DNA of 64,000 bases from Panaeolus papilionaceus. Lineage: Eukaryota; Basidiomycota; Agaricomycetes; Agaricales. The translations under genes and the position numbers were made by a program. The notes beneath the pieces are model-generated. The model was not told where the DNA came from. It ran no database searches and worked only from the letters and a program-made list of their open reading frames with translations. The stretch's first letter is position 1. Each line of letters opens with the position of its first letter. The stretch covers positions 1,426,001 through 1,490,000 of the forward strand of contig JADNRZ010000007.1 of assembly GCA_015501605.1 (NCBI GenBank), read 5' to 3'. Positions 1 to 64,000 of the stretch are shown here, in pieces.

Positions 1-12
1 AACTGATACGGC

Positions 13-1443
13 TTAAGTAGGACCCACTCCGTTTGGGAAGGCATCGGGGCTCGAGGAGGGATCACTCAAATTGTAGAACATCTCAGCTTCCTTGCTTATC
101 CCATTCCACAGTGCTTCGCTCAATTTAACATTGAGAGATCTGACAAACAGGCATTGGTCGTACATCGTGGTAGATACCCACGGCCACTGGAATATGTTGA
201 AGTAGGAACTGAAGGTCCAGGATGTTTCTTGCCGCACTTCACTGAGGTGCTGCTTGCTGGGGCCCACACGGGTTTCCACCATTCCATCGCACTCCCAAGC
301 ATATGTTACGCAGGGTGGTGCCCATAGAAAATGTATGCGGCAGCTTTCCTCAACGGCGCCAGTAGAACCTTGCTCTGCGACAGCCATGCCCTAGGACGAG
401 GACTTGTCGCAACCGGTAACCAGCCGGATGTCCCCATTGCGCACATGGTAGCCCAAAGTGACCATGACGTATCTGTACCAGCTTTCGATGTTGCTGGATA
501 TATATTTGATCCAAATGGACACTGTCTGAACATCGGAGGACTGCATGCCGTCGGGAAGAGCGAGGATAACCCCTTGGGGTGCGATTATCTCGAAGTTCTG
601 TCCATCTCTACAGGCACGGTACCACAGATACATGGTAGTTCTTAAGCATGTAGACACACTGACAACGCACCTTGTGCTTGCATCGTTAAGTCGCAGTCTG
701 CGCACCCCAGCACTTGTCATGGCTGTGTTCGTGGCGAGCGGATTCGTAAGCATCATGTCATGAGGTCGAAGCGGTTGAACAGGGGTATACCCTTCAGGCA
801 TCACATCAGGGTGAAATGAATGGTCAGAGGGTAGCAGGATGTTAAAGAGGAACACGAAGTGTCCGTCATTCTCGATGAGACCAACATCACCGACATCAAC
901 GCCGAGCTTTCGTTTCGAGACCAGTAGCGTCTGGCTGCATTCTGGAACCCATAGTGGGTAACCACGACATTTTTCGAGCATTTTTCGCTCATAGACTTTG
1001 TTATTTGCTTCAAATTGGGGAGTTAGACTGGCACTAAAGGAAGACAGGAACGGGCTTGAGGTTTTGGTGCTTGTAAGAGGGGGAGTCGACGAATTGCTGG
1101 ATGGGAGGGGGTGTGCTGAAAGTGTGGGTGAACCCTGACACTCCAATGGATTCAGAGGCGGCTGAACAAAAAGTAATTCATATCTCATTTGAAGTATTCA
1201 GATAAGCTGTAACGACATACAGTGCTCCGGTTTAATGCACCTGACGTGGTTTTTATTTCGACATGAGCATCCTTTGAGAGTGCTACCATAACCAATGCAA
1301 AGCGTCAGATTCACTCTTCCTCTTCATCAGGTTAAAAACATGCGAGGAAAGTTAAGGTTATAGACGACGTGTTGACTTGTTGTTTGATTATAAGTTCCAC
1401 CTGTGACTAGTAGGTTGGAAGCACTGAGCACACTGGTGGCCAT
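13..1443 (-). pseudogene. Array paralogue A, decayed copy of the B-type protein
   Basis: This is a broken relative of gene B next door. The first readable exon (near 1341-1443) encodes the N-terminal motif with GGTYNQTT followed by a HVVYNLNFPR stretch. The core follows with KVYERKML, GYPLWVPECS, GDVGLI, FLFNILLP, MPEGYTPV and then ESWYRYV and NGDIRLVTGCDK. Three lesions are visible. The Trp of the conserved S-x-WGMA motif is a TAG stop at 391-393. The donor after the second small exon reads AT where gene B has GT. The matching acceptor AG is also missing. Downstream, CDGMVETRVGPS and DQCLFVRSLNV match gene B, but the frame ends at position 13 in the Ser/Pro-rich linker. Any further 3' remnant lies outside the window. 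Function of the family is unknown. Confidence 0.7.
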
Positions 1444-2929
1444 CTGACTAGTAGTGACGGGACCGTCATGTCATAGATTATTGTTATCGTTCATGTTTTT
1501 ACTGCACGAAAGCATGGTTCAGATTTACCTGGGCTCTGGCGGTTGTAAATTTGGCCCTTGAGGCTCTTGATCATTCTGAGCTACATTTCTTGGGGACAAG
1601 ACACGTCCTCTACCTCAGTGATTGCCAGCTTCGCTATCACGCCAAGTGCTTTGTCCATAGTGTAATCCGTGCGATCAGAGATATCCATCATATGTTGATG
1701 AAAGAGACAAGTTGGGGAGATTGTGGACAATATACATGCGCGTTGAAGCAAGCTTAAGCCAGCTGCAACTTGAACGGAAAACCATGTCTATCTACAATGT
1801 GCCAATTGAATGCACAGCCCGTCAATACACGCCATCGACCCTGAGGTTTGAAGGGCGAAGCCTGCTTGTCTGAGATCAACCCTTGTTTCGTTCTGGTCTG
1901 TGTGATCATGGTGTAACGGTTACGTTTAAGTTCTATTTTATATATTTTGACTTATTATCCTCGTTTATTTATTCATTTGCGCCCATAAACTCCTCAAAAC
2001 CCATCTTATCTTATCTTTCTCTCGCGTACTACCATTGACTCGTTCGTTCATCTTATCTTTTGCTTATTTCTTGGTCATAGTCATCTGTCCGTCCTGTATT
2101 ATCACCAACGTTATCGACATTCCTTCTCATCACCCCAATGATATTACCTATCCTCACTCATCAATGCATCGCCCTCCATCGCCCTCCATCGACATCGCCA
2201 ATTGTCACGATTCGCAGGTAATGCTTAAAGTATAGGTAATATAATTATAATTACAATTATTCAACACATTACTCGACTCTACTGTAGACCCTACGGAAAG
2301 GTCTTCCAAGACAAATACAGATGTTTCAGCAAGAACAGAGGGGTAGAGAAAGCGTGTGTGGGGGTCATAGGTCTAGGGATAGTAAGGAGATGACGAGGCA
2401 CTGCTGAAAGCTGAATTATCAGAATGGTGGCGCGTCGGTATTGGCTCATCTTCACGTTCTTCCATTGCCATATGCAAAGCTGAGGTTGGTGTATCTCTGA
2501 CAATACCAGGCAAGCGATCTTCCCCTATCTTTTGGATGACAAGACGTCTTTTATTATCCATCTTGTCAGTCTCCGCCGCAGGGCGTAAACGCCTAAGCTG
2601 AGTTAAGAAACGTGCAGCGCTGTGGGGAACAACGTCAGAAGAGATGTTGCTTGAACCTCAGATTAGGTGTCTCACCCGGTGCGTTTCGCGGGGCTTTCAG
2701 CTTTGCTACTATAATCGTTATTTTCGGCCCCAATCAGCCCTGCGTCGTTGCTCAAATTATGGCCCTGCACGGCCATCACGCTGGATGCCCGGTCTGCTTC
2801 ACAGTCGTTATTGGACCTTGGAAGGTGGGACATTGCCACTTTGGATGGCGTAACTAAATACGTACATTGAGGAGAATTCATCGGAGGGACCTCGGAGATG
2901 GGGGATAGCTTGCTGGGAAAACGTTCAGC
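1444..2929. other. Intergenic stretch between paralogues A and B
   Basis: About 1.5 kb with only short open frames. It should hold the promoter and any upstream first exon of copy A (minus strand) and the 3' flank of gene B. A possible remnant of A's first exon, followed by a GTAAAT donor, lies near 1530-1560 on the minus strand, but it does not join the next exon in a good frame. I see no RNA gene or repeat. Confidence 0.4.
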
Positions 2930-5848
2930 CTAAATGAAACGGTAAAGTGTCTGATTATTTATCTGTGTCTGATAATAAATTATGAAATAGTCGGATTGAC
3001 GTACACGCACTACATTCGTATCGTCAGTCAGTGTTCGAAGACTTTGATCGATTTTTGTAGACTGTGGGGGCAGTGGGGCCTCTGAAGCCATGAGCTCGAG
3101 CTGACGTTTGCAGAGCACGAGATCGTCAACATTGTCAAGGGCGGTCTCCCGAGAACCTTTTTTGAAAAAGTGATGAAATTTTCCACAGGCAACGCCATAC
3201 CGAAAGTCCGATGAATTACATGGATTCAGAACTTGCGCCAATTTCTCAAGTATTGCTTTCATAGTTGACGAAATGTATGGATCAAACTTCATGTCGTTTC
3301 TCAGGCTGGAGCGATGGTCGAATGAGGGGTTGTTTGGGTCTTCACCTCCTGCGCTTTGAAGAGGACCGGCTGCAGCTGCTTCTAGAACATACATGACCCT
3401 TCTAAGAGTGTATATCAGATCCTGTAGAGATGGGCACCCTGTTTTAATATCGGTATGTGGCTCTTTGTGTTCCGAAACGGACAAAGATTCAACTGCCTTC
3501 GTTGTTTTCGTACCAGAGAGGCCAGAGAGAGATTCAGCAATCTCCGCCACACTTCTGGTCGGCTGGAATTCGCCAAAGTACTTGTTAGTGCTACTGTGCG
3601 CTTCTTGTGGACAGAAACTTGAACCATCACCTCTTTTACTCGGTTCGCATACAGAGCTTTAACGGTACCTATAAGTTAGTCAGTGATGAACGAATAATCA
3701 ATTAGAAATCCTGGCTGAAATAATGTCACGGTGGAGGACTTAAATGGATTTGAGGACTCACCATCTGAAAGACACTCGAAGCTGGATTCGAGCAAGACAG
3801 CACATATCATTTCGTTCTCGTCGATAGGTATGGCATCCTGGAGGGCTACAGTCAGCATCCTGAAAATTGACACCATACCAATTGGGTGGAGCTCGAAAAA
3901 GCAACGCACGGGTATATTTCGCAATGCAAAACACCAATCGTTATCGTCGACAACGGCAGCATATGCCTCAGGGTAAAGCAAGATCAACAACCTGCTTAAC
4001 CAATCAGCAGGGTGGTGGTCCTGTGGGCTTTAGGTTTAGTGTGACGTTCGATGCTTGATTGTCAGGGGTCCTCACTGTGTATAACTTCCGAACCGTGGGA
4101 GTTGGTGTACCACTCACGAACCTGGCTTGCGACATCTTAGAGTTACTTGGGGAGACTTGTGGGCTTGTGCCAAGTTCTTTCTCGTTTGAGGCGTCCTTGG
4201 GAGTCGACGAGGAATTAGTCTGTGATAATCGTGAGGGGCCGATGCTGGCCCCCAACTCGGAACCACTGTTATTGTACAACTCTTCCGCCTCCGTTTTTAT
4301 CTCGTTCCACGATTTGCCGTCTAATCTGACGTTGATTGACTTGATGAAAAGACATTGATCGCGCTGGGGGTGGTTTGCAGTGCGTGGCTGTAGCCAACGT
4401 AAAAGGTAACGCCGCAGTGATTCCCGGCGCACCTCCCTAATATGGTCTTGGCTGGGTCCGACTCGAGTGTCAACGATGCCGTCGCATTCCCACATGTGCT
4501 TTGCAGGAGCTTTTCTACCTGTTGCCCGTCGGAAGCGTAGTCTGTAGCTATTTTCAGCAGTGGGTTGTTGCTCTGCAACCGCCATTCCCCAGCAAGAAGC
4601 TTTGTCGCACCCAGTAACGAGCCGAATGTCTCCGTTGTTTACTTCGTAGCCCAGAGTAACCTTGGCGTAATTGTACCAGCCTTTGAGGTTCCTCGTCATG
4701 TAGTTCACCCAAAGCGACGAAGTTTGAATACTTGAGGACTGAGCTCCCTCAGGAAGAGTAAGGATGACCCCTTCGGATGATAATATCTCGAAGTTCTGTT
4801 CACTGAATATGATACAGGTATCAGAAGTGCCTGAATAGTGTCAAGGTAAAACTCACTTTGACGAGCTGACTGGATTTGACCCGTGTCGACGAACAGACAT
4901 GCTTGTCAACGCCGTGTGATGCCCAAACACGCTGGTTTGCATCAAGTCTTCAGGATCAAGAGGCTGAACTGGGGTATATCCTTCGGGCATGCTTCGACGG
5001 TGAAACGGGTGATTAGCAGGGAGGAGGATGTTAAATAAAAACACAAAGTATCCGTCTTTGTCGATGAGCCCTACATCGCCAACCTCCACTCCAAGTTTCC
5101 GTTTCTTGATGTGAAGCGTCTGACTGCATTCCGGGACCCACAGTGGATAGCCTCGACCTTTCTTGAGCATATTTCGCTCATATATTTTATTGCTGGGTTC
5201 GAATTTAGGCGTTAAGTCGACGTTAGCCTGCGAGAGAGCAAGAGTTGAGGTTTCGGTGCTTGTGAGCGGCGGAGTATTCAAAGTATCAAGATGCTGCATT
5301 GAAATGCCTTGGGATTCAGCTTGGGAACGCTGAATTAAAAATAGTTCAGACGTCATTGTATCTCCTGCCATTGAGACAGATCAAACCATACGCACTTGAT
5401 CCGAGGTGGTTCTTACTTCGACCTGAGCATCTCTCGGAAGCTCTAGCGATGCTTAAAGTTAAATCACCTTGTTCCTTTCATCAAATAAAAAAACATACGG
5501 GGGAAGTTTAGCTGGTAGATGACATGGTGCTTCGTCGTTTGATTGTAAGTTCCACCGTTGACCATTAGATTGGAAGCACTGAGGACGCTCGTGTTGATCG
5601 ACCTGCTTTTGAATATAACAAGTACCGTTATGAGTCGGACATCGTCATTTTTTTAATGCGAGTATGTACTTGGGTTCTTGTATTTTTGCAGGTGACTCTG
5701 GATCTTCAACGCAGTCAACCCGAAAGGCCATGTCTGTTTGCTGGGGCTGAACAGATGGCATGTGCCCGACATCTGTAGGTGCTGAGTTGCACGTTCCATC
5801 AACAAGATGCAAGTCAGGAGTGCGAATTGTGGAATCAGCCGTGTCCAT
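2930..5848 (-). CDS. Array paralogue B: modular protein with WGMA core and helical C-terminus
   Basis: I do not recognise a named family. Nine exons fit one open frame of 813 residues: 5670-5848, 5495-5602, 5417-5442, 4857-5364, 4076-4802, 3910-4020, 3762-3837, 3595-3668 and 2930-3562. In order the protein has a Gln/Pro-rich leader (1-60), an N-terminal motif NGGTYNQTTKHHVIY (about 70-95), and core part 1 with IYERNML, GYPLWVPECS, GDVGLI and FLFNILLP (about 150-270). Core part 2 has NGDIRLVTGCDKASCWGMA and the motif CDGIVDTRVGPS (about 275-420). A Ser-rich linker follows, then HPADW...DDNDW (517-553), an acidic DAIPIDENEM piece, and a Leu-rich probably helical region (about 610-800). All splice phases close. 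The last intron (3563-3594) is only 32 nt and the 3' end could hide one more intron. It is the least altered copy that lacks an added enzymatic or PAH module. Confidence 0.7.
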
Positions 5849-6287
5849 AATGTGGTTATAGTGAGCGAAGGAGGGATGCAGCGAAGACGGACCACGACGA
5901 ACAGTGAGGATAAATGTTCATTAATTTTCCAATGCAGTGAAAACACGTGGTTTCACAGCCTTGATCCTAAGGGAGGACATCACGCCGACACTTCAACACA
6001 AGGCTATACCTAATTCAATGGAATATCTGTTTTGCTTAGCATGGTCCCTGATGGGCTTTCTATCAAGGGTTTTTACTTAACTCAAAAAATGCCTCGGCAG
6101 TCGACTTGGCCAACGTCCACACCTGATATCCAAATTCCAATGAGCCCAACCAGCGAAAAACGACTAGTGTTGTGTTTTGTAAAGAGAATTCGAAGCAAAG
6201 GACTCGGATATGTAACATGTTGGGAATCTGAGAGCTGTGAACAATCATTTACATCGGACGTGTTTGGTATTTTGGTATTAAATAAAG
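5849..6287. other. Intergenic stretch between paralogues B and C
   Basis: Upstream region of gene B and 3' flank of gene C. No convincing coding sequence, repeat or RNA gene is visible. Confidence 0.4.
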
Positions 6288-9200
6288 CTAATAAATATCC
6301 TCGGCCTTGATAAACTGTATCCCTTCCATGGCATCGTCCGCAGACTGATGCTTGACCTTGATAGATTCCACCTCTTCCATAGAATCATCGACGGATGAAT
6401 CTTCATGCTTACGTGCTTTTTCGTCTCCATACTCATCATTAGATATCCAGTTCCTAGGATCGACATAGAGTTGTGACTCCAGCATTTTGTAACGCAATGT
6501 CAGGTCCTGAATTTTTTGTCGAAGGAACACGACCTCGGATAACGCATGCGAGCTGACGATGGAGTTAGCACGTCCCTCAGAACACACCTACACGAGCCTT
6601 ACGTTTTGATATCATCAGCGTCATCGAATGCAGGGTCCGAATCCATTTTAACGTCCCCAGTCTCATCCTCGGTAGATTCAATTTTTCTTTTCTTCCATTT
6701 GCTCTGTGAATTGGTAAATGACAGATAGGTTTTGTTTCCATCAATTATTGCAGACGAGCACTAAACATGGGACTTACCGAGGATGGTGTTGAACTGGCTT
6801 GATCAGATACGATCAGGGGAAATTCATCGTCACTGAGTAATCTTTGTGGTGTACCCGACATATTAAAATCGACGATACTTTTGAGACCGTCGACACACTT
6901 CTCAAGACTAGCTGTGGACCCGAAGAGGCGGTAACGAAGATAGAACTCGATAACCGGCCTGAAAGGTAAGGCCAAGCGAGAGGCAAAACCTCGAACAGCC
7001 TCCTCTGCGGATACCCTATCGATGAACGCTGGAGCCTGCGTGCCCTTCTGATGTAAGAGGGATTTTACAGAGGAAATTATAGTGCTATCTTCCCCTGAGG
7101 ATGAGCCAACTTTGCTACGAATTAGCTTCTGGTTGTCATTGATCATCCAGCTATCCAGAACTTCTATGAATCTCTGGACAACTGGGGTGCTATATATTTC
7201 TTCGGACCACGTATCATCTGTTGCTCTGTCGTAACCAGGTATAGTGCGGTGAAAGAACCTTAGTGCGTCAAGTGCTGGTACAAGATACAAGTGCAGCGAT
7301 GCTGAGCTGCTGTTGGTGAGGTGACGACCGCGCTCTTGAGCGTCCCTGTCTAATATTTCGAGTTGATGCGTCGGAGTCACCTTTGCCTAAAAATAATGAT
7401 GAGCTTGCACCGTTCAAAATCTGCCAATTAATTCGGACCGACTTGTTCAGGTTCTGGAGCCTGGTGAGGATCAAGCATCACAACATCTAAGATAGGGCAA
7501 ACACCAACACATTTTGACTATGGCATGTCGTAGCTAGAACTATGGTTCTTACCATTATACAACCTAATCCGTCGACTAAGTAAAATGCTGCCGAGTAGGG
7601 TTTCGTCCGTAGGAAACTCGAAACTTGAGCCCTGGTCCTTGGCGCCGGACGAATAATCAGCGAATTCCCTGAGCAAGCAGTGACAAAACCCTTACGAGTA
7701 ACGACGACCATATCCAATCGTCATCGGTAGTGATGACCGCACGTGAAGTGGGAGACTCTTGGAGAAGAAAATGGTTGAGGACGTCACCCGGGTGTGTATT
7801 CTATCATGCACATAATCAACATAGCAAGATAGTTGATTTCGATACAAACTGTGTTGACTTACTGTATAGCAGAGATCAACGGATGGCGGACCTAAATTTC
7901 TGCCAGTATTAACGTCGAGAATAAAAGAGCTTGTGTCGGGAGTGACAACAAGGAGCTTATTGCAAGGGCGAGGGTGACATATGAGTCGTAGTTGGTATCC
8001 GGGGGTGCCAATCGCTGCATTCGCCCCTTGCAAAAGGTCCTGATGATTCTGGAATACTGGCGAAAGCTGCCGAACAAGATCACTTTTGTCAAAACTGGTT
8101 AAATCTGAAGTCGTCGTTTGTTGGCTGCGTCCCAAGATATTGATAAATTGGTGATAGGTGGATGGGTCCCCCCGAAGTCGAACCTTAACAGCTGCGACAA
8201 ATCCGTCAATACTCAAGTTATCACTTGGGCCTTCAATTGCAAGATCCGGTGCTTGGTGAACCTCTCCTGTGACCGTGTTGAGCACGAACGTGCCTTGGGG
8301 TGTTTCAATTGCAACGTTATTGGAAGCCCGAGGGTAGATATATGGGTATACTTGGTAACCAGAAGGAATAAATTTGTTAAAGGCTTGAAGGAGGTCAGGT
8401 GCAGTCTCGTAAAATAGTATTGCAACTTTTCTAATGACAGTGTCACGGTCACGGATGCTATGATATTGTGTGAGCAATGTTCACCGTTCGAGGTAAATAT
8501 TTGCGCTCGACCACTCACATATCATCATTTTTTCTGGAGTCCTTCATGATGGTTAGAAACCCATCATAAATGCCTGAATCTCGGCCCAATCTGTCCTGGA
8601 TACTATCGAGGAAATTTAGGGCATCAGCTACTGAAAGTTCCGAAGATGAACTTGAAGCTGGGGTGGTCATAGTTGTCGTTGTCGTTGATAATGTAGACGA
8701 AGACGAGGAACCTGATGGTCCAGGGGCGGTACTAGGGAATTCATCAGGCAATAAGATCGCCGCGATCTCTTTGTTCAACTTTTCCCACTGTTCCTCACCC
8801 ATCATACCATTCATTGTGCGGATGAAAAGGCACTGGTTATTTTGTTCTGCCTCACCCCCAATTCCCAGCTTCTGCAGCTCAGAGACGGTAGGACCTGTCC
8901 TAGTATCGACAACACCAGTGCAAGTCCATACATGTCTAACCTTGGCTCGCCTGCCCTTCACAGGACGAAATCGAAGCTCGTGACCTTGTGGATTATGAGC
9001 TTGCCCGCTGACTGCTGCCATTCCCCAGAATGACGCCTTGTCACATCCGAGAACTAATCTGATATCCCGTTGTTGGCCTCACGTCCCAAAACGCCATTGA
9101 CATACTTATACCAGCTTTCAATGTGCTTTGCCATATATCCGCGCCATATGCCACGTGCTTCCAAGTCTAATGTGGTCGCACCATTGGGAAGCGTGAGGAT

Positions 9201-10344
9201 TGCACCTTCCGCTGGGGATGACTGGAAAACATGTTCACCACTCCTAAAAGCAGGTTTGATGTTAAAAACCAAAGCGCTTGGAGGTAGCGATCTACCTACT
9301 CCATGGTATTTTCGGGGTGCACTTCTTCAACAGAAACACTTGTCAAGGATGTGTAAGGTTTAAGTTCATTGAAGACGCGAATATCCCTTGGCTTTGGCGC
9401 AGGGATGGGCTTGAAGCCATCTGGCATTTCAGTTGGCTGGAATGGATGATCAGCTGCCAAGGTAATGTTGAATAAAAACGAGAAACCGCCCGACGATGTT
9501 ATGAGTCCAACATCACCAATGGCGATTCCCTCTTTCTGCTTTTCGACTGGGAGGTTGAGGCTACACTCGGGTATCCACAACGGGTAGCCCCGATGCTTGG
9601 TTAACATGTGTCGCTCATAGATTGCGTTAGCTCTAAGGTCAGCCTGGGATGCCTGGTTTCCCCCCCCCCCCCCCCCCACCCCCCCAATTAGTCGCTTATA
9701 AGGTGTGAAAGGCTATACAAGAACGACATACGACTTTGGGTCTTCGGACTCTGGTGCGCTTCCGGGTTTCTGTAAAAGCTCAGGATTCCATAGCCAAAAA
9801 TATGGGGGACGACCAACTCTTTGGTGCCGGCGGTGCCTGGATCATGTTTTAGATGGGTGTGAGATGGGATGGATACAATCGATACACTTCTCTATGCGTA
9901 CCTCAGCATTCCGATTGCTCCCCGCTGTCTCCTCACTAAAATCTCTCCCATATTCTGGAAAATGCATTGAAATTAGCTCAGACACTCTGGTTTCATTAAA
10001 GGAAAACGCACGATTGAAATTGACGATAAGGTTAGCATGATTATCATTTGTTTGAATGAAACGGCCACCTGTAATGGCATTTATCCGGGATGTGTCAAAC
10101 AATCCTCTCTGGGGTGTGCTAAAAAAGAATGCATTGAAAGCAATAAGTGTCTCCATGTTTGTAGCGCCCTAGATAGTGGAGCATACATATTCGACAAAGC
10201 CAGCAGTTGGCCTTGGGGTTGTATCTCTGCTTCAAGCTGGGGGTGTTGATCACACTCATTCTGTAGCGCGCCAGACGCTGATCCACTGGTCACAGGTCCC
10301 GAGGAATCTTGCGTCGTAGGTGTATGATTGTCTTTTCGACTCAT
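6288..10344 (-). CDS. Array paralogue C: WGMA core with two Sin3-like PAH domains, frameshifted by one base
   Basis: Fourteen exons give an approximately 1078-residue protein once a single missing base near 9066-9068 is allowed for: 10187-10344, 10008-10118, 9902-9935, 9818-9836, 9732-9769, 9300-9652, 8519-9243, 7863-8457, 7696-7800, 7553-7631, 7443-7486, 6778-7386, 6603-6703 and 6288-6552. Visible parts are the N-terminal motif RINAITGGRFIQT plus HANLIVNFNRA, a basic stretch KKTRKRTRVRRPK, and the core (GYPLWIPECS, GDVGLI, ESWYKYVNGVLGRE). Next come two paired-amphipathic-helix repeats: one starts ALNFLDSIQDRL and ends FNKFIPSGYQ, the other has FVAAVKVRLRGDPSTY and ends GTPGYQ. Then follow HPGDVLNHFLL...TTDDDW, a helical region, KWKKRKI and a C-terminal coiled coil (FLRQKIQDLTLRYKML). 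PAH domains in Sin3 bind short repressor helices, so a nuclear, transcription-linked role is an inference. The frameshift may be real decay or a sequence error. Confidence 0.65.
9660..9685. repeat. Near-homopolymer C tract (G tract on the coding strand)
   Basis: Eighteen C, one A, then seven C on the plus strand. It sits in the intron between exons 5 and 6 of gene C, and on the coding strand the G tract ends about seven bases before the 3' splice site, where a pyrimidine tract is normally expected. Such tracts are also prone to length errors in sequencing. Confidence 0.9.
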
Positions 10345-10402
10345 CAGGATGGATGTGCTCTGCCTGTGCAGGAATCGTCAAGAGATGGTGGAACGATAGG
10401 AC

Positions 10403-10544
10403 TGGCAAGTATGTACTGCATTTTTCTTAACTGGGACATTTCTGGTACAGCCAGGTACAGCACAGCCATCATAACGTATGGCAAGTATGTACTGCATTTT
10501 TCTTAACTGGGACATTTCTGGTACAGCCAGGTACAGCACAGCCA
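10403..10544. repeat. 76-bp tandem duplication in the promoter of gene C
   Basis: A 66-bp unit at 10403-10468 recurs without change at 10479-10544, a period of 76 bp with a 10-bp spacer. Each unit contains GGTACAGCCAGGTACAGCACAGCCA-type short repeats. The duplication starts about 60 bp upstream of the gene C start codon, so it lies in the promoter or 5' leader. Confidence 0.9.
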
Positions 10545-10782
10545 ACAGTTCATAAGGACGGTCAGACTATGAATTGGTAGATTAGGACAAGAATGGTGAA
10601 TAAGTACAGAGTCCAGGACCCAGGTTCAAGTTCAAGCCAGTCACCAGTACTGATTGATGTCCTGTAAACCAAACAAAGGCAAAGTCAGGTTGGGACTTCT
10701 GTTTCTTCCAATCTACATAACCTCGACGTCAATTTCGAAATGTACATATGTTATCCATTTTTATGCACTTTTGGTCATGGCA

Positions 10783-13700
10783 TCAACCTGATACCCGTTC
10801 TTTTCCCATTTTCAGCGCTTCTTCGATCACTTTAATGAACATGTGCGTGAGCCTGAAGTACCCACTGTTGGTACTCGACGATAACATGCGAATGTGAGCT
10901 TGAAGCTCATTAGCCGCAACAGTGTTTGCCAATGGGACCAAATTGCGACTATCCTCATTTCCATCATGCGGCACTACAATGAATGTTCTACATGCCAAGG
11001 ACGCTGGCGATGCAGGAGGTAGCTGCGTATATATCCTGCAAAATATTTGGTTCATAAGTTCCGCGAAACCGCAAATACCGGATACTCACAGTCTGAACAA
11101 CACTCCGTGTTCTTTTTCTATCTTGAGCAAAGCATTGAAACGCTCCTTCTGCAGCGCTTGATCGCCTATTTGATCGAAATATCTCATCCGATCAGTGACT
11201 GACGATAATTGTCGAGTTCTGAGGCGATTTTGCTGATATGCAGCTAAGCCACCCGCCGTCAAAAGCGCCAGGCTCCCCAATCCTCCAATCAGACCGGAGG
11301 CAAGGGCCAGACCAGTACTTATACCCAATTCGACAGACCCAGCTATGGTCCCGCTTACCAACACTGAAGAATCAACTATGCCGCTTGCAACAACAGGTCC
11401 TGCTATGACAGCTGTTGCCGCCCCGGCTGGTACACGGCTTGAACTCTTCGAATCAGAAAGTTCCTCTGAATGAATGACATTTGGGTGAACCCCGAGGTAC
11501 TGTTCGATCAATAAATAAGTTTGAAACGAGACATAACCTCGGTTAAAGCGGACGTACTGGAGTATCTAGTGCAACGCAAGCAATGACATGGGGCCATGAA
11601 GGGCTATTGTTTGTTGATGGGATCCGATGCAGTTCGCGGAGGGCATCGGCGGCTAGGATGCCTCCTGTGCTGAAGGACCATACGCGTTAGGTATGGCCCA
11701 GACAAGGTAAAGCAAGATAATAAGCTCACCTGTGTCCGCATAGAACAACCTTGACAGTGCGCGCATCCATACCATTCGAAACCTCGCGCTCAACGATCAA
11801 GGTTACGAGCCAGTCGACAAAGTGCAGGACTGCTGTATCCTGTCAACCAAGAACAAGAACTTCAGAACCATGGATAGATTTGAATTTAACATTTCAGAAG
11901 TCCAGAGGTACTCACCAAGTTATCTTGCATCTAAATACGGATTGCCGAAGCACCATCAACATCCTTGGTCGGTGAGTAACGGTATAAAAAACATACCTGG
12001 TATGCAGGATAGACAGCCATTTCGGTTTTGACATGAGGTAGCACCGCTTGAAGCATGTGCTCCACCCTCTGGGAGAAATCGTCGAAGATCTGAGTATCGC
12101 CCTTAAGCCCAGCAATATAGACGATAAATATATGGTCAGTAGACTCTGGCTCCACTTTACATGTATGATGCATTTGCCTGCCACTTCCAATTCGGTTGTG
12201 AACAACTTCGTCCAGGCTCAGCTTGCTGATAGACGTAGCCAGATCCTCCATTTTCGAGCTATCTGGAGATAACAATCGCTTCAGCAGGGTTTGAGCGAAG
12301 GATATTTTGTCTTCGTCATTCTTGAACTGAGAAAGAAGTGCAGGATTGGCTTGCAGATGTGGCAAGAGTGCGTCGTTCAAGGCTCCTAGGACGCGCTGCA
12401 CAACTCGAGAGTTCTCTGGGGAGAAGTCCTTATAGATTTCGAGGTCTGGAACCGGGCATATCTGTTGCTGGATTCGGTTGTGGTTCTTTACATTGTACTG
12501 GAAGACTGCGAGAGCCCGAAGCAATGGAACAACAGCATCCAGCTCCGCAGATTTATTGGATGTTGAATTAGCCAACCTTGTTGGAAGGGGTAACTTGACA
12601 ATGTCTATTAATGGTCGACTGGTAGTGGTATCATCCTGTAAATGAGGGAGATGGGTGCTTGCTTTCAGCTCTTCAAGGTTCGGCCAGTCTGGCGATGAGA
12701 TCTGCAACGCGGAGCTTAGAGGCTTTTGGCAGCATGGAGGTGTGACCTAGCGCACTTACTCCATGGAAGGATTGCTGCGAGCTATCCGTCAGATAAACAG
12801 AGGGACCATCTAATGTTGATCTCGAAGTCAGGTCCAGGAGTTCCAAGGAGAGCGTGTTGTGAATTCAGGACAAACCTTGTTGGATGATTCGGTTCAATAA
12901 CACAACACTGATTAGCTCGTCGTCATCCAAGACTGCGTCAGGGTTTCCCTATATATACTTTGATAAATACCAGCGGTGTCGTCAGGGATACAAGTTGTCA
13001 CGCACCTCTTCCTCTTCCAGTAGGAATCGCCAATCGTCGTCACAAGTAACCGCGACTTTTGCGCCTGGTTGCTGATAAAGAAGGAATCGATTTATGATAT
13101 CAGCGGGGTGGGCATCCTGACAAATAAACCTCAGTAAATATTTGACGGTGAAAGGCAATCAAGAGTACCGTATACATGCGATGATTGGAGTCCAAGTTGT
13201 TATTTGCATATGACCTGGTACCTGTCCAAGATGCAATGTTCTCGTACCCCGACGAACCTCCTCGCGTTGCAAGACTAGTACTGGGCGCTCCATTTGAAGG
13301 ACTCCCGGATGGAGTGTTGTCTGACGTTGCGCGGACATTTCCCAGTGCCACCTGGACTTGATGGTGTATCTTCGCCCACGCCTCTTCGCTCACCATCGCG
13401 TTGAGTGTGCGGACAAAAACGCATAGATGATCTCTTGGTACAACACCTGACTCTCCAGCTAACTGCTGTAATTCGTCTCTACTTGGCCCTGCTCTAGCGT
13501 CGACGACACCATTGCAATCCCATAAATGTCTAACGAGACTGTTTTGAGTGTTGACCTCTCGAAACCGCAATTGGTATGGCTGGGAGCTGATAACTTGCTT
13601 TCCAGCAGCGACCATACCCCAAGCAGAGGTTTTGTCGCATCCCACGACCAACCTAATGTCTCCGTTCTCGGCTTCTCGCCCAAGTGTTCCATTGACATAG

Positions 13701-14963
13701 ATGTACCAACTCTCGACATTGTCGGCCATATACTTTCGCCAAAAGCCAATTCCTTCTGTTTCGTCGGAGACAGCGCCTTCAGGAAGGGTAAGAATCGCTC
13801 CATCAGTTGACGACGACTCGAAGACCTGCTCCCATATCCTGAAGAAAAACGTTGTCAGTCATAATACGGAGTCCAGGCACAAGTGTGAGTAGCTTACGAT
13901 GCGTTGGATTCAAGGTCTAGCTCTCTGATAGATACACTGGTAAGTGAGCTACGCTGCTTAAACTCTCTGGATGTCAACGTGTTCCCGCGACGAGATACCT
14001 CGATTGGTTGAAAGCCTTCCGGCATTAACGTCGGATGGAATTCATGGTCAATGGGAAGGGTGATGTTGAAAAGGAAAGAAAATGCCCCAGCAGACGTTAT
14101 CAACCCCACATCACCGACGCAGATCCCGACTTTCTGCTTATTTCTAGGCAGAGTCAAGCTGCACTCCGGGATCCAGAGAGGGTATCCTCGTCCTTTGGTC
14201 AAAAGGTGGTTCTCGTAAATCTGGTTTGGCCGTATTACAGGAATGAAACCTGAAGAGAAGGAATGTGGCTGATGACTGACTATCAGCGGCGCGAAGCCAT
14301 ACTACGGGGTGACTTACGAATGTTGGGTTTCTTCGGCTACGTTTTCTAGGTCCTACAGCATGCGGCACATTTAAAAATCGACCATCAGCACTTCGGAGAT
14401 CAGTGGATCTTCAGAAGTAGACTGCTCACTTTTGGTCTTAGATCCTTGAGCCTCGCTTGATGATGATATCGACCTTGACTGGAGCAAACGTGTTAGAGAC
14501 CTGGTCTACGCCATGTAAAGGGTTAACCCCTGACCTGATTCAGATGTTCCGTGACATCAACAGATGATCCAGAGCTATGCTCTGCAGCACACATTTGACT
14601 AGAGTTTGGAAGTTCATCAAAATAAATAACGCACGGTGAAAATGGACCACCACATTTGCATGGTCGCGTGAGGTTTGCGTAAATCGGCCGCCTGTGATGG
14701 TGTTAATTCTAGAGGAATCAAGTATTCCTCGGGCTGATGTCCTATAAATGAGAATATATGTATGAGCAAAGGTGGGACATCTGAGGAGTGAGATCGAGAA
14801 CCAACGTCTGGATAGAAGAGGATCCCACAAGCTGAGCTGAGCTTTCACCCAAGCGCTCGCTTTCTGTCTCGGGCGTATCAGATGTTGAATTGCAGCGCTG
14901 TCTCTTAGGAGGCTTATCCTGGCAGCCTCTCATCGCGCTATTGCTGTCCATGCTTAGTTGCAT
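10783..14963 (-). CDS. Array paralogue D: WGMA core fused to an alpha/beta hydrolase
   Basis: Sixteen exons close in one frame of 1074 residues: 14806-14963, 14631-14741, 14535-14574, 14430-14478, 14318-14352, 13898-14220, 13169-13838, 13006-13116, 12876-12948, 12760-12809, 11997-12701, 11916-11930, 11730-11839, 11558-11669, 11090-11499 and 10783-11035. It has the N-terminal motif RINTITGGRFTQT with HANVVVHFHRA, a basic stretch KRPRKRSRRN (about 121-130), core parts with GYPLWIPECS and NGDIRLVVGCDKTSAWGM, and HPADIINRFLL...TCDDDW (463-499). A helical region (about 570-690) follows. From about 705 it becomes an alpha/beta hydrolase: DHIFIVYIAGLKG, VYPAYQ, VKVVLCGHSTGG with the nucleophile Ser near 817, VIACVALDTPYLGVHP, a Gly/Ala-rich hydrophobic segment, HGVLFR, and a C-terminal AHIRM that may supply the catalytic His. 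This resembles the DUF676/PGAP1-like esterases common in agaricomycetes. The helical and hydrolase parts share exon 11997-12701, so the fusion is not a model artefact. Start chosen because exons 1 and 2 then have the same lengths (158 and 111) as in gene C. Confidence 0.75.
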
Positions 14964-16044
14964 GAGTGAAGCAACTGCATGAATGTGGGTTAATCTGAAG
15001 AAAGACAAGTCCAAGATGCAACGAGGCGGTCTGCAAGTCACGACTTGATTGCAGTATTCAGAGCACAGCCCCCATGACACGAGCACAACGTATTCGAGAA
15101 TTGCATAGCAAATCCAGCTATTGCTCAGGCTTAACTTCCCGCAACCAGCATGGTGTCCCGTGTCTACAATTTGGAGATCAGGATTCCAAAATCCGAACAC
15201 TAGTACTACACCATAGGCAGAAGCTAAGTTGACGTCATGCTGTCAATCACCCTTCCAGTCTTTCCCCTTGCAAGATGGTAACAATTGAGAAGTCAACGCT
15301 GAGGCACTGGCAATCCCAAGCTTCGGTATAAGAGGATTTATGAACGTTTTTGAAGGTTTAGAGGTCATGGTCTAGTCGAGAGTAGTGAGCATGAATTAAT
15401 GAGATTGTCGCGTTCAAAGCCGTCGTTGTTGTGGTTGATGCCAGACGGCACAACGGGAGACGCGTCTTCAAGCCTTCAAGAGGGCCTGATGATGGCAAAG
15501 ATGGCAGCCTGTGTTAGCGCAACATCCTGATCATGACGTTGTGTTAGAAGGCCACTGCTTGTGGTATGGCAGACGTGGCTTACCTGTTTTTTCAATAGAT
15601 GTCTAGGTAGATGAAATGTGACTAATGACTTCAGGACTCTGAAGAACAATGAAATACAGACACATGATCGGCCCACAATGATATCTTCACAAGAATAGCG
15701 GTCAACGTGAGCTAAATAATTCAGAAAAATTAAACAAAAATAAAAATATGATCAATGAGGAACAGAATGACGAAACGAAGAGATCAAGGCGACAAAAGAA
15801 AGGTCCAAAAGCAATAAGGGAGGCAAGATGGAAGGCAGGTCTATAATTCCCGGCAAGGCGACACCTTTAGAACCAAACAAGCAACACCAAGGTTCGATAG
15901 TGCCCGACCATCGTCCTATGTGTCTGGCGTCTTCAAAAACTTGTCGTAGGTGAGTAACGTGTGTTATTATATTTTAACTGTTGAATGACCTTTGTTGTTC
16001 TTTGAATCTGAACAGAGCAACCTACACACCCTGACTTTTTAACA
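14964..16044. other. Divergent intergenic region between gene D and MRPL33
   Basis: About 1.1 kb holding the promoter of gene D (minus) and of the ribosomal protein gene (plus). A likely 5'-UTR intron of MRPL33 lies at 15950-16015 (GTGAGT donor, CTGAACAG acceptor). Otherwise AT-rich with no coding frame worth calling. Confidence 0.45.
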
Positions 16045-16488
16045 ATGGCTGCCCAAACTTCGTATCGAACTCTTCTGAATGCTTACATGCGTGCTGGAAC
16101 GCGTCCTGGTTTCCATAGGACAATAGCAACCTCCTCACCGTTGCTGAATTCCAGTAGCTGGAGTACAACGCCTGCCGCGACGGAATTGGAATCCGAGTCA
16201 AAGCCTACGACCCATTTCAAAATCACGCTTCGGCGGTCAGCCATTTCGCTAGGCGACAAGAAAAAGGGTACTCTGAAGGCACTGGGGATCCATCGTCGTC
16301 ATCAAACAGTATACTTCCCCCATGGGCCGGAGGTGGCTGGTAAAATTCTCTCTGTGAAGGAGTTAGTAGAGGTTGAGAATGTTCCGGAGGACAAGGTCAT
16401 GACAAAACAGGAGCAGAGGCAGGCGAGAAAGGCACCGCGAGGATACAAGGTTGTCGGTTCTCGTACAGATAACCTTATGAACGTATAA
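16045..16488 (+). CDS. MRPL33: Mitochondrial large-subunit ribosomal protein uL30m (MRPL33)
   Basis: A 147-residue single-exon protein. The first ~50 residues are rich in Arg, Ser and Thr with almost no acidic residues, as expected for a mitochondrial import presequence. The mature part begins around FKITLRRSAISLGDKKKGTL and continues with LGIHRRHQTVY, the hallmark of bacterial L30 and its mitochondrial homologue, followed by a short conserved C-terminal half. It would sit in the large subunit of the mitochondrial ribosome. The start codon is preceded by a good AACA context and a putative leader intron. No neighbouring gene is functionally linked. Confidence 0.9.
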   Translation: MAAQTSYRTLLNAYMRAGTRPGFHRTIATSSPLLNSSSWSTTPAATELESESKPTTHFKITLRRSAISLGDKKKGTLKALGIHRRHQTVYFPHGPEVAGKILSVKELVEVENVPEDKVMTKQEQRQARKAPRGYKVVGSRTDNLMNV

Positions 16489-19400
16489 ATTTAGCAGGTT
16501 ATAATTTACAGGTGCACCGCTTTTCTTTATGTTTCTGGAAAATGCTTGCTCACACCTTATTGACAGATATATCCACCTGCATATGTTCTTGATATCACTA
16601 ATGCAAGCTAATTCATGAACACAATGAAAGACTGCGTCGGAGAAAAAATACTCTTGTTACTTTTCGCCCTATTTGAGGCATCGTTTGCTCTGGTCTCTTT
16701 ACAATAGTTGGACCAGCACTCGAATCGGATCGGGGTTGAACTAGTGCACACTGGTTGTGTCCTCACCTACTGGTCACCCAAAAAAATGAATCACAAAGAC
16801 ACCAGCTTCAAAAGCCTCTGCGAAATATGATATGAAACATGGTGTACCAATTTTTTCATTGAATTCTTCTATACTGAGATATCCTCTTCAGCCGCAATCG
16901 TTGCACGCATGGTCAAGGGAGATGCCCCTTCCAGCCATGTTGCATCTATTGAAAGTCGAAGATAACCTTATGGCTTTTGTTGTTCATTTTCATCATCGGG
17001 AGGTAAGCTATAGCCTGGTTTATCCTGCTAAACGCGGTTGGCCAAATATTCGGGCGATATTTCCTAGTTGGTATCCCGACCCGTTTAAAACGTCATCCAG
17101 TGTTATCGGAGCTCGGATATGAACGTTTATTTCCCTTGACCTTTCTTGGTGAACGACTACATCGCGTACAGTTACCATTTGGAAATAAGGTTTTTGACAC
17201 ATATCTTAGCACAATGGTACTAACTTCACTTTATATCAGCGGTCTACGAGGCGAGTTGCTTGACGCAGCATCATTAACGACGGGCACTTTTAACATATGC
17301 AACATCCGTCAGGGCTCGAGACGAAGTCAACAGTTGAACCCTGCCCCGACTATCCCTACTCACAACGCTGAGCTATCAACAACTTGGTCAGTTCTCTTGT
17401 CGCCGCATAGGTTCCTCTGAAAAGGCACGCACCTCAGTGTCATTACCAACATATCACGAGCACACACTGATGACTCACCTCCACCAGCAGGGACACATCT
17501 CCAACAATTTGTGGAAGCGATTACATGCCCTTCCAAACCGGAGGGAAACCAAAATCAGCAGGTCTTCTCGGTCATAGCACGTCGATTCCGCACCATTGTC
17601 GCGAAGGATCGATTTCGGAATCGGTAGGAGTCGGCGACGATCAATATCAGAGCGAGAAAAGGGGGGTGACATTGGACTCTTATGTCTTCTTTCCTATCGG
17701 ACACGAGAGCGCGGTTTATGCGCACCGAATCAAAATCGGTGTTGCAGTAATTTGTGGTAATTTTAATTTCTCGATGATATTCGCGTTGACTTATATGCAT
17801 GGGGATAGGCTTGAACATTGCGGGTGAAGTCCACAAGATACCTAGTACACTCAAGGCTTGAAGATCGCCTGTCGTTCGTGGCAGCTGCTGGCAGATACTC
17901 CACTGTGCCTATCATCGCAACTCAATTGCCCAAGTGAAGCTGCTTTGGACTCGTGACACCTGCGAGGGATGCATCTAACGCACGTTCCTCACGAGCAAGA
18001 GCTTGTCCATTGTCACTTATTCTTGTTGACTGGTTGCGTTTGATGCAGCGAAATCTTTGTGAATGCTCAATTGAATTACTATTCAAGTCTCCATTTTCAT
18101 GGGCTGTCTCTGATGTAAATGTTGGTTAAGATTCAAGCTTAGCCAAAAGCTCTCAAACAATTGTGAGCTCTATTCGCGTGTATTGTTCTTATCATTCTCA
18201 TGTAGAGACAACGTATCACCCTCTCAACGCTTTTCAGAGCATCGTTACATTGCACTTCATCTGTTGATGCCCTGTCCTTCACCTTATCAAATCTTGTCCC
18301 CAGCCCACCTCACATGACGGAGAAGAAGCTGCTCTGCTCCCAAGCCTAACTTTGGACCCCAGAACTTGAATCAGTTCCGGTTCCGATTCCGACATCAACG
18401 CTCATATTTGCACATGCAAGTAGCGCCCATACAGACACCAGTTTTACTCTGACATTTCTCACTCCACGACCTGGTTCTACAAATACCAAACTGGCAATTT
18501 AGAAGGATACCGAACGATAATATTATCACCACTTTGGCCTTATCAGTATCATTGGTGTTGATGGACCTATATATGCAACCACCTGTTGGTCTTGTGGGTC
18601 AAACTATATTCAACCATCTGATGATGAACCCAACACCATTATTGGTCAGCCATATATTTTTGGAGTCAGTTACTTGTTTTAAACTCGTTTTTTCAGAGTT
18701 TCATCGCAATGGCGGGGATGTGCTTTGGGTCGACAGAAGCAAGCGCCTTGCAGGCGTGATGGTCGGAGGAGTTGAGTCAGCTTTCTCATTGAAAGCTTGA
18801 TGGTCGAGGGCTTCGGGTACGGTTATGCGCTTCATTTTTGGGAAATGTGTAGAACGCCTAAATGTTTGAAGGCCGGGTGGGCGTATTTCTCCATGTCAGG
18901 CTCGCGCTTGGTTGTACATGATGGTATTCTGGGTTATGTGCGCTGCACGAAGCTGATTAACAGCTGTCTTGATAGTGCACCGTATGGCGATATGGATATC
19001 GCAATTTGATGTATGGAAACCGCGTACCAATATATGGATATGATACTCATGTTCAATTGCTCTATTAGGGTCCAAATCTCCATGTCCCTTATTTCTTCAG
19101 GCTGAAATGCGCCGGTGAGATCCAGAGCTCAGAGTGTGCAGCGCCAATTGTCCGACTGGTCACTGGAAATACGGCACTGGTCCCGATATCTGATATGGGT
19201 GTTTATATCTCCTGTTAGCGCGTCTTGTCAATGGCTTAGGAGCCTGGACTCTATGCAGCTGACGATGAGGCTGCCATTTGTGACCAGATAGGAAGGAAGA
19301 CTGGTCATCAGGTTCTCAAGTATGTCGGCCTAGACCTCAAATAAGCACTGCGATGTCGAGCCTGCCAGCAGAAAAACCAAGCTCTGACAGATTTTCGATT

Positions 19401-19602
19401 CTCAATGTCACCTCTCAATTTCAAACCGTATTTCAGGATAACATAAGGCTTGAAGCTGTTATGTCGAACAAGAGGTCCCCACAATTGGAACCGAAGATGT
19501 CACTTTCAATGTCCCAATAAGGAAGCTACTGCTCCACTGCACAATCATGCATCAGTGATCAAAGGCATGCGCCTTCGTCCTGTGCCACCACTACCGAGTC
19601 CG
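16489..19602. other. Gene-free stretch of 3.1 kb
   Basis: Only open frames under about 110 codons without recognisable motifs. I see no terminal repeats, no tandem arrays and no tRNA-like fold. It includes the 3' flank of MRPL33 and the promoter of the BTB gene. Confidence 0.4.
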
Positions 19603-20604
19603 ATGGACACTAAACTGCAGCTGCATGCGAGTCTGGGTCTAGATTCTAAAATCACCAAACATCCAGAGTTCTACTTTCAAGATGGATCAGTGGTTCTTAT
19701 CGTCGAAAAGGTCGCCTTTCGTGTTCACCAATCCGTGTTGTCGCGTCACTCTGAAGTCTTCAAGGGAATGTGGGACATGCCTCAACCCCCTGAGGCGGAG
19801 TCTTATGATGGGTGTCCTGCAGTCGTACTTTTGGACTCCGTGCGTGATTTTGAAGATGTGATGAAAGTTCTCTATGATTCCTTGTGAGACCGTTTCTATT
19901 TTGATTGTCGTTTTCTCATTGTGAAATGCTAATCTAGAGATCCTAGTTATTTCGACAAACTAAAACCCGACTCGGGCTTATCCAACCTGATTACATTCAT
20001 CTCTGGGATACTGAGGATAAGCACCAAATACAACATGGCTCAGCTTCGGAACAAATGTATCAACATCATTCAAGAGAAGTTCCCGTCTACCTTGGCTGGA
20101 TGCGATGCTGTTCTCAGCAAACACACCCAATATATTCCTTCTGAAATTGTTCGCATCATCCCTCTTGCTCGTGAAACAAATGTGCCGAAAGTTCTTCCAT
20201 GGGCATTCTATCTTTGTTGTCACATCGAAGTCGAGGAGTTGATGGTGAACACTGCCCTTTCGTGGAGCGACAAGGCGCTTTGTCTAGCTGGGAAGGAACA
20301 CCTATGGAAGGTCCAGAAGACCATATCACATTCATTCCTGTTTGAGTTCAAACAGGTCCCAGGATGTCCGAGTGGTTGTGCAAGAGTCGTCCCCCAGATC
20401 AGCTGGCAAGACTGTGAAACACTCCGCAAAAGCCCCCATCCTCTAGAAGAATATCCTGATTGGAACAGTACAAGGGTATGTCCAAAGTGTCGGGACCACA
20501 TCAAGGCTCAACATCGGGATGGAAGAGAGAAAGTATGGCAAATGCTTCCTGGCTTCTTTGGATTGGGAAGCTGGGACGATATCTGCAAGGATCAGAACTG
20601 CTGA
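19603..20604 (+). CDS. BTB/POZ domain protein
   Basis: Two exons (19603-19883 and 19947-20604) give about 312 residues. The N-terminal half has the classic agaricomycete BTB opening: HPEFYFQDGSVVLIVEK, FRVHQSVLSRHSEVFKGM and a later VVLLDSVRDFEDVMKVLYD. After the intron YFDKLKPD and ISTKYNMAQLRNKCI complete the fold. The C-terminal half has Cys residues in WAFYLCCHIE, CPSGCARV and CPKCRDHI, possibly a small metal site. Such proteins are a large lineage-expanded family in mushrooms and may act as Cullin-3 adaptors or simple dimerisation proteins; partner unknown. An in-frame ATG at 19567 and others further upstream to 19450 are possible starts; I prefer 19603 because the typical family start lies shortly before the LDSKITKHPEF segment. 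Confidence 0.85.
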
Positions 20605-21019
20605 TAGGTGCTACATTCACGGTTGCAATACCTTCGTGGATCTTTATTCTCGTGGTTGCTCTTCTCGTTATCTCTTATCGTGGTTGCTTTCACAGTCTTC
20701 ACCGTTTCAAGCTTTCGTTTTCAACAGCTTTCGTGGAATTTCTTCGCAATGCTCGGATTCACCTCGCATCCTTTTTTGCTCTCATATACCTCTCTGTTAA
20801 ACTATAATATACTCTGTAGCATAGACTTCTGTAACCCTCGTTATATACTTTAAAGTTGAAAAGATATTTCTTTCAATCCCCTATTATTAGACGTCGATGT
20901 CATGTGACAAGCAAATATTACATGTTGGGTTAAGGTTTCTGTCCATTGTCCAATGTACGACTCCTTCCGCTCAACGTTGACCTCATCATCTACGTTTTCG
21001 CCCTCAGTTTGCTGTCTTC
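20605..21019. other. Intergenic region between BTB gene and COA6
   Basis: Pyrimidine-rich 3' flank of the BTB gene and promoter of the COA6 homologue. Nothing coding. Confidence 0.4.
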
Positions 21020-21382
21020 ATGGGTTGGTTCTCTGGCTCAAGCAAGGAGGAAGAGTCTGCTCCTACTCGCGAAAACCGCAAGAGATGCTGGGAGACACGC
21101 GACGCTTACTTCGCTTGTCTGGATAAAGCTGCTGTGGTGAAACCTGGAGATGAAGGAACTGTCTGCAACGCGGACAAGAAGTTGTACGAAGAGAATTGCG
21201 CGAAGAGCTGGGTGAGTAACTATATATTGCTTAAGAACCTTTGTAGTTCGCGGAGAATATCGTTTTCTAATTGGATTCACGTTTTCTAGATCGAATATTT
21301 CAACCAGCGTCGCGTAATAGCAGATGCTCAAAAGGACAGGCTTGCTAGAGGGAATGAACAAATGCAAGCTTCTAAAAAGTGA
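21020..21382 (+). CDS. COA6: Cytochrome c oxidase assembly factor 6 (COA6)
   Basis: Two exons (21020-21211 and 21290-21382) encode 94 residues. The protein opens with MGWFSG and carries twin cysteine motifs: C-x9-C (RCWETRDAYFACLDK) and C-x10-C (VCNADKKLYEENCAKSW), the signature of COX6B/Coa6 proteins of the mitochondrial intermembrane space. Coa6 helps deliver copper to the CuA site of Cox2. The C-x10-C second motif and short length favour Coa6 over Cox12 (twin C-x9-C/C-x10-C but longer N-terminus). Import would depend on the Mia40 disulfide relay rather than a cleaved presequence. The splice joins TGG to ATC without splitting a codon. Confidence 0.9.
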
Positions 21383-22972
21383 AGGACGTGTTCCAATGCG
21401 TCAAACTTTCCTATTTATACATGTATACAACTGAGTATATATGACGCTCTAGGAGCTGTAGCCCTTTGGTAAGTTCTAGACTTGTTTCTGGGTTTTAGAA
21501 CGCGAATGTTTATGAGATTGACCTTTGAATTGGCAGTGTCCTATTTAACCTAATATATCGCAATGATAATCCTCGTCTTCCTCATTCTTTTCGACCATTC
21601 AGAAGGACAAAGTAGACGTTTCCATCTGGCTTTGTTACCTGCTTTCTTTTGGAGGACGTGCAAATGGCTAACACCGATTTTCGTGCGAGGGCGGCCTGCT
21701 ATACCCCCTCTGAATATTTTGCAGAGACCTTTTAAAATCCTCGAAAATTTTCCCGTATTCCCTAACCTTGCGGATCCGTTGGTTCCCCGTGCCCCAATAA
21801 GGTTCCTAATAAACGCTGTTCTCTACAGGACATATACGGGAGCGCCCTATGTACACTCAACGACAGTCCAGGTTCCTAACGAACTCTGAAAGATAATGAT
21901 GCTACATTGCGGGATTGTTTAGTACCTTGGACTTTTCATCAAGGTCTAAAACTAGACTTGAGGCCTGAGGCTCCACTCACGTCGAATCACCCTACAGGTG
22001 AATAAAATCTAGTCCTGGTCCTAGATCTTTTGCTCAGCTAAACACCCGCCTAGCTTCTCCTGCCTGTGGACCTTAGCAGACATCAACGGTTACCTGATAA
22101 AGAGCGGACATCGGTGTGCGGAGTCTCGCCTTCACCGATCTTTTGAAACATTGTCGAATCGATGAGTAAACAGCATCCACACAGGAACACCCAATTTAAT
22201 CGATGTCAGGGGCGACAGACTTCAATCCCGTCAGACGTCGCTCACCACTACATGTGCCCTCTGCACGTTGCTACGCGAAAGGGGGGCAACGTTCCTTGAC
22301 TGTAGTCCAGCAACTTCTTCCCTTCCATCATCCGAATCAAGCGCATGTTGACTATCTTGGAAAACCATTACCTTTTTATTACTCAACATGCTTTGGCACC
22401 TGACAATTGCGTTGAATTTTGTGGGAGTGGGTAAACGGGTATGTTACCTATAATGCGCCTTCTCGTTCTGGGTTGTCGAATAAGCTGATAAGAAATTGGG
22501 CTCTGCCTCAAGGTCACGGTCTCTCTAAGAAATTGATTCCTATTGCGGTGTGCTAAGTGTGCTTCGCCTTTTTTGCGTCTACATATGACTATGACAACGA
22601 TTGTAACAACTAAGCAATACATCTTATCTCCGTCATCCCTGCAAAGTATGAATGATGACCGACACCTTCTTCAACTTTTCAATAGGTTTTATTGTTGGTG
22701 CAACGTAAAGATGTGGCTTCCAGTGTAGCAAGAGCGACCCAGAAGATGAGGTTGTGTGGCACGAATAACGACGGTAGTCTGGTACACCGTCCTTTGGCAG
22801 TTCATTTTGTCAAGTTACATGCTAATTATTGACAAAGAATCAGATCAGCTATCATATCGTTGGTACCTGTACAAGGAGCACTAGCCCCCCGTCTAATTTA
22901 AAGCGTACATTCCGTACTCTGTTTGCCTAGCATAAGGATGCTTCCATATCATTGCGATATCAAGGAGTTACG
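21383..22972. other. Gene-free flank upstream of the Mutator-like element
   Basis: About 1.6 kb with no recognisable gene. It contains the COA6 3' flank and ends with the 9-bp target site copy at 22964-22972. Confidence 0.4.
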
Positions 22973-23127
22973 TAGTCTCGGTTAACCCAGCCTCTCCCGT
23001 TTTGGGAGGTCAACCCGATTTGGGTTTCCCAACGGGAGAGTCTGGGCGCAAGCCAACATGGTTGGGAGGGTTTGCGTTTCGCAAAACGCTTGGCGAAGTT
23101 TGGCATATTTGTAAGCTCATTAGGGGC
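22973..23127 (+). repeat. Left terminal inverted repeat of the Mutator-like element
   Basis: 155 bp starting TAGTCTCGGTTAACCC. It contains its own nested palindromes: CTCTCCCGTT pairs with AACGGGAGAG, AACCCGA with TTTGGGTT, and GCGTTT with AAACGC, so each end can fold into hairpins. Confidence 0.9.
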
Positions 23128-23793
23128 TAGGTACACGACATTCTGACGCGTCATAGTGGAAATAAAACATCATTCTCTATCTTGTACACCATAGAACGCG
23201 ACATAATGTATCGATTACATGCCTAATCATGGTCAATACCACTCCTTCACCTTTTGTTACAAGTAAATAATCGAAAACAACAACGCTCGTTCAATCATGC
23301 GAATCAGCAAAACATCCCGCTACTCCCGCCAACACTGCTCAATCTTCAGAGAGCCTCAAGTTGCACTAACCCCTCCTCTCACCCATTTGAAAAAATATAT
23401 ATTTGTTGAATGTGTAATCCTCACTTCGTCTGAAATAAACGGAGTCTCCAGAAACTTCCAGAGTGAGAATTTGGGTAACTCTTCAATTGCATCCAGAACG
23501 TGACATGCCGTTTCAACCAGAGTCCTGGCCTGGTTTCGATTTTCTCTGTAATGTGGATGGGAAGGAGGAAACGAGGGATAGAAATCCAAGTCAAGAGGGT
23601 CTTCGTCTGGGAATGCCACTGGTGGTGGTGAGGTCTGGTGTTTCTGACACAGCTGACGATGGTGGAAGGCTCCTCGTATTCTGGATCCATGTCACTCGTA
23701 GCCTCGTAGGGTAAATGAATGTATTGACTTGAACAGTATGGGAGGAAGAAGATGAGAGGGAGTCGCAGTTGAAGATATAATGATTATAAACTG

Positions 23794-23948
23794 GCCCCTA
23801 ATGAGCTTACAAATATGCCAAACTTCGCCAAGCGTTTTGCGAAACGCAAACCCTCCCAACCATGTTGGCTTGCGCCCAGACTCTCCCGTTGGGAAACCCA
23901 AATCGGGTTGACCTCCCAAAACGGGAGAGGCTGGGTTAACCGAGACTA
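23794..23948 (-). repeat. Right terminal inverted repeat of the Mutator-like element
   Basis: Exact reverse complement of the left repeat, ending ...GGGTTAACCGAGACTA, directly followed by the second copy of GGAGTTACG. Confidence 0.9.
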
Positions 23949-24799
23949 GGAGTTACGGAACGGTGGAGTCGATGTCTCCCTGATGCTTGGGGGTTTCTAT
24001 CTATCGGACCGAAGACGCCAACCATCGAGCGGCTGAAGAACGCCGCCCCGGTCAAGCTCTCATTGTAGCGTCCCTTCATTTTGCACGCACGATTTTGGTC
24101 TCCCCAACCCCTAAGTGCACGCGTTTCATCTACATTGCCATCAAGCAATCCACTCTTATCGTGACTACCCGGCTATGAATAGCATACACACCCGGCTCCA
24201 GCCTCGTCTCGCAGACCGAGGCCTTGTGTGGCACTGGCACGCACTGCGCAGACCGGGCTTAGGACCAATGAACCTCAATTGTGCCTGCATAACAACTCTC
24301 TGAATATGATTGGGAATTCTCAGGTAAAAATAGTTTGAAACGGAAAGATATGGCTTATAGAATGTGGTCTGATTCAAGGTTTTTCTTGGGATACAATTAG
24401 GTTTGATATCCAGAGTCAAGTCGGAATGGCCAAGAAAGGATAACCTGGAAACATGTTCGTTTTCGCCGATTTTCGGCAACTTCTCCATGGCTGATAATGA
24501 TAATCGGTGACTTGTTTGACTTTGAATCAAAGACGATTCAAAGACTCCGTGGAGACCCCCTTGCGATCTGCATACCTTTGATGGGTTAATGTACGGCCGA
24601 GTTCGCGGAGAAACCCTTTATTCCCCTGTCCCGTTAAAGCATTAATCGTGTCGACGTCACCGCCACATTGATATGTATTGATCCTCCCTGGCCTGGAGCA
24701 AATGCCCTATATATAAACAGGTCGCAGTCTTGGTTGCATCTTACTCTCGCAGTCCCAGTTGCCCCTCCCTTCCTTTTATCCACTCAGTCCAAATTCATC
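23949..24799. other. Promoter region of the Ser-rich hypothetical gene
   Basis: About 850 bp without a convincing gene. It ends with a strong TATA box and a pyrimidine-rich leader before the start codon at 24800. Confidence 0.4.
24708..24717 (+). promoter_or_regulatory. TATA box
   Basis: TATATATAAA lies 92 bp before the start codon of the downstream gene, followed by a CT-rich stretch typical of fungal transcription starts. This argues against the upstream in-frame ATG at 24668 being used. Confidence 0.6.
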
Positions 24800-25691
24800 A
24801 TGGCCTCAGTAACGACAATACGTGGATACTCAGACTTCTTCACGTCTGGTTTTAGAGCTGTTACTAATCGCAGCAGCTCAATAAGCAGCTATGGGGATAC
24901 GAGTTTTACTACCTCTTCAACGACTCGATCTTCACCTCTGGTCGATATCACCCAAGGGCGTCGGCCAAGGCCATTATCAATGATCATTCAGAAGTCAACA
25001 CCCAAAAACACCGAGAAGAAACATTCGAGGAGGTCATCTATTGTTTCCTTTTCTTCGAAATTGTTCGATCGCAAGGGTCGACAATCTGTGGACGAAAACT
25101 CGCCATTGACCTCGAAAAGTGAAAAGAGCTCCCGATTCTTGGCTTCGAACCGTGACGACCTTCCCGATGTATGGATAACTGCCGGAGGACCTTTCACACC
25201 GTCTACTGTAGACGGCAGGTAAGAAATTTCATTCATACCTCACTCTCGGTTGCTCATCCCTGGCCTCCTCTTGTAGCTTTTCTCGTCATCGCACAATCGA
25301 TCCCTTCTCCTCCTCCCCCGAGTCCAAGTCGCTGTTCATGGACTTCTCATCGACTGATAGCTTGCCCTACACTGCTCCTAAGCGAGAGTCGTTCCTCTCA
25401 ATGACTGGCTCTTCATCACCTCGATCATCCGTCGTCTATCCTCAGCGACGAGAAAGACCAACATCTGTGCAAACCATGCCGCTTCCTCCTCGCTCTCGAT
25501 GCTCCTCTACCTCTTACCCGAGTCGGATGTACGGTCAGGAGAAGACTGACTTCTTCTGGATAGTCGAGGAAGAGCCGGAGCTTGGAAACGAGCCTCTTGT
25601 CGAGACCCAGGCAGACGAGTGGGATGCACCTGCAAAAATCGACTGGCGAGAATTCCACATCGACCTCATTATGGAGGATGACTCGCATTAG
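24800..25691 (+). CDS. Ser-rich hypothetical protein
   Basis: Two exons (24800-25218 and 25277-25691) encode 277 residues. I do not recognise a family. The sequence is dominated by Ser, Thr and Arg, with short basic patches (RRPRPLSMIIQKST, KKHSRRSSIVSF) that look like kinase-accessible sites. A conserved-looking C-terminus has FFWIVEEEPELG and DEWDAPAKIDWREFHIDL. No signal peptide, membrane span or catalytic motif is visible. The strong TATA box suggests regulated or high expression. It is probably an intrinsically disordered basidiomycete-specific protein. Confidence 0.7.
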
Positions 25692-27829
25692 TGCATTTCA
25701 CTTTCCATTTCCCATGCTCTGCTGCCTTCTACAATGTTAACTATCCCCTTCCGCCTTCATCCTTCGACTATATGACACCATTGTATTATCTGCATTTTGT
25801 TCCATTCTCACCAAAATTATACCATCGGGTCCCGCTTCCTGGGTTCTCTCATCTTATTTTTATGTAAAGGACAGACCAGCATTTTATGGTTTTGTTGCAA
25901 CACTTGCCACTATTTACTTGTATTACCATAATTCCCCATCTCATCCCTTGTTAGAGTTAGCTCGCTTTGACACACCCATCATCGTTCCATCCCCTTGTTG
26001 TAACAATAAGACTTGACCCTGTACATTGTCGTAGTAGAGTTATCGGTATGTAAGACGATAATACACGAAATTTCACTCATGACGAGCCTGCCTTCTTCGA
26101 GAACATTTCATCAGTCATACCGCAGTAAGTAATGTATTCGAGCTCAAAGATGATGTGAATTGTACCACCTATACTGCCATGTACCTGAGCTTCTTGCTCA
26201 CTAATTTAGCGAGGCTATATACGGTGGTTTCTGATGGAATATCAGACCCGAACTTGGAGTTTGCAGTTTGGGACTGCAATACACTGTGGTGTGGGCATCA
26301 GCCCATCAGCATCATGATCGTAAGAAGCAGTAGCCTCTGAAGAGCGCTGACCGCTACTGATCGACGAGGGTAGATCATTTAGGGACTGAGGCTGCATCTC
26401 AATGTATCTATGAACTCGCGGGTGTCGTATTCAGCGCCCCCGTTGTAGGGTCTGGGGATACTAAGGAAAGTTACCGCTTGTGCTGTCGTCAGGAATGCGG
26501 ATGATTCCATAATTTGCGGTTTTCGAAAAATAGGCTGATACCCAATACCTTGGGCTTGCCAGTGAAGAAGCTTTGAAGGCTGTTCGAATACCTGCTGTTC
26601 AAATGGTTTCGCTCCCCACCATTCTCATGGCTTGCCAACCATGTGGGCAATGGTTTTGAATGGTATTTATAGAACACTTTTCACGACGACAGTATTTACT
26701 GCACCCTGCTTTCCCGCGTATAAATAGGATGTCATGACCCAAAAAGAAAGACGACATCCCGCGCAGGATACAGCTAATTCATATGCTCTACCTCTTCCAG
26801 CGTTTCCCTGTCAGTTGCTTCTTTCTGAACCAATACAATTGAATCACCTGGTCTTCGAGGCTATTGTAACGGAGTCTATTCAAAGCTTGACGTAAAAATA
26901 ATTCTCCCTTCTTATCGCCCTATTTGTAGGTCCTGCGATAAGATATTTATTCGGGAATCTTGACATACCTCAACCAAATTCAACAACACGCTGTACGCAC
27001 TTTGTAGCCGGAGAAGGTCCTTAATCACCTGCTGAACCTTTCGCCTTCTCGCTACTGCCCCGACTAGGAAGTTCGTCTATTCAGTGAACTTGATGCAAGG
27101 ACGATACGCTCCTAGGACATCCCAGAGGCGAACCATGCGAGATCTATCAGGAACTAATACACTCGAAGCCTCGGTGTATATACTCACCGACCGATGTCGA
27201 GTTCTTGGTTCTTTTCGTACCAGCAGCTTCGGGATATTGCAATGCTTGTCACCTAAAGGGGAAAGCAATAGTCGGCGCCTGTTTGCCCCGGTCCTTATGA
27301 TTTCAACGATAGTGCCTGATGCATCGCACCTCTGAACTGTTTCCATTCCATTCCAACCAGTGTCTCGAGTTTCGTCTCGATATCGCGTTAGTTTTATATA
27401 TGTGAAGGAATAACCGCATCTCGAGACCGTTCGGAGTTGCCTGTAGATATATTGGTCCAGGCCACCTTTCACCCACAGATTTGATTCAATTCATGAGGTC
27501 ACCGGATTGACCATGCACGGAACCTAATTGTCGTTTAGGTAGTCATGTCACTCTGCATTCTAATCACGTCTTTGGGCGCTATTCAATCTTCAGGCACGTT
27601 TGAATTGGACCCTGGCATCCTAGGCAACAGGCGGTTGGGCGCGCCGTTAGGTGTCATTGTCAAGATAGTACATTGAATAGGAAAGCAACTCAGACGAATT
27701 CGTCTCTGCTGCCGAGAACAAACCTGGTTCAGGCACAGCACGTTTCTGTGGCATACCAAGACGCCGATACATATAGACCGTAAACTCGCAAACGGCCCCC
27801 TTCAGTCTTATCAGCAGCAATGAGAGATG
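25692..27829. other. Gene-free stretch of 2.1 kb
   Basis: CT-rich 3' flank of the Ser-rich gene, then sequence with only isolated short open frames. A TATA-like GTATAAATAG near 26717 has no obvious downstream gene. The stretch ends at the MITE target site. Confidence 0.35.
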
Positions 27830-27837
27830 GCGTCCAG

Positions 27838-28204
27838 GGGACCCCTGATAACCCCAGGGGAACCTACATGCCAATCCGGACGCCAAACGCCGCCGTAGGC
27901 GGCGGAACCTAGATCAAATTTGGTGGAATCCGGACGCCGATTGAGCCCAGACGGCTTGAAACTTAGGTACAAAGTCCGGACGTTCGACTCGAAAATCGCG
28001 AAAATCAAAGAAAAATCCAAAAAAAATCCAAAAAAATACCCATTTTTGAACCTAGATCCCGAAATCCGGACGTCTTGGAGGTGAGCCGGAACCTAGGTAA
28101 AATTAGGTAAAATCCGGACGCGAAACGCCCAAAATTTTGGAAATCAGTCCGGACACCAGGGCCAGATTTGGGATGTAGGTTCGCCCGGGGTTATCAAGGG
28201 TCCT
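27838..28204. mobile_element. MITE of 367 bp with regularly spaced CCGGAC motifs
   Basis: The ends form imperfect inverted repeats of about 33 bp (GGACCCCTGATAACCCC at the left against GGACCCTTGATAACCCC at the right). The element is flanked by the 8-bp direct repeat GCGTCCAG (27830-27837 and 28205-28212), as expected for hAT-like or related DNA transposons. The interior is non-coding. CCGGAC occurs at 27876, 27930, 27976, 28066, 28114 and 28149, mostly 45-54 bp apart, interleaved with CCTAGAT/CCTAGGT motifs. Confidence 0.8.
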
Positions 28205-28507
28205 GCGTCCAGGTGTGGAAAAATACTGGCGGCTGTCACTCAACTATCAGCACATCATGCCACGACTGGCAATAATACAATGCGTGAAGAGGGGACACAT
28301 GCAAGAAACAAGCACAAGGTTACACCGGTGGTCAGGCCGGTCGAATGTGAGAGTTGGTAATGCTTGACAAAACGTGATGGTATAATTCTTATTAGTTCCT
28401 GTTGTCAAATTATCTGGTTTATTGAATTAGTTTTCGTCGCATCAACATCAACCTCCATTTCACTCACAGTAATTACAAGTATATCCAAAAGCTAAATGGT
28501 ATCACCC

Positions 28508-30733
28508 TCATTTCCCTCCACCCTTAGTCAACATCATCTCCTTTTTGACCTCGCTACTCCATTTAAAGAAATTACATTTCCACTGAGGGTCAACCTGCTC
28601 GCGTAGTCGCTCACTGCGACCTTTATCATATCCTGGTCCAACTGGTCTACATGCGTCCGTTAATAAACCTGATCCCGTAAGAAAACATCAAACCAACCTT
28701 GAACAGATGAAGAACCTCTTTCCTTTATTCGGCCCAGGCTTATTGACAGTAAACTCCTTCGCAGGCTCGTTATGCACCGTACACAACGGAGGCTGCAAGG
28801 GAGCGAGAAGACTATTCCAAGCAGCATTTTTCTCCTTCTTAGTTTGCTGAGAGCCATTGGGTGCATCTTGCGAAGACGATGGCCCACTGTCCACCAATTG
28901 GCTTTCCGACCGAGAAAGCTCCAGCGCCAGTTTATAATCCGCGTCCAGGTCCACTTCAGTCATGTCAACGTCAACTATTGATTCAGCATCGACTCCAGGC
29001 TCCTCTTGAGGTGTCGGGCTTGTCTTCATCTTGACTTTCCCGGGCTTTATGCTCTCTTTCCCCTTCCCGCTCCCTGAAGCGTTTTTGGGTTGCGAAAAAA
29101 AGCTCGCTAGAGAGGACTGTCCGGGTTTGCTTTTGCTAGAGGCTTTGGTTTCCTCAGCCTTTGTGCTGGGACGAGCCTTTTTCGTTGCTGTGGTGGATTG
29201 TGAAGGTGCTTCCTTTCTCTTTGCATTGGTGGCAACGGTTGGAAGTGGAGTAGGGGTTGGAGTACTGGTAGAAGGATCCTTTGAGGGTACAGTTATCAAT
29301 TCCGAGTCTGATGATATCTTGGATACCAATTGAGGGGGCTTAGACTCTGTGCTAACCGCAGACGCAGATCGTGAAGGCTTCTCACGCGTCGGGGCACCAG
29401 AACCACCGAAGAAAGAAGATAACAGCGACTGCTTGTACTCGTCCCAAAATTTAGCTGCTATCCGCGGTGGGTCTGGTATCTCTTCCCCTTCTTTTCTCTG
29501 CATGCCGAGCACGTCACGTAATTTGGTGGCAACACCGGTTGAGATATTGATAATTTGGTCGTAGAAGTCAACATACACGGGACAGTGGTCACTTCCTAAA
29601 ATGCGAGGCTGAATATCTGCTGCTTTTATCCAAGGTACAAGGCCGGGTGTGATGAGAATGAAATCAATCCGCGTTCCATAATTGGTCGCGCGAGCACCTA
29701 TTTTTGTGTTCCAGCCTGAACAAAATATCAATAGCCGTAAAAGTGGTAGAAAATTCATGATGCCTACATGTAAACATATCCTTCCGCTCTGGCCAGAATT
29801 TTCTGACTATATCCACCAAACACCCCGTGCGGACCCCATTCTCGTCCTCTCGAATCAACCAGTCCCTCAACGATCTCCTATACTCTTTACCCCAAAACCC
29901 TTCCTCGCCTGATAGACCCTCCTTCAATCCTTTCTCAACCATAAGTTGTCCCTCTACATGATCCTCAACCGCTGCACACGCGTTCAAATCACCAACAATC
30001 ACGACCTCCCTTCCCTGCTGAATGAGCAGTGCGACACGTCGTTCCATAACCCGATGAAAGTCCATCTTGAACTTTCCGCGCTCAGGGGTGCCAGCGTCGT
30101 TGGGACAATAGACGTTAATGAGGACAAAGAGCCCAAGGTCGGTGATAATGACACGACCTTCGCTATCAAGGGTTTTGTAGTCGGTTTCAATGATGTCATC
30201 ATCATCTTCGACGTTGCCTGCCGGTGAGAGAGGCGCAGAGATTCTTTCCTCTGAGGTAAGAGGTGGCTTTGGCTCGAGGCATCCTGAGATGCCCTCTTCT
30301 GCCTTCAATGCCACCGCTATGTCGCGTCGGATGTAGGTTGCAACACCCGAGTACCCTCCTTTTTTGAGTGGGAAGGAAAAGAAGGAGTCAAATTCTGCTG
30401 GAAGGCCAACGTTCTTTGGCAGAAGAGAGCGAGAGCTTTTCATTTCTTTATAATCATATTCGTTGATTAAATATGGGTGTTATTCAGCAGCAATTAATTA
30501 ACTCACCTTGGAAGCAAATAATATCCGCTCCAATATGGTTTAGCACTTCATTAAAGGTCTTGAAAGAGTTCCATCTGCATTAAATGTGTTATTTGATTTC
30601 CTATTTGCGCGTCTCTGACAAGACATACGGATGGTATTGGGGGAGTGTTCGGACACCATTCTGGTTCTTAGTTCAGCTTTATGTTTCTAGATACCAATAT
30701 CGTGCTTACAATATTCCACGTCACGACACGCAT
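28508..30733 (-). CDS. APN2: AP endonuclease 2 (class II, ExoIII family) with PIP boxes and GRF zinc finger
   Basis: Six exons (30710-30733, 30629-30660, 30507-30574, 29768-30445, 28698-29715, 28508-28646) join in frame to 652 residues. The nuclease opens with MRVVTWNINGVRTLPQY and IICFQEMKSS (metal-binding Asn and Glu), then VGDLNACAAVEDH and GSDHCPV near residue 315 (catalytic Asp/Asn and His). The C-terminal tail is disordered and Lys/Ser-rich with two PCNA-interaction boxes, QSLLSSFF (29408-29431) and QSSLASFF (29096-29119). It ends in a Zf-GRF domain (CTVHNEPAKEF, GPNKGKRFFICSRPVGPG, CNFFKW). The enzyme cleaves abasic sites and trims 3' blocked ends in base excision repair at replication forks. 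Domain order matches Apn2/APEX2. Confidence 0.95.
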
Positions 30734-31253
30734 ACCATCACTGCACTGCCGAATTGTCGAATAAAAAGTTGAATGCGAATAAAGTCAAACGCGTGGTGGA
30801 GGTTCGAATACAAGTTGTGACTCTACAAGACGCGCCTGTGGGGTAAATTAATGGTAATTATGTAATTAAACATGAATCTTAGGGGCGTTGTTGGCCTTCA
30901 CCTGCCTTTACAATCTCTAGTCGCTGGTACTACATCCGTCTCCAAATGGCGAAAGTCTCACAGCTCAAAGTGCTGCAAGGGATTGCGAAGGATTCCTCAG
31001 TTTTAACATAAATACTATTCGTCCTGCAAAAAATGTCGTCAAGGTCGTGGCGATGCCATGCACCTACTGAAAGTTTCGCGTAGTATCTACTTACTTTTGA
31101 TGAGGGGTATGGCCAGTTGGTTTCAAAAATCGCGTCACCAGAATATCCATAGTTGTCTAGTTGTCAGAAAGTTCCAAGAAAATCCCAAGTTTAAAAGTCC
31201 AGAGCGAGCCGCTTATAAAATTAAATGTGATAATACACTTTGTGCGTGGTTTG
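30734..31253. other. Short intergenic region between APN2 and the RING gene
   Basis: Promoter of APN2 (minus strand) and 3' flank of the RING gene. No gene-like signal. Confidence 0.4.
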
Positions 31254-33102
31254 TTACAAGCTGAAGACTGCACGAATTTTCAGTCCAAATACTCCACCCC
31301 CTTTGCCGTCCCATCCAGGAATAACAGCACGACAAACTGGACATCTGAACGTTAGGATGAGCAATGTTAGTAGGCACGAGAGGGGATATGCTTCCTCTTA
31401 CCGAGCATCCTCAGCAGGTCCAATTACAGCGACGCGTTGTTGCGTCGTCTTAATGGCAGTAAACAAGCATTCTCCACAGCAAATATGACCGCAGGGTGTA
31501 AGCGTCGCATTGGTCGGAGCACAGAAGCAGATGGGACAAGTGTAAGAGGAGAGATGCGATTCATCGTCAGCAGTTTGGTTGTTAGTCGTCGTCTCTTGGG
31601 GGTCGTTGTCCCTTTCAATCTCTGTACTAGAACCTCCGGGATGTGTGTCGTCATCTGAGAAAGAGGACAGATCGACTGTTTCGGCCTTCTGCTTTCCTTT
31701 ACTTGAAAATTGCCTTGTTGCGGTAGATAATGTCTGATAGGGTGTCGGTGGTGAATCCGTAATGTCGATAATATCAGTGGGATTTGGAGGACCTGAAGGA
31801 CGAGCAGATTTCGCCCTAGCACGATATTTGCCTTTATCTCTTTTAGGTGGCGGGCTTGGAGATTCACTGCTACGAGACGAGTTTGCACCATGTGAGATGC
31901 GACGCGAGCTAGAGCTGGCGATAGGATCTGCAGCAATTAAATAGTCAACAAGGATTCAGGAGTCAGAAATCTATACACACTTATGGGGAGATCTGCAAAT
32001 TCTTCCAGCAGCCTCTGTACTCTCATCCTATCCTCCCTGTCGGCCTGACTAGTATCCAAATCTGCAGTTCCTTCGGGTTCGCGTTTCATACTTGCGCTTG
32101 AACGAGTGTCGGGCGTAGTTCCACTTCCACCTGCAAAACCCATACTCGACGACTGACCAGATTCTTGTGGCTCATGGGGGGTAGGACCTAAAGCACTGGC
32201 ATGCGATGAGTTTGCACCATGTGAGATTGGGCACGAACTAGAGCTGGCGATAGGATCTGTAGCAATCAAATGTCAACAAGGATTCAGGAAATCAGAGGTC
32301 GATGATACACACTTATGGGGAGATCTGCAAATTCTTCCAGCAACCTCCATACTCTCATCCTATCCTCCCTGTCTGCCTGGCTGGTATCCAAATCTGCAGG
32401 CCCTTCAGGTTCGCGTTGCGTGTCTGCGTTTGAACGGTCATCGGGTCCACTTCCATTTCCACCTGCAAAACCTAGACTCGACGACTGATCAGATCCGTGT
32501 GGGCCCTGCTCGTCCGTCAGCCCAAGTTCATTCCGAAGCTGAATATCCAACATATCCGGCTCCAGAGACGAAGGTGAATCTGTTCCACTCTCTGAAACGG
32601 GTTGAGTGCCGGAGCCGCCGATTTCTAGATCACCAGAAGGGGACCTTTTCCTCTTTGCGCCTTGCGATGTCGATATAGATTCCTGCGACTCCATGTCCAC
32701 AGCCATCGCTTCATCATGATTCTGTAGATGAAAATCCATGGGCTCTGGGCTCTCCGAAGAAGGGACAAACCGTCTCTCTTTCCCATTTGTAGCTCTTGAA
32801 ACGGATGTGCTCGTGAAAGGTGTTGTATTTCTGCTCCCGTTGTACTCTCTCCCCACAATCGCGGAAGGTCTTGACTCCATCATCTTCCTCGTAGAAAGCC
32901 TAGACCTAGTATTCGCAGAAGAAGAAGAATCAGGGCTAGCTCGTGAATTCGTGCGCGACGTTGTCTGAGATCGTGCCAATGACTTTGTTCGTGACAGAAG
33001 AGGACGAGTTGTCAAAGGTGCCGGTAAATCACTTGGAACGTCAATGAAATCCATTATTGGTATCCCACGAGGCGTGTGGCGTCCAGCGCGTCTGGTAGAC
33101 AT
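31254..33102 (-). CDS. RING-type E3 ligase, SUMO-targeted (Slx8/RNF4-like), with a duplicated exon
   Basis: Four exons (32313-33102, 31981-32256, 31402-31927, 31254-31344) give 560 residues. The C-terminus is a C3HC4 RING: SYTCPICFCAPTNATLTPCGH, CCGEC and, after the last intron, RCPVCRAVIPGWDG. Preceding it are SUMO-interaction-like patches of aliphatic residues beside acids: IIDITD and VDLSSFSDDD. This layout, a disordered N-terminus with SIMs and a C-terminal RING, is that of SUMO-targeted ubiquitin ligases acting in nuclear DNA repair. Exon 2 is a copy of the end of exon 1: both carry REPEGxADLDTSQADREDRM and RLLEEFADLPI, and the flanking intron is copied too. The start is the ATG for MSTRRAGRH. 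Slx8 orthology is likely but not proven by sequence reading. Confidence 0.85.
31878..32500. repeat. Tandem duplication of about 330 bp covering an exon and intron
   Basis: About 290 bp at 31878-32170 recurs at 32208-32500, offset 329-332 bp, with roughly 85-90 per cent identity by eye. Each copy spans an exon start, the whole preceding intron including both splice sites, and the RLLEEFADLPI-coding exon end. The copied splice sites allow the extra exon to be used in frame. Confidence 0.85.
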
Positions 33103-33572
33103 TATGAAGGTCAAAAGATTGTGTCATGGTCAAAGCCAAGTTTGGTGTTGAACTTGAAGACAAACAACCAGGTTGAATTTTCACCCACTTCATCGTCGTT
33201 TAAACTGTCATGATTGGATGCAAGGCGTAGCTGAAGCAAAAGAAAACAAGTTGATTGCATACTTTTATCATTACAGACTAGTCGTAAGATTCATTACATG
33301 CAGAAAACGAGATCCAAATACAAGATATGAAGGCAAAAGAGACGAACGAAAAATGTGTGAAACGACGCACATACAAGAATACGCCGCTTCTCTGATACAA
33401 GCAATGCAAATGTCCCGAAGGTACTACTAAACAGGGGGATATGATACACATACATACAATGTAGAAAATTCAGAATAAAAAAAGCAACACCTTGCAAGTG
33501 AGGATTTTCACAAAATGCAGAAAAAATGCAGGGAAATCGTACAAGGAGTAGGGTTAGACGCCGCATCTATTC

Positions 33573-36500
33573 CTAACCTTGATATTTCTTGATCAAGTCT
33601 CTCAATCTCGCCTGCCCAAACACCAGATCCAGTGGTTTAGTAGGTGAGGCAGGACGAGGTGCGTCAGACGTAACACCAGGGTTCAAAATAGCGGGTGTAG
33701 TTGGCGTCGAGGGAATCAAAGGAAGTTTAGGAGCAGCAGCAGCTTTGGCAAATTTATTTGCTGTAGCGTTTGAACTGGCAGCACTGCGAGGTCGAGCAAG
33801 TGATGCTGTTGTTGAGAGTGTAGGAATTGCATGTGAAGAGGATACAACAGGGTCCGATGTTCCTTTGGTGGCGGGCATAACTCCTTTGGCGAGTTCAGGT
33901 AGCTTTGCCTCTGTGCTGCTGGGGGTAGAAAGTGTTGTAGACGGTGCTGCTTTCCGTGGAAGTAAGTATGGACTAGTAGAAGGTCGTTTCTGGACCAATG
34001 CCTCTGTGGATTTGCTCGCAAGACCTGGGGGAACCACTCGTGCCCGGGCTGGTAGCTTGGTTGGCGATGGGACTGTAGGCTTTGGAGGTATAACATTGCC
34101 AGGCGTAGGAGTCGACTTGGAAGCAGAGAACAAATGTCGGGAATCAGGTCGTTTCTGGGCATCCGTAAGCTGAGCTGGATTTACTCGTTGTCCAAAATCT
34201 CCAGGAATAGCAGAGGGCTGTTTTGAAGATTGTCGTGATCTGGGAGGAGTCTTTAACGCAGCTGAAAACGACATCTTCTCTGGCTGAGTAGGTTTCGCTG
34301 GAAGCGGCGGAGGTGACCGAGGGGGAGAAACCACAGTCATCGGAATAGCTGATCCGTTTGAAAATGCGCTTGAGGTCTCCTTCACAGCATCCAAACGTTT
34401 AGGTATCTCCTTCGGAGCTTTAGCCGCGTTCTGGTTAAGAATGGCACCTGATGACCACAAATTCGCCACAGTAGTCACTTTACCACCTCTTCCACCACGA
34501 GCAGACCGAATATCGTACTTGACTTCGGGATCGACGGGTTTAGGGGGAAGGAATGCGGGGAAACGTTTTGCAACGCCACCAGCAGGTCCCGGCACCTTGT
34601 TGGGCGGTGGCGGGGCAGAAGAAGGTGGGTTAGAAGCGGGCTGAGCTCCTGATACGCCATTCACATTGGGATCGACGAGATGACGAACGTTTCGTGCAAC
34701 AGCAGAATAGGACAGAGGTTTCTGAGGCTGGTTAGACGGTCCTGGAACACTTGGCTTTGATGGTGGTGAAACCTTGCGGTTTGTTCGAACAGAGGTTGGA
34801 TGTCCAATGCCAGGAATTGAAAATGGTGCTCTGGGGGTGACGACGTCTGCTTCTGGGATCGGTGAGCTGTCTGTAGAAGCCCAGATATTTTGAACCTTTC
34901 TGGCTTCAACAACCACGGTAGCGTCGCGAGCAATGACAGGTCTTTCTTGAATGGTCTCCCGCTTGAGTGTAGCAATGGGGACAAACCCAGAAGAACGAGG
35001 GTTAGGAGAAGCAGAAACGTCATGGGTTGATGGTTCAGCAGCAGGAGTTTTGGCTCTATCAGGGGGAGGCGACGAGGAAATGTCTTCATCGAAAGGAAGA
35101 GTAGTAGCCTGTGCAAGGGGACTACGGGAATTGTCTTCGTCCTCCAGAGGTTGAACGCCCCCAAACCAAGCAGTGATACGACCGTCCTCCTGCATGACAC
35201 TAGGACTAGGAGGTATGATCTCCTCCTGCGGTGGTTCCGCCGGGTCAATACCACCCAGCCATGCAGCAACTCGTCCTTTAGCAGCCGTCTTGCTCCTTCC
35301 CTTCTCTCCGCTAGTCTTCTCTTTCTTCTTGCCACCATTGGCCTTTTCCTTCTTCTTATCATCAGACTTGGAGCTCTTCGACTCCTTGCCAGCATCTTTT
35401 TCCCTCCCCTTTCCTCCCACCCTCGTCGTAGGTGTACCACCCTGAGCCCGCTCCCGCATGTGCATATGCAACCCATTTAGAATCTCTCTATCATCAATTG
35501 GCGAGGGACTCCTCGACCTCCCAGCCCTATGCGTCCTCCCATCAAACTCCCCATCACTGTCATCCCCAGCAAGCCCTCCCGCAAGCGTCAAACTCGATAT
35601 CGCAGAGTCATTGAGCGGTTCAGGACTCTTCGTAGGAATAGGAATAGCCGAACTCCTAGCTTGCGCAAGTTCAGTGTCAATGGGGGCAATGAGCTGCCGT
35701 GCGTCAGGTCTCTGGTCCCTGATATCCACTTTCCTCGTCCCAACCTCCGCGAGCAGTCTTCGTTCAAGAGCATCAAACCCGCTCTCCGTTTTGAGTTCAT
35801 TCTTGTCGCTCTTGTCGTGGCGCATGAGCCGTGATGGGATGGCTACCAAAGCCGGCGTTGGTGGTGTTTGGTCGCAGGGGACAGGGGCCGTTTCTTTCAT
35901 CTCGTCGTTCTCTGGAGCGAAGTAGAGATCTGCTCTAGCGCGGCTCAAACCTCCAGTGAGAGGTGGTGGCGACCGATATCCTTTTTGAGAAGGAACAGGA
36001 GGGCCAGGCAACGTTTTGTTGATGTTGGGATCGGATTCAGTCGGCTGAACCTCCACAGGAACAACGACCACCTCAGCTTCCTTCTTCGCCTCTGCCTCTT
36101 TCTTCGCCTTCTCTGCCTCTTTCTGCGCTTGAATAAGCTTCAAAGACTCTTCAAATCCTTTGGGTAAATCTGCACTGAGGTCCATGCTCTTCCGCATGAC
36201 ATGGTCTGCCATCTTCTCCAGTTCCTCCACCCGCTCACTTTTCGCAACAGACCCAAGAACAGGATCTCGCGTAAACGACTGTTTAGGAGTAAGATGAGGT
36301 CTTGGAGAATAAACAACGTTCTTTGACGGCCCTGCAGACGACGCCGACAAGTTTCCATTTGGTGTAAGACCGGGCGGCGGAGGAAGACTACGAACAGGTA
36401 AAGGTTGTGAAGGAGTGGCGATGAATGGCATTGGTATCGGCTGTGGTTGAACCTCGGGAAGAGCAGGCATAGTAGGTGGGATGGGTAGAGGATAGCGGTG

Positions 36501-38329
36501 ACTTTGCGGAGAAACAGAACGTGTCCGTGACGACATTCGAAGATGTTGAGATACACGAAGTGCGCGTTCGCCCTTTCCTGATTCGGGTTCATAAGGCTGG
36601 ATGTTGATGGATTTGGGATGACTAATGTCGTTAAGTGGGAGTAAAGAGGCAGGAGAAGACTGCACAGGGAGACCTGGTATCATTGGAGGGGCGAGTTGTG
36701 AGGGTTCTGCAATGGCTCCGGCACTAGATGGCCGTGCAAGGTATCCTCCTGTGTGTACAGGGGGAATGAGGTGGTTCCGTGGAGGAGAAACTGAAGCATG
36801 ATATTGTGGATGAGAGAACGGTGGGATGGGTGCTGGATATTGTTCCGGGTGCATAGGCGGAATGTAAGGGTATCCTGGAGTCATATGAGGGGCGGGTATG
36901 GGAGTTATTGGGGGAATCCAGACTTGAATCTGCGAGGGATCTAAGTACGGCAATTGTAGAGGCATTGGTGATGTTGCCGGCTGTTGGTAGTAATGAACGG
37001 GTTCGGGGTAGTAGCCAGTGGGATGTGCGAGCACATGTTGAGGATGTGGAATACCAGGTGGCGCCATGGGAGGGTAGTTAGGATGAGGCTGTTGTAGAGG
37101 CTGCTGAGGAAGAGGCATAGCATTTGGATGGACAATTTCGATCGGAACTTCCAGGACAATGTCCTTGCTGCAAGTAAATTAGCATGTATTCCTCATAATA
37201 TCATTCGTTTAAAGACGTACCTCCCCATCCCTAGTGAAAGTTTGACCTCCACTTTGCAACGGATTTCAAACAGGGAATCACTGTGCCGGCGACCACCTCC
37301 CGTCTCAGACTCCTCTCCGTCCAAAGTCCCACCTCTGACGCCTCTTGCGTGAATTGGCACATCAAAAACCAAATTTGCTACACCTTCGGCACCAGGAGTA
37401 ATCACATACTCCGGCCCACGAAATGGCACGGTCGTTAACGTGTCTGAAATGTGCACTGGTACGGGATGTTGCCCAGAAGAAGAACCAGGCAGATAAAGAG
37501 TCCGCGTAAGCGATAAAGTAAGACCTGAATTCTGAAGTAGATCTTAGTAAATTGATTGCGCGTTAGATATGATTAATGCCAACCTTTTTCTGGGAGTGGT
37601 TCTTGACCTGCAACTCAAGGCAAGCGCTTTCCCCGGCAACGATTACATTACTCATGATCCTGCCTTGCATCCATAGCTTTCCTCCTTCTCCGACTGCCAC
37701 GGCCTCCGGAAGTTTTGCCAAGTAGTTGTCCTCTAGTGGGTATGCCTCCACGATGTCTACTGAGTGATTGTCCACAACAAGACGTTTCTCGCTCTTCCAA
37801 AACACGCCGACGCTAGCTCGAAGTTCATATCGGACCTTGGCAAGTCCCGAGCCAAAAGATATTGTGGAAGGACATGATGTGGGGAGGGGGATACGGAACA
37901 CGAACGTTGAACGACCTCGTCTAGCTTGGTAGTAGTGCTGCGGTAGCGGGGGATCTCCGGGCATTGGGCGAGCTTGCACCGCATTTGAAGGTGGAAGACC
38001 AGGCCCTTGAAATAGGCGTCTACTGTGAAGGAAAGTAGATGTAGCTGAGTGATCTCTAGAGTTCAGTTCTATGAAGGATAACATATGTCATTTTGTATAG
38101 CGAAGACCAGGGTCAATATTCAAGTAAATTAATTACCTTGGATTGCAAATAACTCGACCATCATGATCCCAATCCCCAATCCTCGATCTGCTCTGCACTC
38201 CATTTCTACTTTTCCAGATACATAGGTCCCCGCGACAAACGTTGGGTTGGCTAATGTTGTTGAAATCTTAACTTTGGAGTGATGCGGTGAAGCATTCATG
38301 GGCTCAGGTAAAGCCTGAGTGGGTGCCAT
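33573..38329 (-). CDS. Arrestin-domain protein with very long disordered Pro-rich tail
   Basis: Four exons (38137-38329, 37584-38068, 37221-37531, 33573-37167) encode 1527 residues. Residues 18-330 form an alpha-arrestin-like beta-sandwich pair: VKISTTLANPTFVAGTYVSG, GIGIMMVELFAIQ, STFVFRIPLPTSCPSTISF, KVRYELRASVGVFW, SNVIVAGESACLELQVKNHS and LTLSLTRTLYLPG. The remaining ~1200 residues are low complexity: a Pro/His/Tyr-rich segment, an Ala/Lys/Glu-rich coiled-coil-like stretch (QAQKEAEKAKKEAEAKKEAE) near mid protein, then Pro/Ser/Lys-rich sequence with a repeated RxxAWLGGI and RITAWFGGV motif. Fungal alpha-arrestins recruit Rsp5-type ubiquitin ligases to membrane transporters. I did not find a clear PPxY with confidence, so the adaptor role is inferred. 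Confidence 0.85.
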
Positions 38330-39320
38330 TTTGGCGAAAAAGGTGATCTAGGGTCCACAAAAAGCTCTAGAGGAAGACAGAAGACGGTTATAAACAAGTT
38401 GAACGGGTTAAAGGGTCTTGCTTACTTGTTCTTAGAGTTTGTTAGGTTACAACAAGGCCGGCGGTACAGATGTGAGACAGGTCGATGAACCGTAAAAACT
38501 GAAGATTTCGGTCCAAATTAGCTTGCATACGGCTTGTGTGCTTGTAAAGAGTCATTTGAAGGTTCATTGGCGATGATATTGAGGACCATTCAATGCCTGA
38601 CGGACTCCATGGCGGTGAAGAACGTTGTGGGATAATCAAAGGAAAGGCGTCCTAAAAGGGCAACAAAAAACAAACATGAGGGTTTCTCCCATGACACACT
38701 ATGACATCCTTAACTGCAAACTCAGATCACACAAAAATTGATTTTTAAACATTTAATTGAGCTTTAGGCAGAGATTCTACAGGGATGGCGTGGATGAAGA
38801 GATAATCTATGGCAATGGTCTGGTAATAAATAGGTAATAACTATAAAGGCAACTTGACATACAGACAAAAGAGGCATGAAGATAAAGGAATAGACTGTGC
38901 AACACAAACCCTAACAAACCGCATCAACAATACAGGGCCCAACAAAAAAAAAAAAACATCAAGGGAGAGAGAGAGAGAGATGAAATTGAGATAAAAGGGA
39001 ACAACTACGAAATCTGGAACTCTAGAACTCGAGGCACTTGACATTTGATGGCAGGGATATCTCGGTGAGAAAGGGAAGATGTGCTGCGGATGGTGCGGAT
39101 AGCGGGAAATAGGAGATGGTACGACGGTTCTCGAAGGGAAGTTGGCGAAGGCGGATGTTGAGAAGACAAGCAAGGATCATAGCACTGCCACCCTAGGGCG
39201 CTAAAACGTGAACCCCACATTCACATTCCAGCACCCCAAAAGGGAAATTGCCATCACCTCTGACATACTCACCCAGAGACATGAACCCCACATTCAGGTC
39301 TCGCAGTGAGTAAGGCTTGT
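38330..39320. other. Intergenic region upstream of the arrestin gene
   Basis: Promoter and probable leader intron of the arrestin gene, then the 3' flank of the pseudokinase gene. It contains an A13 run at 38944-38956 and a GA dinucleotide repeat at 38965-38980. Confidence 0.4.
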
Positions 39321-42300
39321 TCAAGCTGAGCGCTGCCGTTCGAGCCCCAGCCTGAAGCGCGACCTTCCGCCTGCCCTCGTTGGCCTGTCAACCAAATCCA
39401 CCGGCGGCTCCTTACAGGTGTGGACCCTGTTGAGGAATCCCAAACGCGGAACCGGCTCGAGTTCGGGCACCGGAACCTCTTGCCGCTCCATTGCGTCCCA
39501 GTTCCTAAGCATATTAAAATAAATCAACGGTTGCTCAGATGCTAGATGTAGATAGAAAAAACTCACACTCCATCGAAGATGCTATGGGCCATGGCGTGCC
39601 GCACACGAAGCACGCCCCGGGAGACTTTCTCGATCACCTAGTATATAAAGACAATTGGAATTTATATGGAGTTGAAGCAGAACAAAGGAAAACACATACC
39701 ATGTCCATGAACGAGCGATCGAGATCCGTCAGGTCTTGCAACGCGTTTTGATTCGAGTTGTAGTCGAACCGCGGCCTCTTGTCCACCGGGTCCAACGTGT
39801 ACGGCTGCATTAGGTATTAGCATGCAAAATAGGCGCCGTTCTCGATTCGAACACTCACCCTTCCGGTATACATCTCCTGGTATGCCTCTAGCATCTCGAC
39901 ATAGTCCAACATGCACGATGCTTCATATGGAAGCAACCCACATTGGACTAACATCTCCTCATCTTCATCATCCGTGATCGCGAGGCTGAAATCGTTCAGA
40001 ACGATGTGCCGGGATTCACTGATGAAAATGTTGGCAGATGTGAATGAACCGTGGGAGACGCCCACGCAGTGAAGGGCGTTCACTGCGATGACCTGAGAGG
40101 AGATGATGTCAATAATGATTCGAAACAAATAAACACAAGTAGCTCACCATTTCCGCCAGGTAAAATCGTGCCAACCTCGCGTTCAAGCACTGGGGACTTT
40201 GAGCTTTGATAAGCGCGCTCAAGTTCCCGTTGGGACAATACATCTTTAAAATGAAAGTGTAAGCAATCGAGATAAACTTCAAAAGAAAGAAAACAACTTA
40301 CCGTGTACAAAAACATGTCCCGCGTGTCCACAAAGGTTCCCACCAATCGAGTACACCACTGACTCGACACCTTCAGCTCCATCACCGCCTCCAGTCCCCT
40401 CACCTCCCGCTCGAACATCGCCTGACACATCACCTTCACCCGCTTCACAACCACCAGCTCCTTCAACACCGGATGCTCCTTCACAACCAAAGAGCCCCTA
40501 TGCCTCGTCAACACCTTCAACCGATTCCAGAAGCAAGGCGGAATCGGCGCCGCTACCTTGACGAAGTCCACCGCTAGCTTGGTGGACGGTTCATCGTCGC
40601 CTGTGACAATGACGGGATCAGCTGGTGTTGACGAAATGAGAGGAGAGTGAACCGACCCTGACTCCTTCAAGCTAACCAGCCTCTCGTTGAAGGCGCTGAG
40701 CTCGACGGAGCTCAGCGAATCGAGCGTGTTTGGGCGCTCCCGAAACGTTGATGTGTGGGTCGGGAGGAAGGGGCTGGTGAAACTGAAGACGTCTGGGATC
40801 GACGTCGGCGCGTTCCTGGTTGGCGGATCTGGCCAGTTGTCCAAGAGGTTGTCGGGGGAGGGCGCGCGCGAGTCGTCGATCGGGGGTGGCATTGGAGGAA
40901 GGTCGGGGATGTGCTTCGGACGCCAGGTATCATCGCAGTCATCGTCCAGGTGTGGTGGACAGATGGCCTGGGAAGGGGAGGAGAAGGTGTGTATGACAAC
41001 CTCATACGAGGGGCTGCCATTGGCCGGGGGCGAAGGGAAAGGGCAGGGGACAAGCGAAGGAGCTCGAAGCGGAGTTTGACTCAGCGAGCTACGACGCTGA
41101 GGACGGGGAGCAGGGGGAAGCTTGGGACTCGAGGCTTTCCTTCGAGTGGGCGTTGCCTCCGGAACCCTGGTCCTCGCCCTGAAGGATGGCTCATCCTTGA
41201 CCACAGGGATTGGTGGCGTCTCCCTGGGTGAAGGATAAGCACCCTCAGCTGCCTCCTTGAGCAACCGGCTGACACGCGGGTCCTTCTGCGCGGTCGCCGG
41301 TGTGCCCTTCCCCTTCCCCTTCTCCTTCAAATTTCCCGAAACCTTCGCCGCAGCTCGCTTCTCAGCCCTTTCCAACTCCCGCTGGCGCCACCGGCTCCGA
41401 ATCTCCTCTAATGCCTCCCGGGGAACTGCCATCTCAGGTACCGTCGCCCGCCTGACCAAAACCGTGCTGTCTGCTGCAGGAGTAGCCACCCTGTCCTTCT
41501 GACTCGCCTTGACTGCGTTAAGACGCTCGCGAATCCGAAGGCGTCGTGCTTCTTCCTCGCTGACCACGGGGGCGTCGATTAGTGCAGTGGGTGCGAGAGG
41601 GCTGGGTTGGGAGGGCAGGGCAGGCAGGAGCTTGGCATCCGTGGCAAGAGGCACCATTGGTGCTGAAGCGAGCGGCAACGAAGCAGCAGGTTCTATTGGA
41701 AGTCCTGTGAGATTATTGTAGAACCAAAAAAGAACGAAATCGTGTATACCCGATGACGATTCCACAGCCGCAGGCGGAGCCAAACCAAACGAGGATGTCG
41801 ATTCACTTCGAGGAGTCGATGGCATCCTCGAATGGTATAGTAGCGTTGGTTCCTGAGGTGGCAGCCCCTCGGAGCTGACGAAGTCCGGCTGTAGCGCAAC
41901 CCAGACGACATCGCTGGCTTGCGCAACCAGAGCGATATACTCACCAGCCATCGCACAAACGATGCGAAGCTGATGGGCGACGTTTTCCGGCTCCAACGAC
42001 AGCAGAACAGCGACGATCACAAACCACAAGTAGTGGATTGCGAACACCGCCATTAAGGGTTGGAGGTAGGCGAGGTGCTTCCTGGAAGCAGACCTGGCGG
42101 GGGTGACCGCGTCGAGGAGGTGGTAGAGGGCGGGGGCGAATGTGCCAGTGATGGCGTCCGAGTGGCGGGTGGCAAAATCACAGACCTGTTCTGTGATTTT
42201 GGAAATGAGGGGGGAGGGGAGCGAGACGGGGGCAGAGGGAGGGGAAGCAGGGGCGTCGATGGGGAAGCAGGCAGGGGGAGTGATGATGTATCCCGCCGCT

Positions 42301-42632
42301 GGGCATGCGACGGTGGTGTTGACGGGGTCGAGAGGGAAGTTGGGGGGAGGGGGTGCATCGATTAGGTAGCAGACGGGGAATCCGATGCGGAAGCCCGCCG
42401 CTGGGCAAGCGACAGTGGTGTCGACAGCTGGCAGAACCGGCTTGAAACGGCTCTGCCAATAGACTAACCCTTCCTGTTCGTCGAACTCAGGAATGGGGGC
42501 TGTGTGACTCCGCAGACTATGTTTCAGAGTCAAACCTACACCAGCACCAAGGCCTACGCCCACGAAAAACTGCGCGGCTGGCCGTCCATCGAAAAAGCTG
42601 AGTAAATTGAGAAGGGGTCCTAATCCCCTCAT
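39321..42632 (-). CDS. Membrane-anchored protein with degenerate AGC-like kinase domain
   Basis: Exons 41750-42632, 40302-41704, 40148-40243, 39859-40092, 39700-39804, 39567-39637 and 39321-39504 give 991 residues; the first intron (41705-41749, 45 nt, no stop) may be retained, giving 1006. The N-terminus has a Gly-rich hydrophobic segment (FFVGVGLGAGVGLTL) and a second strong span near residue 190 (AIHYLWFVIVAVLLSL). A long charged, Pro-rich linker leads to a kinase-like domain: VVVKRVKVM retains the Lys, but the catalytic loop reads VSHGSFTSANIFI instead of HRDxKxxN and the metal motif reads LNDFSLA instead of DFG. The tail with NWDAMERQEVPVPELEPVP resembles an AGC C-terminal extension. It is probably a catalytically dead kinase serving as a scaffold. 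No close family name is recognised. Confidence 0.75.
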
Positions 42633-45600
42633 GATCGCCTAGGTAGGATGACGAGGATCTGAAAAGAGGGTATTAGAAGATCGTTCTCGATGAAGAACAT
42701 AAGTGACATACACGATGCAGTTGAAGACTTGAAGTGAAGATGTTGATGAAGCTGAAGTTCTGAAAGAAGTGGCTTGCAGATATCAGGGCAAGTTTCGATG
42801 AGCCTTTCCCGCCCAAAACCTGCTCATTTTATAGGCATCCCGCCCATAATGTGCGGCGGGAAAGGTGAAAGGTGTTCGAGTAAATATAGAACCTGACTCG
42901 TCGCCGGGATCGAGTTTCGATCGAAGTCAGCAGACCAAACAGCACCTCGAGTGAAAACCTCTAAGTACGACACCCCGATGAACACCGCCGTATGAGCGCC
43001 TTGTCGTGATAAGGGCATCCTGAACGAAGTTAAAATTCTACGTTCAGCGGGGCATCAGCGTCTCCTGTAGTTGAGTTTTGAGCGTCAGCCACCCAAACGA
43101 TCGACACCTTCGAAACTGTCACTTCGATCAACACCGTTGGTTGAGCTCCTAAAATAACTCGATTCGTCAGCGTCAAGTGCCTAAATACCTGGCGGGGTGG
43201 AGAAATAGGGCTTACGCGTCCACGAAACACGTCATTGTGAAATGAACTTTTTTTGCAAAAGTAAATCAACGACGGATAGAAGAACTCGACGATCGAAAAT
43301 ACTTCGTTATCGGAAAGTGTGGAATAAAAATAGAAAGGACGAAGAGAAATGCATGAGTGAAAGGGTGGCCTGTTCAAGTAAGGTGGAGCAAAAACGACTG
43401 CCTCAGAAAGAGAGCATAGACAGCAGCCCATCTTCTGGTTCCAGGTGCGCAATCATACGGAGCTGGATGCTGGGAGTGGCCCTCTCAGCGTGACGCATCG
43501 ACGTAGGAAGGTCTCGCTGCTCTGTATATCCATCTATCCATGAATTTTACCTTATGCACAGTATGTCCTGGCAGCTGCAACTTTTCTGGAGAGGGCACCG
43601 TCTTGAAGGTTGAGAATTCAGTAACGAGCTCAGTAATCCTGGTAAGAATCAAACTCCGTCAATCCTCACGAGAAATTGGGTTAGTGAGGAAGAGGAGGGG
43701 GTAATCGCACAAATAGTTAACACATTCATGTCGACATAGTCATTGCTGGAGCTCAACCCATGAGCTGTCACGGTTTGTGTAATGTACAGTTGATGGCACA
43801 AACATTATTGGCTCAGGGTCAATATTCCTGAAAAGGCTCAGACCATGGTCAGGGTCGCCTTAGATTACTTGGTATGTACTCTTCAGCACGTAGCTGCAGA
43901 GCTCACGGGTTCTGTTGCTGAATTATAGGGGCAATGGGAACGTCACTTCACAGGCTCGAGCGTCAGTGAAACTTCAGTGTTGCTGTGCTGATCGCTAATA
44001 GTAAGCACCTCGAATTTTAAACCCCAGGATTTGGTATTTATCCTTATAAGGCTTTGAGCATCATCAAAAGCATCTCTGTCAGCTGAGGTGCAAATTATTG
44101 TACAGAGATTGTACTCCAAACAGGAATTGGATATATTTGCCTCGAATTCTTGGATATAGCTACCCTCACGCACCTAGGAAGAACTATCCTATGTTTTAAC
44201 ATTCAAGGTTACATGACCAATTCCTCAAATTAGTATATTATCTAACTACATGTTATGCACCCCATGACGAGCGTCGGAAGGCGCAGAGAGCGGCACACGA
44301 CTTGCCGGGTCTCAGAGGTCGGCGAAAGAGAACGTCCGCCTTAGCCAAGAACCCCACGTTGCTTTGCTTTGGAGAAAATTTGGATGAGATTTGAGAGGCT
44401 GTATCCCACCACTTGCTATTCTTTGGAGTTCTTGAACTCCTTGTCGTACCTACTGAATGTTGAAGTTTATTGTTATACCGTTAGATAAAATCTCTCCTCA
44501 TTTCCCAAAAACATTGGGATACTATGAAAAAAGTTTACATAGGGCATGACTATTCCTGCTTACACGATTTTTACATTCAGTAAGGATCTGCAAAGATTTC
44601 TGGAAAGAAATCCAAATAATTGATAATTATTGTATGCGTACAAGACCCGACCCCTTAAACTACGCCGGATGCAGAGATAACCCCTCGATTTTCCCCACTT
44701 CAACTCCGTCTATGGTCCTCCATCAAGGGGATTTAGAGCCTTACGCCATTGCGATCAATGAATATTATGAATTTCATTGATACATACCCTCGCTCCATGA
44801 ATTTGACACCAAGAAAGGATATGGTCGTGCCGCTCGTGCGCAGTTCTTGTCTCGAACGCATCACGAGTCCACACTCCCTCATTGCTAGCAACCAGATTTT
44901 TACAGTTTCACCGAGATATCTGAGGTAAAGTTTCCAGATAAGTACACTACAATCAAGACAACCACCTTTCGAAGCTCCGAGTGACATCTAATACGTCCGT
45001 ACCTTGAGGGTTTCGCGGCGGCGCATCCTTTAGCGCTTATTTGGTCTCGGACATATTTATTGATTCAGAGAGTCTTCTATGAAGCCAAGAACTAAAACCG
45101 ATTCGACGTGAAGTGAGCTAGTTCGTTTGAAAGGTGCTCTGCAGGAAGAAGGTTCGTATGCGCCATCTTGGCACTTCGATGCAAGGTCTGAGATTTGGAT
45201 CGAATTGATGGCAGTTTGACAGATATCAGGTTCAAACTCGGACAATAAGCGCTAGGTTTTTATTAAATGATCATTCTACTCATTCATCAGAGCTTAAGGC
45301 TGTAAGTAATACAGATTGCCGTCATGAAGATAATTTTAGAAAAGACAGGGGCCTTCATCTGTTTTCTACGCACCCACAGAGTCAAAAAGTCTGTTGCGCG
45401 CTCGCCTTATATCGCTCGTCTTATTAGCTCTGCCTTCATGCGAGTTTACTACCAAAGAAATGTCGATCCAACTCACACTGCGCAGCAATGTCTCCGGGGC
45501 GGGAATGTATTTTCCTAAATAAACAAGCTCATTCAACGGACGATTTTCGTCAGAATGACGAGAAATCAATAAGAAGAAGCCTCGCCTATTCACAAACAAG

Positions 45601-46469
45601 GAAAACGTCACTGAATATCCGATGTACGTCCAAAAGGACTCTCCGATGTAATTATCGGAAGAACTAATCGACCGTTCGGTTTCTTTTGATAGCTTCCCCC
45701 GACATGGACACGGTCTATCTGAAGCAAACCAAGAGAATGAATGCATACATTGGAAGACCGATCCATAAAATTGACAACATCTGAGATAAGGCTTTGACGC
45801 CTCTTTGCGACGCACCGGCTGTCAATGTTGTCGAAATCGGTGAACATCTCGATATCATTCTAAGTTGATAGCACCAAACTTGCTTGGTTTGCTTCGACAT
45901 ATCGAAGCGTTTGCAGCGTCTACCTAGAGGTTCCACATTCTGCTAAGAATAAATGCCTGTTCGTTTCCTTATTAACCTCGGAAGGACAGGAAGCGGGAAA
46001 CTGTTCTCGATCCATACCCAAGCAAAAACTGCGAATGTGCAAATCGGGTAATTGATAAGATTTCGAAGGCAAGCCCCTGTCTGAATCTCTCACTGCAACG
46101 TCACACGAGTCGCAATCCTTTGTTTAGTTTGTGTTCATTCTCTCCCAACAACCTTTACGGACCGAGAAAAGGTATCCAATCTTGTGGAATCCCTTGTACT
46201 GGCTTTATCAATACCACGATCTTAGGTTGGACGCTCATAATGCTGGTGATGTCTACCCCACACCGTTGAGGTAAGTGTCTCTGCTCTGTGATCATAGTCA
46301 GACCGACCATGTCCTGCAACGTCATTTGCAAAAGTTACAACAGACAGTATAAAACTAGAATTACCCTTAGATCCCTTTCATTTACCTTTCGTTCTTTTCT
46401 GCGTCTTGCCCTTTCATTTCGTTCTCTCTTTAAATTATCTGCTGGCAGTTTCTTCGTTCATTCAAGCAC
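42633..46469. other. Gene-free stretch of 3.8 kb
   Basis: Promoter of the pseudokinase gene followed by sequence with only short frames (longest about 150 codons, no motif). No terminal repeats, tandem arrays or RNA genes recognised. The last few hundred bases are CT-rich and probably carry the promoter and leader of the next gene. Confidence 0.35.
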
Positions 46470-47786
46470 ATGTTGGTTCGCAATTCTGGCTCCCCACCCC
46501 CACTCCAGTTTACACCCCAATGCTACTACTCGTCGCCCAAAAAGCCCTCATTTGATGATATTCCCAAGGCTCCCCTTACGAGTCCAGAGAACCCATCACG
46601 TCTGGCCTCTCTAAAACGTCTAACCAATCCACCTCACAATGGAAGTGCTACAGTCACTCGGCAGCTTGCAGGACCTGGGATGCCCAACGCAGAAAATCAC
46701 TTCTCATCTGCTCTATTTATGCCAATCTACTCCAGCGTCCAACCGAAATCTCGGAGCTCCAGCGCAACTGACGAAAGTGGCACTAATACTCCTTCGTTTG
46801 TCTCAGCTGGCCTTCCTGTTCGCGAGATCCTGTATTCCTCGTCTGCTAGCTCAGCTTCGTCAGAATCTCCCCCTCGACCCGCTACTAGAGCCATTTTTAT
46901 GCCGTCGTTTTCTCCCATCGTCACTTCTAATCAACATGAGCTCCGTATAGATGTCGGTGGTATCCAAGGGTATCTGAACTGGGAGGCTCTGAAGTATGAC
47001 GTCGTGGACCCGTTCTTTAATGACGAAGCACGTTCGCATGGGAGCACTCTTTTCATAGACTGGAACTCTTCTCGTGCGGACCCCCATGGTTGGAGAGCTA
47101 TCACCCTGATGAAGGATCTCTTCCAGCAACTTGGGTATCGGGTTCTTGTGCAAGGCACTCCTCAAATTGCCCTCTCCACCTTCACCACCCTGTCTATTTC
47201 GATTCCAGATACTGCCATTCAGAATAACACCGACCCTTCGAGGCATATTTCGTATGACAGTCTTTGCATCAATTTAGACGAAGCTCACAGTCTTCGCGAA
47301 TTCAACTGGCAAGGTGACCTTTACGTCCTGGCAACCATCTTTAAAGGCGTACCGTCGACCACTTTAACGACGCTCAGTTTAACTCGGTGTTACATCACGC
47401 ACTTTGACGCCATTTCTCTACTCCATGCCTGCCCTCGCCTGACAAAAGCCACACTAGAGTCAATCACCCCCCACGAGGCCTGTCCAAGGGGGGATTTGAT
47501 GACGCCGAGCTCGGTACCCATAGCCCATTTCCAGTCATTGACAGACCTCACCATTCGATCCTACGTGTCCCTCATGTTCTTCTTCGAGCGAGCCAACTTC
47601 CCACATCTCCAATCTCTGGATCTCGACCTTGACCCCGTCGCGGCTCAGGATGTCGATCGACTCGCTATTCCGTGGTCAGCTCTGCGAAAGTTACGCCTCC
47701 ATTGCGGACTTACAGAGTCCCAGTACAGACGGTTACAATCGCTTTCTCCACGTCTGAAGTTTAAGGTTACGAAGGTGCAGGGTTGA
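46470..47786 (+). CDS. Leucine-rich F-box-like protein without recognisable F-box
   Basis: A single-exon 438-residue protein. The first ~150 residues are Ser/Pro-rich and disordered. From about 160 it has the leucine-repeat pattern of basidiomycete F-box proteins: FTTLSISIPD, LCINLDEAHSLREF, STTLTTLSLTRCYITHFDAI, LTKATLESITPHEACP, FQSLTDLTIRSYVSLMFFF, HLQSLDLDLDPV and WSALRKLRLHCGL. These are irregular leucine-rich repeats that normally select substrates for SCF ubiquitin ligases, but the usual N-terminal F-box helix trio is not visible. It may be a stand-alone LRR protein. The start is uncertain; a later in-frame ATG is possible. Confidence 0.7.
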   Translation: MLVRNSGSPPPLQFTPQCYYSSPKKPSFDDIPKAPLTSPENPSRLASLKRLTNPPHNGSATVTRQLAGPGMPNAENHFSSALFMPIYSSVQPKSRSSSATDESGTNTPSFVSAGLPVREILYSSSASSASSESPPRPATRAIFMPSFSPIVTSNQHELRIDVGGIQGYLNWEALKYDVVDPFFNDEARSHGSTLFIDWNSSRADPHGWRAITLMKDLFQQLGYRVLVQGTPQIALSTFTTLSISIPDTAIQNNTDPSRHISYDSLCINLDEAHSLREFNWQGDLYVLATIFKGVPSTTLTTLSLTRCYITHFDAISLLHACPRLTKATLESITPHEACPRGDLMTPSSVPIAHFQSLTDLTIRSYVSLMFFFERANFPHLQSLDLDLDPVAAQDVDRLAIPWSALRKLRLHCGLTESQYRRLQSLSPRLKFKVTKVQG

Positions 47787-50473
47787 GCAGTGTGACGATA
47801 CCGATGGCGCGGTCGGGTTCTCATCGAGGAGTCGAGGACTTCATTTGCTTAAATACTCAGAGCTTACATACTAATTACCACACTTATTAACGATTACTCA
47901 CGTACATTACTGACCGAGGCGACAATATTGATCTATTAATACAACCATGTACTGACCCTTTCTATTAATAAATTTTCATCTCCTCGACCTGCACGTTCAC
48001 AAACTGCGCAGTCGAGGTCCAAAAATGTGCGTATACTTTTATCCTATACCATTAGGAAGGTATTACTCGACGTCGTTCGCCATGTTTTCGAGGCTTGGTT
48101 GTTATGGAGAACTTTATCATGAAGACCCGGAGCACTCCAAGTTCTTAAAGCGACCGTAGTACACGTACTTCTGTTCTCTTGCTCGCATTCATGTCGTCCC
48201 GGATGCAATGATAAGCAAACTCGACAGCACATACAGATATTGGTGCTATGTGGTGGAGCCTTACGCTTCATAACCATGCGACCTCGAACCCTCGATAGAG
48301 AGGGGTTGGTTTGGTTTGTCCATGGGCGGCTGTATTTAGCATGGTTCACTCCTGAACCCAAACACCAGACCAGGGCGGGTGCAAAAATGATTTGACGGAG
48401 TCGATTCGCCCCCATGTGGAATCATATGCACACGCATATTGAAAATATTATTAGGCCTAGCTAACATGAAAGCTCCAGATAAAGACGGACGTTACTGTAT
48501 ATGTGCCGCAGTCAGCAAACGCCCGCTCGTTCGGCCCAATCAAGCCACGAAGGCCGAGACTTATGCGGGAGCGTTTCGTTCCATAAGACGAAGGTGAGGC
48601 GGTTGCAATGGAATGTCAACTGTGGTGCTCACGAGGTATGTGAGTTGACGCACCAGAGTCTGCTGGCAGTTCTTCGCTGACATCTGGGGTATAGTTATCT
48701 AACACCCCACACTACCCAGCGTTGTCAGCGTGCCGACGATATAATCGTCTTGTGCGCCCATTTTTGGCACGTAGCACAGGTCTCGTTTTTCATTAAGGGA
48801 TCTGCGTTCCCGAGGACCCGCTATAAGCTAGGCTGAACAGTTTTCCTGGGAAGAGACCGTCTATTCGACCTATCTATGCTTGCTGTCACCCGAAAACGCT
48901 CCGTGTTGTGTGCGGTTTCGACCCTCGGAACTTATAAATGGTCGGCTCTCAGATTACAATATTAAAGGGCATACTATTGGGACGAGGAAAAATATAGGAA
49001 GAATTGCTGGATAGATAAATGCTTCTATGTCTGGTCGAGGGGCATTTTGGTTGATGAAATGATTCTCCAGACCCGGAGAAACTACCTCGTCAACAAACTA
49101 CTTTGACAGGACAAGGAAGTTATCAATCGAAACATTGTCGTATATAGAAATCCTTCCAGGTTTGGACAGAAGAAACAGCTGTCCAAGCCCAATGATAAGG
49201 TCGAAGGTAGAAAAGTGGAAAAGATGAGCTGGCTCGGAAGGAGTCGTTTGAATTTCTCCGTCCTTGATTTAGTCTCGGTGGTTATACAGAACGACTATAT
49301 GTCACGGATGCTAGAATCTCCTCGGTTTCTCAGGAGCTCGGGCTCCACTATTGCCTCCTTCGCTAGTGTCAACGTTAAGAAGCTTTCGAGCATACCAAGG
49401 GGCTCGATGGCCAGAACTGGATCGGGAATAGAGTTCCTGTGCGCACGGTGTTGAATTGAGAGCGATGGTGATAGTAAGCGACCACCAAGGTTTATCCATC
49501 CAAATGCTTCGTGCGCCCAGTCGCACTTTGTAATCAGGTTATCGTATGTATTTAGGATTAGATGCGCCCCTATCTCCTCGATTCTTCTCTATTTGGGTCC
49601 GACCAACGTGCTTGGTGATATGAGCACGAGGACAGCCAACGACTGAAAGTAGATACAGAAGATGTACTCATATGAATTCATTAAATCGAGAACCGTATAC
49701 TTTGGGATTATAGAACCCCACATATGAGCTAGTAGGGAGGCGTAGAGTCATCGGAGTGTCGAGAGAAGCCTCGAAGTACCTTATCATGCTGCCAAGAGCA
49801 GTAACTTCTTGTTGTTTTCTAAGGCTGGTGACTAACAAAACGCACCTCGATCAGTGTGCGTGGCTGTTCTGAGTCCCGTTGTAAATCTTTCTCCACTACC
49901 ATTCTTCCAGACCCGCACCAGTCATCAGGAGTCAGAAAACGTTTTAAGGCGTACCTTAGCCCTTTATGACTTAATCCAGGAAGCATAGATATTATAATTC
50001 GTAAGGACTTGTCTGCAAAAGCGCCCAGAAAGAAATGCTCATAAAAAATATGTATTTTATGACAGATTTATTATACCTTTCTCACCGTCCGACGAAGGTG
50101 AGAGTGAACTGTACTTGGATGTAATCTTGGGTATTCAATAGACACTCTATAACCCTACAGACTAATCTCAAAAGGCGGGGACGCACGCTGAATGTAGGGC
50201 CACGCAGCCGCTAGCTCAATGAGGTAATTGCCAAGCACAGCTTTGGCAGTTTTTGGACAACAACTTGTTTCCGAACCCGAACTCATTGCAACTCTTTCAT
50301 CTGCTCTTAACCTCTATCACCCTTCCTGGGAATTACGTCGGTCTCGTGCTTGTGCATGGCCTGCATTTTCTCAATCTAGAAATACATCTGCAATCGTGGA
50401 GTCAATCCCACTACTACCTTTAACACGCCCAACTTCGAGGAAAACCCCGAAACTTATACCTCAGGCGTTTATA
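47787..50473. other. Gene-free stretch of 2.7 kb
   Basis: 3' flank of the LRR protein gene and promoter of the phosphate transporter. Short frames only; no repeat or RNA gene recognised. Confidence 0.35.
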
Positions 50474-53400
50474 ATGAAGTTCAGGTATGAGTCGAGATGC
50501 ACTATCATTTGGAACTTCAAAACTGACACTACAACAGTTCGTCTTTGAAATTTAACGCCGTCTCTGACTGGTGGGACGAATACATCGCGTACGTGTCTCC
50601 TAAGTTTTTAGCAATGTTGGCTAACAAACAACAGTTACGACTCGTTGAAAAAGACTATATACCAACTCGAGAAACGACAGCATGGACAAGACCACTTATT
50701 AGCGCCTGACTTGGAAGCAAATGAACGAAGCACTCTCTTGGGTGAAGGAGATGCAACCAGCACCGATACTATCTTCATTCCATTGCTGGATCATGAACTC
50801 AGGAAGATTGTCATGTTTTACCAGCATCAAGAGAAGGAACTCATGGACGACTTGAAGGACTTGGAGAAAGACATAGCATTGCAGGATGAACTTGGACTGG
50901 ATGGAGGAGGACATTACGCTGACTATGATGATCGTGAAATTGATGATGATGAGAGCGTCTCCCGAAGCCCTGTGCGGTCTCGTGCACGAGTGTCAAGTTC
51001 CGCAGGACGCAATAGAAGTGCGCGTACGTATTTCAAATCCGTTACACATAAACGTGTTTGTCTCAATGTTCCATCAGAACCCCTTGAGCCGTCCAGCTCG
51101 CAGCGCCGCCTCAGTCTCTCTTCCGTTGAGAGCAATGCGGAACTTGGCGACAGCTACCTCGGGGCCAGTTTCACTCAGCCTCAGGGAACTTTGGGCAAGC
51201 TCTCGACGAGATTCCACAACCTCAAGGATAGCCTGACGTCTCCTGCCGAGCCGACCACTATTTGGACTGCCAAGTCAAATTACGCCTACGACACTCGGCT
51301 TTTGTTCAAACGAAGGATCACGAATCTTTACATTTCCTTCACCAACCTCAGGGCCTATGTTGAGATCAATTATGCTGGCTTCCGAAAAATTATCAAAAAG
51401 TACGGATCTTGTCGGCCAAGGGATTTTTGGTCACACGACTGACTCACGTTGGAAAAAACAGATACGACAAGGTTACTTTTTCTGAGTTGAAGGATAGATA
51501 TCTGCATGAGGTCGTCGAGGTCGCCCCACCGTTTACTCAACCTTCTAAGGACAGACTCAATGACACGATCAATCACCTTATCGACTTGTACACCAAATGT
51601 GTCGCCCGAGGAGATGCCAACGTTGCTCGTCAACAGCTTCGTTTGCACCAGAGGGAGAACATTGCATGGGAGAGAGATACTGTCTGGAGGCAGATGATTG
51701 GCAGAGAGAGAAGGGGCGAAGGTGAACATGAGGACATGCTAGGGGCAAGTCTCATTCAAGAACCTGAGGCCGCCATCGTGGATATCCCGACTCCTGTTGG
51801 GCAGTTCAAGATTACGAGGAGGAAAATTCTCAGAGTTCTCTCCATTGTACTCTTAATCGTTATGGTCAAGATCCCCTTTATCGCCCAGGAGCAGGCTAAT
51901 CGCTGCTTCGCCATCCTGACCTTCTGTACCTTCCTTTGGGCGACTGAGGTTAGTTCCCATTACATGGCATGAATTTTGGAAACTCATCTTTATATCTCAT
52001 AAGGCAATTCCATTGTTTGCTACTTCGATGTTTGTTCCCTTCTTGCTGGTGATTCTGGACGTCCTTCGCGATGGAGACGGGGTTCCACTGAAGAAGAAAG
52101 CAGCCACAGGGTATGTTGTAACCTGTCCTAGTTCGCTTCCGGCTGACCTGTTCCCTAGGTTTATTTTCTCTCAAATGTTTTCACCAACTATCATGCTTTT
52201 AATCGGCGGTTTCACCATTTCGTCGGCTTTGAGCAAAACCAACATTGACCGTGTTCTTATCACCAAGGTGCTCAGCTTGGCGGGCACACGTCCACGGACT
52301 GTGTTGTTAGCCTTCATGGGAGTCTCCTGCTTTGCAAGCATGTGGATAAGGTGAATTTCTCGTTTCACAGTCAAATTCTTTGACATGTCTTTGTTGCGAA
52401 GAAACATATTTTTACTAACGAGGATGTCTGTTTCCTAAAGCAATGTCGCTGCGCCCACACTCTGTTTTACGCTTATACGGGTAAGCCTTCTGCTCCCACC
52501 AGCCCGCCGCCTGACCTTAATTGCGGCGGGCTGTCTCACACGCCACTAAACGCTCTCTCCAGCCTATTTTGAGAACTCTTCCTCCAAAGTCGGCGTTCGG
52601 TCCGTGCCTCGTCGTGAGTCCTCTCTTTTAGAACTTTTTATTTTTCAAGAAGAGAACGCTGACTTGTTTTTGTGCTATTATTTGTATTTTTCTTGACTTC
52701 CATTATTTGCGTTTGAATGTCTGTTTCACGAATGACAGCTTGCCATAGCTTTGGCAGCGAACATTGGAGGGCAGAGTTCTCCGATTTCTTCACCCCAGAA
52801 CCTTATCGCTTTGGGATACATGGAACCCAAGATTGACTGGGCGACTTGGTTTGCTGTCGCCCTCCCCGTGTCAGGACTCTCAATTGTTCTCATTTGGCTT
52901 TTCCTATTGGTCTCTTATCGTCCGGAACGATCCCCTGATGGCGAGGGTGTGATCGAAATCAAACCCATCCGCCCCACGAGGGAGAAGTTCACTGTGAAGC
53001 AGTACTGGGTGACGTTTGTCTGCCTCTTCACCATCGCCTTGTGGTGCGTTGAACATGAGATCGAAGCATATGTTGGTGACATGGGTGTCATCGCTTTGAT
53101 CCCCGTTCTCGCATTTTTCTCCACCAACGTCCTCAAGAAGGCAAGTGGCTAGAAAAATACCAAAACCTTTTTAGCTGTTTTGTATTTAGCTCGGACCCTT
53201 ACTGATTGGTCATTATCACAGGATGATTTCGAGCACTTCATGTGGTCAATTGTATTCCTGGCAATGGGTGGCATCGCATTGGGCAAAGGAGTCATGTCAA
53301 GTGGCTTACTCGATGTCATGGACTCGAGAATCAAAGATCTAGTCTCCGGTCTCTCCCTGGGGTCGGTCATTTTGATCTTGTCACCCATCGTTTTGGTCAG

Positions 53401-54034
53401 TACCCTATGTTTTTTTCTCTCTCCGCACATGTCCATTCTGACAATTATCTCTCCATGGCTGTACCTTGGCCGGTCTCTTTTTGTGTCTCCCTTGAATTGA
53501 GTAGATTATCTCCACATTCATCAGTCACACCATCGCCAGTGTGCTGTTGGTGCCCATTGCTAAGGAAGTGGGCTCCAATCTGCCTGGAGCACCCAAGAAC
53601 CTTCTCATCTTTATCACTGCCCTTATTTGCTCCGCCGGGATGGGCATGCCCGTCTCTGGATTCCCAAATCAAACTGCGTAAGTGAAATCCTGCCTTTCCT
53701 CGGAGTTATCTATGTCTTGTTTCTGACATTTATATTGTATCGCCTTCCCTCTCCAATTCATTCTATAGAGCAACTCAGGAAGACGAACTGGGCGAACCTT
53801 ATCTTACCAATGTAGATTTCTTAAAGAATGGCGTACCTGCCAGCATTATTGCTACTGTGGTGAGTTTCTCCATGACCGCGTTGTTAACTTGATCCGCCTA
53901 TCTGACTGGATGCTCTTATTAGGTCATCTCGACTGTTGGGTTTATGTTGATGAAAATTGTTGGGTACGTGGATTTTCCCCCCTCTTTTGCCCCATAAAAT
54001 ATGACATTGATCATTGAGCACCTCCAGAGTGTAG
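50474..54034 (+). CDS. PHO91: SPX-domain low-affinity phosphate transporter (Pho87/90/91 type)
   Basis: Fifteen exons close at 845 residues: 50474-50484, 50538-50588, 50635-51023, 51078-51399, 51462-51948, 52004-52110, 52159-52350, 52441-52480, 52563-52613, 52739-53140, 53222-53395, 53505-53677, 53769-53859, 53923-53963 and 54028-54034. The SPX domain opens with MKFSSSLKFNAVSDWWDEYI and YDSLKK and includes YVEINYAGFRKIIKKYDKV; it senses inositol pyrophosphates. A 12-span anion-symporter domain follows with FTISSALSKTNID, AANIGGQSSPISSPQNLIAL (the conserved SSP-type substrate loop), FMWSIVFLAMGGIALGKG and a second SGFPNQTA loop. Fungal homologues move phosphate at the plasma membrane (Pho87/90) or out of the vacuole (Pho91); length and layout do not separate these. 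The first exon is 11 nt, the last 7 nt, and the intron after 53140 uses a GC donor. Confidence 0.92.
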
Positions 54035-56922
54035 CCCATATTTATGCTAACATCCCTGGTTCATATATTATTTGTTGCGTGTTAATCGATGGCTATTACC
54101 CTGATAGCGCACGTAAATGTTCCAAAACTCCCTTCCAAGCATTGCAGCCGTCGTAATATATCTCCGTCTCTTTCCTAACGACGGCCCGTCCTGTCATTTC
54201 ATTAACCGCTCTGCTTTTGGGGCACTTGGCTGAACTGGGTCTTCTGGTATTCGACATCACAGCAGCAATCACTGAGCTTTGACTGTTTCCCGGACCGCCG
54301 TTCTACACATTGCCACAGTACCATCTCGTCGGAAAATTCTTGTTACGCGGTTCAAGGAATGCCAACAAATGCCAACGCCTCATCTAGATTGGTTATACGC
54401 TGCTCCAACCCCGCATCACGACTGGCCAAAAGATTTTCGTGTCCACAAATATTATTATTTGCGCGCGTTATTGCACACACTGGGCGTGTCGTCCCGTGTG
54501 ATTTTTCTAGCTAGGAATGGGGCTCGACTTGGGGATTGTTCAGATCGCCACTTCGTTCCTTTCAACCTGATCCCCCCCGGTTCACGCGGTCGTCACGGTC
54601 GCCATAATTAAGGTCATGTGTTGAAAAAAAAGAGAAAGATACATGGGCAAATTCCAAATGCGACAATGCGCAGAGGGAACTCGTATTTTGCGCAGGGAAG
54701 CCGGTATTGAATCATGAAAATACGATTGAATGGGATGGAATTTGAAATGCGGGACTGTCATACGCCTTTCTGGAATCGAGGTCGTAAAGGCTGAGGTCAT
54801 AGTGACTCTGTTGAACTGGCCTCTTGGGGCGTTCAACGAATTACGTCGTGGATCTACCATGCCCCTGGTTGGGATGGGCCAGACAGATGTAAATTCAATG
54901 GACGCGTGTGGACAACATACCACGTCGTCACTGACGGGGCCCTTTCAACCCCCACAATTATTGAATGGACATATTGGCTGCTGACAGCCGCATCCGAGGT
55001 CAGTTACCTCTTGTCTTTCTTTTTCCAGAACACCTCTGTGGACATACGTCAAATGCCGGTGGAGGCACCTCCGAAAAATGGGGAGCTGTCTGGCAGATGG
55101 CGTTTAAACTCTGCACATATGCACCCACACTGGCACACAATACTCGAGAGAAAATTGGGACGAATTTAATTGAACTTGAGTTGAGTTGAGTTGAGTTAAC
55201 CAGACGGGCGCCGTCTGAGCTCTAATCTACTTATGTCGGCACCGAAAATACCTTGTCCTCCTGTCCCCCACCTGGGCTCTCAAACCCCAGGTTTGATACG
55301 GCTTCCGAGGGCGAGAGAGCATTGTCAGCTATTCTGGGCGTCGAATCTTTTTATTCCTCTTCTCGTTCTGTTGTTAGCATCATCATTTGTGTAACTCTTG
55401 TATCACGAGTCGTCGTCGGCATCCTTCTTTATATTATATTGTGATAAATTCTTGAGGCTTTGAGAATTTTCGAAGCTAGAGAAGTAAAGTGAATTCAGTT
55501 GTTGTGGGCCGGTCCTTAGATCCAGAACTGCCTTGTTTTATTTTCTACTCTCGGGTAAGTAAGATATGTTTATTCTGGAGAGCAGACCAAATGGGATGTA
55601 AACGATAGATACGGTGTGTTCGATACGAAAGATGCAAATCTCGCTTTTTTGACTGTGCCGCTCCAAAAGAACGAAGCGCCGTTGTTCCAGCCGACTGGTA
55701 AGACTGATTGTTGCGATAATGGGTTATTGTAGAGCTTGTCTGTTCTCTTCTTCGAATTGAAATCTTGGAGAAACGATTTATCCTGCAGGCAGAGGAGAGG
55801 AGGATGGGTTATTTATTTTTAAATGACATTCGCCGATACCATACTATACCATTTAGGTCTCAAGAGAAAACATACGTATGTATATAGACTGATGTAGACG
55901 AGAATCCTCAGGCCTCAGGAGCAAGTCCGATGGGTCCAAGTTGACCCAGTGCTTGCATCATGTACAAATAAGCATAGGCTTCTTTCTTGCAGAACAGCAC
56001 AACATTAGGGCTCTATCTACCACGAGGAAGAAAGAGATCGAATTTAATATTAATCCCGCGGATAATGAAGTGGGAGATGACCTGCATGTGTCGATGAATT
56101 TTAAGTGGGCACGATCAGTCATATTGGACGAGTCCTCTTTCTTCAAGTCTTTACCCCGATGACACGTTACAGCGGTGGAAATGAAATGAATGAGGGACGC
56201 AGGACCCACCTGGCCACGAGGGAGCAAGTCCGACTGTCCCAGTCCCCTCACAGCCAAGGGTATCAGGGTTCTACTAACAAGATCGATCATCATCCAAAAC
56301 TTGAAAAACTTAACTGCCAATGTGACTGTGAAGCATAGAAAGGGATAAAATTGAGTCGCAAACGTGGTCGACACATTGCATTGGCGATCATCTAATATAA
56401 CGAGGGACGGTGACAGTAGGGCCTAAAAGTGAAATGAAGGGGTGTAAACAGGTATATACGAAATGCCAGACAAGATTATGCTCAATGGTACAGGCGGATG
56501 ATACAACAGCACATCCAAGGGGGAAAAAATGGGACCGCGAGAGAGCAGGGCGAAGGGATATGTATGATTTAATAAAAGACTTTTATCGATAAGTGCAGAC
56601 GGATGAGACCGATGAATTGACTAGTAGTACAAAATGAGTGTAAATTGAAAAGAAAAGAAAAGAGCGAGAGAAGAGCAACTGAATAACGGAATGGGAGACG
56701 GTAATGACAGAGCTATACAAAGCTGCAGATAGAGACAGGGGAAACTTGAGAACGATGCGTAAGATGAATAAGATAAGATAAATATCATCAACCCCGACGA
56801 AGATCGAATACGGCATGAGAAAGGGGCGAGATAAGAAACGACGGTAAAAAGAGGACTCGGAAAGGGGGGCTCAATATAAAAAAAATGTAATGTAATGCAC
56901 GGCGCTTCCACCAAGCGAGGCT
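54035..56922. other. Gene-free stretch of 2.9 kb
   Basis: Shared 3' flanks of the transporter and the XBP1-like gene. Short frames only. A TTGAG pentamer is repeated four times at 55176-55195. Confidence 0.35.
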
Positions 56923-59054
56923 TTACCAAGGTCGGTGGGGAACGCTCGAATCACCGTCACTCTGTACCTCGTAGGAGTTTCGGCGGATAGAGTAAGTAGT
57001 AGGCTCACGATCAGAGCCGTCTGACATCCGACTATGATTATCTGCATGCGACGGGGGCCAATCTTGGCCCAGCCGACCTGCGAAAGCAGGATACGGCTTG
57101 CCGCGGGCGTACTCTGACGACAAAGCGTGGGGGCCCGCTCCGTGCTCGTCATTTTCCGATAGCGCCGAGCTAGGGGTCGTAGGCGAGGTGGGGGAAGGGT
57201 TGGAGGTCGAGTCCCCTTCATGCGAATGGTCGGACCAGACCTGCCCAGGCCTGCTGCTGTTAGTCTCTCGCTGTGGGCGATGGTACGGATGGCTGCTCAT
57301 TGAGGGGGATCTCGTCCTATACGCCGATCTAGACGAGTGGTCCTGGTACGATCGAGGGCTCGTGTACGGCTGGAAGCGCGGCGAGGTATCGACGGATCTC
57401 CTATTAAAAATGAAACGGCGTCTAGTGAGCTCATGCACAGAGAAAAAATAATAATACAGCGCTGGGGTGGGGGGACTTACGATGAAGAGTTTGGGTGAAC
57501 AGAGACGGAGTGTCTTCGACCCCAGGATGTGTGATGGTGATCGTCCTCTGAGCGATTGCCTCGAGGGTATTCTCCGTCGTCCATCTTCAGTCGTCGCAGT
57601 ACAGCGGCAGAGTCCTGAGTGATACTACCGCGCATATCCTCCATTGCAGTAATCGGAGGAAGGGCATAGGCCGATTCGCTGCTCTCCCTGCCGTGCGGGG
57701 CCTGTATTGGCGGCAATTTGAAATCCTCGCTGCTGCGGCGTGAGTCAGATGATTCACGCATTGACAGCGAGCGCATGTCAAGTGACAACCCCGTCTTGCT
57801 TGTAGGTGACGTAGGGCTGCGATACGCAGTGGGCGGGTGTGAGTTGTAGTGACCGAACCGGTGATGCTCATCGAGGGATGACTGCAGTGGCGATAGCTGA
57901 TATGGTGATGGCAAAGAATATTCGGATGACCGAACGTTTATGGGGTGCAGAGCAGGGGGAAGCTCGCGGTTTGATATGTGCGCAGAGCTGCTACCTGTGC
58001 TTGGGGTAACGACTTGCCAGCTAGGTGTCCTTGGGATTGGCATTACCGAACTTTGAGTCGCCCGGCGGTTGCGGCGCCTGTTTTGCCCTGAGGGCACCAC
58101 TTGACCATATCCTGGTTGGTCTGGAGACAGACAAGTGCTTGGAAAGGTGGGTCTAAAGGACAAATACAGAGGGAGAACAAATGGGTCAGTCTCAAAGGCG
58201 CTTCCAATAATGTCGAACACAAAAGGTCGACCAGACAAGAAATAAACGCACCCAAATAACGGAATGAGCTCGTCGCGAATGGGCCATGCAACCCTGAATA
58301 ATTAATCAATATTCCATAGAGACAAAATAGAAGGGGTGGGTAAGCACCTCCGTGAAAGCTTTAGTGCGACCTGATGGAACATTCGTTAGTGTCGTTCATA
58401 TTTTTTCGCTGAAGACTGTGGCGTTGGGTAGCAACGGCAACGGGACTACTCACTTCGTAAGGCATCCATGTTCCTTGAATTTTAAGGTACCCACCTCGCA
58501 CGCGACGAATGAGGGGCGCGAGATCAGGTTGAGAGTCAATCATCTTGACGATGTCAGCTAATTCGCTTCCGTTAGACTCGAAGCAACAAAGTGCACCACC
58601 GTTAATGACACATACCTTTCGAATTTCCGAGGGCTACATGAGATGGGTGGTGGGAATGTTTGATGAGCTTCATAGTGTCGAGCGCTATCGACGATGACTA
58701 CGCACCTTTCCAAATGCCCGTCCATAAAATATATCCATCATCTATATCCATCATGATCCACTGGCCATTTAGAGGATATTCGTATACTGGACTGTGAAAT
58801 GAGAGAATAATGATGAGTGGGGTATGATGGAGGAGGGGCTCGATAGTGCTCACATATAACCCCTTGGATCGTTGCTAGTGATGTAGCGCCCTTTTGTTAC
58901 ATGGTGTGTTGGGCTAGCATAAGGTCGAAAGCGAGGACCTGACCCCGAGGGAGAAGTCTGGACAGTGTCCTGGAGAGTAACATTACACGATGAGGATGGG
59001 GAGGTAGTGTGGAGTAGAGGGTAGTATACTCACTTGTAGCATGCCAGTAGTCAT
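56923..59054 (-). CDS. KilA-N/APSES transcription factor, XBP1-like
   Basis: Nine exons (59034-59054, 58854-58969, 58706-58791, 58616-58633, 58454-58557, 58348-58370, 58252-58293, 57481-58152, 56923-57400) give 519 residues. The DNA-binding domain spans about residues 25-150 and is spread over eight exons: KGRYITSNDPRGYIPVYEYP, MMDIDDGYILWTGIWKALGN, ADIVKMIDSQPDL, RRVRGGYLKIQGTWMPYEVA and WPIRDELIPLFGPTFPSTCL, ending DQPGYGQVV. This pattern is that of the Xbp1/Bqt4-type APSES subgroup, which represses cell-cycle and stress genes or binds telomere factors. The rest is disordered, rich in Ser, Pro, His and Arg. One exon is only 18 nt. There are no ankyrin repeats, which separates it from the Swi4/Mbp1 subgroup. 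Confidence 0.88.
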
Positions 59055-61739
59055 TTTAGTTAATGGGAGCAGGAAAGGGATAAGTCCGGGGGCGTTGGGG
59101 GGTTATATATGTCTTTGCCGGTTATGGGATCTGCAGGATACTTATTCTACGGGGGAGATGGATCAGTTGATCGTTTAGAACGGAAGAATGGTGTCGTTTG
59201 TATACGATGCGGGATATCTACTCGTGGCATTATCAGCAACAGAAATATGCAGGAATCTCGAAATTGAAAACGGCTGCTGAGCTAACGGCATTTTCGGTCT
59301 CTCTCCGACGGTCCTCTTTGCATCTGAACCACGCGTAAAATATGTCATCAACTACATATCACTAAAAAGGAAGGAAGTGCTAATCCCAAGGCTTTAACTC
59401 AAACCGGCCCTTTTCGGCAAGATTTAAGATGTGAACCTGAATTAGGAATTCAGAGCCCATGAGATCTGGCTCTTATTTTATTTTATTTTTTTCCCGGGGT
59501 TTTCTTTGATCTCGTCCCTGTTGGGAGTTATCCAGCCGTTCCCATACGGGCCCCGTAACCGACCCTCATCGAGTCCATAGCGACCTCTCGTTATTACATT
59601 AACTTTTATAATCCACGTCAAAATTCGTTGCTTCCGTTCATTTGCAGGTTCGACTCCCTGCCTCCGGACTTCCCATCCATACATAATAAAAAACATAACA
59701 AAGGGTCTAGTGCGTTTCGTGGTTGAAACTCTGACACAACTGACGGCGGCCTGAACGGTATCTTGCTAATAAACAATCGAAAGCTAAAATTCAGGGCAAT
59801 TTTCCTTCTAGCCTTTTAATTTTCCGTCAGAATTACACGATCGGAATGATACTAGAAGTGTGTCAAAAACATACCGTCGACATGGCAAACGAGGTCCCTC
59901 AAGATTCTCGCCTCCTTCAAGTTGTCTTGTCCTCTGACAAGGGGCACCTCCACCCCCTCTTTCACGGGTCCGTTTTCGATCGTCGATATTTTGACATATC
60001 GTATATCGCCAAACCATACACCCGCCAAAATGTCTTCTGTCATTTCCAAAGCTCATAACATATGCAATTTAAAATATCTCAAGTCTCGCTCCACCTCGAC
60101 ATATACTTATGCATCCCTCCATATATGATTTCAGTCCTTCTGATACAACCCGCATGCTTAGCAATCGAATTAGGTTACCAAGTGGTACTATGGTTTTTCC
60201 ACCTCCACCCACCTCGTCCTCCATGATAAGGAAAATAGGAGCTTCCAAGTAAATTTCTTCCAATTCTGGATTCGCTGGGTGCGCGGGAGCGCTGGCGGCT
60301 CCTGCCTTCCACTGCCGCTTTCGCTTCCTTCGCCACAAACCCCAAAGCGGGGCTCAAATCTAAACTGTATTAATAAAAAGAACTCAAAACATACGTCTCT
60401 GTACCAAACGTCTTTTGAATTGAGGGGGTGGGTACACCAGAGGTTCGCAAAAAAACTTGTGGACATATGCCAAATGACGGCGTGTGTATGTATGGTATCA
60501 CGGAAATCTCTCGATCAAAATTGACCGATTTCGTGAAACACATTAGTTAGATGGACTTTGGTTCCTGAGAAGCAGCGACCTCGATCGCAGACTCGATTCG
60601 GTGGGGGTTCGTCGTGCCAAAACGATTGTAAAACGTCATAATACTCACGAATCAGATATCAAGCTCGCCATCAGGTTCGCCCGAGGCGTCCATCAAAACC
60701 TGCAAGGTTGTGTGGGGAATCGAACCACATCAACAAACCGAATCAAGGGCGTGGTTGGCTCGGGTTGTAATTATGGGTTTGATGATGATCGAGTTCCTTA
60801 AGCTCCTTCTCGGCTCAGGACAGGACAGAACCTGGAGCTTTTGACATCAGCAATCACGTTTTTCCACTTTGCAACATATGCACGCAATCAATAAGACGCA
60901 CAACGGCACTAGTCCTGTCCGAGGCCTCGCATGCACCCAAAAATATTTCTCCTTGACGACACAAATAAATCTCCTTATTTCCTTTCAGTGCTGAAAACAT
61001 AAACACTCCCATCCAAACTTTAATCCTTCGAAAAAATATCACTAAAACAGTAAAGACGACATGTTCGCAGTTGTGTCACTGTTTACATGCCCGTGTTCGT
61101 CGCAACTGGACTTGTCCAAGAATAAAGGAGGTTGCTCGGTACCGACACAATCCCTGGCCAAAAGCGATCTGCCGAAGTTTAAAATAAATCCAATCCAATT
61201 CCAATGGCTCGTCGTGTTTTTCATTTGATATTTATCACAGCAAAAAAGGAGCTTGTAATAGATTGAAAGCAAATAAGAAAGATCATCGTAAGTATAAACT
61301 GTTCAAACAAGGACGGGGGGATATGAAGCCGAGTCTATAATATACCTGTACTTGTGCGTAACATTGACAAGTATAACTACAAAGGAGACGATAGATCGAG
61401 AATAAAGGAAAAAATAACAAGAGTCAGGCAGTTAAGGAGGCGACGGTCGCAGGATACAGAGAAATAGATCAAGAATACGCAAACACAGGAACTAGGGAGC
61501 AGTGGTGAGAGATAATGAGACAACCGTAGGCAGGAAGCGCCATTTGGCGAGAGAATAGAAGTGCAGCTTGTAAGCAGAGCAAACACATTCTCATCCCATA
61601 TTCCCTACAGATCATCAATCTCCACCAACCGTCCGTCTTTTTTTGTTTTCGAGTGCGATGTGCGTCATCGCAAAACGGAGAGCGCAAACTTCATCGTCTT
61701 GGGAGTCTATGGCGAATGAATGAAGGTCCACGAGGGAAT
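59055..61739. other. Gene-free stretch of 2.7 kb
   Basis: Promoter of the XBP1-like gene and 3' flank of ornithine decarboxylase. Short frames without motifs. A T-arm-like GGTTCGACTCC at about 59645 lacks the rest of a tRNA. Confidence 0.35.
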
Positions 61740-63436
61740 TCAAAGACCGTGTCCCGCAGCGGCGAACGCAGCAAGGGTGTTTCTAACCTCAGAGCCGCCC
61801 GCCCCACCCGTGGTGTAGATCACCTTGCTGACCTCGAAGCCATTGAACTGGCTAGCGGCGCAGACAGTGTACGCGCCCATGTTGTCGAATCCAAGCCAGT
61901 CCCCGACCTGGAGGTTGGTTGGGAGCACCGTCTTAGGGGACACGCAGTCGATCGAATCGCACGTCGGACCCCAAACGCTGCACATGTGCTGCGGCTCCGA
62001 AGACGAGACGTGGAAAGAACCATTCATGGACAACACATAAGGATGCTTGACCTGGTGATCAAACAGGATGCAGTTGAACGCCCCATAGACACCATCGTTG
62101 ATGTAATCTAGGCGGGGGAACAACCCGTGAGCACTGTCTCGACACGAAAGGCGGATAAGAAAAGGTTACTCACACATCACAGCTGGTTTTTCGTCATCAG
62201 AATCAGAATCAGCTGCAGCAGTAGCAGCAGCGGCGTTTGCAGCAGCACATGCATCCGGAGCTCCAGCCGGTTCCGAACCAGCCAAAGGTGCCCTCCTAGC
62301 AATGATATTGGCAGCAAGCTTGAATGCCTTGGATACGTAGAACCTGCCCGGCTCCGCAATGATCTTGATCCCCTCACGCGCCCTGTCGGGGAAATATCGG
62401 CTAATAGCCTGCTTGAGCACACAAGCTGCGTTTTCGAATAGGCCATCTTCAAATCCGCCCCCTACGTCGAGTAGGCTGAAGCTATAACCCGCTTCTTTCC
62501 CCATATCAAAGACAGAGCGCGCCCGCTTGATCGCGTCGTCATAAACAGTGGGGTCGTAGCACCCACTGCCCACGTGAAAGCTGACGCCAATAACGTCCAG
62601 GTTCAGCTCCTTAGCTTTGGCAAGCAATCCGGGGACAGTCACAAGCGGAGCGCCGAACTTGATGCCGAACGCGCACAAGCTCTTTGAGTCGTCGGTGAGG
62701 ATACGGATAACGACCTGCGCGCGGGGGTGAGAGCGCGCGATCTTATAAAGCTCGTCGGAGTTGTCGAAGGTCATCTTGTTGACGCCCATCTTGGCTGCAT
62801 TGCGAATGAAAGAAACAGCCTTGCAGGGATTGGCGAAAATAATGTTAGAAGGATCGATGCCGCCAACGTCGAGGACTTGAGAAATTTCGTTGTTGGATGC
62901 GCAATCAAAGCCCGCTCCCATAGCTGCCAAAAGACGAATGACATAGGGGTCTGGGTTACACTTGACGGCTGTGGAAAAACGAGATTAGGTCGGAAAAAGT
63001 TCGCTAAATGGTTTATGACGACAGACTAACCATAGAACGGTTGGATCTCCGGGAGAGCAGAAACCCATCTTTGGTGTTGCCTGTAGACCTGGCTGAGGTC
63101 CGCCACGAAGAAAGCTTTCTCAGCATCTGGTTCGTGATCAGCGGCGAGACGACTGGCATTCATGATGCCGTTGCGGAGATGGACCTCTGGGTGTCCATGT
63201 AGAAGAGGAGGCAGACTTGGGAAGATGTTTTCTTGAAGGGTGACGTGAGAGTCAAGGGTCAAAGAAGAACCTGTGGCAGTTACACGCAAAGGTGGGGAAG
63301 TGGACAGTATGTCATTGACGATCGCGTTTGTTGCCCAGGATAGATTACTTTCGTGGAACCTGGGATGCTTATCCGAGGTTGCCGATAAAGTAAAATCAAT
63401 CGGGTTGGTGGCAGATAATGTTTCTATGCGAGACAT
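61740..63436 (-). CDS. ODC1: Ornithine decarboxylase
   Basis: Three exons (63031-63436, 62174-62968, 61740-62107) encode 522 residues from the ATG for MSRIETLSATN. This is the fold-III PLP enzyme that makes putrescine from ornithine, the first step of polyamine synthesis. The PLP Lys lies in FYAVKCNPDPYV, formed across the first splice junction. FHVGSGC, DVGGGFEDG and EPGRFYV bind the cofactor phosphate and ring. WGPTCDSID holds the active-site Cys, and YYINDGVYGAFN crosses the second junction. A variable loop near 360-400 is expanded with Ala and acidic residues (CAAANAAAATAAADSDSDDE). The reading frame stays open upstream to an ATG at 63718, so an extended N-terminus of 94 residues cannot be excluded. 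Fungal ODCs are usually controlled by antizyme and polyamine level. Confidence 0.93.
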
Positions 63437-64000
63437 GTCGTTTTTGGAAAGAGGTTTATCAGAGTCTATCTTGTCTAAGGATGCGTTTTGGCGATAAGGA
63501 TTAAAGAAATAAAAAGAGACCGAGACGAGGTTGCGCAACAAGCGGGTGAGTAGTTCCGTAATTGTAGAGTGCAAGTTTTGTTGGTAAGGCGTTGACAGTG
63601 TGCAGTAGAATGAGAACAGGTGATACAACAAGGGGGTGAGTAGATCCGTGGTTGCTAAAAGTTTTGGTGTAGGGTTTAGGAAAGGTTTGGGCGATGGGTT
63701 GAACGGGGAATCAATCAATCTAGGTTGCTTGTGTTAACCCGAATTACCGAACCTGACCGCCGCGGTCGATGGGCGAGCCGGGCGGGAGAGGACGGCAAAC
63801 GTTTGGGGTTGTCAGACGATGTGGGCTCCTCGCTCCCTGTTCAGCGAGGATAGGCTTAAGGGCGATTGAGAGGGGTTGGGGCAGAAGTAAGAAAGGGCGG
63901 TTTGAGGAGGAATCGGGTTGGATTGATAGCTATATAAACGATTTCGGACGTAGGTCCTGTCAGGGAGGTTCACCTGCGTTAGATTTGTCAAAGATCAGCC
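63437..64000. promoter_or_regulatory. Long 5' leader and promoter of ornithine decarboxylase
   Basis: On the minus strand a TATA-like TTTATATAG (63930-63938) lies about 500 bp before the chosen start, implying a leader of some 450 nt. The leader contains an imperfect direct repeat (near 63537-63567 and 63627-63657, offset 90 bp) and no stop codon in the ODC frame from 63718 on. Confidence 0.45.

What the first reader, a model, noticed from the sequence alone, without database searches (positions are those of the whole stretch)
13..14963. Tandem array of four modular paralogues with swapped C-terminal modules
Seen: four same-strand copies with a common order (N-terminal TGG/NGG motif, two-part core with GYPLWxPEC and NGDIRLVxGCDK..WGM, HPAD..DDDW module), then different endings: helical region only (B), two PAH repeats plus nuclear-like signals (C), or an alpha/beta hydrolase (D). 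Equivalent exons keep identical lengths (158 and 111 nt in C and D; 111 nt for the HPAD exon in B and D). Inference: a constant recognition or assembly part is coupled to exchangeable effectors, with rapid birth and death of copies, which is the evolutionary style of allorecognition or immune-like gene families. No NACHT or NB-ARC domain is present, so it would not be a classic fungal NLR.
Basis: partly seen in the sequence, partly recalled or inferred. Interest (0 to 1): 0.82.

Follow-up and report, generated by a model that had tools for sequence, protein, structure and literature searches.

The report
Mushroom gasdermin-like genes with swappable tails
A dung-inhabiting mushroom carries a gene array whose shared core is predicted to fold like gasdermins, the proteins that punch holes in cells during immune cell death, while the attached parts differ from copy to copy and from species to species.

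Summary
The array is real. The host is Panaeolus papilionaceus. The four copies belong to a family of 22 places in the genome, eight of them within 47 kb. Copy A is a broken remnant, C has a frameshift, B and D look intact. PAH repeats in C are confirmed but lie inside the protein, between core and HPAD module, not at its end. The D hydrolase is plausible but below Pfam's cut-off.

Among 116 homologues the core, usually with the HPAD module, is joined to unrelated partners: NACHT, caspase, kinase, BTB, TPR, ankyrin, ion channel, dsRNA-binding and many transcription-factor domains; sister cores often differ in partner.

Best explanation: a gasdermin-like cell-death executor with interchangeable sensors, regulators or baits. 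Pore formation and the immune role are inferred, not shown.

The parts
13..1440 (-). Copy A: broken remnant. Motif exon about 1339-1440, core exon 1 about 671-1161, core exon 2 from about 607 down, in-frame TAG at 391-393, frame closes at 13-15; no HPAD-type motif found 3' of it.
2373..5848 (-). Copy B (NCBI protein P0003, 480 aa, ends earlier than my model). Motif exon about 5497-5595, core exon 1 4857-5329, core exon 2 about 4076-4802, HPAD exon 3910-4020 (111 nt), helical-looking part about 2933-3658.
   Evidence: AlphaFold model of P0003
6288..10118 (-). Copy C (NCBI protein P0088). Motif exon 10012-10118, core exon 1 9300-9632, core exon 2 about 8519-9243 with a frameshift within about 9054-9078, HPGD exon 7696-7800 (105 nt), helical-looking part 6778-7386.
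7863..8620 (-). Two PAH repeats of copy C. Repeat 1 starts in the 3' part of core exon 2 and crosses an intron (about 8458-8518) into exon 7863-8457; repeat 2 is about 8025-8159. They lie between core and HPAD-type module.
   Evidence: PF02671; exon order
10783..14963 (-). Copy D. First exon about 14829-14963, motif exon about 14635-14733, core exon 1 13898-14268, core exon 2 13169-13838, HPAD exon 13006-13116 (111 nt), small exons 12876-12948 and 12760-12809.
11090..12701 (-). Copy D: exon 11997-12701 holds the helical-looking part and the start of the hydrolase-like part; later exons hold GHSTGG (split over an intron) and a hydrophobic stretch.
   Evidence: model; DUF676 18.2 bits against a cut-off of 20.3

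Best explanation
The family encodes gasdermin-like cell-death executors of Agaricomycetes. Layout: an N-terminal GGxF motif that may help assembly; a ~280-residue core with a gasdermin-type pore-forming fold; a Ser/Thr-rich linker; a ~65-residue HPAD (HP) module; and an exchangeable partner, usually C-terminal. By analogy with gasdermins (N-terminal pore domain, linker, inhibitory C-terminus) the HP module plus tail would hold the core inactive. A signal received by the tail (NACHT, repeats, caspase, kinase, or a bait copied from a host regulator), or a cut in the linker, would free the core to oligomerise in a membrane and kill the hypha during non-self or parasite recognition. Shown: the copies, one core, partner diversity and turnover in deposited gene models, purifying selection on the core in close pairs. 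Predicted: the fold. Inferred: pore formation, inhibition by the tail, immune role.
Confidence: 0.55

Rival explanations
1. Nuclear regulators: the core keeps a gasdermin/MACPF-like scaffold that no longer forms pores and serves as a sensor or assembly domain for transcription factors and chromatin proteins; the partner DNA-binding domain or PAH sets the target.
For: 19 of 43 partnered tips have a nuclear-type partner (by my grouping, including PAH and DUF3295) and two more carry a homeobox or C2H2 beside NACHT. Families: TEA, homeobox, Zn2C6, HSF, C2H2, forkhead, ARID, AreA, WOPR. Copy C carries PAH repeats.
Against: It leaves NACHT, caspase, kinase, ankyrin, TPR and channel partners unexplained, as well as the gasdermin fold and the fast change of partner.
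Confidence: 0.2
2. Many of the fusions are gene-model merges of neighbouring genes, so the partner diversity is largely an annotation artefact.
For: P0062 joins LYR, eIF4E and Sua5 matches to the core. P0108 and P0109, both from Moniliophthora roreri, differ by a terminal kinase. My own model of the C30 copy ran on into a C2H2-like stretch resembling a separate gene nearby, which NCBI's model P0029 leaves out. No DNA of other species was available here.
Against: In copy C the first PAH repeat starts in the core's exon and the HPAD-type exon follows, in my model and in NCBI's. P0078 has core, HP and ARID in one 1,241-aa frame on a 4,675-base contig; for an intron-rich family this suggests an RNA-derived contig (inference). 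Partner classes such as NACHT, caspase, kinase, BTB, dsRNA-binding, TEA, homeobox, Zn2C6 and DUF6699 each recur in at least two genera or distant cores.
Confidence: 0.12
3. A secreted or stored defence toxin against grazers, built on a MACPF/gasdermin-type fold, rather than an executor of the fungus's own cell death.
For: Below gasdermins, the structural matches are MACPF/CDC pore-formers, among them the mushroom pore complex OlyA/PlyB.
Against: Gasdermins rank above the toxins with both models, and partners such as NACHT, kinases and DNA-binding domains are intracellular. Signal peptides were not searched for.
Confidence: 0.07

Closest known systems
Fungal gasdermins (RCD-1 of Neurospora crassa, HET-Q1 of Podospora anserina)
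   Different: No sequence match found; HET-Q1 is 278 residues long (PMC10989679 passages) against 480-1816 here for most; no S8, CHAT or C14 match within 10 kb of any of 22 places; exchangeable partners inside the protein; N-terminal GGxF motif.
Bacterial gasdermins
   Same: Best structural matches (8sl0, 9a84).
   Different: No sequence match found; long multi-domain tails here.
MACPF/CDC pore-forming superfamily
   Same: Next-best structural matches after gasdermins.
   Different: Lower Z than gasdermins with both models.
Fungal NLRs, including those with putative integrated decoys
   Same: Exchangeable modules; NACHT in four homologues. Sordariales NLRs carry extra domains such as zinc fingers and kinases, read as possible integrated decoys (PMC12258605 passages).
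   Different: In the window copies no nucleotide-binding domain was found; the constant part is a putative executor.
Agaricomycete amyloid-like NLR motifs (NLR05/08/22/29/44)
   Same: Short N-terminal motif ahead of the main domain in Agaricomycetes (PMC9815663 section 28).
   Different: The paper's logos were not seen. Only 2 of 8 own NLR upstream stretches show a weak GG motif.

Membership tests
Gasdermin family | Gasdermin-type N-terminal fold | tested here: met
Gasdermin family | Sequence profile match (Pfam PF04598) | tested here: not met
   0 places in the genome at E 10; no PDB sequence match at E 10. So it is called gasdermin-like, not filed as a gasdermin.
Gasdermin family | Pore formation in membranes | not testable with these tools
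   Needs expression and leakage assays.
Gasdermin family | Inhibitory C-terminal part released by proteolysis | not testable with these tools
   Core-linker-HP-tail order fits; inhibition not shown.
Fungal gasdermins | Gene next to a protease gene (about 80% of cases, PMC10197012) | tested here: not met
   0 of 22 places within 10 kb of an S8, CHAT or C14 match; other protease families not searched.
MACPF/CDC superfamily | MACPF/CDC-type fold | tested here: inconclusive
NLR | NACHT or NB-ARC domain in the window copies | tested here: not met
   No such Pfam match in the parts of A-D scanned; four homologues elsewhere have NACHT.
Amyloid signalling motif proteins | N-terminal motif shared with NLRs of the same genome | tested here: inconclusive
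   Own NLR upstream stretches: weak GG motifs in 2 of 8; the N-terminal query found only family copies, 5 of 5.
Allorecognition (het) genes | Allelic polymorphism and balancing selection in populations | not testable with these tools
   One genome only. Core dN/dS below 0.3 in close paralogue pairs says nothing about alleles.

The most novel reading that the evidence does not exclude
Agaricomycetes carry a large, unnamed family of gasdermin-fold executors that fuse sensing and killing in one protein, with host transcription factors, kinases, channels or other regulators spliced on as exchangeable baits; four homologues go further and put gasdermin-like core and NACHT receptor into a single polypeptide.
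Probability: 0.3. Interest if true: 0.95.

Novelty: new variant of a known kind. Interest (0 to 1): 0.84.

Why it matters
Cell-death executors of basidiomycete non-self recognition are largely unknown, and the characterised fungal gasdermins are from ascomycetes. A gasdermin-like family in mushrooms, joined directly to NACHT, caspase, kinase and transcription-factor domains, would give named candidate genes for somatic incompatibility and for defence against mycoviruses and mycoparasites. It would also show a layout in which the constant part is the killer and the variable part the sensor. It gives a testable function to proteins now listed as hypothetical, and a laboratory mushroom, Coprinopsis cinerea, has a member (P0079).

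Tried and rejected
Rejected: (1) Core as a known Pfam family: no match to the core. (2) PAH as the C-terminal ending of C: its exons lie before the HPAD-type exon. (3) C2H2 tail on the C30 copy: NCBI's model (P0029) ends before it, and a similar C2H2-like gene stands alone nearby. (4) Protease clustering: none found. (5) CHAT in P0011: a source's name says CHAT, but Pfam finds only TPR. (6) Defence and prokaryote libraries: the stronger PADLOC and NCBIfam hits (first 25 of 30 and of 31 families shown) look by name like partner domains (kinase, caspase, ankyrin); nothing gasdermin-like is named among those shown. (7) 'CDC/MACPF only' as the nearest fold: gasdermins rank higher with both models.

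Led nowhere: a 46-residue N-terminal query found only five C67 family copies and no NLR. NLR upstream stretches gave only weak GG motifs. First gene-model settings merged genes and were tightened. In the copy B model the HP module runs helix, strand, helix, helix, strand, strand, which recalls a winged helix; it was not searched alone. An MLKL_N match in P0071 is below cut-off. The first literature searches gave background only.

Not found in print: searches list no paper on gasdermin-fold multi-domain proteins of Agaricomycetes. I judged by titles and starts of abstracts; the library lacks most subscription papers, and the Clave 2022 paper on fungal gasdermins is not held.

Rows dropped: the core tree used 104 rows, that is 103 of the 116 proteins plus copy D. 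Thirteen proteins were left out: P0015, P0098 and P0108 as near-duplicates; P0014, P0030, P0032-P0035, P0037-P0039 and P0112 as partial. P0062 was left out of the partner count as a suspect merge. P0022 and P0051 are slightly under Pfam's cut-off and P0116 rests on a precomputed label; all three were counted. P0004, P0046, P0049, P0067 and P0111, whose partner comes only from a source's name or a sub-cut-off match, were counted as having none. One search tabled 37 partner positions; P0011, P0044, P0050, P0051, P0108 and P0116 were not tabled.

Full report
What is there. The window is contig C67, 1,426,001-1,490,000, of a 50.85-Mb genome. Proteins on a contig of the same length are named Panaeolus papilionaceus, so the host is that dung mushroom. 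On the minus strand between 13 and about 14,963 lie four related genes, A to D from low to high coordinate. Each has an N-terminal motif exon, core exon 1 with GYPLWxPEC and core exon 2 with NGDIRLVxGCDK (in C across the frameshift). B, C and D then have an HPAD-type exon (111 nt in B and D, 105 nt in C) and a helical-looking stretch. Copy A has an in-frame TAG in place of the W of CDKxxxWGM, and a pattern search found no HPAD-type motif 3' of it. Copy C has a frameshift at about 9,054-9,078; whether that is a real defect or an assembly error cannot be told. B and D look intact. In C two PAH repeats lie between core and HPAD; the first starts in the exon that ends the core, and NCBI's own model of C (P0088) has the same order: core 1-254, PAH from 318, HP 535-602. 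In D a hydrolase-like part with GHSTGG follows the helical stretch, starting in the same 705-nt exon of my model; the best Pfam match, DUF676, is below cut-off.

Size of the family in this genome. Core exon 1 of D finds 22 places: nine on C67 (eight of them at 1,393-1,440 kb, on both strands), four on C2, two on C12, three on C45, and one each on C30, C16, C15 and C34; exon 2 finds the same clusters except C34. In the ten closest paralogue pairs of my gene models the core shows purifying selection, dN/dS about 0.09 to 0.29, while the tail is far more diverged even at synonymous sites, for example core dS 0.158 against tail dS 0.917 in one C2 pair. At the DNA level C67:1,289 kb and C67:1,396 kb are 88% identical from about 430 bp before the GFPLW motif to about 460 bp past the start of the HP motif, with no match beyond; against C30 similarity ends about 350-380 bp past it. 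Tails thus diverge or are exchanged faster than cores. The tail ends of my models are uncertain.

Relatives. Three searches gave 116 proteins; all named ones are from mushroom-forming fungi (Agaricomycetes, by recall). The first two searches scored only about 8,000 candidates each, so the list is not complete. A core profile of 282 positions hits 116 of 116, as expected since they were found through the core. The HP module is found in 96 of 116. Pfam places partners: NACHT (P0057, P0061, P0090, P0100), caspase (P0069, P0085), kinase (P0071, P0097, P0108, P0110), BTB (P0053, P0058; P0051 just under cut-off), TPR (P0011, P0050), ankyrin (P0104), ion channel (P0018, P0066), dsRNA-binding (P0031, P0070), DUF6699 (P0077, P0103, P0105), DUF6593 (P0008), DUF3295 (P0044), and nuclear-type domains: TEA (P0016, P0093), homeobox (P0019, P0061, P0102), Zn2C6 (P0021 with its transcription-factor domain, P0084, P0101; P0022 just under cut-off), HSF (P0026, P0048), C2H2 (P0040, P0079, P0090, P0109), forkhead (P0089), ARID (P0078), AreA-type (P0077), WOPR (P0006) and PAH (P0088). 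About 60% of the 116 have no Pfam partner. Of 37 proteins whose partner was located, it lies after the HP module in 31; four have no HP match and the partner after the core; NACHT precedes the core in P0057, and PAH lies between core and HP in P0088.

Partner turnover. On a quick tree of 104 cores, 43 partnered tips with 25 partner states need 34 changes; 2,000 label shuffles gave a mean of 36.7 and a minimum of 33, with 2.7% at or below 34. So close relatives share partners only slightly more than chance. Sister or near-sister cores with different partners include P0050 (TPR) and P0057 (NACHT), P0070 (dsRNA-binding) and P0071 (kinase), P0018 (channel) and P0021 (Zn2C6) on contigs of equal length, P0089 (forkhead) and P0102 (homeobox), P0058 (BTB) and P0069 (caspase).

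How it may work. Known gasdermins have an N-terminal pore domain held by a C-terminal part and freed by proteolysis; in fungi HET-Q1 is cut by HET-Q2, while RCD-1 acts through two allelic partners (PMC10197012, passages and section 15; PMC10989679, passages; PMC12881547, passages). The proteins here have the same order, with a Ser/Thr-rich linker and an HP module between core and tail. The simplest reading is that the tail is a regulator, sensor or bait and the core the executor. A GGxF motif upstream of the core (47 of 87 proteins; shuffles mean 1.5, maximum 5; a few of the 47 are by chance) may help assembly; its likeness to agaricomycete NLR motifs (PMC9815663, section 28) was not established. 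Protease genes, which neighbour about 80% of known fungal gasdermin genes, were not found within 10 kb of any of the 22 places for three protease families, so activation would have to differ, for instance through the built-in tail. One NACHT place lies about 2-4 kb from the C30 copy, the only such neighbour in those lists, which are lower bounds.

Are the fusions real? Some probably are not (P0062; perhaps the kinase of P0108). But copy C shares an exon between core and PAH, P0078 carries core, HP and ARID in one frame on a 4.7-kb contig (inferred to be RNA-derived), and several partner classes recur in different genera. Random merging would not be expected to favour DNA-binding domains so strongly (inference; no background rate was measured). 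No DNA of other species could be read here.

Verdict. The main change is the likely nature of the constant part: a gasdermin-like executor with interchangeable sensors or regulators, not a recogniser with interchangeable effectors.

Noticed in passing
window 19567-20604 (+): A gene that looks BTB-like by eye stands beside the array; BTB is also a partner domain in three homologues (P0051, P0053, P0058). Not scanned with Pfam.
   Followed up: no
window 10403-10547: A 69-nt direct repeat, 99% identical and 76 nt apart, lies upstream of copy C: a recent local duplication.
   Followed up: no
window 9661-9685: A near-pure C run at the start of core exon 1 of copy C; a sign that homopolymer errors may be present near the C frameshift.
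   Followed up: no
L010/L011, copy at C67:1396548: My gene model has a tail with about six repeats of a YNVNF-type stretch resembling the one after the N-terminal GGxF motif. Tail model unverified.
   Followed up: no
L021-L024, C45:1,955-1,983 kb: Three core genes alternate with three separate gene models that hold an HP-type module: gene fission, or models split in two.
   Followed up: no
L025, C30:184,720-190,359: A NACHT gene lies about 2-4 kb from a core copy, and a C2H2-like gene stands on the other side: a possible fusion in the making.
   Followed up: partly
L012 and L013, C67:1,413.4-1,414.0 and 1,421.8-1,425.0 kb: A Copia-like fragment and a transposase-like gene (labels by eye) lie between family copies; transposons may help the shuffling.
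   Followed up: no
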